DNA of 64,000 bases from positions 6,158,685 through 6,222,684 of the forward strand of contig CP141140.1 of NCBI GenBank assembly GCA_035235625.1, read 5' to 3'. This stretch comes from Saururus chinensis. Taxonomy: Eukaryota; Streptophyta; Magnoliopsida; Piperales; Saururaceae. The translations under genes and the position numbers were made by a program. Each line of letters begins with the position of its first letter. Within the stretch, counting starts at the first letter, position 1. The notes under the pieces were generated by a model. It was given only the letters and a program-made list of their open reading frames with translations, was not told the origin of the DNA and searched no databases. Shown here one piece after another: positions 1 to 64,000 of the stretch.

Positions 1-466
1 TTTTCGTGCTTTTTTTCTCTTCTTACTAATAGGCTGAAGCTGCCTATTAATTTAATATTGATCTTGTTCTCTTGTCCATGGCTTAGATACTTGATTCCTA
101 TCCTTCATCTTTTTTTTGGTGCTATACTAAAACTTGTCTCAATTTGATACCTTAAGATTTATATTGGATCACCTTAATCGGTTATTGCCATTTACTTCTC
201 CATTGTTTGGGATTTCAGCGAATAAAAAGGATGTTTCGCTTTCTTGTATTTGTCATTCTTTTCATATTTGAGATGGGTCCTGAATTCTGCATCTTGGGTA
301 AGTAAATTCTGAATCCTTTGTGGAATTCCTCTTTCAGTTGTTTTTTTCGCTGGTTTGATACCTCTTTCATGTTTTCAATGGCAAATCCATGTTGGAGTTG
401 GCTCTGAATGAGGAAGCTTCTGTTCCAGGGTTTATTGTTCTAACCTAAACTCATCTTCTCCCGCAG
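1..466 (+). other. Upstream intron or 5' region of the KUP gene
   Basis: No coding exon is recognised here. The stretch is T-rich and ends in a good splice acceptor (pyrimidine run, then cccgcag at 460-466) directly in front of the first recognised potassium-transporter exon. It is therefore most likely intron 1, with the exon carrying the start codon, or a non-coding leader exon, further left. Confidence 0.5.
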
Positions 467-3400
467 GGACATGGCGGTTGGAAGATGCTTCTTTTGGCTT
501 ACAAAACTCTCGGAGTTGTCTTCGGTGGTTTGGTTACGTCGCCTCTCTATGTTTATCCTTCAATGAATCTGAAATCTCCATCAGAGGATGATTATCTGGG
601 GATTCTCAGTATCATGTTTTGGACTCTTACTCTCATTGGTGTTGTTAAGTACGTCTGTATAGCCCTTAATGCTGATGACCATGGAGAAGGTATTCTCAGC
701 ATTCTCGTCCTTTCTTATTTAACTTGGAACTGTGAGGTTTATCAATTCTTCCCATCGCATGTGCATTTGCCACTTTGCCTGTGTGGGTGAGTTCAAATAA
801 AGTTATTCTTATTTGAAAATGTGAAACTGGAGGTGACAGCTATTCTTATTTGAAAATTCATTTCACTTTCTATATGTAGTTCTTCTATTTTAGTGAGTGT
901 ATATATTTTTATATGGAGTAATCAAATAAAGTTAAGTGTTGAGAACGTATTGCTGGTCTGCTTGGTTTGAAAGCATCCTATCTCCTTTACTTACTGGCTT
1001 CTCTGCATATTTTCAGGGGGAACATTTGCTTTGTACTCACTACTTTGTAGACATGTAAATATTGGAGTTCTGTCAAATCCAACCAGACAGGTTGATCCAC
1101 TTTTGGGCCTTTCACATAAGAGTTGGTACCAGAACGCTGAGACACATAGCAAGACGGGAAGATTCATTGAAAAAAGTGTGGTTGCGAGAAGAATATTGCT
1201 TTTTATTGCAATGTTGGGAATGTGTATGCTAATTGGAGATGGAATACTTACCCCTGCTATCTCAGGTTTGCTTCACAATTTGAATTTATCAATAGGTGTT
1301 CTCACAACTACGCTATCAATTTGGTGGTATCTATCTAAAGTGCAATGCTCAACTTGGAAGTCTATAGCAGTCTCCAATATCGGATATTGGAGAAATATAG
1401 GCGACCTCAAGATACAATATAATATAGAAGATATTGGGGGAAATGATCTCAGTGACAAAAATTGGATTGTTTGCGTATATCTTAATGTTTTATGCATATA
1501 TTAACACTAATTAATATCGATCTCAAATAGACTTTATGTTATCTGTGGCTGAATATGTATAACAGAACCTTTGAGAAATAAAAGCATTTGTGGGCTCTCT
1601 AGTCTTCTTTCTAGTTTGGTAAAGGAATATAAAGAACTTGATAGTGGAATCCAGTTGTGTTTTGTCCGTTGCCACCTTTCTATTGAGTTTTCTTCTCAAA
1701 GAATCTTTCATTTTTTCAAATAGAAGCTGCTTTTGGGAAAATTGATTATTCATTCGATTAGATGGTTTTGATTTGAAATACTTGCATCACCAAGTGGAGA
1801 AATTTCTAGCAAAAGCTGGGAGCCTAATTATGACAGCCTGACTTATGTTTCATTATATATATTGATAATATCAAATAACACGTAAACTATCTTAAAATGG
1901 TGATATAAAGCATTGTTGGTGCAGCTGGCTGTTATGTCCCGAAATAAGGGTGTGATGCCCTGCTATGGGCTCCCATTGGGAGGATTAGAAGTAGGTCCAG
2001 TAGTGTTTTCATATTAGGTTTATTGTCTTTAGTTGATTATGAATGACAAGCTTTAGGTTCGTTGTTAGGAGGCCCGTTAGGAGATCTATATATTGTAGGG
2101 GCTATGCCCTAATCTCTATTAGTGAAGAATTAATCCTTGTTTAGTCTTTTGTCTTCTCTCCTTTCCCGGCCACCATGCTGTTGTGTCTACCAAGGGGATG
2201 ATGGAGCATGCAGCAGTTGCACTGACGAAGAGGGAGTTGTGGACGCCGTCCAACTAGAAAGGGACAATGTTTTCTCGATCGCTAGTAGCATGGATGAAGC
2301 AAAAGGGTGAGATTTTTTATATGGGCAGCATGGCGTTGTCTTTCAAGGGGCCAAAAATAAGGTGAGGGGAAGTTCAGGTGCAGCCAGTTTGTGATGGAGC
2401 TACATAGTCGAGTGTTGGAATCCTTGCTTCTCGTGGATACAGTAACTATTGGAGGGGGTGGGACTCCAGACGAACGAGGCAGTAGAGGTGGAGAATCAGG
2501 CTGTGGCGGCAAGCGTGCCAACAACACTCGAGGGAGTAGTGCTATCCATGGCGGTTTGGCTACGCCTTGGCTGATTGTAGTCTTAGTGCTGGAGGGCAGG
2601 CCCCCTGATCATTAGGTGGCTTGGATACCAATGATGTGGTCCGTAGACCATATCAGCATGGTGGCCAAGAAAGGGGAGGAGAAGAGAAAAGACAAAAGAC
2701 TAAAGGAGCATTAATTCTTCACTAATAGAGATTAGGTCATAGCCCCTACAATATATAGATTTCCTAACGGGCCTCCTAACAACAAACCTATTACCCATTA
2801 TTCATAATCAACTAAAGACAATAAACCTAATAGGCAAACATTATTGGACCTATTTCTAATCCACCCAGTGGAGCCCATAGGCGGGCATCACACCCTTATT
2901 TCAGGACATAACATTGGCAGCTTTAGGAAAAAAATGAGTTTTTTGATACGAAAGGGGTGATGTGCAAATATATCGGCAATACCTGAAACATATATGCAAT
3001 ATCTAATCTTCCCCCATATGTTGTTACTGTAAAGGGATAGATATAGATATCTCAAATATTCAGAACCATGTTCATGGTTAACTGTAGAGAAAGCCCCATA
3101 TCTTGTATCTGTAAAGGGACAGATATAGATATCTCAAATATTTCTAACCATGTTCATAGTTAAATAGAGAGAGAGTGAGTGAGTGTAACTTTCACATTTG
3201 AGACAAGTACTTTTTCCTCACTATACAGCACACAACTAGATTTTTTTATCATTTTAGATAACTTGGACAAAAATTGGTGTCAATTAGCAGATATAAACTG
3301 TAATTAGCTCATGACTATAAGTAATTTGGAGCAATGGGGCATTTTCATCTAAAGATTAAAACCCTAACACATGCGATGCTTGACATGTTCAACCAAACTT

Positions 3401-6400
3401 ATTGCATACATTCAAAGTAATTAAAAAACATTCTGCCCGCAGTGTGGAAAGTTACCCTCTACACATGTAGTTTTCCCTAGCTAAATTGATGCATGTTTTC
3501 AGTCACTAGTACTTTGAAAAGGGCCTCAGACATTTGTGTGTAATAAATTTTTTAGGTCTGAAGGTGAATAAATCTTGATTTATTCAGTCAGTTGAAAACT
3601 AAAAAAAGAAAAAAACTGAATCTGATTGTCCGTAGTGTTTGCATAATCATATACATTGACTACACCATGTATGATTTACTTGTTCGAAATAACATTGTAA
3701 ATTGCTGTTTTAACTTCTTGAAACGAGTACACTTTCCTGCAGTGTTATCAGCAATGGATGGATTGAGGGGACCTTTTCCTGCTGTCAACAAATGTGAGTT
3801 TTTATACTGTAATAGTTGACATCCTCCGGGATCTGGTTTAGCTATTGACAAGTTTGCATGATACCCAATCTACACAGCTATTGTTGAAGGTCTCTCTGCG
3901 TTAGTTTTGATTGCTCTTTTTCTAATGCAAAAATTTGGTACATCACGAGTTAGTTTTCTTTTCTCTCCCATCATGGCCGCCTGGACAATCACTACTCCAA
4001 TCATAGGCATCTACAGCATCTTCCGTTACTATCCAAGCATATTCAAAGCCTTTTCACCACATTATATATACTATTTCTTTTTGAAAAACCGAAAAGAAGG
4101 TTGGCTACTACTTGGTGGAACTGTCTTATGCATAACAGGTACTACAGCTGGGAAAAAGCTGACATTATCTTGTCTATTCTTTTTAACTAAGATTCAGATT
4201 TATTAATTGTTGACTCCGATGGGATTGTTCATTTCAGGTTCAGAAGCTATGTTTGCAGATCTTGGCCACTTCAGTAGAAGATCAATTCAGGTAGTTTATG
4301 TTAGAGTATATGTTCTATTTTTTCTTAAGTGTTTATATTAGTCTTTATACTATAGAGGGTAGTTTAGTCATTCTAGATTAGTTTCTATTTTCTTCTTTGT
4401 AAACCCTCACTTAAGTGAAGGGCAATTAGGATATTTCTTTCTTTAGTTTTGCTAGATCGATCTCTCTTAATGTGAGGATCGTTTTCCCTTTCATGTATGA
4501 TTCTATTATGGGAAATATAAAGCTCTTCTGATTCAAAACCCTAGTTCTGATTTTGCTATAATGGTATTAGAGCATAGGGTTCAATCCTCCGTCGGAAACC
4601 CGAACCCGTTTTTGCGGTGGTACTGTTCACCACACTGTTCTTTGAATACTGTTCACCGACACATTTCTGTGCACTGTTCACAGGTACTGTTCATTGCCGT
4701 GTTTTACCCGTACTGTTTATCGGTACTATTTACTGCATTGTTTTACCTACACTGTTTATCGGTATTGTTTGCTGCACTGTTCATCAGTACTGTTCATCGG
4801 TCTGGTAATCAATTTTGTTACTATGGATATGTTGGATAAACATGACAATCTTCAAGCAGTTAGTGTGCGCTGGAACGGTAACAACTATTCTTATTGGAGC
4901 TATGTTATGAGTAATTTTATAATAGGTAAAGGGTTGTGGAACTATATTGATGGTTCCACTATAGAACCTGTTAAGCAAGCGGATGTCAAAGCAGAGGAGT
5001 TTTCAAAACAATGTTCTGAATGGCGTATGTATAATGCCAAAATACTCACTTGGATAAATAATTCAGTAGATCTCACTATTGGTGTACAATTAGCCAAGTT
5101 TAAGACCGCCAAGGCTACATGGGATTATTTGGCTTCATTATATGTGCAGTCTAATTATGCTAAGCTTTATCAGCTTGAATTGGATCTTCGCTCTATTCGA
5201 CAAGGAGATAGATCTATTCAGGATTTCTAAGCTTCCATGACCACTATCTGGGATCAGCTCGCACTTATGGAACTAGTTGAAATTTCTGCTTTTGCTACCT
5301 TACTTCGGTATTGTGAGGACCGTTGGGTTGTTCAGCTTCTTATGGCCTTACGAGATGAATATGTGGTCATTTGGGGTTCTATTTTACATTGATTTCTATT
5401 GTCTGCTGTTACTACTGCAGTTAACGAATTAATTGCAAAGGAAACCAGATTGAAGATTTTCAGTGGCTCGCCCTCCCCTAGTTCGACTGTTTTGGCCGCT
5501 TCATCTATTGCACCTATTCAAGTATCTGGTAAGCCTAAACCTCGTCCTGGTATAGATGAATGCAATTATTGTCATAAAAAAGGCCATTGGAAAAAGGATT
5601 GTCCACAACGCCTACAACAAACTGGTCGTCAGTCTACTAGTAGTCTACTAGTTTACAGCCATCTGGTCGTCCCTTTCCTGGACAGTCTACAGCTTCTCAG
5701 CCAGCCCATACCTTTTAGCAAAATCATGGACAACGGTTCACTGGGGGTCGACCCACCGCTGCCAATACATTCTCTGATATACTAACTGAAGCCTCTTGTG
5801 CATCCTCACCATCAGTTGCCTCCACTCCTGAACTCCAGTCTCTCTTAGCAGATTTGACTCGTCTACTTGGTAGTTCTGCCACTCCCTCTGCTTTGTCTTA
5901 GACTCAATTTTTTTTTTCCCTCTGACTCTTTTCGTCTTACCCGTTCTGACTGGATATTTGACTCTGGCGCTACACATCATTTGACGCCAAATGATTCCTT
6001 TTTTGTCGAGTGTGGAGATTCTTCTCACTTTAGTGTTGTCCGTGTAGCCAATGGCACAACCATGCCCTTGTCTGGCTTGGGCTCTATTCAATCTCCATCA
6101 CTTTCTGTTTCTGATGTCTTACATGTTCCACAATTAACCGTTGGTCTTTTATCTGTCAGTTAACTCACAAAGCTCGGTTATACTGTTTTATTTTTCTCTT
6201 CTGGTTGTATTGTGCAGGACCCGAAGACAGGCAGGCAGATTGGGACAGGCCGTAGTGTTGGGGGTCTCTACACATTGGATCAACTACATGCACTTGCCTC
6301 TGTTGTTGCTCATTCTACTTTGGCCGACTTGCGTCTTTGTTTTGATTCTTTGTTTTATTTATGGCATTCGCTGTTGGGACATGTTTCTAAGTCTAGGCTA

Positions 6401-9400
6401 CAATATTTAGTTTCTTCTTGTGCTTTAGGAACTTTGTCAATTAGTGATATTTCCTTTTGTAGTGGTTGTAAACTTTCTAAATTATCTGCACTTCCATTCA
6501 CCTTAAGTGATTCTCTTTCTGCTAATCCATTTGATCTAGTTCATTCTGATGTGTGGGGACCTGCTCCGGTTGCTACCAAGGGTGGTTCCAAATATTATGT
6601 TGTGTTTGTAGATGATTGTACTCGCTATTCTTGGGTTTATCTTATGCGTCGTAGATTTGATTTTCTTTTGATTTATTGTGAGTTTATTGCTATAGTGCAT
6701 ACTCAATTCAATGCAGTTGTTAAGTGCTTCTGCTCTGACTCGGGTGGTGAGTATTTATCTTCTGAATTTAAGGCTCTTTTAACAATTGAAGGGATAACAC
6801 ATCAATTATCTTGCCCTCACACGCCACAACAGAATGGTGATGCTGAAAGGAAGCATCGCCACATTTTGGAGACTACGCTCACTGCTCCTCTATGCTTCTG
6901 TTCTTTCTATTTTTTGGGGTGAAGCTGTTCTTACTGCTATTTACTTGATCAACCGCATTCCTTCATCCTTGACGATCGGTAAGTCCCCTTTCGAATGCTT
7001 ATACAATACCAAACCCAATTATTAGTCTATGCGTGTGTTTGGTTGTGCCTGTTATGTTTTACTTCTTGCTATTGAACATTCAAAACTGTCTGCACGATCT
7101 AAGTTATGCGTATTTTTAGGATATGGTGTTGGTCAGAAAGGGTATCGATGTTATGATCCGTTATGCAACAAGTTGTATATTTCTCGACATGTTGTGTTTG
7201 TTGAACGTTTTTTTTATTATAAGATCCCTCATCGTGATTCTCTTGTTGATCGCTCGGATTTACTTTACGTTGATCCTTTTCCTCCATGTATTTATGATGA
7301 TTGCAATAAGTCTGTGGATGTGTCTGTTCTTGTTCTTTCTCGTCCAACTATTATGCAAGTCTACCAATGTAAAATGCAAAGCTCCATGGCCCCATTGGTG
7401 TTGCCTCCTCCAGTTGCCCCTGATGTAGATCAAACTCGTGCCCTTGTACCTGTTCAAGAGCCTAGACGTAGTCTACGTTTGGCTGGCCTTCCTCCGGCTT
7501 TGCCTGCTCCCCTTGCTGCCTCTCTGCCTTCGGATTCTGTTGGTCTTCTTGTGTCTTCTAATGCTCGGTATGCATGTTCCTCTTCTTTCTATACTTCTCA
7601 CTTCCTTACTTTTTTGTCTGTCATTCACTGTCTTCATGAGCCTCAGTCCTACAAAGATGCTTCTAGTGATCCCAATTGGCAGCAGGCTATGCAGGATGAG
7701 TTATCTGCTTTGCACAAGACTGGAACATGGGAGTTGGTTTCTCTTCCGCCTGGTAAGAATGGTAAGAATGTTATTGGGTGTAAATAGGTTTTCAAGTTCA
7801 AGACCAAGTCTGATGGTTCTTTTGAAAGGTACAAGGCTTGGCTGGTTGCCAAAGGATTAGCTCAGGAATATGGGATTGATTATAAGGAGACATTTGCTCC
7901 AGTTGCCAAAATGACTTCTGTTCGCACACTTATATCTGCTGCCTCAGTTCATAAGTGGCCCCTCTATCAAATGGATGTCAAAAATTCATTTCTCAATGGT
8001 GATTTGTCTGAGAAAGTTTACATGAAACCTCCTCTTGCCTTCCACATAAGCAAGGACAAGTTTGTCATCTTTGGCGTGCCTTGTATGGTCTCAAGCAAGC
8101 CCAATGTGCTTGGCTTGAGAAGTTTAGTGCAGCATTACTACATTTAGGTTTCACTGTCAGTGCTCATGATTCAGCTTTATTCCTTAGAGACTCTCCATCT
8201 GAGCGTATTATTCTCCTTTTGTATGTTGATGATATAATTCTTATTGGTAATGATAGTGTCAGTATCTCTTCTCTCGAACGACAATTGATGGAGCTGTTTG
8301 AGATGAAAGATCTTGGGTTCCTTCGTTATTTCTTGGGAATTGAGGTTGCTTACTCTTCTCGAGGTTATCTTTTATCTAAGTCAAAGTATGCCTCTGATGT
8401 TATTGCTCGTTCTAGGTTATCTGATTCTCATGTTGTGGCTACTCCTATGGAACTCAACTTGAAATTGGATTGTTTGGATGGTACTTCCCTTGATGATCCT
8501 ACTCGGTATCGGGAAATTGTTGGTTCTTTAGTTTATCTCACTGTCACTCGCCCTGATATTCAGCATGTTGTACATATTGTCAGTCAGCTTTCCTCGGCTC
8601 CACGCTCTACACATTGGGCTGCAGTTTTTCGCATACTTCGCTATGTGCAGGGCATTTTACATTATAGTGTGCTTCTTTCCTCCTCGTCTGCTCTTGCTCT
8701 TCATGCCTACTTCGATGCTGATTGGGCGGGTGATGTTGTTGATCGCAAATCGACTACTGGTTATTGTGTCTTTCTCGGTAATTCTCTTATCTCCTGGAAG
8801 AGCAAGAAGCAGGATGTTATTGCTCGGTCTACCGCTGAAGCTGAATATCAGGCTATGTCCGACATTGCTGCTAAGATTGTGTGGCTCCGTTGGTTGTTGG
8901 CTGATATGGGTGTCTCTATCATTGCTCCCACTCCCATGTACTGTGATAATAAGAGCGCCATTCAGATTGCTCACAATTTTGTGTTCTACCACCGTACCAA
9001 GCATTTAGAGATTGATTGCCACTTTGTGCGTCATCATTTATGTATTGGGAATGTTTCCCTCCCGTATATTCAATCGTCTCTCTAGTTGGCCGACTTCTTC
9101 ACCAAAACTCATACGGTGGCCCGCTTTCAATTTCTGTTGAGCAAACTCTCGATGATCACTACATCTAGAGTTTGAGAGGGGGTGTTAGAGTATATGTTCT
9201 GTTTTTTCTTAAGTGTTTATATTAGTCTTTATACCGTAGAGGGTAGTTTAATTATTTTAGATTAGTTTCTATTTTCTTCTTTGTAAACCCTTACTTAAGT
9301 GAAGGGCAATTAGGATATTTCTTTCTTTAGTTTTACTGGATCGATCTCTCTCAATGTGAGGATCGTTTTCCCTTTCATGTATGATTCTATTCTAATAAAT

Positions 9401-10981
9401 ACAAAGCTCTTTTGATTCAAAACCCTAGTTCTGATTTTGTTATCAGTTTACTGATCCCATTTGTTGTTTTATGTATAGTTGCTGCCATTTGATACATTAT
9501 GCACTTGTTTGTCTCGTCCTTTACAGATTGCCTTCTTGTTTACAATATACCCTTCCCTTGTCCTTACATATGCTGGGCAAACAGCTTATCTGGTAAGGAA
9601 CCTTGGGGATTACAGTGATGGGTTCTACAAGTTCGTACCTGCAGCTGTTTACTGGCCTATGTTCGTTATTGCAACATCAGCTGCAATTGTTGCTAGTCAA
9701 TCTTTGATTTCAGCCACCTTTTCTGTGATAAAGCAGTCTGTGGTCCTTGGTTATTTCCCCCGAGTTAAGGTAGTTCACACTTCACCATCGAAAGAAGGAG
9801 AGGTTTACTCTCCAGAAATCAACTACGTTCTTATGGTTCTATGCGTTTCTGTTGTTCTTGGTTTTGGAGATGGGAAGGATATTGGAAATGCTTTTGGTAA
9901 TTAATCTCATCTTTCACTCTTTGTTGTACATAAATTTTCTTCTGCTATATCTATTCGGTGCTCTAGGAAACTGGTCCTTTGACATATGGCATCTATCTCA
10001 TTCAATTGGTTATGAACAGAAAGATTTTCTTCTATCTGGCATTAAAGCGGGATAAAGTTACTTTACTATACCAAGCTATGGATTAGCTGGAAATTATTCT
10101 CCTATTTACCGAGCTTTAACGTCATTCCAGGTGTTGTTGTTATTTTGGTCATGCTCATCACTACTCTCTTGTTGACACTGGTCATGATCATAATCTGGAG
10201 GACCCATTTTCTTTTGGTTGCACTGTACTTCGTTGTTTTTTCCACCCTGGAAGGGGTCTATGTCAGTGCAGTTTTTACCAAGATTCCTGAAGGTGGGTGG
10301 TTTCCTTTTGCCATCTCTATCTTACTTACATTTATAATGTATGGATGGTACCACGGGCGGCAGAAAAAGATGGACTATGAAATGAGTCATAAAATAACCC
10401 TCGATACCCTCAAGTCTCTTCTTGCAGAGCCAGAAATCCAGAGAGTGCCGGGTTTGTGCTTCTTCTACACCAACATTCAGAATGGACTTACCCCAGTGCT
10501 TGGTCACTACATAAAAAACATGCGCTCATTGCATCGGGTTACCATTTTTACCACTCTTAGATACTTCCTGGTGGCAAAAGTTTCGCCCAATGAGAGAATT
10601 GTTGTGAAAAGGCTGGGCATTAGAGGAGTATACGGTTGTGTTATCCAACATGGTTATGCAGATTCACACAATCTTGAAGGAGATTTGGTTGGCCAAGTTC
10701 TAAATACTCTTCGGACCTATTTGCTAAACGATATGGGTGAAGTTCCATCCGATACAACACTAGTGGAAGAAGAGATTTCCGAATTGGAGAAGGCCAAGCA
10801 AGTAGGTATTGTACACGTTCGAGGAAAGACCAGATTTCATATAGGCAAAAGAACGGGCTGGTTTGATAAAGTGCTGCTAGTATTTTATGAAATTTTACAC
10901 AGCAATTGCAGGTCAGCACTCCCTGCATTTGGTATACCTCTTCAGCAGCGTGTGGAGGTTGGAATGCTCTACGAGGCTTAA
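467..10981 (+). CDS. KUP/HAK/KT-family potassium transporter, seven coding exons visible
   Basis: This is a proton-coupled K+ carrier of plant membranes with about 12 predicted membrane spans. My exon model is 467-689, 1017-1265, 3743-3793, 3878-4138, 4238-4290, 9527-9896 and 10131-10981 (TAA). All junctions are GT/AG and phase-consistent, giving 685 residues. Family landmarks are [17 protein letters not shown] near the start, [41 protein letters not shown], and a C-terminus ending GMLYEA. The common GDxGTSPLY signature reads GGLVTSPLY, so the usual Asp and Gly are absent; I believe one plant KUP sub-clade shares this form, but I cannot check. The exon at 467 is open upstream (GHGGWK before the Met at 485), so a short first exon probably lies outside. 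Intron 2 (2.5 kb) and intron 5 (5.2 kb) are swollen by repeats, but no exon is damaged. The gene is convergent with SOS1. The sub-clade, and so a gene number, cannot be assigned. Confidence 0.93.
1930..2913. mobile_element. 0.98-kb element with long inverted terminal repeats in KUP intron 2
   Basis: The left arm begins TGTTATGTCCCGAAATAAGG and the right arm ends with the reverse complement (ccttatttcaggacataaca). The arms stay similar for roughly 230-270 bp each (about 1930-2190 and 2650-2913), including the segment around ggccaccatgctg. The middle is GC-rich and non-coding. Next to the right arm is a primer-binding-like tggataccaa in reverse orientation, so the arms may be two LTRs joined head to head rather than true TIRs of a Mutator-like element. 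No clean target duplication was found; gcagct occurs on both sides. Confidence 0.7.
3013..3162. repeat. Two direct copies of a ~70-bp repeat in KUP intron 2
   Basis: The two copies start with cccCATAT around 3013 and 3094 and share the core agatatagatatctcaaat followed by aaccatgttcat. A diverged relative of the same unit is seen on the same strand in a SOS1 intron at about 37949-38008, so this is a dispersed repeat rather than a local duplication only. Confidence 0.65.
4299..4561 (+). repeat. 5' LTR of the copia fossil in KUP
   Basis: It is 263 bp long, starts TGTTAGAGTATATG, and aligns without gaps to the 3' LTR. The primer-binding site follows immediately. Confidence 0.93.
4617..4805 (+). 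repeat. TGTTCA-rich short tandem motif in the copia leader
   Basis: Between the primer-binding site and gag there are more than ten closely spaced copies of tACTGTTCA or near variants (ACTGTTTA, ACTGTTCT), spaced roughly 10-25 bp apart. This is untranslated-leader sequence of the retroelement, and its role is unknown. Confidence 0.7.
9183..9445 (+). repeat. 3' LTR of the copia fossil in KUP
   Basis: It is 263 bp long, is preceded by a purine tract (gagaggggg), ends in TTATCA, and is followed by the second GTTTA target copy. Confidence 0.93.
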
Positions 10982-11502
10982 AGGGAGCGTTATTAATATT
11001 ACTTTCTCTTTGTAACTGTTGAAAACCACAGCTTACGGGGACTGTGTACAACATGCTGCATGGCCATACTCCAGTCTGGCTGCAGCTGTCAGATGATATT
11101 AACAAAAGATTACAAGTTTGGGGATTATGCTCCAGTTGCAGAATGAGTTTCAAAGGGCTTGATAGAATATTTTCTAAATGAAAAAGAAATAAATTTAAAT
11201 CTGTTATAAACAAATTTTTGGTTACTTTTCGGTTTTGAAAACACCCTTTCAAAAAGATTACAAATTTCACATAAAAAGTAGGAGTTTTGCACTTTTTGAA
11301 GAGGGAGAAAAAGTATTTTGTCTGATATTATTTTTTTTAGTATTTAGAGATTTGCATGTAAAAGTGTGTTTTGCAGACAAAGATTGTAGGTATCTTGAGA
11401 AAAGATTCGATTACACACCAATGTCAACAATTGGTGGGAGCAAATAGTATTAGTAGGAAAGTGTATCTCAATTTGAAGCAAAGTATTGTAGTGCATTTCC
11501 TA

Positions 11503-11989
11503 CTAGGGTTGTAAGTTTGTGGGCTGGCTTGTTGGCTTAGCCTGCGCCAGCCTGAAAATAACAAGCTCCGTCTTGAATAGTTCAGGTCCATTGTAAATAG
11601 GATTAGGCCAAGGCCTAAGCATTAAAAGCTCATAAGCTTGCTAGCCCGACATAAAATAATAAAAATAAATTTTCTTGTTATATGAGATAGTTTTACCTTT
11701 TTGAGATAAGAAAAATTTAAGAGGAAAGTTGCCTATTTAAGGTGGGCAAAATATCTAAATCCACATTCCTTTGTTACAAAGATACCAATTTAAAACACCA
11801 ATGGCCTATAAGTGAGACCTCACTCAAAGATTAAATTCTATTTAATAAAAAAATAACTTAAAAAAGCCCGAAAGCCTATGGCCTAGCCTAGCCTGTGCCT
11901 GCATATAGGGTTAGGCGGGCTAACATTTTTCTTTGGAGGCATTTTAGGGCCGTGCCTAGCCCTTTAAGGCTAGGTTTGCATTCAACCTT
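11503..11989. mobile_element. hAT-type MITE, 487 bp
   Basis: It is flanked by a perfect 8-bp duplication, ATTTCCTA (11495-11502 and 11990-11997). The ends are imperfect inverted repeats (left ctAGGGTTGTAAG, right the reverse of AAGGTTGAATG). The interior is AT-rich with repeated inverted gggctaggc/gcctagcc motifs near both ends. The 8-bp duplication points to the hAT superfamily. There is no coding capacity. Confidence 0.8.
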
Positions 11990-12579
11990 ATTTCCTATAT
12001 CAAACTCTAGATTTCAAGCAGAATGAAGTAGAAGTTTTGCATTAGCCATTATCTACATCTCATAATCTAAAAACATTACTCCCTTTGACATTTATAGGTC
12101 GATTGGGTTTTCAAAGTGAAGTTAAATTAATTCATTTTGAAGAACCAAATATAGCTACTAATTTAGGATAGAGGAGTGTGTTTCCATGGAGAATAGTTAT
12201 GTAGCAAATTTTCTTCAATATTACGGAGAGTTTCATAAAGCTTGAACATTTTGATAGAGGAAATATTATGCTTTGGCAAAGGAAACTTTAATTTCTCCTC
12301 ACCAAACTGAAGATTGCATATGTCCTCACTATTCTATTAAATAATAAGCCTTTCATTCTCTTTTTTTTTAGGGGGTTTACATCTATTATATAGCATTGGG
12401 GCTACAACATGTATGAAACTTAAAAGTATACCACTACTATGAATGGCCTGTAATGCGGCATATCTTTTGAGACCAAGACCCTTTATCATGTAAAACTTAT
12501 TGAAGAAGAAAATACAAACAATTATTCAAACACAAAATAGGACAAAATAGGAGCAAGATGACTATCGTTGCAAGGGTCA

Positions 12580-13045
12580 TATTTTGAATGCAATGTCAAA
12601 CTATTTTAAAATGGTAGATAATAAATATGTCATTGACCAATTCCTTGAGATGAAATGCATAATTAATCAATTTAAATCTAAGAAAATGGATATAGATGAA
12701 TCTAATGTGATTTTAGTCATAATTGAAAAACCCGCCATTTTGGAAAAATTTTAAGAAAAATCTTAAGCATAAGAAAAGTCATTTCTCTTGGAGAATAGGA
12801 TCCTTACCTCATGCTAAAGGAAGGAACAAGAGTATGAGAAGACGAGGAAGAACAAGAAAATCTTGACAATGTGCTTGTTATGGAGGAAGGACAAAATTTT
12901 AAACATAAAAAATTTTAAAGAGAAAATACCCCACCAACAATAATAAGGGTAGAACAGGAAGAAAAAAGGTGCATGATTTTATTGCAAAAAGTCGGGTCAT
13001 TGCAAGGCTGAATGTCACATCTTTTTGAAAAAGAAAAGTGTATAG
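12580..13045 (+). mobile_element. Ty1/copia gag remnant
   Basis: Broken coding sequence on the + strand resembles the gag of copia elements: a stretch like YFKMVDNKYVIDQFLEMK, a lysine-rich middle, and a CCHC knuckle (CFYCKKSGHCKAECH) near 12975-13020. It matches the style of the gag at 29.4-29.9 kb. No LTRs were found. It is an old fossil with several breaks. Confidence 0.65.
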
Positions 13046-13893
13046 AATCTAAAGACAAGTATCTGTGATATCTAAGATTAATTATCCTAAAAATGATATT
13101 TCTAATCTATATGACATGTTCAACTTTGAACGGTCATCTCTCTTATTTAAACTTTAATTCGCATGTTCTTAGTGATATTTCAGAACTCTTTTTGTATATT
13201 TTCTAATCATATAATTCTTAGCCCAAAAATTAATCTATTTTAAAAATTATTCTACTAAGAAGGTCGAATAATCAACACTATATTTTTTACCTGAACAACT
13301 TTAAAAATGCCCCAACGTACATTATATGTCAAGGTTGGTCCATTTTGTGGGTCATAATACTATTAGGACCTTTAGGCATGAATAGAAGATTCAACCATTC
13401 CCTAACCATGTTCCCTAATCAGTTCACATACTGTTAGGATAGAGTTAAATTTGCATAAGATAATCTTATGTTTTACATATATAAAAAAAATTCTATTGGA
13501 CATGGACTTCTGTAGTCTTAAAAATATATTTTAGTGATTTTATATTGTTCGTGTCCGCTTTGCTTGTTCGTGCAGACAATTTTTTATTCTGGCTTATTTA
13601 ATCTCGTCAGCATCTGTCCGTTTCCGCCCCTGGTTTTGGTCTTCACCCAAAAAAATCTCTTCCTGAAATATAAATGACTTGAACATACATGCGCATTTAT
13701 CTTCAGTTTAGTAGATTATAACAGGAAATAGGAAAAAAACACGGTATCCGGTGATATACATGTACACGAGCTCAAGAATAGCTTTTTAAAAACTTTTCAT
13801 ACTACACTTCGAGGGTAAAAGGAAACAACACAAACGAGATTTACAAAATACAAGAACGGGCAGCCCTTCGGAACAAAAATATTTTGGTGACAT

Positions 13894-16800
13894 TCAGGAT
13901 TCTTGTTGGTGCGAAGTTGGCAGATTCCCAGACATCTTCCGGAAAGAGAGCCCACTTGGAGAATCAATTCTAACAATGAGTTCATCTCCTGATTCTTCAC
14001 TAGAATAGTCTACAGCGAGGGACTTCTCACGCCTTTTATTAGGTAATGGGGGAAACCTATCTTTAGAATCAGCAAACTCACTCGGCCTTAAGCTCTTACT
14101 AAATGAACCACCTTCAGATTGGACAGACTTGAGTGGTCGACCATGGGTGGTCCTTGACGATGTTCTTGGAAACGAGCGGCTGTGTGATGGCTTTGGGCAA
14201 CTATCATATAGAAAACTTTGTCTGCGCCCATGGGTGGCACTTATCTGTTTATGAGAAAGAAAAAACCATCAAGTAGATATAAGTCATTCCAAATGTCGCA
14301 AAAGCTAAATTAACAGCATACACAAAATAAAGAACAAATTCAAAAAGGTGAAATTACCATGCTTCCATAGATGCTCAACTGCATTGCGCGTTGGGACAGG
14401 GTAGGAGCTTGAAATTTATTTCCATCTGCCTGTTGCTGCGGCTTTCTTGCTTTGTTCAAGTGTTCTGGCCAACTCATCAAACCTACATGCTCCCTACTAT
14501 GGGATTTAGGGAGTTCAAAAGAATGTGATATCCAAGAACTAGACCTTTTCTGCAGGACACCAACATTGGATTCAGATGGACCCATATCAAAAAAGATCAC
14601 CCTCACTCTTGTTTTAACCTCATACGCCTGCCCATAATGACATAAGCTTTTGCTGGCACCTATCATCAATGACGTCGAAATCTTTTTAAAAAACCAAGAA
14701 GACTTGAAATTTTGCTCAAAATCTAATCATTTTCCTCTAAAAATCCCTCAATGCATTTTTATGCTACGGTAGGTATTCTTACAATCACGATTTTATCAGC
14801 AGTGAGTTGCACTACAACGAGGTGCATCATCAAGAAACAGATGCAAATGAATAGAAAAACTTGGTTTAAATAATAAAGCCAAAGCTGCATGCGAAGAGCT
14901 ACACATAGTATTCTCACAAGTCACAACAGACCTCTACAAGCTTCCTTGATCGTTTTGAGGCAAAAATCTTGTTGATATTCAAAATGTGTCATGGTTCAAT
15001 AACTCCACAGTATTATAGCTGAACTCACTCGCTAAAAGGTGATAACTGTTTAATAGGATCCCAACCTTAGAATGATACTGCACTAAACTAAGAATGAAGA
15101 AATATGGGTTCTCCTGATATGTTTTACATACCTGAAGTTTCCCCAGTATGGAGGCTTTGATCAGAATTGTTAGGCAAAAGCACAGCTGGGGATGAAACCA
15201 AGTCCTCGTCATCTAGCATCTTAACAAAACCTTCCAATACAAACCCAATTATATGTGGCCTTATTTCTATAAACTCTCCACTTACGTATTTTTTCATTGT
15301 AGACCTTTCAGCAACTAGAGTCCTTAACTCTTGCATAGTCATTTTCTCAAACACTTGAGGAAGCACGAGTTTAACCATGACTATGGAAGCTTCCTGTAAG
15401 TGAAATACCCAGTAAAAGGAGACTTAAAGACCTCAAAAGAACTGACGACATACAACTCAGATATAAATTTGACGTAGCAGTCAAATGGAAGTTATTGCAG
15501 ACAACAATGTTTTTAAAAAAAATTAAAAAATATGAAATGACAAATAAACATTAAGTAGGAAAGTAATTTTTTATTGTTCATATTTTTTCCACTGTCACAC
15601 TTCAGCAGAAATTGCAGTTTTATCAACACTGTTTGACACTTCCAGCTGCACAGGATTTCCAAAGTACAATTAGTCTTGATTATGAGTCTACATTACACTA
15701 ATGTGATTTGTTCCTTTCAGTCTAGGACGGCATTACTCTTCTCCAATTCACCAAAATTTCAAGCGTCAATGACATTTGCTCATAGGAAAGCATCAATACA
15801 TTCTGACTAGTTAAAGCAGACTGTAGAGAACACATGACAGGACAAAAGATAAAACAATGTTAAGCTCATCTACTTTTTTTTATTACAGATCTTAAAATCC
15901 AGTCATCTTTCTATATCACTTTTTTTATGATACATCCTTTTAAATCACTTGGAGTCTATTAGTCATGTAACCTCACTTTATCTTTCTCCAACCACTAAAA
16001 CAAACAAGATAAAAAATGGGAATTAAGTGCCAATACCTGCCACAGGAAGTCTTCAGTTGCACTGTCTGAGAGTAAGGTCAATATCTTTTCAGTTTCTATG
16101 AAGAAACAATGAACAACAGAATCAGCGATGATGTCACAAACATAAGGCTTTCCAATTAGGACTTCATATAGACCAAGGGTACTCCCATGTGAAAAGGTTG
16201 GATGCAAAGAGTGTTTATTACTCAGTCTTTTGCTCAACCACTACAGAAAAGATGGTTATAGAATGAAAAGTGTATCTTCCCAATATTAACAAGAAAAAAA
16301 AAAAAGGATCTCCTCATAGAGATTACAAAAGACAAGCACAACATAGTGTTTCACATCTCAAACATACTTTAACCACTCCATTTGAGATCAACCATATTCC
16401 ATTTGGCTTTGATCCCTCTTTGTAAAGAGATACTCCTCGTAGTTTCATTACATCTTTGGCATAACCTTCAAGAGGCTCACGAAGTTCAGGAGGAAGAACT
16501 CCCAATAGAGGATGAATGTTCAACATATCCTTAATTTTTGGCATTTTCACCAAGGGAGGATTCCTTAATAGTCGTTTGAGGTCAGTCTGCCATATAATTA
16601 AATTTATGCTGAGAAGTATTATAACAAGTTTATGACAAAAAAACAATAAGAAAGGGACCATAAAAGAGGTGAAGGATGGACAGTAACCGATGTTGAAAGG
16701 ATGAAAAATACCCTACTTGTACACTATCTTGAAGGTGAAACATTTCCTTTTTCTCCAACAGTCCAGATTTTTCAAGATTTTGCACATACTCACTTAGATG

Positions 16801-19800
16801 TTGTAGAATTGAATATGTTACTTGTCTTGTCTTGACTACCCGTAGAACCTGCAAGACAAACGTTTCATTCATGTAGACTTCTCGGCTGCATATGCATATA
16901 AAAGGAAAATCAATACATCCTACCTAGGGCTGGTCGTGGACTTGCGCAGACTTAAACTTGCTAAAATCTAAGTGTAAGTCCAAATTTGGATCATGGGTTC
17001 AACTCTGAGTTTAAGTCCGCATCGAACTCCAACTTTGAATTTGATTTCCTGAGTGTAAAGTTCCACTCAGACAGACTTGAGATTGAAGACTAGACTTTTT
17101 TTCTTCAATACTTGCAGTGAAGAATAAATATAACAGCCTTGTGTGTAATAAAATAGCTGCATGATGGTTTGAGACTTTAATTAGCAGCTTGGTGGGTGTG
17201 GGGTCAAATCCCACCCACACCAACAATTTTTAAGAAAGAACATATCATGAGCCAGCTATGCTGGAGTGAAACGAGCCAGCTATGTTGCAGTGAAAAGAAG
17301 GTTCGTGTCCGCTGTGTCATGGGGACAAACAAGGGCCTGCTATGACGAACTCATACTCGGACTCTCAAACTCTAATGAAGCAAAGTCCAAATGTGCGTCT
17401 GCTACAAATCAGACAGCTCTTACTCCTAAGTCCAACCAGAATTTTGGAAATTCAGAGTCCATTCAAGTTCACACAAACAGACTCAAATTCAAATCCAAAT
17501 TTGGATTTTCAGGTCACATGACCAGGCCTAATCCTATCTGCAGTGCAGCTTTGAACTCGTATTGCTGACTGAAATAATGAATTATAGTAACCTGTGGAAA
17601 TTCAACACGAACATCTTCCAAAAATTTTCTTGCTTCCTCTCCCTCGGCTTCACTTTCATTTATAACAATAGTTGCAATTTCACTATCACCTGCAACGAAA
17701 GAAGGGAAACCTACTTTGAGGAGAACTGATGAGAGGAATGATCTCAATTCCGGTTTGATCAAATTAACATGATGAACAGTGTAATAACCTTTTTTTATGG
17801 AATGAACAGTGTAATATCAGGAATGTGCTAAAGTAATAGAATATTACCAAATGACTGACAATCACATACAAAGGTAGAGAGAGAGTAAAATTAGGACAGA
17901 TGCAGCTCTCCTTGATATTAAAATAGATACAATTAATATGCAAGAGCATGACTCATTATATTTTTTACTGCCAAAATATATTCAGGCATGTGGATTGACC
18001 AAAAAAAATGTTGTCAAAGAAGAACGTCAATCAGCCCTGTTCAAACATAAGGCTTTATTTGTACATTCAAAATTTACTCTGAATGACGATATTGGCCATG
18101 AAAAGAAAACTCCAGGCTTTGACAATCAAGTGGTATAGCACACATCCCAGTATTTAGAAGACAGTAGCAAGAAAAAGGGACAAAGTAGTCCAGATAATTT
18201 GTATGTCAAAAAACAGATATTTAAAAACAATAATATGTAATATCTAGTACAAGAAGGGCATTTTTCTGTTTCAGCCATAATAGCTGCATCCAAATAATCA
18301 GACTTGGTTGGAATCACTATATATAGGCACTTCGATTCTGGAAAGGGAGTTGAGTAATCTACTTAGCTAAGATTTTCTTACTTTGTCTATGCAACAGCTT
18401 TTGTGTATAAAATAAAACGTTATGAAAGGTTTCTAGTTCGGAAGAATATTGAAAATATGGCCTAGCAGTTCGTAAAAAGAGATGAGTATAAAGTCATAAG
18501 TTTTAAGTCATTTTGAACACATAAGACGAAATTATGTCAGTTAATGAATATGGTTCAAGATGAAAGATGTGGCAGTTTCAGCGTCATCAATAAAAGCTAC
18601 AGTTTATCTTCTTTTTTTTCTTGAACTTTTCTCTGTCATAATCTCTATCATTTTTTTTCTTCATTGTCTCTGCCAAATGGTGCACTCCGCCAATCCAGTG
18701 TCAACTGGCTAGGCAGCACTGTAACAACTAAATAGTGCACTCCAAAAATATTATTGTCATAATGATTGTGGTCAAAGGATTAAAATTGTTGAAGAGGTTT
18801 ACCTGGGGTCTACATTAATTTCTAGATAGCTTATCTTCTTTATTCAGAAGAGCTATACCATGCATAACAATTTACTATAAAACCATGATAGAAATTTTAA
18901 TTATAGAAGGAAAATAGCTAATCATGCAGTTTTCTGTATCTGAATGCAGAAAGTGAAAAAAGAGATGGACAATTGAGAAAGGTTGCAAAGGATCTCAAGT
19001 ACCAATAAATTCATGGAGTTGCTGTCTAGCAATTCGATGGGCTCGCAGGAATGCTGCACATATGTAACAGGTAGACTCTAGCCTCTCCACAGTGAAATAG
19101 GTCACTAGCTTTGGTGGGCAAAAGCTCATTTGAAGAAACTTATAATAGTTTGGGAAATGAACATATGCTTTTAAACCTTTCCAGTCGCACAAGGGCTTAT
19201 CAGATACCATGTCCATAGCTTCATCAACTGACTGCATCAATAGAATTGCTGCAGTTTGCGTTATCCTCCCCTCCTCAAGCATTCCCCAGTAAGCAGCTTG
19301 GACTCCTGAGATAGAATACAAGTACCTCATAAATAATGACTGGTCATAGATAAGAGGCAAGGAATGCATCCCACAATGAAATGCAAAATATGGAGACTGC
19401 AAATTAAATGATGTGAAATGATCAAAAGACATAAAAACACAAAGTAACATGAAAAATCAACCCAAAGTTATAGATATCAAGCAGATACAGTAGCATCTTT
19501 GTATCTGTACTATGATATGCCTCTCATTAATTCAAAAATAAATTTAGAACAATAAACTTAAATTGCATATCAAATGTCCCCCATATGTGTGCTTTCAAGA
19601 TAAATGCATATCAAGGATTGTAATCTTGCCGAGATCTCATCATGGTCTTGGTGGGGATCATATAGTTATGAGACCATGTAACCGGGCAGTCTGCCCGTTT
19701 GGCAAGATCTCGGGAGCTTCTCCTCATTTTTCATATAAAATTATTTTTTGTCCCCTCAACTGCCCCCGAGTTAACAAAGGAAGAATAAGAGGAAGAGTAG

Positions 19801-22800
19801 GGAGAAGAAGAGAAAGAAGGAGAAAGATGAGGAAGAAGAAGAGCAAGAAGGCTAGATGGATCCTAGATTCGCCCTCCTCTTTTGAATTTTGGTCCAGAGG
19901 GTCCTCCCCTAGCCCCCAGCAAGGGGTGCGCTGCCTCCTTGCACCCCCAGCTCGCTTACCTGTGAGCAGGACCCTTGACTCCTGTGAAGTCGGCTTCTCC
20001 CCTTCTCTATACAGACTTCTCATATCAATTTTATTTTGGTTCTCCCCTATTTATTATGGCACAATTTTAGAAATCAGATCATCAATCTATTAGCGGTTGG
20101 ATGGAACCAACCGTTCCTATTGGAGCAAATACTCCTCTAACGATCCTAACTATGACCTAATGGGACTTACTTTGTTTCTAGCTTGGAGAATTCAACCAGA
20201 TAGATGTGCATTCAAAAGTGTTGGTGTATTTTATGTTAAACCAAATGTAGTCTCATGATGTTCAAGTTATTTGAGGTTAGTATTAGGGCTTTTAGACATT
20301 AAAATGTACTTAGATTAAAAAAATATATATGTAGAAATCTCTTTAGGATCACCGACATCATATAAATTTCTTGATCATTTACATGACCTCTCTGAGATAT
20401 CTCCGAAATCTTGTCTCTTTTGCCGACTAAGACAAGACCAAGATCCGATATTGCGAATTTTGATGCATATCCAATTATTAACATTAAGCTACATCATAGT
20501 GCCGATAAGTCTGCTAAGCTCATCGCATTAGGCAGGATCATCAGCAAGAAGACATGTCTATACAGAAATCTGCAGAAGACAACTGATAAATGCATCCATA
20601 AATAAAATTATATACTGAGACTTAATGTGCTTACCATTTAAAAGACGTACTCGCATGTCTGTTAAGCTCATTGCATGCAAATGATTTTCACTCTCTGATA
20701 TGTTATGAGGGTGCACTTGACCTCCTTCCAAATTAGGCAAACAAGTGATATATCTTCTCACAGTGGGCCAATCAGCTGGTCCCAGTTCTTCATCATCTCC
20801 AAGATCACCAAAAGCTTCTAATGCTTTGTCTAACATTTCATACCTTGTATATTCTAATATACGCGTCTGCACTAAGAGACAAATAGTAAAGAAATACCTA
20901 ATAGGATCATACTGAAACTCTAAAGCCTCTATTTACCACGGTTTAATAATCTCTCAGATTTTATAAAAGGAAAAACATAAGTAAAAACAAAGAGAAATAA
21001 GGAGAACACACGAAAAGTCAGGAAGCGAAAAACATGATAAAAGAGAACATGCCTAACTGGCATGAAGAATTATAAGAACCTCAGATCAAAGCCTACCATT
21101 TAAGGAAATTGTTTATTTAATTTAGCCTACCATGCCGGCCTCTTGATGAATTGCAATGATCTGCGTCTTTCCTACTAGCTGTTTGTGGCTTGTTCAAACG
21201 CTTCAATGTTTGGTCAGCCCCAAAACAGTCATTAATCGCAAGTTGCAAGCATATTTCCTATGTGAATCAGTAGCTATTCCATTCTAATTTCCCGATCTAT
21301 ATAAATTTTTTAACAGCTTGTATATTGTTTGTCAAATCTCAACATATTTTAATTGTAAAGATAAGCTTCAAATAAAAAATCACCTTTTTCTTGGCTTCTT
21401 AAAGAGTTGTAGGAGCTGAAATTCTCAAAATGGCAGTGAAAAGAATGGGGACAGGAAGGGTAACCCATCAGTGGTAAGAGAGGTACGTATAGTTTTGATA
21501 CCAGGCAACAAACTATCCAGTCCATGTATGAGTCAGTTCTATGAAAATAGGCCATCTTAATCAAAAAGGTCAGTTACTGGCTTTCTAGCATTTTTGGTTA
21601 AAGGGGCAGAATTGCGCTGGAAAAGGGCTTTGTTCCCAGTTAAACCAAGCGAACCAGAAGGTTCATGTTGGTCCCTCAAATATATCTAGGACAAATTATT
21701 AAGATGCAAGATAACAAATTATATAATGGTTTCCAAAGAAGTAAAGAAATCCAAAGGACATCAATTGATTACAAAGAGACTTGAAGGTGTGTTGTTGTAT
21801 GAAAATGATTTGTAGTAGAGTTCAGCGGCAAACAAGAAACTTTTGTAATTGATGCAAAGTGTGCAATGATGACGAAAGGGACGGAGCCCAAATACCAAAA
21901 TCACTTTTAATGATGCTTTCAAATGAATAAAGTTTCATGAGTAGAGTTTTTACCAATTAAACTTGACATTCAGATAAAAGCTCAACCAAGCATGTGAACC
22001 AGTTCCACATCACTCTAAATTCACCATTGATATACTTTGGTGAAAAGATTTGAACCAGTGCTGATGCAATTACAAAAGACCTCATTTATCACCTTTTAAC
22101 TTTAGATAAATATATGATACACCAGTCTGATATAGAGAATGTAAAGATAAAAACCTCTGAAATTCTAATTAATAATAGTGATTGTGTGCGGTACAGAAGT
22201 TTGTCAATTTCACATAATTCTACAGAAAACATTTCTTAAAATGTGTGAGGCTCACCTTTGCAGCAGATAATTTAGCCATGTCCAAGAGATGAAGAATAAA
22301 CTGTGTGGTTGATCCATTTATAACAAGCGTCAAAAAAACTATACCACCAGTGAAGAAAACAAACTGCAGACAAATTGAATCTATCATTATACTGTAGAAA
22401 AGCAGTATTTATCTATTTATACTAGATATACTAGTAAATCTATGCATTCACTTTGCACATACCAGTGTTCCCAACTCCTGCTCAAGATAGTATGGACTCA
22501 GTCTATCACCAGCTCGCTGTTACAGAAGCGAAGGAGACAATATTTACATTTATTAGAGCAATGAGAACCAGAGAACTGCTTTAACAAGAACAGATAAATA
22601 ACTTTCAAAAAAGAGAAGTATTAACAGTATCATCTATTTCTACTATTTACATTCACACTGCTTATTTGCCTAGAAAGATGATTAAAAATCTTACCATGCG
22701 TTTCCATCCAGCCCAAATCTCAAAGTGATCTTTACCTTATCAGGGTCACGAGATAAAGTTTTAAGGAAGGCTCTTGGTTGAAATATATTTATTTCTCTCT

Positions 22801-25308
22801 CTAGATCACACATTTATTTTTTGAAAAATCAGAATTTTTCTTAATTTAGAAAGATTGTATCCAAATTGACAACAATTACATAATTTGTAATAGGAGAAAT
22901 CTAGCCAGCGCTGCAGCTACAGTGTTGGCTAGCCATCAGATCATGACCAGGGCCATGATCTAATGGCCAGGGGCTAGACAACCTCTTTGTAATACAGCGA
23001 GCATGCACACACACATATCAAGCTACCACAATGTAGCAGAAGAGGGAGTGCCCTCATATTTATGATCTAAGGGCCCAAAGGTTGCAGCGCAAAGAGCTTC
23101 TGTATGGTGTAGCGTAGCCTAAGTGACCTCACATATACTTCTTGCCTTGCATATTTGCAGGTAGAATTTCCTAGGCTTTGATACCAATTGTCACGATTCG
23201 GCCCTTTACGTCATTTCTATTTAATTATACACATAAAATCTGGCTTCGCTGCTGCTTTTGATTATTTAAAAATAAGGTATGTCTAAAGAGTGTTTAAGAG
23301 AAATGTTTTCCCACCGAAAATATGGTTTTCAAAAATGACTTTTACAAGTACGTACAAGCATGCTAGTCTAGTGATTGCAATGAGATGAAGCAAGGGTGAC
23401 TATCTTGTTGGAATGAGCGACCAACCCTCTCTTTATAGTCATTGCCTATTAACGCATACATGGCTTGTAGAGGCAAAGCTAGGGTTTAAAAAATCAAACA
23501 TTGGGATAGGATATTTTGAAAAGGAAATTACCATTTTTGAGTGAGAGAACTCAAAATTGGTTTTTCCGAAGCTTTGACTTGGTAGGCCAATATAGCTCCA
23601 TGATTTAAAAAGTTCATGATTATGATTTATAAGACCCCAAAAGAGGGAAATCGGATTCACAGTACACAAAGTCACCCAAAATGAAGAGCATACCTCAAAG
23701 AAGGCAACACACGCTAGAGTGGACAATATCATGGAAAACCCTCCACTCTCTTGACCTGAGGGCCCATGAGCACGTCCCTCCACAAACACATGGCTATTTG
23801 CAAGATGATCCATAGGGTTGTGTTCAAAACCCGAACCCAACCCGATCTAGATGGAACTAACTCGAAATTGACCCAAGACGGGTCGGTTCCTATCTAGGGT
23901 TGAGTTGGGTCCAAGAAAAAATACCCGAGAAAATCCCAGGTCGGGTGTAGCATGTGAAAAACCCAAGAACCAACCCGAGCTTTTAATTAACTTACAAAAC
24001 CATATTTGCCCAGAGTTATATGAAGTTTTATAATTTTTCATTGATAGAACCAACCCAATATAGTGTTGGTTTGGTTTGAATTATTGGAACCGACCCGACT
24101 CGAGATAGAATCTCAGTTCCTATTTCGGTTTTCAAGTTTTTGGTTCATATCTCGGTTGGGTCAGGTCTAAGGAACACAGTTCCCATCTCGGGTGGGTCAG
24201 GACCTACAGAACCCAACTTGAGGTGCACCCTAATGATCCGTGGAAGAGTAAGAGGCAGCTTCTTGGTACCCGCAGCAAGGCTCCCCAGGTTGAGTAGGTG
24301 TTAGGGACACCAGTAGCAAGCTATGAAAGCTTGCAAACCCTAAAAGCATCTTCAATACGTAGGGAGAAGCTCTAGGGGAGATTTTGGGTGAGAGGCACAC
24401 CCTGATTAAGTAATATCTTACTTTATTATTTGAAATATGTAATCATACTAATCTGCCATATATTACATTTTATGCATAATTTCCCCTACTAAGTATATAA
24501 ATATACTCACCCCTCCCCCTTCAACCTTGCAGGACCCAAGGAGGCCTGCTTGTGAAGTTAGTACAGAACTTTCTTGGAGCTTTCAAGGAGTGTTTGAAGA
24601 TCTACTCCTATACTTGTAGGCCTTAAGTTAAAATATCCTTTTGTATGGCTTAGAAGTGTTGTTTATGTTCTTTTGTATTTGTACATAGACAATATATTTT
24701 CAGGGAAATTAAATTTCTATATTATGATTGTGGTCAAATTCTTTCTTCGAGACCTAGGCAACTTTTGATTGTGTATAATTAAAAAATTGACATAAAGGCC
24801 CAGGTCATGACAATAAGACCCTTCAACAAGCATGAATTGTGCAAGTCGAGAAGGGGACAAAGGGGATGAAGGTAGATAGCAGGGGAAAGAGGATATTAGT
24901 GCAACTAAATTAGGACTTACACTTAAATAGAAGGGTTGACATGCCACTAACAAGTCCCTAAAGCCATAAACTCTAATAAAGAAAAATACCGATTAACTCT
25001 TAATCAATTATCTAAAATGCCCCTGAAACTTAATAGCACCAAGCAAACCCAAATTAACTACTCATGTGGAGCCATTGGTGGACAAGACCCTTAGTATAGG
25101 ACATAATAGATAGTGTGGAGGCAGTCAAGTTTATTATCACATGCTCTCTCTCTCTCTCTAAAAAGGGCCATTTAACCCTCCCATTTAAAAGACTTATGAG
25201 TTGAGTGACTTAAATCCCTTTTAAAAGGGTTAATTGCAAAATAAAAAGTAAGATTTGAATTGAGTATAGGACTCAATGTGTACTTACGTATAGGTTTTCT
25301 GCCCTCTC

Positions 25309-25344
<36 letters not shown>

Positions 25345-28300
25345 TACATGTGTACATGATTAAATTATCTATTATATTAAATCATCAAGGATCCAACGAA
25401 TAGCTACAGTTTTGTTGATGATCCCTGGCAACAATTCCACTTGCAGCCATGTTGACTAAAATGACTTTCGTGACTTGACCAGTCACTCGCCCTCTTATCG
25501 CTACTCCTCTATACACCTACCCCTTTTTCTTTGAGCTCTCACGTTTTTCAGCTGGTTCCAGACCCAGGAGTGAACTTTCCCGTATGAGCATTCAATACAT
25601 GTATAAGTCCTTGGAATAAATAGTAAAAGGGTCAGTAGGAGCATTCACTCTTGCTATGCTACACTCTTACACCTTTGAGTAATGTATTCCTACAAGGAAG
25701 TTAATGACATTGGTAGTGGGCATTGGGAAGAACATATGGAAAAGAGAACCAGCGAGCTGCAGGAGAACGAAGCAAAAGGGACATCTCTCTGTAGAAGAAA
25801 TGGTGTGGTTGACTGAGCACTACCTTGGTAAGCAGGAAGCACACTAAAAAAAAGGAGAATGGCTTGGACAAACAAAAGCCCTTGGGGGGACTGACTTCGA
25901 TATATAAGATAAGTTTTCTTTGACCGAAACCCCTTCCCCTCATACGCCGGGAGGTTGGTCCTCACCCCAAGTGCCGGATGCCGGTGAGGGTTGGAAATTT
26001 AGTTTTTTAGCTCGTCTGACACAGTAACAAGAATGGGTCGAAAATGTCAATAATACTCTCAACCAACTTCAACCCGGTTCCCAAGAATTTAATTTTCAAG
26101 TTAGGTAATTACCCCCCAGGAAGGGGAGCCGCATAAAAAGATACCACAAAGAGAATGTATTAGAGCTGCAGTCGGGCTCGTTGCCTTCAAAATACGCAAT
26201 AAGTGCAATACAAGCAGTTTGCTAGAGATGTTTCAATTGAGTCCCTCCCACTATGAACCTCCTCTGATACATTTAGATTTGACAGCAGTTACGTATTCTT
26301 ATTATGTACTTGACATCTGTTATAGGGTGTTAAACATGATTCTCTTGACTACTTGATTCCATCACTCACCATGAGAAATCTTGGATCCGTCAAAAGCATT
26401 CCTATTTATTTCCTTTAGACAATATTGATATTCTTCCAATATAGCAAATTTTAGCCCTAGCAATCATAATCTTCAAGATTTTCTAAGAACTTCCAAAAAC
26501 TGAAAATATAATATTCCCCCAACCTAAACCCTTAAATCTTTCCTATCCAAAAAAAAATTCAATTCCTAGATAACAGACAGTGATAGTGACAATGCTATGG
26601 ACTTGCCTTAACGGACAGTGATAGTGCCAATGCCACGGCTCCTCGTAGACCTGACCACACCAGGATGATTGCTTCTTTCCAGTCCAAACCATATCCAAGA
26701 TACTGAAGAAAAACATACAATACTCCAACAACAATGGTGCGGGATGCTTGCACCAAAACATACAGAAGTATGAGGTAGCACCAGGCAGTTCCTGAAAACG
26801 AAATGTGCATAGAACCCATCATGGATGAGAAATTCCAAGAAAGTAGTGATTGAATAATCCAAAAATTATCGTCAGAACCACTGTTAAATCAGTTCAAAAT
26901 CAATGTCATAACCACTGTTAAATCAGTTGAAAAGCTTTAGTAAAGAACATAGCTTTCAATCTGTATCCCACAGTTTTCATTTCAGACATTTTATTTAGGC
27001 CCCGTTTGGGAGGCATTTTAGAGGGGAAAGTGTTTTCCCCTCTTGTGTGCAAAACGTCGCATCAAGAGGGGAAATTTGCTTTCCCCTCCGACTCTCCTGT
27101 AGGAAAGCGCTTTCCCCACCTGACGCGGCCTCCCAAACGGGCCCTTAACCAATGTGAAATTGTGCACTTTTGTTAGACAGATGAAATTTTCATAGAAATT
27201 TATACAAATCATCATGTTGCTTTGTACCAATTGGTCAGCTGCTAAGAATGGAGAGAGATTAATTGAATAGTTTTAATGTAGTGGAACACATGAAAGAGAA
27301 GAACAGGGTGTTTCATTGCCGCCCAAACTCTAAACATCAATTAAAGAGGCATAACTGGCATGTTACTGCCCAATTGCTCCTAATAAATAATTAAAAAGCT
27401 AGATATCGAAGAAGAAAAGGATAACCAAACTAAGAAAAGTTAAGTGTTTATTGAATCGAGTTTTACACGATTGCCAATATTCTCTTTCTGTAGCCATGTT
27501 GATCAACCTAATATTTTAAGAATAATAACTCTAGGGCCCGATTATTACCATACACACACTAGCCACCTGTGAACACCAAAATGACAACTCCTTTGCTCTT
27601 AATGTATGAATGCACCAACTGACTAAGGAAATTCCTTATCTAACTTGAACGCACACCTCCTATATCTAGGAAACCTAAAAAACCATCTATCCTACTACAA
27701 ACAAAGTGAACTGAAAGAAAATCCAATTACTACATCATGAGCATCCTAATGCAATTTTAGAAAATTAGAAGCACCCTTGATGCCATAATGCACTATCACA
27801 GTGTTATGATTTCGAATTAGGGTTTAATTACGACTTTCTTTATATAAGTATGTCCTAGTTTAGTTTGTTTTCCTAGTTTAGATTTGCTTATTAAAGGTTG
27901 GATTTTCTTTATTCTTGCTTTCCTAGTTTAGATTTGCTTCCTAGTTAGATAAGGTTGAAGCCTATAAATCATGTACTCCTCCACAATCATTGATTACGAA
28001 TTATTGAGCATTAGTACAGTTAATTTAGGGGTTGTTCGGATGTTGAATTTTCATCAATTCTGCCTTAATTCCTGTCCAAATTATTGGATCATGCTTGTGT
28101 GCAGAAGGTGAGCGGAATTAAAAATTATGCTCAAAAGTTGATTCTAAACCATTTCACACAGGAATCGCCGAATCACCTCGTGACGTGATTCTGGCGATCC
28201 CTGCTCCCAACCCCCATTTTGGATTACAAATTCCGTTATTTTTGAATGTTACCTCTCATATCGATTAGAGTCTCAAGAAATATGCTATAATAGGTGGAGC

Positions 28301-31300
28301 CAAATTTAAAAGGTCAAAATTACCTATCCTCGTGAGATCTTGTTTGATAGGGCTCGAATTTAGGAGCGCAAAACGTGCATATCCAAGTTCAGGAGTACCA
28401 GGTTTCTGACGTGATATAAAAGCAGGCTAGTGTTGAGCCGTTCGAACGCCCTGTCGCCCGATCAATCGCCCCATTCGAATGGGTGTTGCCTTGTTCGAAC
28501 GGCCTAACGGATTTCTGAAAAAAAAATTAGTCGTGATGATTTACGAGACGGTTATTAAAAACATAGCGTCTCGGTTTCGTTCAGCTTGTTTTTTTGATAA
28601 AAAATAGAACGACGGGAGAATACAGAGATATATCAGACAGAAAAACACAAAACGGCTCTTTTCTTCCTGTCCCTTTCTTCTACTCTGAGAAAGATTTTGA
28701 AATCTCTTTTCTTCCTCTTTCTTTGACCTTGAAATCTGTGGCTGAGCAATAGAGTCTACCCTGATTGAGATCCTGCCTGTTTGAGTGGAAGTGCACCTTC
28801 AAACGGGCTGTGTGGTTCATTGTATCTCAGGAACGGAACACTTTGGAATGCCTGTGCACGGAGGGCAGCGTATCTATTTCAAGAACAGCGTGTATCGCGC
28901 CTCGAACCTAGTTCATAAATTTCTCTTCTTTCTGGTATTTAATTTATATGCATATATATATTTGAGAATATATTTGTGTGATGATTTGCATGTTAATTGT
29001 GATTTGTATTCAATCTGTACTATAGTTTTTGTAGTAACCCCAACAATCTTGAAACAGATACTTTTGATTGTGCTGATTGAATACTGCAATGGGTGTTGAC
29101 AAATCATTAAAACCTGAGAAGTTTGATGGGAAAAATTTTGTCAGATGGCAAACCAAAATGAAATTTTGGCTGACACAATTAAACATATTTTATGTGGTTT
29201 CTGATGCTATTATTGATAAGACTGTTTCTTCTGAATTTGACAAGACGGCTAGCACGTCTGAAATTAGAATTGATAAGACTCAGGAAAGTGAGAAATTCAA
29301 ACAAAATGATGAACTATGTCATGGTCAAATTCTTAGTGTTTTCAGCAATAAACTGTATAATTTACATGTAAACACTAAAACTGCCAAAGAATTATAGGAT
29401 ATCCTTGATAAAAAATTTGGAAAAGAGCATGAAGGGGAAGAAAAGTATATTGTGGGAGAATATTTTAACTATAAGATGGTTGATAACAAATCTGTTAGAG
29501 ACCAGGTAGTTGAAATACAAAATTTGGTAGCTAAGATCATTGGGAAAGGAATTCTCGTTGATGAGGGGCTCCAAGTTCTTGCTCTTATTGACAAACTACC
29601 ACCCTCATGGCAGGATTTTCAAATTACTTTGAAGCACAAGAGGGACGCCATGTCCGTTGATGACTTGAGAGTGGCCATTCAAATTGAAGAGAAGCACAGG
29701 GGTAAGATGAAAGTCTTGCAAGGTACTTTTTCTGTGGCCAATGATAGTGCTCAAGCTAATGTTGTGGAAGAGAACAAGAAATTTAAAAATCAGCATCTCA
29801 AACCTGGTTCAAATATCCAAAAGGACAAGAAGTTGAAAGTTTGCTGGGTCTATGGGAAACCTGGACATTTTGCAAACAGGTGCAAGGAGAAGAAAGGTCA
29901 GGACCAAAGTCATGGTGGGGCTGCATTTTCTGCTCAGGTTAATGTGGTTATTTCAGATGACAGGTTAGTAATAACTAATTCTAAAATTAACTTAGCATGT
30001 GAACTTATTGATTAGTGGGTTGATACAGGAGCAACTGTTCACATCGGTGTTGATGTTTCTTCTTTTTCTTTCTATCAGGAAGTAAAGGATAGGCCAATGA
30101 CGATGGGGAACTCCTCTGTGGCTAGAGTTCATGGAGTTGGAAGTGTGGATATCCGATTTACATCGGGGAACACATTAACTCTCCATAATGTGTTGTATGT
30201 GCCAAATGTGAGGACGAACCTTGTTAGTGGAGTACTTCTTAGTAGTGAATGATATAAATTAGTGTTTGAGTCAAATAAAGTTATAATAACTAGACATGGT
30301 ACTTTTATTGGTAAAGGCTATGTGTGTGATGGTCTCTTTAAATTAAATTTGGTTTCTTGTAATAACTCTTTATTTCAAGTAGATGACTCTTTAATTTGTC
30401 ATGTTGATTTTTTTGATATGTAACATATGAGGCTATGTCATGTGAATTTTCAAATTATAAAGAGGATGATGAATCTTGATTTGATTCCTAAGTTACATGT
30501 TGAATCTCATGATAAATGTGAAGTTTGTGTACAATCAAAATAGCCTACGAAAGCATATAAATCTGTTTTTAGATCTACAAGCTTGCTTGATTTAATTCAC
30601 TCTGATATTTGTGAGTTGAATGGATTGTTGACTAGGGGTGGTATGAGATATTTTATTACTTTTATTGATGATTACTCTAAATATTGTAATGTATACTTGC
30701 TTAAGTCTAAAGATGAGGCTTTTAAGAAGTTTAAGATTTATAAGATGGAGGTAGACAATCAAACTGAGAGGCGGATCAAGAGACTAAGGTCTGATCCTGG
30801 TGGGGAGTATTGTTCTCTTGAATTTTGCAAATTTTGTGAAGATCAAAGAATAATACATGAAACCAAAGCCCTTACTCTCCTCAATCTAATGGTGTGGCTG
30901 AAAGAAAGAATAGAAGTTTTATAGATATGATAAATTCTATGTTTTTCTCTTCTAGTTTACCTAAAAATCTATGGGGAGAAGGAATTCTTTTAACATGTAT
31001 AATCTTAAACTGTGTGCCTCATAAAGGACAAAATATAACCCCTTATAAATTAATGAAATGAAGAAAATTAAGTTCAAACTTTATTAAGGTTTGGGGATGT
31101 CTTGCTAAAGTTAAAATCCCAAATGTGAAAATAGACAAGCTAGGTTCTAAAACTTATGATGTAATGTTCAATGGTTATACACAAAATAGCAGAGCTTATC
31201 GATTTTTAGTAATTGGGTCTAACCGACAGGAGTATGCTCCCAATACTATTAAATAATTCGATAATGCAACATTCTTTGAGAATGTATTTTCTTTGAAGGA

Positions 31301-34300
31301 AAAAAATAAGATTGTAGTGCATAAAGAAGATGTTGCATCCTCTTTTAACTCCTAGAATGGAAGATTAAGGAACTAATGTGGATGTTAGAAGATCTAAGAG
31401 AACTACGATAGAGAAAAACTTTGGGGATGACTTCTATACTTTCATGGTAGGGAATGAGGATCATTTGACTTTTAATGAAGCTATGTCGTCTAGTGAAGCT
31501 CCTTTATGGAAGAAAGTGGTACAGAGTGAGATGAATTCAATACTTACACATGGGACGTGGGTTCTAATGAATCTACCTCTAGGGTTTAAACCAATTAGAT
31601 GCAAGTAGATTTTAAAAAAAAAAACATTATCCTAATAGATCCATTGAAAAGTACAAAGCTAGACTAGTAGCTAAAGGATATAATCAAAAGAAAAGTCAAG
31701 ATTTCTTTAACACATATTCTCCTGTGTCCATGATAACTACAATTCGAGTGTTTTTTGCATTAGCAGCTCATTATAACCTCGAAATTCATCAAATGGATGT
31801 CAAAATAGCATTTTTAAATGGTGAATTAGAGGAAAAACTTTATATGGAGCAGCCTGAAGGTTTTGTAGTTCCTGGTCAAGAAAGAAAAATATGTAAGTTA
31901 GTAAGATCTCTCTATAGTTTAAAACAGGCTCCTAAACAATGACATCAAAAGTTTGATGATGTTCTTTCTCATAACTTTGTTATTTGTACTTCTAATAAAT
32001 GCTTATATTGGAAGTATTTCGATCACTTTTATATAATATTATGCTTATATATGGATGATATATTACTGTTTGGTGATAATGTGAATCATATCAATAAGGT
32101 TAAGGGCTTCCTTAATGAGAATTTTGATATGAAAGATTTAAGTCTTACAAAAGTTATACTGGGCTTGAAGATTGATAGGACTTCTCAAGAAATAGTTGTG
32201 AGTCAATCACACTATGTGGAGAAAATTCTAAAGAAGTATGAATACTTTGATAGAAAACTTGTCAATATGCCATTTGACGCAAGTGTAAGACTTAATAAAA
32301 ATTGTGGGGAAAGTGTATCACAACTTAGATATTCACAGCTAATAGGAAGTTTGAGTTATCTGGCTAACTGCAGTAGACCAGATATATCTTATGTTGTGGG
32401 AAGACTGAGTAGATATACTAAGAGCCCTAATGAATCTCATTAGACTGCCATTGAGAGAGTTTTCAGATATTTGAAGGGAAATGTAAACCACAGTTTACAT
32501 TATTCCGAGTTCCCTGCTGTATTAGAAGGATACAGTGATGCAAATTAGATATCAAATTCTGATGAAATCAAGGCTACTAGTGGTTATGTGTTTACACTAT
32601 GTGGTAGGGCGGTTGCTTGAAAATCTTCTAAACAAACAGTGATAACAAGGTCTACCATGGATGCAGAATTGGTAGCTTTTGATAAAACTAGTGAAATGGG
32701 GGAATGACTTAAGGATCTTCTGATAAATATACCCTAGTTGAATAAGTCAATTCCTAGAATATTGATTCACTGTAATAGCCAATCAGCTCTTGATAAGGTT
32801 TAAGAATAAAAATCATAATAAGAAGTCCTCCAGGCACATTGAACTAAAGTATAAAATCTTGCGCAAGTTGACTACCTCAGGAGTCATTACTTTAAGTTTT
32901 AAACAATCAGCGGAGAATTTAGTTGATTCGTTTGTAAAAAAGTTGTCAACAGGGCAAATCCTTAACTCATCTAGGAAAATGGGGTTGAAAGCCTATGATT
33001 AAGTCATCATTAGTAGCAACCCAATCTCTCTGTGTGGAGATCCCACTACAAAGATTCAATAGGTAAAAACAAGCTGATGCGTGACTTGGAGAGAGTACTA
33101 TTAAAATTAGTATGTTTATTTCTGTGTTATGATGAGAGTGCTCTTAATGCATATGGAACAGGTTGACGAAAGTCTTAATACAGTCAAGGCTTATATAGCA
33201 AGGTATTGTTATGCATATTACCCTTGGAGACTGTCACCTATATGAGTGCCACTGAGGTCACAGTTAAAGAGAACGAGGGCTTGTTCTCTAACGTGCAACT
33301 CATGAAAAGATACAAGGCGCATGGCCGTAAAGCGCTACCCCGAATGATCTCAAAAATGGAGTTATTCTAAGTGTTAGGTTTGTTAAAGCTCTTGCTTTAA
33401 GGTTCAAGTTCAAGACTTAGTTCACTTCGAACTTGTGAGAGTGGCGGCTTACCAAACTAGGTGTAGGTTCAAACTCGCAAGGTACCTATCGCCGAAAACT
33501 TAAAGAACTATTGCTCAGTATCTCTTTTTATGTGTTTTATAAAAATTTGAGTTTGTCGACATGTTTTATATCAAGTCATGGTGGGGTTGTTAGTTTCTGA
33601 CGTGATATAAAAGCAAGCTGGTGTTGAGCCGTTCGAACGCCCTGTCGCCCGATCGATCGCCCCGTTCGAATGGGTGTTGCCCCGTTTGAACGGCTTAACG
33701 GATTTCTGAAAAAAAAAATCAATCGCGATAATTTACACGACGGTTATTAAAAGCATAGCATCTCAATTTTGTTCAGCGTGTTTTTTTGATAAAAAACAGA
33801 ACAACGTGAGAATACAGAGATATATCAGACAGAAAAACACAGAACGGCTCTTTTCTTCCAGTCCTTTTCTTCTACTCTGAGAAAGATTTTGAAATCTCTT
33901 TTCTTCCTCTTTCTTTGACCTTGAAATCTATGGCTGAGCAATAAAGTCTACCCCAATTGAGATCCTGCCTGTTTAAGTGGAAGTGCACCTTCAAACGGGC
34001 TGTGTAGTTCGTTCTATCTCAGGAACGGAACGCTCTGGAACGCCTGTGTACGAAGGGCGGCATATCTGTTTCAGGGACAGCATGTATCGCGCCTCGAACC
34101 TGGTTCATAAATTTCTCTTCTTTTTGGTATTTAATTTATATGCATATATATATTTGAGAATATATTTATGTGTGATGATTTGCATGTTAATTGTGATTTG
34201 TATTCAATCAGCACTATAGTTTTTGTAGTAACCCCAACAGTTATATTAGTTTAAAGTTTTAAAAATGGGTTTGATGCAACATCCAAATTTATTCTAAAAA

Positions 34301-37300
34301 ACTTCCATTACCAAACATAATTCTGATTCGGCCATGAATTATTAAAAAATTTTGCTTTTGTTTCTAAAAACATTACACACAAATAGCCCCTTAATTTATC
34401 TCCTCCTTTCCCTCATTCTCTTCCCCTTCTCCTTTCCTTCTCCTTTCCTACGTACACTCTTCCCTTTAATTTCACCTTTGTTGCCTAGGGGTTACAACAT
34501 TGGTATTAAAATCGCCATGACCCAACCATGCCAGAAGAAAGCTCCTTCCCGATCTGAGACCGAGACTTCTAACGTGGCTATCTCCAAATTTTTGGCAGAG
34601 GTGGCCAAACTATAGCAGGAAATTGACACCCACACGGTTGAGCGGGCAACCAACCATGATGATTGGGCAGGCCAGCTTTAGCAACTCTAATACACCCTCG
34701 CAGCCATTGTGCGGTCCCAGCACGAGGTTGCTGCCGCCATGAAAGGCCAGCAAGCCTCTCTGGCAGCCCTCACCCACCGATGCGACTCCCTATCCACCCC
34801 CATCCAGGAGGTCGCCACTCGTCCCGACTCCTCCCCATCAACCGCCATGCAGCCCCAGGGGCCTACGACGTTGTCCCTGGCACCAAATCGAGGGTTGTCA
34901 TCTTCAGCTCTAGCGAGAACTTCTTTCGCCTCTGCATCGCACCCTAAGGTTGAAGCCGGCCTGGCCTTCCAATGTCAAACTTGTTGTCTGGATCCTATTT
35001 CCGTCGTCAAATATGGCCATCTCATACCGCGGCCAGGATCAAGAGGTGGAGATGCACGACTCCTCTGTTGCGGGATCTCTCTTCCACCGTTCTGGCAACT
35101 TGCCAACGACGGCCGGGCTGGATTCAGCCCCTCCGATTGCCACTGTCCAGCCGCTTTCTCGGAGTCCTCAGTTTTCCCGCTCACTAGCCATCAAGGCTGC
35201 CTCTTTCCAATGACAACGAGAACCAACGTTGCCTGTTTTGCCCCCGCCTACTCTAGCCAGCCCTCGCTCCACAAGGAAGCCACTAGTCCCCTCCGTTGCC
35301 GCCTTGCCCAACGCAGTAAACTCCCCTGATTAATTAGGGCAAACAGACGGCGATGTCTTTTATTTGGGCGGGCCTCAAGTGGGTCTAATTGGACCCGGCT
35401 GCCAGACCAACCCACTGAGAGCCCTAACTTATTAAGTGGTTCAGGGTCCGTCTCTTAATCAAACCAGGCCTAGCTTGCCACTTTTTGGTTATTCTTCGAA
35501 CGTTCCTTGTGGCACGCACCCGCATCCATCAGGCCCTAAACCTCTACACGAGAATTTATATGAGCAATTCCTTGGCTCGCTTCCTTGGACTGATATCTAG
35601 AAATTTAATACTACTAACGAATATTTGATGCACGCCGATGATATTCATATAGCCCATGACTATAGAAAGCCCAACTTCTACCATGGGCTACATGTACCAC
35701 TTGTGCCAAGCCACGGACATGGTAGTCCCCTACTTGGAGGACATCCACCGGGTTATGATCCTACGGCCCGCAACTATGAAGGCACTGTCTAATCCCGCCC
35801 AATTTGTCTCACTTTCCCAATCATTAAGGGTGACGAACCGGAGGAATGGGTCTCCGTGTTTGACAATTTTTTCACTTCCATCGGATGCTGGCCCATGAGC
35901 ATATTGATCTTGCTTCTTTTCACATGGAAAGTCATGCATTACAATGGCTCGAGCACTTTCTCTCTCACACTCCGCATGCTACATGGGATGATGTAGAGAG
36001 AGCCCTCCTTGTCCGCTTCGGGCCTACTAATTATAAGGACTATAATCTTCATCTTTCCTTTGTTTGCCAATTTACCACTGTCGAAGCTTATCATGATGAA
36101 TTTGAAAAGTTGTTGATCGGTACTTTTCTAGGTGGTTTGAGGCCCGACTTGAAAACTTCAGTGCATATCTTCAAGTCAAGCACCTTAATGAAGACAATCC
36201 ATGTGGCTTGTATGTGTCAAGCACAGTTTTAGCATCAGTAGCATGTTCCACGAGCCATGCAGTCTTCTTCTACTGGTCTGATCACCACTATAGGACGAAC
36301 TCCTATTTCTCTTTACTTAATTATTTCAGGCTGAAATAGAGATTTCTCGCTCTCATGGCTTATGCTATAATTATGATGAAAAATATACTTTTGGCCGCCG
36401 TTGAAAGACTCTTCATACTTATGTGGTTTAAAATGCGCCTAACCTTGCTCATCTCCGAATGTCCTAACTTTGATGTTATGGTCAAGGATGGTGTAAAGCT
36501 TTGCACCATGGGGGTTTGTCATAAGCTATGTCTTCTTGCTCAAGGCCTTACTATCCAATTTGATTTCTATGTCATACCTATCAAGGGATCTGATATCGTG
36601 TTTGGCATGGATTAGTTGTGCACTTTGCCAAAGGTCGAATGGGACTTTGAACACATGCAGATAAGCTTTGAGCTTGATGGGGTCAAATGCCTCTTTACTA
36701 CCCAACCACCGGATAAATTGTACATCATTCAACGCCCTCCTCTGAAGTATAATTGGATCCTCTCGCCTCTTGTTGTTGATGAGCGTCTTGGTCCTTCCCG
36801 GCCTTGAGGACAAGGCTTAGTGGAAGCAACGGTGGATTGTTATAATTTCAAATTAAGGTTTAATTAGGACTTTCTATATATAAGTATGTCCTAGTTTAGG
36901 TTTGCTTTCCTAATTTAAATTTACTTATTAAAGGTAAGATTCTCATTATTCTTGCTTTCTTAGTTTAGATTTGCTTCCTAGTTAGAGAAGGCTGAAGCCT
37001 ATAAATCATATACTCCACAATCATTGATTACGAATTATTGAGCATTAGTCTCATTAATTTAATTTATCTCTGCCTTTCCCTAACTCTCTTCTCCTTTCTT
37101 ACTCCTTTCCTAGTACACTCTTCCCCTTAATTTCACCCTTGTAGCCTAGGGGTTACAACACACAGACGAAAAGTATATTGAAAATTCAGGACTATGTAGA
37201 ATACGGTGGTTACAAAAATGAGATGCACCATTTTCAAAATGCTGATATTTTAAATTAAGAATTACGTAGAATATGGTGGCTACAGAAATGAGACGTACCA

Positions 37301-40300
37301 TCATTTTCAAAATGTTTGTCACTATGCAGAACCCCTGCAGCTATAACAATGCCACTGAAAAATTGGGCCATTATATGTCAGTGAGCTTTTTGTGGTTGAT
37401 AAAACAATCAAAAACAACAGATCAACTTTTTTGTTTTTTGACAGAAGTACTCCAGGATAACTTTACAATAATTGATCTTAATGAATAATATGTTATGGTA
37501 AACAATGAACCTTGAAGAAAGTTAAATGTTTATTGTATAAGATAGGCACTAGCAGGGATCATGCTTGCCAAGTGAAAACATATGCAAACTACCATGTGAT
37601 TAGGTAAACTAAGTAACGAGTCATTTTCCCTACAAAGGCAAAACTGTGATTTCCTGCAAGATGTAGCTACTGACAGGCAGCTTCCTGCCATAACAGCTGT
37701 AGGCTTTATTAGCTTTTATATTATGTAATTTTGAGATGTGTGTGTGCGCCTCAGCTTCCAAACAGGGTCTCATGCTTTAAGCCCAAGATGGAACATCATC
37801 CATCTAGTTAACAAATTTTCTATCAGCAGTAGGGAACAGCTTAAATAGGTCTTCATATTTGGCAATCGAACAGAAGAATGTAATTTCATCAATCACATGT
37901 CCCCACTTGCATAAATATATTTGAGATATTGGTGAAGATACAATCTTTCCCCATATCTTGTCGGTCAAGTGACAAATACTGATGTATCTCAGATATTGCC
38001 AACCATGCTAGTAACACCTTCCATACAACATTTTGAATAGAAACATACACCAGAGCAAATTTAAACATACAAATCAAAATGAAAATAGCCAAAAAATAGA
38101 CTGACCTCAAGATGAATATTAAAGTATTTGCAATATATGCTACCATTTCCCTGCATAAGATGTAAACATGAGTACTTATACATGTAAAGTTTGGTATAAT
38201 TCCTTGCAGAATCACAGGTATAGGGTTGATAGAGGAGAAGATGGAAGAAAGGGGAGAAACTCAGAGAGAAAGGGGAGAAGATGAGATGAAGAGAAGGGAA
38301 AGAGAGAAAGCTATGAACAGTATTGAATTACTTCAGAAAAATCATGTACAAGTCTAAAGACTGAATGCCCTATTATATAGAGTTTACGCTTTCCCATTAC
38401 AAGCAACCTACCTAAACTAGGAAACTAAATTGAATCAAGCATAAACTAAAACTAGGAAAGATGAGTCCAATTTAAATAAGAATCGACAAAAGCTAAACAA
38501 AAACCTAAACTAAGTAGCACACGGCAAGGACAAAACAAAGTTCCAATCTAAGAAGGAAATCTATCATACATGGGTGGGTACTTTTCTTATGGTGTTAGTA
38601 TGGTTCCAATAGCCTAGCATAGTAAACAGGCATTTCATGTACTAACATAATGATGAGTTCCTTGCTATGTGCTAATAACATTGTCTTACCAGAAATGATG
38701 CAAGCTTTGCTGACTATCACCCTTAAATGTCGTTCTCGCAACTGCTGCATAAAACCTGAGTGATGCTAATAACATAAGTCCCATAACTGGCACCTTATTA
38801 AAAAAATAAATTCAAAGCAGACTTACATCCCCAAAGTCATGACTGCCAAGACACCTGAAACCTCAGCAGCATTTTGAGCCTGACAGTAAAACATGTAGAA
38901 TTTGAAAAAATTGTTACATAGATATTTCAGTCCTATTTTAGAATATGGAAAGCAAAAACTATTGCAGAAAAGTTACTTAGAAATAAGCAAACTTCATACA
39001 TTCAATAAGCAAGAAAAAGTAGAGTCAGGCAAATCAAATGAAAGCCCCTGTCTATATCTAGACCAGAATCAGAGACAATATATAGGGAGTGAGGAAATTT
39101 AGTGAAGTATCTTACAGTGAAGTAAACGATGTAGCTGACTGCAAGCGTCAAAGTAATCTCTATCACAGTGTCATTGAAAATAAATCCCAGCCACAAAACT
39201 GAAACTATTCCAAAAGCAAGACCAATAGCAACACTGGACCAAAGAAACAATCTTGTAAGAGAGTATGAACCTCAATCAATCTTTGACATGGAAAAAAAGG
39301 CAGGGATACATACGCTCCAAGTGACACTTGTGAAAGGAACTTGATAATGTCACCAGCATTAAAGCTTTTACCAAGAACCATCTTGTAAAACAATTGAAAT
39401 ACAACAATAGCAGTCCTGGAATTAAAAAAACAATAAATGATTTTTTTTATGGGAATCTGGAGTAAGTCTTTGAACAAAAGCAAAATAAAATCTTATAGAA
39501 GCTACAGGTCTCAGTAGGCCTACCTGAAGCTCCATACTATTATTTTATAAATTCTTTAGACTTAAATATCAATGTATTGTCTGAAAAGTTCAGTACCCAT
39601 CATTCATTAAGGACTCTCCTTCAATTATGGTGCTCAACTTCTTGCTTGCGCCAAGATCTTTTAGTAAGGCAACAACTGCAACAGGGTCGGTGGCACTAAG
39701 AAGCCCTCCAAGAAGCAATGATGTCTTCCAGTTCCAATTATATGGAAAAGCAAGCTATAGTAGATTGACAAATAAAATAATAATGTAAAACAGAACACGT
39801 CAAGCAGTCTACAGTAACAGGTTCAATGCATACCTTCACTGCAGTCCCTAGACAGAAGGTCGATATGAGAACACCTGGACCTGCCAGGAGAAGCATTTGT
39901 GCCATGCACCTCTGCGCTAATAAATACGTTCAGAACTTTCAGATGTGGATTAGAAAGCAAAAAAACGATGAACAAATTAGAAACTCTCATCCATTAGCAT
40001 CCTTAGTTCTCGGAGCTGAATTCTCACTCACTAGTGTATCACAGTGATGCAGATGGTAGGTAAATTTCCTATTCCTTAAATTGGATGCCAGCACACATAA
40101 TCAACTACATATAAACTGAGAATTGTACTTCTTAAATCTAATTGAGGAAGGCACTTTTGACAAGGTGGTCTCACATCAGCAAGAAGGTGGCGAGTATGGC
40201 GTTGACTCCATTTAACACAACAGCAATCATGGAGAAATAGTACTATAATCCCAAAAAGAAAAAAAGATAATGAAGCATCTAAAGCATATGACAGCGAGGA

Positions 40301-40932
40301 ATATCATACAACACACCTTGATTTGGTGAACGTCCATGGCAAATGAACTTTCAAACAGTAGAGCAGGAAGAAATACGCATAATAGAAGATCTGGATTAAT
40401 ATTCGCCCCTGTATCACATAGCTCGCAGAATTCAGATTGGCAACAAAATATACCCCGTACAACTGCAGATATTTGTAGACTTTTTGATGTAGGACAAAAC
40501 CAATAGCGCATACTTACAAAGACGAATTCCAGACCCGACTTTTCCCAACCCATGACTTGTACCATATTCTGCAAATCAAAGCATCAGCAGCCAAAGCTAC
40601 TATCAAGTCATTTATAACAACAATTTTGACTGACATGAAACGAAGAATTACAAACATCACAGAGTGACAACAAGAACAATAACATGATAGAAATGAGAAG
40701 AAAATCAAAAAGAAAATGAGGAGGAAAGAGAAGTGTAACCAATGGATCCGAGAGCAACGCCGAGCACAAGCAGCGCAACGGTGTACGGAACTCTTGAGCC
40801 ACGGAGTAGATGCCTAGACGCGATTCCTAAAACCAAGCAAACTGCGACGAAAATTACGGCATCCTGCGGGTCAGCTGAGCTCTCCTCCTCGGCCACATAG
40901 AGCGGCAACGGACCTTCCGCCACCGCTGACAT
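13894..40932 (-). CDS. SOS1: SOS1 plasma-membrane Na+/H+ antiporter (NHX7 type), complete
   Basis: SOS1 exports Na+ from the cytosol in exchange for H+ and is the target of the SOS2-SOS3 calcium-responsive kinase module. I placed 23 coding exons that join in frame to 1153 residues, close to Arabidopsis SOS1 (about 1146), with the same exon count as I recall it. Residue similarity is high throughout: [76 protein letters not shown]-like [20 protein letters not shown], the cyclic-nucleotide-binding-like block [20 protein letters not shown], and RIDSPSG near the end. The start is taken at the ATG at 40932; a GTG precedes it, and this ATG begins MSAVAEG. The 27-kb length comes from transposons in the introns, the largest being intron 11 (26792-37298). 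No exon is disrupted, so the gene looks functional. Confidence 0.97.
16925..17530. mobile_element. hAT-type MITE in SOS1 intron 17, 606 bp
   Basis: The flanks are ATCCTACC (16917-16924) and ATCCTATC (17531-17538), a 7-of-8 target duplication. The ends are TAGGGCTGGTCGTG and the reverse of TTAGGCCTGGTCATG. Subterminal regions share aagtccaaatttggat-like inverted pieces. It lies between SOS1 exons 17 and 18. There is no transposase. The interior carries a tRNA-like segment. Confidence 0.75.
17147..17222 (+). other. Degenerate tRNA-like (SINE-like) segment inside a MITE
   Basis: An A-box-like tagctgcatgatggtttgaga is followed about 30 bp on by a B-box/T-arm-like gtggggtcaaatcccac and an acceptor-like cccacacca. 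The 5' acceptor strand does not pair, so this is not a working tRNA. It is either a tRNA pseudogene or a SINE head carried by the MITE. No anticodon is proposed. Confidence 0.4.
19550..20634. other. SOS1 intron 15, unassigned repeat-like segment
   Basis: This is ~1.1 kb without exons. Between about 19620 and 20080 it is GC-richer than its surroundings, with a gagatct-type inverted motif near 19630 and 19705, a purine-rich run (19780-19850) and GC-rich cccccagc stretches. It looks like a transposon or LTR piece, but I cannot name a family. No protein is supported. Confidence 0.35.
20867..22255. other. SOS1 intron 14, no recognised content
   Basis: 1.4 kb of AT-rich intron between exons 14 and 15. 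I see no exon, RNA gene or clear transposon ends. Confidence 0.5.
23189..24812. mobile_element. LTR-derived segment with ends in inverted orientation, SOS1 intron 12
   Basis: The left end starts tgtcacgattcggccc just after a reversed primer-binding site (ctttgataccaat). The right end reads cataaaggcccaggtcatgaca. The last ~45 bp of the right end match the reverse complement of the left end (gtgtataattaaa, then gacataaaggcc). So two copies of the same LTR tail face each other. No coding parts of the retroelement are recognised. A MITE sits inside (23813-24232). It is an old, broken LTR-element fossil. Confidence 0.5.
23813..24232. mobile_element. hAT-type MITE, 420 bp
   Basis: The flanks are ATGATCCA (23805-23812) and ATGATCCG (24233-24240), 7 of 8 matching. 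The ends are TAGGGTTGTGTTCAAA and the reverse of TAGGGTGCACCTCAAG. Subterminal cccgaacccaacccg and gggtcaggacc blocks are inverted relatives of each other. Non-coding. Confidence 0.78.
25314..25341. repeat. (TA)n microsatellite
   Basis: An uninterrupted TA run of about 28 bp in SOS1 intron 12. Confidence 0.95.
25640..26130. other. GC-richer foreign-looking segment in SOS1 intron 12
   Basis: This piece is visibly less AT-rich than the neighbouring intron. It contains phrases such as catacgccgggaggttgg and aaggggagccgcataaaa that remind me of plant mitochondrial intergenic DNA. Overlapping short open frames on the - strand look accidental. A nuclear insertion of organelle DNA is one possibility, and an unknown repeat is another. 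Confidence 0.3.
26998..27144. mobile_element. Tourist-like (PIF/Harbinger) MITE, 147 bp
   Basis: The terminal inverted repeats are GGCCCCGTTTGGGAGGC and GCCTCCCAAACGGGCCC, flanked by TTA on both sides (26995-26997, 27145-27147). A 3-bp TTA duplication and a GGCC..GTTTGG start are typical of this group. The interior forms a hairpin-like run of ttcccctc/gaggggaaa motifs. Confidence 0.85.
28028..34390. mobile_element. hAT-like DNA element inserted in the gypsy 5' LTR (middle layer)
   Basis: A perfect 8-bp duplication, TTAATTTA, lies at 28020-28027 and 34391-34398. The ends are GGGGTTGTTCGG and the reverse of GGGGCTATTTGT, so the TIR is weak. The sister LTR at 36838-37160 is uninterrupted at the corresponding point (near 37054-37070), which acts as an empty-site control. 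Its own sequence is about 28028-28402 plus 34240-34390, roughly 0.5 kb, with no transposase. The remainder is a copia fossil inserted into it. Confidence 0.8.
28403..34239 (+). mobile_element. Ty1/copia LTR retrotransposon fossil (inner layer of the nest)
   Basis: Long LTRs at about 28403-29045 and 33594-34239 (~645 bp; the 3' copy may begin at 33588 with TGTTAG) both end in CCCCAACA. They are about 93% identical by eye. Parts: gag about 29090-29960 with a zinc knuckle ([14 protein letters not shown]), protease near 30010, integrase about 30420-31000, reverse transcriptase about 31430-32440 (MDDILLFGD), RNase H about 32480-32980. The coding region has many breaks, ten or more. The target duplication is not clear. 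LTRs contain a TTCGAA-rich palindromic block. Confidence 0.9.
36838..37160 (+). repeat. 3' LTR of the gypsy fossil
   Basis: 323 bp, starting TGTTATAATTTC and ending GGGTTACAACA, followed by CACAG. It is uninterrupted and so shows the pre-insertion state of the split 5' LTR. Confidence 0.9.
37949..38008. repeat. Diverged copy of the KUP-intron repeat
   Basis: It begins ccccatatcttgt and ends aaccatg, with tatctcagatatt between. It resembles the direct repeats at 3013-3162 on the same strand. Confidence 0.45.
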
Positions 40933-41272
40933 CACTGCTGTTTACTCTCAGTTTTTTTTATTTTTTCCACAAAAACCAATCTAGATGGTTTTGATACTAA
41001 CAAAGCGAGGGTGAGTACAACAGCGCGAGTCCGAAGCAACGGAGGAACACGAACAAGCAGAAGCAAAATTAGCTAAAAACAACTGCCGCCCGATTTCCCC
41101 ATGGAGGAAGGAGGCAAGGGGTTGACGAGTAGTGCTATTCTGACGTGAAAAATCACACGTCAAAAGCCCACTTCTTCATTATTAAACGCTTGATGTAAGA
41201 CCTACTTTTGTGGGCTCCACACATCAAGGGTTTTGAAGATGATTAAGTGGTTTTCATGACGTATGTTCTTCG
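40933..41272 (-). promoter_or_regulatory. SOS1 leader and proximal promoter, cut short by a transposon
   Basis: Only 340 bp separate the SOS1 ATG from the target duplication of the hAT element at 41273. The part next to the ATG is A/T-rich (40945-40980) and the part beyond is GC-richer and leader-like. No convincing TATA box was identified. Any older promoter sequence now lies beyond the 4.1-kb insertion (past 45762). Confidence 0.5.
41073..41102 (-). CDS. Possible 9-codon upstream ORF in the SOS1 leader
   Basis: ATG at 41102-41100 reads MGKSGGSCF and stops at 41075-41073, about 140 bp before the SOS1 start. It matters only if transcription starts upstream of it, which the sequence cannot show. 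Confidence 0.25.
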   Translation of the reverse strand: MGKSGGSCF

Positions 41273-42916
41273 ATGCCACGTAGGGGTGGTAATCGGGCTG
41301 CGCTCAAGCGGGCCCAAGCCCATTAAGCCCGATCATAGCTTATTTAAAAGTAAACGGTCATATACCGGTTACAGGTTTCTAATGGTCGCTAATTACATTT
41401 AACTTAAAAAGAGTTATTTTTGGCCTCATGATAAGATGTAACTTAAATATATCGTAAAATTTCATTGTTAGGGTTAAATATTTATTAAAAATTATTATTT
41501 TATTATTTTTTAAATAAAAAATAAATATAAAATTTTAAAACATACTTAAAAACATAAAAGACCGTATTAGCCAATACGTATTAATAAAATTTTAATTGTT
41601 ACCAAAAGCTAATACGTATCGGTCATACCGTATCAATATGACCGATACGTATCGATACGATATATAAAAAATAATTTTATTTAAAAAATATTTTTTAAAA
41701 TTTTTTTTATAAAAAAACACAATTCAAACCCAACTTCTTTGAAAATTTAAGTTTTTGTTATATTAAAAAATAATATTTTTAAAGTTAAATGAAATCAATA
41801 CGGGTAAGTCTATATAATTTACATAATTATTTTTTTTACATATAATGCTCCACAACTATGCATTTATTTAAACACATAATTATGACCCACGGTCTTATTA
41901 TACTTTAAAAGAAATATTATGTTATTTCATTTCTTCGTACTCACTATCATCATTACGTTCTTTTATCCTTTTTTTCGATTAAGTATTTCGTCATAGCTAA
42001 TAATTCCATCAATACTTTCGTCTTGCTGATTTCAATGGCCTATTCGACATTGAAGGAGTTGATTATTAGAATTCTTTACTATTTGACATTGGTTATTTGC
42101 CGTTGATCTATATATAAATTCTATGTAGATATGTCTTCCATAAATAGCTAGCATCTCTAGACCATTTTTGGTTCATAGAAACTATATATCTCGACCTTCT
42201 TTTTTTTTTCTCACATGAGAATCATTTGCTACAGTTATATATTGAGCTTTACATGAGACTTTTTAGTTGAGAGATGGGTTTGTATAGCCCGCCCACTAAT
42301 TATTAGTTCCAAACTAGTACTCAAGTATTAACTATATATTAAGTACAAGCTTCAACTAGACAGGAATCACGTACAACCATACGAAAACTCACCATAGCCT
42401 CTTGGAAGAATTAACACATATATTAATAAAAAAATATCATATAAATTAATAAAAAGGGTGTGACTCTCCATTAAGCCCAAAGGGCAAAAACATACTTTTG
42501 AATCTGCTACCTCAAAATATTCCTATTCCTTGAATAACTCAAGAAGAAATAAGAAAGAGCTGCTCATTTTTTTGCCACAATGTGAAGTGCAAAGTGCACA
42601 TAATGAACCAGTGTTGCAATCACTTGTAAGAAAAGAAATTTTTAAATTTTCTGATATTGGAGACTTATAAGGCATAAACCATTTTGTGTGTAACCTAAAT
42701 TTGAATTTGGCAGGAAACATTAAGATTCAAACTAGTGTAACAAATGAAAATAGGCTTTCTGAATATATAATAAAGTATATCGTATAATAAAAAAATTAAA
42801 AAATAATCATTAATTATTGAAACATAGCCAGGCAAGGATGAAAGTCCATCAGCTAGATGTCAGACAAGCTTTGCCCAGGTTTGCACCCAATTTTCACTCA
42901 TAAAAAAGTAAACTTT

Positions 42917-43080
42917 TGGACTCCATTATGGCTATCATTATATGTAGTTGGAACAGGGAAGATGCAAACTCAGGACTTCTGGACTCCATTGTGGCTATCA
43001 TTATATGTAGCTGGAACAGGGAAGATGCAAACTCAGGACTTCTGGACTCCATTATGGCTATCAATATTATATGTACATGT
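42917..43080. repeat. 63-bp tandem repeat, about 2.6 copies
   Basis: Units start at 42917, 42980 and 43043 with tggactccatt and are nearly identical. Because 63 is a multiple of three, open frames run through it on both strands; these are by-products, not genes. It lies directly beyond the stop codon of the ALDH fragment. Confidence 0.92.
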
Positions 43081-43084
43081 GAAA

Positions 43085-44848
43085 TTAAGGCCATGGGGAA
43101 TCATGAAGTGGAATTACAACAGTTTTGATTTGTAGGTATGCCTCAAGAGCGTGCAACCCCATGTCTCTCCCAAATCCGCTCATCTTGTATCCACCATATG
43201 GAATGTCTTGACCTAGAGCAAAATAGCAATTTATCCAGACCACTCCAGCTCGAACTGATCTCGAAACCCGAATCGCCGTGTTTATATCTTTGGTCACAAC
43301 TGCTGCTGCTAGTCCATCCCTTGTCATGTTTGCCTTCTCAATTGCTTCCTCCACAGTCCTGATCAGGAATTATTAGAAGAGATGAATTAGCAACATCTCA
43401 CAGATAAAGTTATCAATTCTAAAGACTGAAACTTGGATGTTGGAACTTTTTTATTTTTAAATCATTCTTAGCATGTATTGAAGTTAGTATCAAGGTTAAT
43501 AATCTACTGGAAGTTTGGCCTCTTGAATTGAGATGATAAAAAAACATTGCATCTATAATGGTAAAAGAATGATAAACACTCACTTGAACTTCATCAAGCA
43601 CATGACTGGCCCAAATATTTCGTCCTGAGCGATCAACATATCTTCCTATTCAAAATTTTCAAAACAGCATAAAAATATGAGCAGATCATGCCAACTAGAA
43701 AGCAACATTTACGTTGGCGACAAAAAAAAACATTTACATGGTATGCTACAAGATTTGGTCTTAAGTTAACATGTATTTCTCTGATTACCATAATCTTGAT
43801 TGACCCTTAAATTCAGAAGGGCCTAATTCCTATATAGGAAACTGACAAAATACAATCGATAATGGTGTACTACTTGAGATTAAAAACCAGCCTGAATCAA
43901 GTAGAACTGCAGCCTATGAGTCTAGCCAACTAGTACATTAATTCAGTCTGTAACAATCTTATCGTGAACAAGCACTTGAAAACTCTATTCTGATAAATTA
44001 CCTCGACGTCTACAAATATGGTGGGTTCAATATAATAGCCCTTCTCACCCACAGGTTTTCCCCCAGTTAGAAGAGTTGCTCCTTCTCTCTTCCCATGCTC
44101 AATGTATTCAAGAACTCTATCAAGTTGCTTTTTGTTGACCTGAACTCAAATTGAAAAAGACTATTTTTCATTTTTCATGTACAAAGAAGTTCTCATAAAG
44201 TCAGACTCGTATGTCATCAACCACATTACCTGAGGCCCCTGTTGAGATGTAGGATCAAATGGGTCTCCCACCAACCAACTCTTTGCCTTCTCCTTAGATT
44301 TCCTTACAAATTCCTCATAGATGCCTTCCTGAACATAAACTCTAGAACCTGCTAAGCAAATTTCAGCCTGCACATGTTGGTTATACGAGTAAAGTTTTGG
44401 AGCTTTTTAAACCAGTAGTCAATTTGATAAAATATGCACAATTGATCATTGCCTTGTTGTAGAAGATGGCAAGTCGAGCAAGATCAACCGATAATCCACA
44501 TCGACATCATTGCAAATTATGATAGGAGACTTCCCTCCAAGTTCAAGAGTCACCGGTTTCAGATTGCTCATTGCAGCTGCCTGCATTACTTTTCGCCCAA
44601 TTTCAGTGGATCCAGTAAAACTGACCTGCAACCAATTTAAGACTAAATTATGACAAGTATAAAAAGTCTAGCACAAATATTGATCATCTTTTTTAGGATG
44701 AAAAACTTAGCATCAAACTGCACATAAACACAAATGTAAGATTAGGTAACTCACTGACCTTGTCAATGTCCATATGAGAGCTGATGGCAGCTCCGGCTGT
44801 TGGTCCAAATCCATTAACGACATTGAGAACTCCGTCAGGGATGCCAGC
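43085..44848 (-). pseudogene. 5'-truncated aldehyde dehydrogenase (ALDH2C-type) gene fragment
   Basis: Cytosolic ALDH2C enzymes oxidise aldehydes such as coniferaldehyde and sinapaldehyde with NAD(P)+. Six exons on the - strand match the C-terminal ~290 of ~500 residues: 44848-44759 ([19 protein letters not shown]), 44625-44453 ([18 protein letters not shown] with the catalytic Glu), 44367-44230 (EICLAGSRVYVQEG with the catalytic Cys), 44139-44002, 43645-43584 (EIFGPV) and 43358-43085 ([10 protein letters not shown], ending DSPWP). The N-terminal dinucleotide-binding half is missing, and the sequence upstream does not match it. The second exon is 173 nt where 174 is expected, so the frame is lost after NDVDVD (a one-base deletion near 44486). 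Its donor would be GC. It is not a working enzyme gene. It lies wholly inside the hAT element. Confidence 0.9.
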
Positions 44849-45421
44849 CTAACTCCATCACATAAAAAACTGAAAGATCTAATCTTTAGAAAAAATACAG
44901 CTCCATAACAAGCATCAAAACCGGGCTAAAGAACAGAAAACAGGAAAGAGCGGATCAAATCTCACCAAAAGACCCAAAAAGAAAAGCACAGATCCAATCT
45001 CACCAAAAAAACCCAAAAAGAAAGCACGGATCAAATGAAACAGAGACCCCAGGTTAACCGGTTACAATGGAACAGAAGAAAAACCACAAGTACAGTGAAG
45101 AGATACGTAAAGAAAAATAAAGAGAGAGATCACCCTTAAGCAATCCGGACCAAGCCGCAGTGATATGATCCAGTCGCCGCAGAGTTGAAGCCGGTGATCG
45201 AAGAGCTCCCGAATGCACTCGGGTGACGGCGAAGTACTCGGGCAATTGAGTGAAAGAGTGCTGAGATTCAAAAACCTAACGGGACTTATCGGGCTCCTGT
45301 GGCGGAGCCCGAGCCCGATTCATTTTACTACAGCCCAATAACAGCCCATCTATTAATACTCAAACGGGCTCAGGCTGGGCTGGTCAAACGGGCTCAAAGC
45401 CCGATTATCACCCCTAATGCC

Positions 45422-45751
45422 TAGGGATGCTACTCGGGTCAGGTTAATGGTAAATCCGACCCGACCCTAATGGGTCGGGTTTGATTTTAAAAAATAACCC
45501 TAATAGGTCGGGTCGGGTTTTAGTGATCCAACCCGACCCAACCCGAATATAAATATAAATATAAAATTTATATATTTTTTAATATTATATTTTAAAAAAA
45601 TTAAAAAAAAATAAAAAATTATATAAAAATTATTTTTTTAATCTATTCGGGTCAAACGGGTCGAGTTCGGGTCACAGCTTTGTGATGTGGGTTTGGGTTC
45701 GAGTTGGGTTCGGGTTCGAGTTTGGCGAAACCCGACCCGGTGGCATCACTA
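45422..45751. mobile_element. hAT-type MITE inserted on the border of the ALDH-bearing element
   Basis: A perfect 8-bp duplication, CTAATGCC, lies at 45414-45421 and 45752-45759. The ends are TAGGGATGCTACTCGGGTC and the reverse of TAGTGATGCCACCGGGTC. The 330-bp interior is A/T-rich between blocks of cccgaccc/gggtcggg. Its target overlaps the last three bases of the larger hAT element and the first five of that element's own target copy, so it inserted later. Confidence 0.88.
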
Positions 45752-45959
45752 CTAATGCCACGGCATCATGAAGAAGGAAGAAAAATGTTACTACTATTTA
45801 TGGGTTTGGAGAATAGTGAAGGAACATGGTTAGATCAGCCTGCTCATATGTATGTATGTATAGAGGTTAACATTGTTATTCAGTATCTACAAGACATACA
45901 GCATTTTCTTTTTCCCAACCGAATGAAATCCAAAATGTTCTATAAAAGGTTTGATGTGT

Positions 45960-46560
45960 GGTCACAAGTGAATTGAAGGAAGAACTTCTAAAAGGAACCA
46001 CTCCAAGCGGTTTCACTCCTTTCTCAAAAATGTCTGCCCTCATTGGTACTGATGGACCATTTCTTTCTCAAAAGTCAAAAGAGGTAAATCACGCTCTTAT
46101 TACCCTTATTATTCCTGAAATTAAAACTCCTAAAAAATTCTCTAATTTTAGACCTATGCAATGTTATTTACAAAATTGCGTCTAAGGTCATGACCGACAG
46201 GTTGGAAAAGATTTTGCCCCCAAATTATCTCTCCCTTCCAAAGTACTTGCTTTTGTTCTTGGCCGTCCAATAATTGATAATGTTTTGGTTGCTTCTACCA
46301 TTCCATGAAGATTAAAACAAAAGGCAAACAGGGGTTGATAGCAATGAAGTTGCCTTTGAATTAATTATTCTATTCTTGTCAATGGTAAATCTACGGATGT
46401 GATAATGCCTACTAGGGGTGTCCATCAAGGGGATCCCCTTATTCTATTCTTGTCAATGATAAATCTACGGATGTGATAATACCTACGGGGGGCTTCTGTC
46501 AAGGGGATCGATCCCCTTGCTCCGTATTTGTTTCCCTCATGAGCAAAAGTTCACATATCT
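45960..46560 (+). mobile_element. L1-type LINE reverse-transcriptase remnant
   Basis: Broken frames on the + strand spell pieces of a plant L1 reverse transcriptase in order: NHALITLIIPEIKTPKKFSN then FRPM, ASKVMTDRLEKILPP, DNVLVAS, and VNGKSTDVIMPTRGVHQGDP. A ~75-bp piece around the QGDP motif is tandemly repeated (about 46366-46440 and 46441-46520). Several frameshifts and stops are present, so it is inactive. Confidence 0.8.
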
Positions 46561-47330
46561 CATAAAAGATGTTGAGGATAGAAAGCTCGTCAGGGGAGCT
46601 CGGGCTTCAAGGAGCTGACCTAGAGTATCCAATCACTTCTTTGTCCACGACCGTTTTCTCTTTTGCATGAGCAATTGACTAACATATACCCAAAATGTGA
46701 CCAAGTTTGTTATATTTACCTAAATAAATGTGTCATGGGAGAAACATGTTTCCCTCTCCTTTGTTCTCCAACCAGAATCGACAAGCCGGAAATACAACAT
46801 AGAAAAATCTCTCTATCAGTCCATCTCCCCCATGCGGTTTCCTCATCCGTTTCTCTTTCAAGGCCACGCGAGTTCCTCTTTTCCAATGGGTTCCTCTTCC
46901 ACAACGGCTCTTCTTCTCCAATGGGTTACTCTTTTCTAGAGTATCACCACTCTCGCCCCGTCCCTACTGCTCACCACCTTCCGAAGGCCTTACCCTACAC
47001 TCCCCGTTCTTTCCCCTTTGACAAATAAAGCTTTGCCCATTCCCCTGCTGCTCACCACATTTCGGAGGGAAAACTGCCAACTAGAAAAGTGTGTATATAT
47101 TTTCATACAAAAAAAATAATTGTTAATTATGCAAACTTGTGACTGATATCCACAAAATTAATTTTTGTCTCTAAAGATATATCAACTCTCAAATTGTGAA
47201 GTAACAAATTATCATTATAAGAGAATACAAGGTTTGTGCAAGAGAGTTTTGTTAGGCCAATACATCGCACACTTGATTTCTGGCTTTTTTCCTATTATAA
47301 TCATAGTGATGAAGTAATGCTAATAATTCA
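46561..47330. other. Intergenic repeat-like sequence, nothing identified
   Basis: 770 bp holding no recognisable gene. A moderately GC-rich stretch (46740-47060) has short open frames on both strands with no familiar protein; the rest is AT-rich. Confidence 0.5.
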
Positions 47331-47570
47331 ATTATCATTTTGAAAGGATTAAAGAGCATCTAGAATGATTAAGGATCGTCTTACATAGTTTCTGCATGGT
47401 AGATTTTCTCGGTAAGGAAAAGTTGAAAATTGGAAAACAAAAAAAACTATAAAATTGGATTTTCAGACCAATTTGGTAGTTTTCCTTTCTGAAAAAATCT
47501 ATCATGTAGAAACTATGCAAGATGGTCTTTGATCCTTCCAAATGCTCCTTAATCATTCAAAAATGATAAT
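47331..47570. mobile_element. Fold-back MITE, 240 bp
   Basis: Two ~95-bp arms are inverted copies of each other: attatcattttgaaaggatt at the left and its imperfect reverse at the right end (cattcaaaaatgataat), including a shared atagtttctgcatggtagat segment. The loop is short. The target duplication is unclear. Confidence 0.75.
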
Positions 47571-48969
47571 AGTGCTCCTCATTTCTTCTACATATTTTAC
47601 CCTTTACTTAATACCTTCAATTTTCTTTCTAACCACTAGTTTGGTAGTGTTTTTTCAATTTTCCAATTTGACAGTTTGGCAATTTTTCAATTTTGGTAGT
47701 TTTTCATATGGTCTAGGAGGTGATGCTACTTGCGTGACAAACGGCCAAGAGGCAGTGAGCGGCGAGAAGGTCCTTGCTACTCGTGTGACAAAGGACCAAG
47801 AGGCAGTGATCTGCAGGGATGGCCTTGCTGCTCTCATGACATGGTGGCAGGTGGCGGTCATGAATGTAAGATCCCTGATCTTAAACCGGTTTATTTTTAA
47901 TAATTACTTATCGGTTATCGTGTGGTTAACACGTTTTCTAATTAATTCTGTGGTTTCAAAAATAAATGATATTTCTTATGGTTTTAATCAAAACCAACTT
48001 TATAATTATTTGTTTTAAGTGTTTTTTTGGTCAAATTTAAAATTTTGGGATTTTTCTGATTTTTCATTAATTTTCTAAAAATTAGGGTTTGGCACCCCTG
48101 TGGGCCCCACCGGCAAAACTTAAGTTTTAAGACCAAATTAACCCAGACATCAACACAAGCCTTGATAAAAATTTTCATAATTTTCCCAGGTTTAATTAGT
48201 GCTCAAATAGCCAAAATACCCATTTTTAGCCCATTTTTATATTCATACCCCATTAATTACCTATGCACAGCCCAAACCCTACTATAAATAAAAAGACCTG
48301 AGCCATTTCCATTTTGGGAATAGGCTGGGAGAGGGAGATTAGGCCTAATTTCTCAATTAGGCCAGAATTAGAAATAGTTTAAGGTATGTTTTCTTTAATT
48401 AAACCTAAATCCTAGATTTTCTCCTAATCCGTTCTAGATCCATCATTTCTCCTTTATTTTGATTTGTTTTTAAACATCTAAACCACTGATTTGCATATTT
48501 ACTTCAAACCCTATATCTAAAAATCTATTTTTTATGTTTAACAAGCCCTAGATCTAAGTTTTTCGTTAAGGTTTTCTATGTTAAATCGGTTTTAATAGAG
48601 TTTAATTTAAACTCTATGTCTTTGGAAGGTTTTCAAGAAGGGTGACTATCAAATCCAAGCCTAATCAAGGGATAAGGTAATGGACCTTTAAAATTTCAGT
48701 CTTCCTATAGTAAAAAAAATCTCGATTTTGTGGTTTATTTAGAGTGGATTTACTTGATTTAGTGCTTTAATGGCGAGATTAGTAAATGGTAATTTTTTAT
48801 CCTAATTTCTTAGGGTTTTATCTTGTTATGATGTAAATTAGCTTTCTGGAAGGTATAGTGGAATTTTAATGGCATTTAAGTTGTTAGATGGAGATTTTAA
48901 GTTTCATCAATTGAGTTTCGGTTTGAAATTTTGAAATGAAGAAAAAGACCAAAACTGCTTTGTTGGCAT

Positions 48970-49135
48970 TAGAACGGCCCTGCAGGGCGTTCGAACGGTA
49001 ACACTACAGTTTTGACATATTTTATGTGTAGTCGATCGAACAACCCTGCAGGACGTTTAAACAGCAACACTACAGTTTTGACATTTTTTTTGTTTAGCCG
49101 TTCGAACGGCTACACTGCAGAATTTGACCATTTTA
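48970..49135 (+). repeat. ~60-bp tandem repeat with TTCGAA palindromes inside the solo LTR
   Basis: Three imperfect units begin near 48970, 49029 and 49095. Each has a cgttcgaacg-like palindrome, a ccctgcagg-like site, and acactacagttttgacat. The first and third units keep the palindrome best. Confidence 0.75.
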
Positions 49136-50257
49136 TGTATGTTACTTATTTCGACATATCTACTCCAAAATATCATTTTTATGTTTATGTGGAGTATTTT
49201 GAGCTATAGTAAGCTACTTTAAGAGCATACTATTGATGTCTAGAATTTGTGGTGTATATTTAAAGTTTATGTGAAATGGCTTGTAGTTGGATATACATGT
49301 TAGAGTTTGCTATCTTGAAGATTTGAGTGGTTGATTCCCTATCGTTTAAGCTTATTTTCAGTAGAGTTACAACATGCTAATAGATTGATATGTCATTATA
49401 AGATGTGGTTAAATAATATGTGAATGTTAGTGTTATGCCTAGACTTAAGTATGAGGTGAATGAGCTTACATATGTTTAGCATGTGGTTATGTTTTAACTT
49501 GAGTTATGATTTTAATAGTTCTTCTATGATTTCCGCTAGAATCCATGATTAGATGTTAATGCGCATGTGTATTGTGATGGCAAGTTAATTACAAAGCATG
49601 TTGATATACATTAAATAAGGTGCTTCTACCACGTACACACACACATGTGAGGTTGATGATTATGATGAGGCTTGATATTATGATTATGAATGATGCATGA
49701 GAGGCTGATGAGAGTACTTATCATGAATTAGGATTCATGCATGATTTGCCCACGTATGTACCATGATGCATGCATCATGAAAATGGATTTCTAATTGATG
49801 TTTTATCGAGATTGACCGAGTTTGATCGATTAGATGTAATGTGGTGGAATTGCGTGCCGAATTAATCGGACATTGGCTTAATCGAAACTTGATTAGTCTG
49901 AAGGGACATGTTTTGATTTGAGTTCCTTTGTAGAATATGTGCACTCTCCGGGTTGAGTCAAGTCAAATTGAGTTATTCTGAATTGTTAATGCGGTTAAGA
50001 TTTATTTATTGAGATAGTCGAACCTGCACCCTGAGAATCCAGTGTGGTATGCTTTTGTGCACCGGCTACCACGTGTTCTAGGTTTCCCTGAGGAAATCAG
50101 ACTCTTCTTACCGCAGAGATGTCTAGAGTGAACACACTGTTCTAGTTCATTCGGAAGTCCCTGGCCCGGACTGTCCAAAGCGAGCAGACCTGCTCTAGTT
50201 TTCCTTATGAAATTCGGATTTCCCATGTGGATAGTTCAGAGCGAGCAGAGGGGCTAA

Positions 50258-50527
50258 CTACCCCTACACCCTAGATTTCCTTATAGAATTCAGACCATGT
50301 CCAAAGCAGGTGATGCCCTAGGTTTCTGAATAGGAAATTGGACTACGTCAAGAACGGGTGATATGATATGATATGATTGTATTCTTGATACTACCCCTAC
50401 ACCTTAGTTTTCCTTATGGAATTCGAACCGTGTCCAGAGCGGGCAATACCCTAGGTTTCCGGTTAGGAAATCGAACTACGTCCAGAGCAGGCGATAGGAT
50501 ATGATATGATATGATATGATTGCATTC
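50258..50527 (+). repeat. ~135-bp tandem duplication with GATAT runs inside the solo LTR
   Basis: Two copies, each running from actacccctacacc through tttccttatgga, tccagagc-gggc and ccctaggtttc to a tgatatgatatgat run, start near 50258 and 50391. Related half-units extend left to about 50020. A separate 58-bp duplication (gttagagatacatctcatgc) lies at 50710-50810. Confidence 0.75.
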
Positions 50528-51457
50528 CTCTCATGAATGGAGATATTTACCCTTTAATGATAATGCATGTATATGATGTATGTCATGCATGATTGTGTAC
50601 CATGGGATTTTTCACGTTCGTCGTGCAGAATGGATGAGATATGTTATGAATGCCTGATTTGAAGATTGTGATTGAGACACTATATGCAGGGTTGCATGAT
50701 CTAAAATATATGTTAGAGATACATCTCATGCAGGTTTATATGATGTTGATGTATAATATGAAATGTATGTTAGAGATACATCTCATGCAGGTTTCTATGA
50801 TGTTGGATTGCACTATGTGATTTAGGCACTATGATGCAGGTTTTTGTGATATGTATGTGTGATCAGAAAATGATATATCTTGTCAGTTATTGGTTTTAAT
50901 TGTTATATTACTATGCCGTCGTGTTTTCGATGATTATAGTTATATTAAAAACCATTGCTAAGTTTGTTAAACTCACCCTTCTTTCTTGTGCTTTTGCTTT
51001 GGGGCTGCGTGGCGTGACACGCAGATGGACAGGATCCTCTCCATGAGGAAAGGTCAGAGACGACTTAAGAGTAAACGCGAAGACTCCTTGTGGCTTGTTT
51101 CCTTGTTTTCTTGCTATTATGTTAGAACCTATGTGTGTGGTTCTCATTTTGGTTTGTGCTACATTATACATTTGGGTTGTTTGAGACATATTTTGGAGCC
51201 TAGAGTAGGCTATGGATTAACTAAGTATGTAGGTTTGAGATTTTAGTTATTTTAGAGTTAAAGTAACTCTTTTGAATCTACTTATTTACTTTTGCTCAAA
51301 GTGGTGCGTATATTCCGTAATTTTGTTAGATCGCCCGTGATTAGGGCATAAGTTTTCTACTAAATCGTTTTTCAATATCCTAGTCGCCCTCGTACGCTTG
51401 ACTGACCCCTGGACCGGGTTTGGCTCCGGTCGGGCAGTGCCGGGGCGTGACAATGAG

Positions 51458-52018
51458 GGTTTCCTTTCCTCTATTGATTATTCGATGGTGGATAACAAAG
51501 AAGAAAAGAGGGCTGCCTTTGTGGGAGTCGGATGGGATAATCCTATTCAAGAAGGGGAGGCTTTTTCAGTGTGGAGCAGGAGGGTGATGGAGGCCGCATA
51601 AGGCAGAAGTAGAGGTAGTGGAGGGTGGAGGCATTATCGTACAAAGATAGGAGGAGACCCTTCATGCGGCAAGCAGTGAGACAAAAGGAGAGAGAAGGCG
51701 AGACAAAGGGAAGGGCGAGCAGCAGTCAGTGGGGTCAGGTGGAGATTGGCCAAAGTTATGTAGAAGGAGAACATGTTGGGAGAAAGGGAAAAGAAGGGTT
51801 ATGACTGGAGAGGATAGTGTTGTCCATTCCTATCACACGTTTCTCACCTCCCACTTGAAGTCTAGTTAGGTAAATATTTAAAACTTGCTCACACTTTAGG
51901 TATATGACCAAACTAAGAGTCTAATTTGGTCAAATGCTCTTTTTGCATAGTTAATTGGAGGAGTATAATTAAATAAATAATATTCTTAATCTTTATCCAT
52001 GAGCTTCTGGTTAGAAAT
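51458..52018. other. Intergenic stretch, nothing identified
   Basis: 560 bp, purine-rich in the middle (51590-51780). The short open frame at 51398-51601 spans the LTR end and resembles no known protein. It may be flanking sequence of an older retroelement. Confidence 0.4.
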
Positions 52019-52185
52019 TAAACAAAGAAGAAACCATCATCTTTTTTAGTAGCAACACTCAAGAAGATATGAAGGAGATGATCAAAGGTTGCTTGGGTGT
52101 TCCTGAAGTCACACATTATGATAAATATTTGGGATTACCACATTTAATTGGTAGATGGAAAAAACTAGCCTTTGGAGGGGGGGCA
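52019..52185 (+). mobile_element. L1-type LINE fragment
   Basis: Coding-like sequence reads NTQEDMKEMIKGCLGVPE then YDKYLGLPHLIGRWKKLAFG, the conserved segment downstream of the reverse-transcriptase core in plant L1 elements. Together with the piece at 45960-46560 it could be one LINE torn apart by later insertions. A partial copy is at 53514-53574. Confidence 0.75.
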
Positions 52186-52318
52186 AATTTAATGTGTGGA
52201 AATTTCCACCTAGCTACAACTGTGAAAAGAGGTGAGAGCAGTTGTGGGCGGAGGAAGAGGTGTCGATTGAAAGAGAAGCTAGTTGCGGCCAACATAAGGA
52301 GAACGAGGATGAGGGGAA

Positions 52319-55230
52319 TGTCACACCCCCAACCCAAAACAGACAAGAGGATACAAGAACTCCTAACCCAACCCTAGATTAGATCAAATGCACAACTAAG
52401 TCATTGCTTTGTTCAAAAACAATATGAAGAATAATGTAAAAAAGAAATTTAACTACTTTTTATGATAACTAAGATTAAGCATTCAATATACAACATCTTG
52501 AGACAATGAAATAAGCATAGTCTTTAACTATAGAAGAAAGTCTATCATAACTAAAAATTAAACGTTATCAATATTATATAAACTTTCCTTATGTTCCTTG
52601 ATTATTCACAATTCCATTATGTCTCCAATTTAAACTACATATACTTAATAGTCATAAAACTATACTAAAATTATTAAATTTTAACTATTAGTATTTCCCC
52701 CTAAACCATGATTGGTTCAGTAGGCAAGTTAAAGTTCACTATTAAGAGTAAAAATGTTATTTTATATACTTATGTAGATTTTTGTTTGACTTGAAACTTG
52801 GTAGGGATGTTTATTAGTCTTATAAGGATCTATCATATTTTTTTAGAATTTTAATAAGATTGGTATCTATGTGAACTAGGTCAAATTTGGTCTCTTAATT
52901 TTAGTATCTTAAAATTAGGATAGGCTCAATGAATAGTAATCGTTAGTCTCTACATAAAATTTAAGAAAATATATCATAATTTGTTTGACATGTAGATAAT
53001 AGTGCCAATGCATTTTTGTTTGATAGTTAACATATAGTTTGATATGTAGTATAATCTATATTGTATCCTATTTTTTACTAATTATAGTATATATGTATAT
53101 ACTTTATTAAATCAAATTTCTATGATGAATTTAAATTTCAACATATATCACATGTGGACATATGTATAAAATATAAATATGTTGTATATGTATTTTGGGA
53201 TTGATAATTGTGCATGTGTACACATAGGCCAATATATAATGTATATTATAAAATATATTTATAAATTTCATTTAAGTTCGGTTTGAGTCGAGTTCAAGTT
53301 TTATTCTAGTCGAGTCGAGTCGAGTCAAGCTAAAATATGCTTGAGCTCGACTAGAGTATGTTCAAGTTCGAGTCGAGCCACTTTGAGTCAAACCATATTC
53401 GAGTCGAGTCAAGTCGAGGCACCCTTACTTGATGAGCTGGCTTAACTGCTTAGCACCCCTAGTCATTACACTGTACCTACCTTGAGAATGAACATCGTCC
53501 TTGAAGTTCACTAATTATGATAAATATTTGGGATTACCACCTTTAATTGGTGGATGAAAAAAATTAGCCTTTGGGTCAAGCCATATTCGAGTTGAATCGA
53601 GTCAAGACATCCTTGCTCGATGAGCTGACTTAACTCCTTAGCACCCCTAGTCATTACACTCTACCCACCTTGAGAATGAACTTCGTCCTTGAAGTTTGCT
53701 AAGTCTACTATGTTTTAACCCCACAACACTAATGATTTTAAATCATTTTTTTCCTCTAAAAATTCGACAATACTCTTCAAATACCTTTGAAAACATTGAT
53801 ACTTATACATACTCTAAGTAGACCGAGAGAATTGATGTGACAAATATTGATCCATTCCTTTCCATTAAGGTTAGCTCAAGAGCCTTGTGAAAAACTCATT
53901 AAAAAATTACTTCTTAGTTATGGTCTAATGAGATCATAATTGAAATATATATTTTTTTAAACTTGACCAACGTAGAAAGATAAATGTGACCAACATAGCG
54001 CTCCACTAGTCACTTATCTCCTTGACCGTTACCCATCTTGCAGTTTGAAAACTTTGCAAATGTTTAGCACTTAACATTTAGCATACAATAATCAACATTA
54101 ATCAAGGAAAGATGTCAATGACAATGGTAAGAGGGGCTGGTCCTTTATCCTCGGAATAGTTGTCTACTCTTTTCTATAACCTTGGAACTTTCCTAACAAA
54201 CAACAATCATATAAGCATACAAGAAGTTTCAACATCCAGGCAAGTATGTTATATTAAACAACATAGCTAACTTAATTCTAAACAAACAACAAACAAGCAG
54301 CTTCAACAATCACCATGATCAATTAATATTAAATACCCAAGCCAACTTAATTCCTACTAACTAGCAAACAATACAGTCATAGCCTTGAGCACCAATTCCA
54401 TTTATAACTCCAAAATCAAACAAAGCAACACCAAATCAAACAATAACACAATAAGTTAACGGTACCAACATCGTTATTATTGTCTAATTCTTTTATTATC
54501 TCACTTCTCATTAACCTCAATGTTTCCAATATCCATTAGGTATTATCTATTAGTGGATATATTCCACTTTTGTTATTTTCCCTTGCTTTTAAATAAAAAT
54601 GACTCCGATACCACTAATTGTCATGCCCCCTGACCCAAAATAGGCAAGAGGACACGACAACTCCTAACCCAACCCTTGATTGGATCAGAATGCACAACCG
54701 AGTCATTGCTTTGTTCAAAAATAATCCAAAGAATAATATAAAAAGAAATTTTAACTACATTTTATGATTACTAAGATTAAGCGATCAATATGCAACATCT
54801 TGAGGCAATGACATAAGCATATGCCTTAAACTATAGAAGAAAATCTATCATAACTGAAAATTAAATGCTATCAATATTATATGAAGTTTCCTTATATTCC
54901 TTGATTTATTCCAAATTTCATCAGGTCTACAAGTTATACTATAGATTCTTAAGAGTCATAAAAATATATTAAAATTATTAAATTTTAACTATTAGTATCC
55001 CCCCAAACCGTGATTGGTTTAGTAGGCAAGTTAAAGTTCACTATTAAGGGTAAAAATATCATTTTATATATTTTTGTAGATTTTTGTTTGACTTGAAATT
55101 TGGCAAGGATGTTTATTAGTCTTATAAGAATATGCCATGATTTTATAGAATTTTAATAAGATTGGTACATATGTGAACTAGGTCTAATTTCGTATCTTAG
55201 TTTTAGTATCTTAAAATTAGGATTGACTCA
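52319..55230 (-). mobile_element. Non-autonomous LTR element with ~610-bp LTRs
   Basis: Two direct repeats, 52319-52928 and 54619-55230, start TGTCACACCCCC or TGTCATGCCCCC and end CTCA. Next to the right copy is the reverse of TGGTATCGGAGTC, a primer-binding site, so the element reads on the - strand with its 5' LTR at the right. The 1.7-kb interior has no retroelement protein, which fits a LARD/TRIM-like non-autonomous fossil. The outer flanks do not show a matching 5-bp duplication. LTRs look about 85% identical, so it is older than the copia insertions. Confidence 0.7.
53270..53700. repeat. GAGTC-rich run and ~190-bp duplication inside the non-autonomous LTR element
   Basis: Near-tandem (cgagt)n motifs run from 53270 to 53420. 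A unit from gagtcgagtcaag through gcacccctagtcattacac to cgtccttgaagtt appears at about 53397-53511 and again at 53586-53697. Between the copies lies a 61-bp piece identical in most bases to the LINE fragment at 52115-52175. Confidence 0.75.
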
Positions 55231-56207
55231 ATTAGTACAGGGGAGGTGGAAAGAGAAAGTGGCGGCAAAGGAAGAGGTGGCAAGCAGGGAGAGGAGAGAA
55301 GTAAAAGAGGAGGAGAAAGAAGAAAAAGAAAAAAATAAGAGGGGTAACTTTGTCTATTAAACCTAGTGTCCATTTTTTTTAATTGTCGCTAGTTATCAAA
55401 CCCCCAAAAAATTTACCCCAACTAATTCTATCCATTAGGTCAGGTGCGACGTCCGGTTCTTAGTATAAAAATAGGTAGTAAAATTTCAATCGTGTTTACC
55501 AAAAAATGTCAAAGGTGGCTCCACCAATGTTTAGTTTCCTATTTACTGATACTTTCCTACTACTAAGTTTTATAATAAGAGGCTCCCAGGGGGACCGGGG
55601 TAGGAGGGCCGATTAACTAACGAGAAAATATAAGGTGCCGGCTGCAAAAAGAAAAGACTGCCGGCGTAAGTTACATATCGCAAACGTAACATTACATCAC
55701 ATTCACTTTTAAGCTCCTCCCTCGGGCCTCAGCATAGCAACACAACTACATGTAATCATGGACCCTTGAAAATTTACGTCCACCCATTTTAAGTGCTTAA
55801 TAAACCCTAAAACTGTAATGAAGCATCTATCTCAAGCCAAAGCACTACTGCTGGGCTGGGAGCATCCCGAACACTGAAGATTTTGGAGACATAAACTGGG
55901 GATGAACGTTCGGGGAGTTCATCCTATCAATCGAATTAAAACCAGCTTCCGCATGATGTAGGCATCATTACGTCATACCTAGTCTTAGCTATCCGACAAC
56001 ACCAATCTCCTCACGTGATCTGTCTTCCATTAAATGTACAGGTTGAAGACTATAGCCATGCAAAAGACTTGTCTGTAACAAACCAGATCATCACAAAAAA
56101 TAGAGATCGAGATCATTGATGGTAAAAGATCAGGATTAATATATATCATTCTGATCGACATACCAAGACCCAACCTCAACTGGGTGCAACCAACTTAGCT
56201 TCCTTAT
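55231..56207. other. Intergenic stretch, nothing identified
   Basis: About 1 kb with a purine-rich start (55245-55345) and mixed composition after that. I see no gene, RNA or clear transposon ends. Confidence 0.5.
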
Positions 56208-56542
56208 GGGCCTGTTAGGGGTTTCGGAAAAAATAGATGAAAAATAAATTTTCTTGGAAAAATATATTGCATGCGGTTAGGGGCTGTAGAAAATTAAAAT
56301 ATGGAAAATTTTAGTTTTTCGACCTATGGAAATAAGGGTGGAAAATTGGAATTTATTTCCCGACCCCCGTACCCTCTGGAAATAAAATTTCCTACCATTG
56401 TCGGGTTGCTGCTCTCCGCTCCAATGTAATGGAGTTAGCTACCTCTCAGGACGCGGCCATGGCCACTCGCTATCTCCCCTTCACCGCCGCCGATCCTTCC
56501 CAACTCCACCGCGCCTTCACTTAATAAGAAGGAAGGACTCAC

Positions 56543-56699
56543 TATCGGGTCCACCGAGTTGAGTGATGGCATCGATGAACCGCTCGTGGAGCTCAGCTGT
56601 CCACCGGAGCCGGGGCTTGGGGTCAGTGGTGAGAACCAGGTAGGCATTGCGGGGGAGATTGGCCCCATCCAGAGGCCCTCCCGGCAGCCCATCACGCCA
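56543..56699 (-). pseudogene. Captured first exon of a MYB-CC (PHL2/PHL3-like) transcription factor
   Basis: An open stretch on the - strand reads PLDGANLPRNAYLVLTTDPK then PRLRWTAELHERFIDAITQL and GGPD. This is the N-terminal half of the GARP/MYB-like DNA-binding domain as found in phosphate-response PHL2/PHL3 proteins. It ends at a good donor (gtgagt at 56542) with one base (a) left over, which would complete the Lys of the family's GGPDKATPK. The next exon is not found in the following kilobase, and there is no in-frame ATG after the upstream stop. It is a single-exon fragment inside the TIR element. Confidence 0.8.
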
Positions 56700-58038
56700 T
56701 TATCTAAAGGTAGCATCGCCGATTACATTCTCCCTTGACGACCCACAACCAAATTCGAAATTTTGTGGCAAAATCCGAGAAACCCAGAGCTTCAACTTCT
56801 GGAAAGCACCCACAAAAATGTCCTTCAAAAAGTCAACCGGCGTCACCCAGATGCCTTGGAAGGCCGACTCGAAGCGGGAGCACAGTGCTCACCGGATTAG
56901 GATGTCTTAAATTTTCTTGTTATATAAGCTCTCTTTGTATGTATTATTCACTAATAAGTGTGCAGAACCGCAAGTTGGAAGGTTCTTGTGATTGCATTTT
57001 GATGAACTTTTCTACATTTCTTTTATCATATTGATATTTTATTTCAATAATATAACCTGATATATTAAAGACCTATTTCAAGTTTCAACATCTGTTGCTT
57101 GTTGAGTTCAGTTAAGAGGATGTAACCTGGTTCAGAGGTTTCCTGTGATTGGAATTTAGGATGAGAGATAGAAACCTTTGACATATTTTAGTATATTCGG
57201 TAAGAAGTTTTATTGAACACATCTGTAGAAAAATAACCACTTAAGTTTTGCTTGTTCATAATTTTGTTCTTTCTTGCAATTGGGAACACATTTGCATTTT
57301 TCACTATTAATTTATTACAGTAACTGATGAGTCTTGTTTCAACTTGTTCTCATTTGCACTTAAGTTGTTTTTTATTTTCCAGTACCTTTGAGTTCTTTTA
57401 CTTATACCGTATTATCGAATTCCGATTAAAGATGAATCTACATAAATAGATAGAACTACCTGTTACACTCTGTTTCATTAAAGACTAGTCTACATGAATA
57501 GATAGAACTACATGTTACACTCAATTTCATGTACTTTTGGCTTCTGGTCTATAAGTAGAAAATAGCGAGTGTTGAATATGAACTAGATATTAAATTTTAG
57601 GTACAGAAGTAGACTTGGTGCATATTGGATTCATGTGTTATTGAAGGGGGTTCCTTGAAATCTGAAAAGAAAGCACTTTCCAGAATCACGTCTAGATATG
57701 TTTTAAATTGGAAGTGAATTTAGGCGCCAGATTTCAATAATGCATGCTTTTGAAAGATTCCCTTGAAAGTATTTACCGAACAACTTTCAGATCTTAATAA
57801 ATCCCCTTTGTCTTCTGTTACATATTTGCAGTTCCAGAAATGGTGAAAATATAAAAAAATGATTGCAATACTTGAATGAATTGATGATTCGAGTCAACTA
57901 TGTGTTCCTTTACATTGATTTTTTTTTTTTAGCTTCTTCTTTTGATAGCTGAAGTGCAACACAAACAAGGCACCAGTTTATTTATATTTGTTAGTCCAAA
58001 TACTTGCAACTACATAGAGATGGCTTGGTTTTTTTCAG

Positions 58039-58492
58039 ATGTTCATTGGTGATGGTGCATATCTTGTTCGTGATGCTTTTCAACTGGCAAAAGAGAAATC
58101 TCCTTGTATTATATTTACTAATGAGATTGATGCAATTAGTACTAAGCATTTTGACAGGTATGCTAGATCATTAGTGTGACTGAGAGCTTCTATTATAAGC
58201 CTGCTCTTGTGCTTTTATGCAAGGTGGCACAGAGTACTTAAAGAGTAGGAAGTAAAGAAGTCATCTGGTGCTGAGGTTGCTGGAATCAGAAGCCACTCAG
58301 CAAATAAGCCTGGTTCAATTGACCTTGCCTGACTAGTAGCATATGATTTATGAGCATTTTCTCAACTAGGCATCTGATTTGAATACGTTTTTATAATATT
58401 GCCGTGAAGTCAGTGGAGATAGGGAAGTGCAGCGGATAATGTTGGAGTTACTTAATCAACTTGATGGTTTTAGCCGTGATGACAGGATTAAA
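58039..58492 (+). pseudogene. Captured pair of RPT5 (26S proteasome AAA-ATPase) exons
   Basis: Exon one, 58039-58157, reads [20 protein letters not shown] then [19 protein letters not shown]. Exon two, 58405-58492, reads [20 protein letters not shown] then GFSRDDRIK. They join in the phase expected of RPT5. The Walker B motif of the family (IIFIDEID) reads IIFTNEID, and the acceptor before exon two is ccg where cag is expected, so the copy is degraded. Exon one keeps a good acceptor and both exons keep GT donors. The remaining RPT5 exons are absent on both sides. Confidence 0.88.
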
Positions 58493-59795
58493 GTATGTAT
58501 CCTACTGTTGTTGAAAAATCTATCTTTCTCCCTTTATTTATCTGAGTCTCACTGTTTAATAATGGACAAAACATAAATGCCATAAGATGTGTTATATCCA
58601 TGTTATAAGCAAAGGTCAAGAATGGTAATGTGTTATAAGGATGGCGTTGTAATGAGCTAGATGCGCTAGTATAGTAGTTATAATCTAAAAATGGCAGTGA
58701 GTATTGGAGATAAAGAAACAATATTCTAATTTTTACCCTATTCCTTAGGGATTTAATTATTTACAAGGCAGCTTTGGTAATCCAAGGAAGTGGAAAAATT
58801 TTCTTTTTCTTTTTTATAAACTTCCAAATCTCACCAGCAAAAGAAAAAAAAGACTATGTTCTCTTCAAATTTGGTATTTTTACATGAATGCTATCACAAG
58901 CTATTGTATCCAACAGCCAACCTTAGTTGCAGTGTAGATTTAAGTGAATGAAGAGAATATAAATTAGTTATCAAACACATTTAGCTAAAAAAAAAGTGAA
59001 TAAACACAAGGTACATGAGAAAAAAACCCAAATTATTATTTATTATGTTTTTTAATAAAATTAAAATTATTATATAATAAATTATTTTTTTTACCCACAA
59101 TCATGCCAATGACTTGGCTAAAAATGATCCCTTAACCAAATAAAAAATAATTATCAAATGACCTAAATATGTTAATTCTTTATAAATATGAATTTTTAGC
59201 TAGTTTATTTTTAAAAATATACATTAATAAAGTTTTCCAGGAAATTTTTTCAAATGAACCCCTAACCATGAAAATATTTATTTCTATGAAAATTAATTGT
59301 CTTAGAAATATAATTTTCCTAGAAAAGTTACTTTTCTTAGAAATTTTTTTTTTCCAAAACCCCTAACAGGCCCTATAGTTTTACTAGAAATGTTTTTCAG
59401 AGACAAAATGTAAACTTCTCTTCAGCCCATAGCCAAACATATGTTTGATTGATGTCAAAGAAAAAACCAAATTCGTGGGTAAGCTAATCTCTAAATCTGA
59501 TAATTCTAAAAGATTGGAGAGACAAAATAATCACATCATATACACAAAAGGCACCTGCAATGGGGCCCTCTACTCTTTTTTTTTCGGTTAGACGTACATT
59601 ATAAGTTACACTTGTTAGGATACAACATGGTTCAGGAACAGATCTTGATTTAGCACAAGCCGAACTGGCTGTATAAGCATCAGAATGAGTGCAACGAACA
59701 TCATCAACCAGGCTTTTATATTCACCAGAACGACTCATTATTTCAAGGTACCTGTGCACAATTTAAGCATGACCATGAAATTTGTTTGATTGACT

Positions 59796-61707
59796 TCAAG
59801 AAGAGATGGGCTCATATGGATAGGCCAGCCATGGGTGTCTCAGAGCTTCAGATGCAGTGGGACGTTTCTTAGGGTTTACTTCAAGGAGATGTGAAACAAA
59901 ATCAATGAAACCCTGATCACCCATTGGTAATCGGTGCCTTATAGATGTCTTCTTTGGAATTAGGTACTCAAGTCTATTTGTATCCTGAAAACGACAAAAA
60001 TTGACCAATCATAACATGCCTTTGACTGCAGTTAACAGTGACTGGCTAAAGATAGTATTTGATTCCATGAGATTAAAATCATCGAAGATGGCAAAATTGT
60101 CAGCACGAAAAATATAAGAGGAAATAATTGCTGTTTTTCATTAGTTACCGGGTTCCGTTCATAAAGCATATGATTTTTTGATAAGTACTTGTATGTGTCC
60201 CGTCCCTTGGCAAGCATATCCTGGTCAATGGGCCCTATAATTCCAATTACACGCGCAAGCAAAGTTGCTGGTGAATCATTTTGGAAGAGAACCTGCTTGA
60301 AGGTCATACACTTTCAGCAATTTATGCAGAGTTCAAATTCTTACAAAGAAAAACAAAGGGTATTACAAAATGAACAAAACCCCTATGGAATTAAAATCTA
60401 CGGAAGTGCAGACTTAAATGGTTTTCAGAGACAGCCTTCCTAAGACCCAAGCATGGCACCAGGAATGCACCTTCATAAATTCCCCTATATATATCAAACG
60501 ATAAAATCTTTGCACTAAAAGCAAACAATATGATCCGAAACTAATCTACTCAGAAAGCACAGCTGTGTTATTGGTTCAGTCAAACAGGATAGAATAGTTT
60601 TAAATGCTGTCTCGTTACTGCTATTCAAACAGTAGCAAGTATACACTAATTTTGGGCTTTATTACAACCGCTGCATCCTTGACAATATTTTACCAATCCC
60701 CTCATAACTTCAATCACCTCATAAATGATATAACTTCATGCACCCATTATATGCTCTCCATAAATCACTAAAGGTCATACAAAACCACATCTTTCACTAA
60801 ATCACTCCCAAATGTTATGAATAATATAAACACTAAATTTATGTTTCCTTTTATTTCCTACACTATTTTAGTCTGATCTGTTCGTTTTACTAGTTAGAAA
60901 CTGGAATTTGACCACTGTAGCTCAACCGATATTGATATGAGCGAATTGATTAATTGCAAAATGCCATAGACTATTAATACACTTAATTTCAAATAAATTT
61001 TGTTTTGATGATTGAACAATAAAATTCTTATATTATTGGTGACAGTTGCAACAGCTTACACTTCTTACACATGCAATTAGTAAGACGGATGTTTAGCAAA
61101 TCGTCTTACATAATCCTACTAACAGAAATATACAAGATATTTAATACTAAGAAAAGTAAGAGCTTTCAATAATTCCAAAGTCAAAACATATAGCTTAAGG
61201 GCACCGCACAACTTACATTTCCTGTGCAGAGTTCTGCCAAGATACAGCCAAGTGACCATATATCAATCTTTTTATCATATGGAAGGCCCAAAATTACCTC
61301 AGGTGCACGATAAGAGCGAGACTGTACATATGAACATAAATGATCTGTTTCAAAGCAACTACTTCCTAGGTCAATGACTTTGACTTCACATCGACTATAA
61401 CTCTTCACCAAAATATTTTCAGGTTTCAAGTCACAATGTATAAGTCCAAGCCCGTGCAGAAATTGAAGTGCCTCTAAACACTGAAGTGTAATCGACTGCA
61501 AAGGATAAATTCCTGAGATTAGTAATAAAGCTTCACAGAGAGAATAAAAACCAACCTGAATCGTCTAAAATGCATATATTACTAGCAGTATGCCCAAACC
61601 TGAAGCCTTGGCATTGTAAAATAGACTTCCCCTCCTGATTCCCTATTGAATTTGTGAAATTCATATAAGTTTGCTTTGAGAAGTTCACAGACAATCAGCA
61701 AATGCTC
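59796..61707 (-). CDS. DYRK-family protein kinase, C-terminal half (5' exons beyond the window)
   Basis: This is a dual-specificity Tyr-regulated Ser/Thr kinase of the plant DYRK group. Four in-frame exons on the - strand are 61707-61600 ([20 protein letters not shown]), 61495-61217, 60292-60149 and 59984-59796 (stop TGA), 239 residues in all. Kinase motifs in order are HCDLKPEN (catalytic loop), DLGSSCF (metal-binding DLG in place of DFG), [12 protein letters not shown] (activation loop with the DYRK-type YxQSRxYR tyrosine), [12 protein letters not shown], and [13 protein letters not shown] as the C-terminus. All junctions are GT/AG. The nucleotide-binding lobe must lie to the right of 64000, since the 2.3 kb upstream contains only repeats. 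The long open stretch at 59484-59759 is best read as 3' UTR. Confidence 0.93.
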
Positions 61708-63014
61708 CTGTCAGAAAGAAAGATGTAATACAAGCCAGTTATTGAAACTGACAGCAGAACAATTACTTTGAAATGTCATTAAAGAGACCCAGAAGAAACT
61801 CCTGAGGATAGAGACAAGAGGATAAAACTATTGACATATTAGTCTTTCTACATTAGACTAGCCATGAGCCACAGTTAAAACAGCCATTGGTTTGAACAAG
61901 ATAAGCATAGAAGCCTTTTCATATCAAATTATACTTCCAGCAACATTTAAAATTAGTTCTATGCAGCATGGCTAAATGCCACCATTATTGCTCCATATGA
62001 CTAATCTTTTATAAGTTATCGAGCTGCCGTCTTTGGAAAGATAAGAACTAAACTTTGAATTACATTTTTTGGAAGAAAGACTACCACAAGATTATTTTTT
62101 GTTTGTCAATGAGGCTGAACTAAATCCCTTAGAAAAAAAAATAGAGCATTAAAATTTGCAGCATATCAATGGTCAGATCAACTGAAGCACGTTGAAAAAC
62201 CCAAGCAAACACAAAAATTGATAAATCAAGAGTTTCTCTAGAAGTACTGAATCAAATGGGAAGCTTAGATAAAAGATCCTGAGATGTGACTGTATAAGTA
62301 AAATAGCAGTGGATTTAGTACAAAAACTAGTCAACAAACATGCATTGACATTTTTAGGTTAACATTTTTTTAAATAGGAACACAAAGTGTGGGACTTCTT
62401 AATAATAACTAGCACTCCAACCATGTGCTGAAATGCTCGTTTTTGTGAGTTATCATATGAAGTATTTTACAGGTCATTTAAGAGTAATCATGCCCAACCA
62501 TTTGTAAGCCAGCTTATGAGGTCCTCCATTTACTAGTGAATAAAGTTGCCCTAAGACTTTTTCATAGGCACAACTGCACAGGTAGCCCATAATCTTAGCT
62601 ATCTTGTGGAAAATGTGATAGGAAATTCAACCTCTTCATCCCCAGCACCATCTCTTCACTAGTAGTGTAGAGAGAAATAGACAAAGGTGTATAAACAACT
62701 CCGTCAACTAGTCTTGTCACATGATGACACACTATGGAGCCATTTGGCAATCCATTTGTGGGTGTAGGAAATGGGCTTTTAACCCCTTAGTGACAAAATT
62801 CCGTTTGGTTACACTTTTTTGTGCAAAATGTACTTTCCCTACAAATGGCCACAAATGGTTTTTGTTTGGCAACACAAATCGAATCTTTCCCCACAAATGT
62901 AAATCAATTGGCCCCGAAATCAGGAGCTGTGTTGAAAAAGGCCTCAATTCCCTTAATGGGAAAATGTACTCACAAGAACATTTGCCCATAGATGGAATCT
63001 TTTGGTAGTTGAAA
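61708..63014. other. Intron of the kinase gene, with one possible MITE
   Basis: AT-rich, with no exon recognised. A GC-richer block at about 62738-63005 has repeated ccatttgtggg / ccacaaatgg motifs in both orientations and may be a degraded MITE, but its ends are unclear. Confidence 0.45.
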
Positions 63015-63255
63015 TGAGGATGCTAAGATAGATGTGTGGGATAACTAGGAGAGATAGGAATTAGAATCTACACAAGAATTTAGCGGTAGCACCTTTAGGG
63101 GAGAAGCTTAGGGAGTGTAGATTGTGTTGGATTGTGCATGTGCAAAAAAGACCAATAGATGCTTCGGTTAGAAGGTTGGAGGGGATGTATGTATATGATG
63201 CTAAAAGTGGGAGAGGGAGACCTAAGAGAACTAGATGGAATTAATAAGAAAGGAT
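63015..63255 (+). mobile_element. RTE-type LINE C-terminal remnant
   Basis: Broken coding on the + strand resembles the end of plant RTE-type LINE proteins: MCGITRRDRN, VAPLGEKLRECRL, VHVQKRPIDASVRRLEGM, and SGRGRPKRTRW. Stops occur within it, so it is dead. It lies in the kinase gene's upstream intron or flank. Confidence 0.7.
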
Positions 63256-63316
63256 GTAACTATGTTATCTTATACGAAAGAGTTGGTATAAAATAGGCTA
63301 GAATGTGATGTAAGGT

Positions 63317-64000
63317 GTTAGCCCCTTAACTTGGCGGATGGGAAAATGGGGCAGCTACCCCCTAAACTTGGGGGCGGACAGCCAAGTATGCTTGGGCGAT
63401 GGATAGCCTAGGTAGCCCTTTGGGCACTGACAGATACTGAAGCAGCATTGGAGGTGTTCTAAACAAACTACTCGCCTTGCAAAGCAGGCTAAGGAGGAGT
63501 CCTTGCGGGGGAAAGACTCTTATGGCGAGCTGGGCCCCACACACACTTAGGGACAGACGGATAGGATTCACTTATGTAGGACAGCTGCACTCCTTGCTCG
63601 AGTAGGAGTCGAGGCAGCGAATTCCTTAGACGGGTTGGACTCTTGAAGCAGCACTATGCTGGATTCCTAGTCGAAGACGGACTCCCTACAAGTTTCCTGA
63701 TTTGGGCTGGGCAGATTGCTTGTTGGGCTGAGAGTTGGTCAGGGTGATAACTCTTGTATGGGTGGGTTATGTAACTCCTAGTAGCATAAAGACCAGCCTT
63801 TGGGCTGAAGTCTATATAAGGGAGAGAGCAAGGGCAGCCATGGCTGATTAGAGGATTGTTTTTGTTCATGCACAACGAACCAAAGTGCTGAGAGGGAGCT
63901 TTCAGCCTGGTAGATCAGCCTTTCCCTCTCCCTGCCTTGTGTATTTCGACGAACTAAAATATAGCTTGGGCGGAGCACTTGAACAAGAGACAACGACTTG
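63317..64000 (+). mobile_element. Possible LTR, cut off by the window edge
   Basis: From tgttagccccttaac at 63317 the sequence turns GC-richer. It has a tctatataaggg box at about 63810 followed by leader-like sequence, as in an LTR promoter. The right end and any coding part are outside the window. Confidence 0.35.

Follow-up and report, generated by a model that had tools for sequence, protein, structure and literature searches.

Known gene-capturing elements

PIF/Harbinger transposons produce a 3-bp target-site duplication, usually TWA, and their autonomous elements encode a DDE_Tnp_4-type transposase together with a Myb/SANT-like ORF1. Pack-MULEs are non-autonomous elements that have terminal repeats and carry captured exons together with introns, features that are alike in the element described here; their target duplication is 9–11 bp. 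How DNA transposons pick up exons is debated, the two models being fusion of neighbouring insertions and copying during repair. Pack-TYPE elements that hold DNA of several loci are already in print (PMC8903248), and so is the transduplication of exons together with introns by PIF elements (PMC2528002).

Here, we analyse an element in a 64-kb stretch of the Saururus chinensis genome (64,000 nucleotides, referred to as the window; window positions count from its first letter). It is highly probable that the element is a non-autonomous Pack-TYPE PIF/Harbinger unit which captured a piece of a MYB-CC gene and then a piece of an RPT5 gene in a stepwise manner, and whose passengers have since decayed.

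Structure and copies of the element

The element spans 3,166 bp of the window (56208–59373), and its features are collected in Table 1. An earlier note, made from the letters of the window, had described a 3.2-kb unit with 26-bp inverted ends. The unit stands; the length of its ends does not, as the terminal arms are 31 nt long and 90% complementary, and their alignment extends to 67 positions at 80.6%.

Table 1. Coordinates of the element and its parts in the window.
Feature	Position	Strand	Basis or remark
Left target-site duplication, TAT	56205..56207	.	flank letters
Left terminal inverted repeat, 31 nt	56208..56238	+	90% to right arm
Left transposon end, element positions 1–319	56208..56526	+	relatives without MYB match share up to position 315
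Captured MYB-CC piece: upstream part, exon 1, ~16 bp of next intron	56527..56894	-	donor C5:18.826 Mb (L042)
MYB-CC exon 1 relic, start codon to intact GTGAGT donor	56543..56728	-	stop at codon 2, 10-bp deletion versus donor gene
Captured RPT5 piece, introns included	56894..58955	+	donor C1:1.177–1.183 Mb (L012), 94.2% identity
227-bp stretch not in RPT5 donor	56963..57189	+	comparison with L012
Donor stretch with exons 4 and 5 missing	junction 57337/57338	+	L012 2500–3418 absent
RPT5 exon 6 relic	58039..58157	+	acceptor and donor intact, Walker-B Asp to Asn
RPT5 exon 7 relic	58405..58492	+	acceptor AG lost (CG), donor GTATGT intact
Right transposon end	58956..59373	+	common to relatives, including transposase-bearing L062 (87.5% over 424 bp)
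Right terminal inverted repeat	59343..59373	-	partner of left arm
Right target-site duplication, TAT	59374..59376	.	flank letters

The search of the host genome (11 contigs, 516 Mb) finds the element in full length at four places, with identities of 100, 95, 93, and 92%, i.e. at three places besides the window copy. A fifth copy of the same short form, at C7:39.5 Mb, is split by an insertion. The right end is present at at least 31 places, the four full-length ones counted in, with 40 of 385 candidates scored. A 25-base end pattern, at up to 3 mismatches, matches 154 + 162 = 316 genome sites, against 0 + 1 for the reversed-pattern control. Given the four full-length places at 92–100% identity and an end pattern found 316 times against once in the control, the unit is not a product of chance; its ends occur at many other sites, and their absence elsewhere, raised in the earlier note as a possible objection, is ruled out. 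In a genome search for the empty site, the 427 nt of joined flanks match the window's own two sides only, and an Rfam search of the window gives no match at gathering thresholds.

Assignment to PIF/Harbinger

The flanks of the window element share only 3 bp, TAT on either side; a Pack-MULE assignment was rejected on this ground, as the flanks lack a 9–11-bp target duplication. The survey of duplications covers 21 elements, the two C5 loci being read as one and the two C6 loci likewise; both ends are readable in 12 of them, and L061 brings the total to 13. Left out of the count are L002 and the C5 element, with one truncated end each, and those read at a single end (L013, L018, L019, L021, L022, L026, and L027). 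Identical 3-bp duplications flank 9 of the 13 elements (TAT 5, TAA 2, TTA 1, CTA 1) and are missing in the other four; three of the nine are the textbook TAA/TTA. In published data, TTA/TAA duplications account for 52.4% of rice and 81.2% of maize PIF elements (PMC8903248).

Transposase genes are found between or beside ends of this kind. L061 (C5:19.83 Mb), a relative 77–79% alike in the ends, is bounded by TAT/TAT and holds both a Myb_DNA-bind_3 ORF (Pfam PF12776, E 6.7e-16) and a DDE_Tnp_4 ORF (PF13359, E 1.9e-18). L062 (C7:4.45 Mb) carries a 256-aa DDE ORF, and its right end is 87.5% identical to that of the window element over 424 bp. L061 is distant and the left terminus of L062 is incomplete, so neither of these autonomous-type relatives is a closely related intact element. 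Of 150 DDE_Tnp_4 matches, at least 10, the two that were read among them, have such an end no more than 3 kb away. The interior of the window element is accounted for by the MYB piece, the RPT5 piece, and the 227-bp stretch; of its 57 stop-to-stop ORFs (longest 106 aa), five were scanned against Pfam, and these gave no transposase with a curated score. Based on the 3-bp duplications and the transposase-bearing relatives with such ends, the unit is classed by sequence as a non-autonomous member of PIF/Harbinger. It would be mobilised by the transposase of end-sharing relatives, to judge from the ends, the transposase domain, and the 3-bp duplications.

Donors of the two captured pieces

The MYB piece (element positions 320–687) is 88.9% identical to donor locus L042 over 379 aligned columns. 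The MYB ORF, 56517–56699 on the minus strand, matches Pfam Myb_DNA-binding with E 6.8e-4, its 20.1 bits falling short of the curated cut-off of 24.4, and its best solved-structure match is PHOSPHATE STARVATION RESPONSE 2 (E 1.7e-7). In L042 (C5:18.82 Mb), MYB exon 1 is open, and some 4.6 kb further downstream the same strand encodes a MYB-CC LHEQLE domain. The ORF, the Pfam and structure matches, and this donor together bear out the earlier identification of a MYB-CC factor exon on the minus strand, and the exon does end at an intact donor site, GTGAGT, as had been read. The genome holds 29 MYB matches, 11 of them tied to the family left end and 18 belonging to host genes or unassigned; the MYB piece is thus present in 11 element copies.

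The RPT5 piece (element positions 687–2748) matches C1:1.178–1.181 Mb within donor locus L012, introns included, at 92.5–94% by segment in BLAST and at 94.2% by projection, the projection value being slightly higher because the identity matrices drop insertions. L012 has nine RPT5 exons in order, as read from ORFs, from an exon taken to be N-terminal to the AAA and lid domains, the reading covering the gene up to its last C-terminal residues. Exon numbers used here are counted on the ORFs of L012. The RPT5 exons of the element match Pfam AAA (E 1.9e-7), and their best solved-structure match is 8amz_M (AAA domain-containing protein), presumably from the spinach proteasome, followed by 26S subunit 6A / RPT5 chains. 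Five L012 segments are colinear with an RPT5 paralogue on C2 (L038). This paralogue was considered as the donor and rejected, as it matches two exons only, at 85–86%; identity to L012 runs through the introns, which identifies L012 as the donor. The two RPT5 exons with their intron, proposed earlier to be consecutive on the plus strand, are consecutive in L012, and the first keeps the intact acceptor attributed to it.

The MYB and RPT5 pieces abut directly, at 56894, in opposite orientations. The 227-bp stretch within the RPT5 piece has seven genome matches, all inside RPT5-carrying copies. It was also considered that both pieces could be remnants of genes normally located at the window site. 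This is exceedingly improbable and was rejected within the host genome, for the 3.1-kb unit recurs at three other places together with its transposon ends, and each segment has a better-preserved donor elsewhere, one on C5 and the other on C1, 5 Mb away.

Order of the captures

Relatives of the element fall into several stages. The left sequence that precedes MYB was located at 23 places. A MYB match is missing from 12 of these, and in 10 of the 12 the sequence breaks off at element position 315, the point at which MYB begins. MYB without RPT5 is found at four loci (C3:5.34, C4:12.76, C1:6.25, and C4:11.50 Mb, the last with its right side unread), and the middle of these MYB-only elements has 57 genome matches. 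RPT5-derived sequence is present at eight element loci. Seven of them carry MYB as well: the window, two on C2, C8:31.5, C7:39.5, C5:4.96–4.97, and C6:44.23–44.25 Mb, the C6 copy being read as a single element over two loci with 44232000–44244000 between them unread. In the eighth, at C7:13.45 Mb, no left part is seen. Exon 6 is kept in six of the eight RPT5 carriers and exon 7, whole or partial, in seven; the C6 copy has neither. In the C5, C6, and C7:13.45 copies the RPT5 piece or the right end is longer, and the other five carriers are of the shortened form. Two of the RPT5 copies seem to be split by nested insertions, that at C5:4.9627–4.9740 Mb by about 6.2 and 0.7 kb and that at C6:44.227–44.251 Mb by about 2.2 and 18.6 kb (the 18.6 kb partly unread).

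The staged relatives, some lacking MYB, some carrying MYB alone, and others carrying MYB together with a long or a short RPT5 piece, suggest that MYB was captured first and RPT5 second, an order that they do not prove. In a tree of the left end and MYB, only one of 13 inner branches is well supported; the MYB-only elements group together at 84/96, and the data neither establish nor reject a single clade uniting the RPT5 carriers (p-AU 0.435). The earlier note had argued from two donors to at least two capture events. The two donors are confirmed, and the MYB-carrying relatives without RPT5 support separate acquisitions; the alternative is that MYB and RPT5 entered together in a single repair event and that MYB-only elements arose by later recombination with relatives lacking both. 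The grouping of the MYB-only elements speaks for such a double capture. So does the MYB piece of C3 and C4:12.76 Mb, which ends at L042 1736 rather than at 1865 as in the window element, meaning that something was lost in these two. However, the MYB-only elements have part of their middle in common with L021 and L024, which have no MYB match, so that adding MYB to an existing structure is simpler, and we consider one double capture unlikely.

A 10-bp deletion in MYB also bears on the order, as it is present in the MYB-only C3 element and missing from the C5 and C6 RPT5 carriers and from C4:12.76 Mb. It was set aside as a conflict with the proposed order. C3 has retained other letters than the short-form copies have, and the deletions would thus represent two separate slippages between direct repeats.

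Mechanism of capture

The following course of events is proposed. A starting relative without either host piece would have gained about 370 bp of the MYB-CC gene from C5. A descendant would then have gained part of RPT5 from C1, reaching from intron 3 to intron 7 but lacking exons 4–5. This probably happened when a break or gap was repaired by copying from ectopic DNA, with switches of template on the way. The copied template was DNA and not spliced RNA, as introns are retained. An internal deletion may then have shortened the element, the pieces would have decayed, and the short form would have reached at least five places.

The joins between pieces overlap by zero to a few bp, and the same donor stretch is skipped in the C5, C6, and C7:39.5 copies. 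Taken alone, the joins would fit two histories equally, either template switching or capture between neighbouring insertions with a deletion afterwards. Under the latter model, two copies on either side of each donor segment moved together with it as a single unit and lost their inner ends afterwards. Fusion of this kind is the model favoured for Pack-TYPE elements in the account cited above (PMC8903248), and the clustering of the family near the window (C1 6.215, 6.235, 6.252, and 6.276 Mb) fits local hopping. Against it, no inner transposon end was found between the MYB and RPT5 pieces of the window element, the pieces show near-zero overlap, the RPT5 piece leaves out donor exons 4–5, and the donor stretches fetched (L012, 9.0 kb; L042, 3.1 kb) contain no family end, although later deletions could hide all such signs. 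Fusion is regarded as rather unlikely, and repair copying is preferred.

Decay of the captured exons

Relative to the donor gene, the MYB start codon of the window element is followed by TAA, and the frame is also broken by the 10-bp deletion. A stop after the start position is found in four of the five short-form copies, and the 10-bp deletion in the same four; the start codon of the C7 copy is changed too, and the C8 copy is gapped there. The MYB reading is limited to codons 1–2 and the splice donor, as projection drops donor insertions and thereby shifts the frame. In RPT5, the Walker-B Asp to Asn change is present in all five short-form copies and not in the C5 copy, and the exon 7 acceptor is lost in all five and kept in C5 and C7:13.45. 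Since all five share the Walker-B change and the lost acceptor, decay preceded the spread of the short form.

The two RPT5 exons of the window element differ from the donor at 8 of 165 nonsynonymous sites and 1 of 42 synonymous sites, and five other copies show 5–6 nonsynonymous against 2–3 synonymous changes to the donor. The donor and the C2 paralogue differ in these exons by 1 nonsynonymous change in 165 sites and 21 synonymous in 42. There is thus no sign of purifying selection on the captured RPT5 exons in the counts for the window element and the five other copies; the host RPT5 genes, donor and paralogue, are constrained in these exons, and the captured copies are not. The host pieces would be passengers, with no sign of selection for protein. 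For annotation this is a warning, since in these copies the exons of RPT5 and MYB have the look of decayed passengers and not of genes.

Genomic surroundings

Part of a DYRK-like protein kinase gene lies at window 59487–61564 on the minus strand, pointing at the element; the best solved-structure matches of its kinase exons are DYRK3 and DYRK2. An ORF at 59487–59762 (minus strand), about 110 bp from the element, follows these exons in the same direction and has no Pfam match. It is a candidate last exon of the DYRK-like gene. Read-through from this gene would give RNA in the sense direction for MYB and in the antisense direction for RPT5.

The earlier note had found chimeric transcripts conceivable, and the element could in principle make functional chimeric proteins or a selected regulatory RNA. 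In line with this idea, the MYB donor site is intact, as are both splice sites of the first RPT5 exon, and the element lies some 110 bp beyond the last ORF on the kinase strand, from which read-through would run antisense to RPT5. At the protein level it is weakened by the stop at MYB codon 2, the 10-bp deletion, the lost exon 7 acceptor, and the unconstrained RPT5 exons, and a functional product of either kind is very improbable.

Elsewhere in the window, positions 1930–2913 hold a long inverted repeat (194 nt at 88% and 44 nt at 93%, with a 511-nt loop), a foldback-like unit. Four family elements lie within about 66 kb of C1, at 6.215, 6.235–6.240, 6.252–6.256, and 6.276–6.281 Mb, where about one element per 3 Mb is expected from 316 ends in 516 Mb. 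The cluster could reflect either local hopping or a preferred region.

A family relative at C6:36.0885 Mb (L025 1950–2261, minus strand) contains a fragment of a gene with an IQ calmodulin-binding motif (Pfam IQ, E 4.8e-4, 20.1 bits, just below the cut-off of 20.3), which we assume to be IQD-like. Three more matches to the IQ fragment (C9:2749052, C11:13462786, and C4:29486218) lie, by position, within about 3 kb of a family end. The IQ-motif gene is probably a third captured host gene. In a broader and quite doubtful proposal, the family would acquire genes stepwise by gap-repair copying with exon-skipping template jumps, keeping earlier pieces (MYB-CC, RPT5, and probably the IQ-motif gene), and, where a copy lies next to an active gene, antisense RNA to RPT5 could arise and contribute to small-RNA control of the proteasome subunit.

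Comparison with known systems

The window element differs from Pack-MULEs in its 3-bp duplication and in having relatives that encode a DDE_Tnp_4-type transposase. Grapevine Pifvine-3, in the part of its description drawn on here (PMC2528002), resembles it in that PIF elements carry host exons together with introns, sometimes common to several copies. Pifvine-3 has ORF1 and transposase regions and, in addition, a long 5' region that contains the host DNA, whereas the window element has no transposase among the ORFs scanned.

The features of Pack-TYPE elements are seen in the window element: no transposase was found in it, its host fragments have donors elsewhere, and it exists in multiple copies. 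With Pack-PIF elements, as presented in the sections of PMC8903248 used here, it shares a non-autonomous nature, PIF-type ends, 3-bp duplications, host coding fragments, and copy families. Compared with those elements, the window element has both donors identified, relatives at several capture stages, and captured pieces in opposite orientations; compared with the fusion examples in the same sections, it is without inner ends at its joins. As the staged elements and both donor genes persist, the junctions of each capture step can be read base by base. The element is of a known kind (Pack-TYPE, Pack-PIF), and what is new here is another member with an unusually readable capture history.
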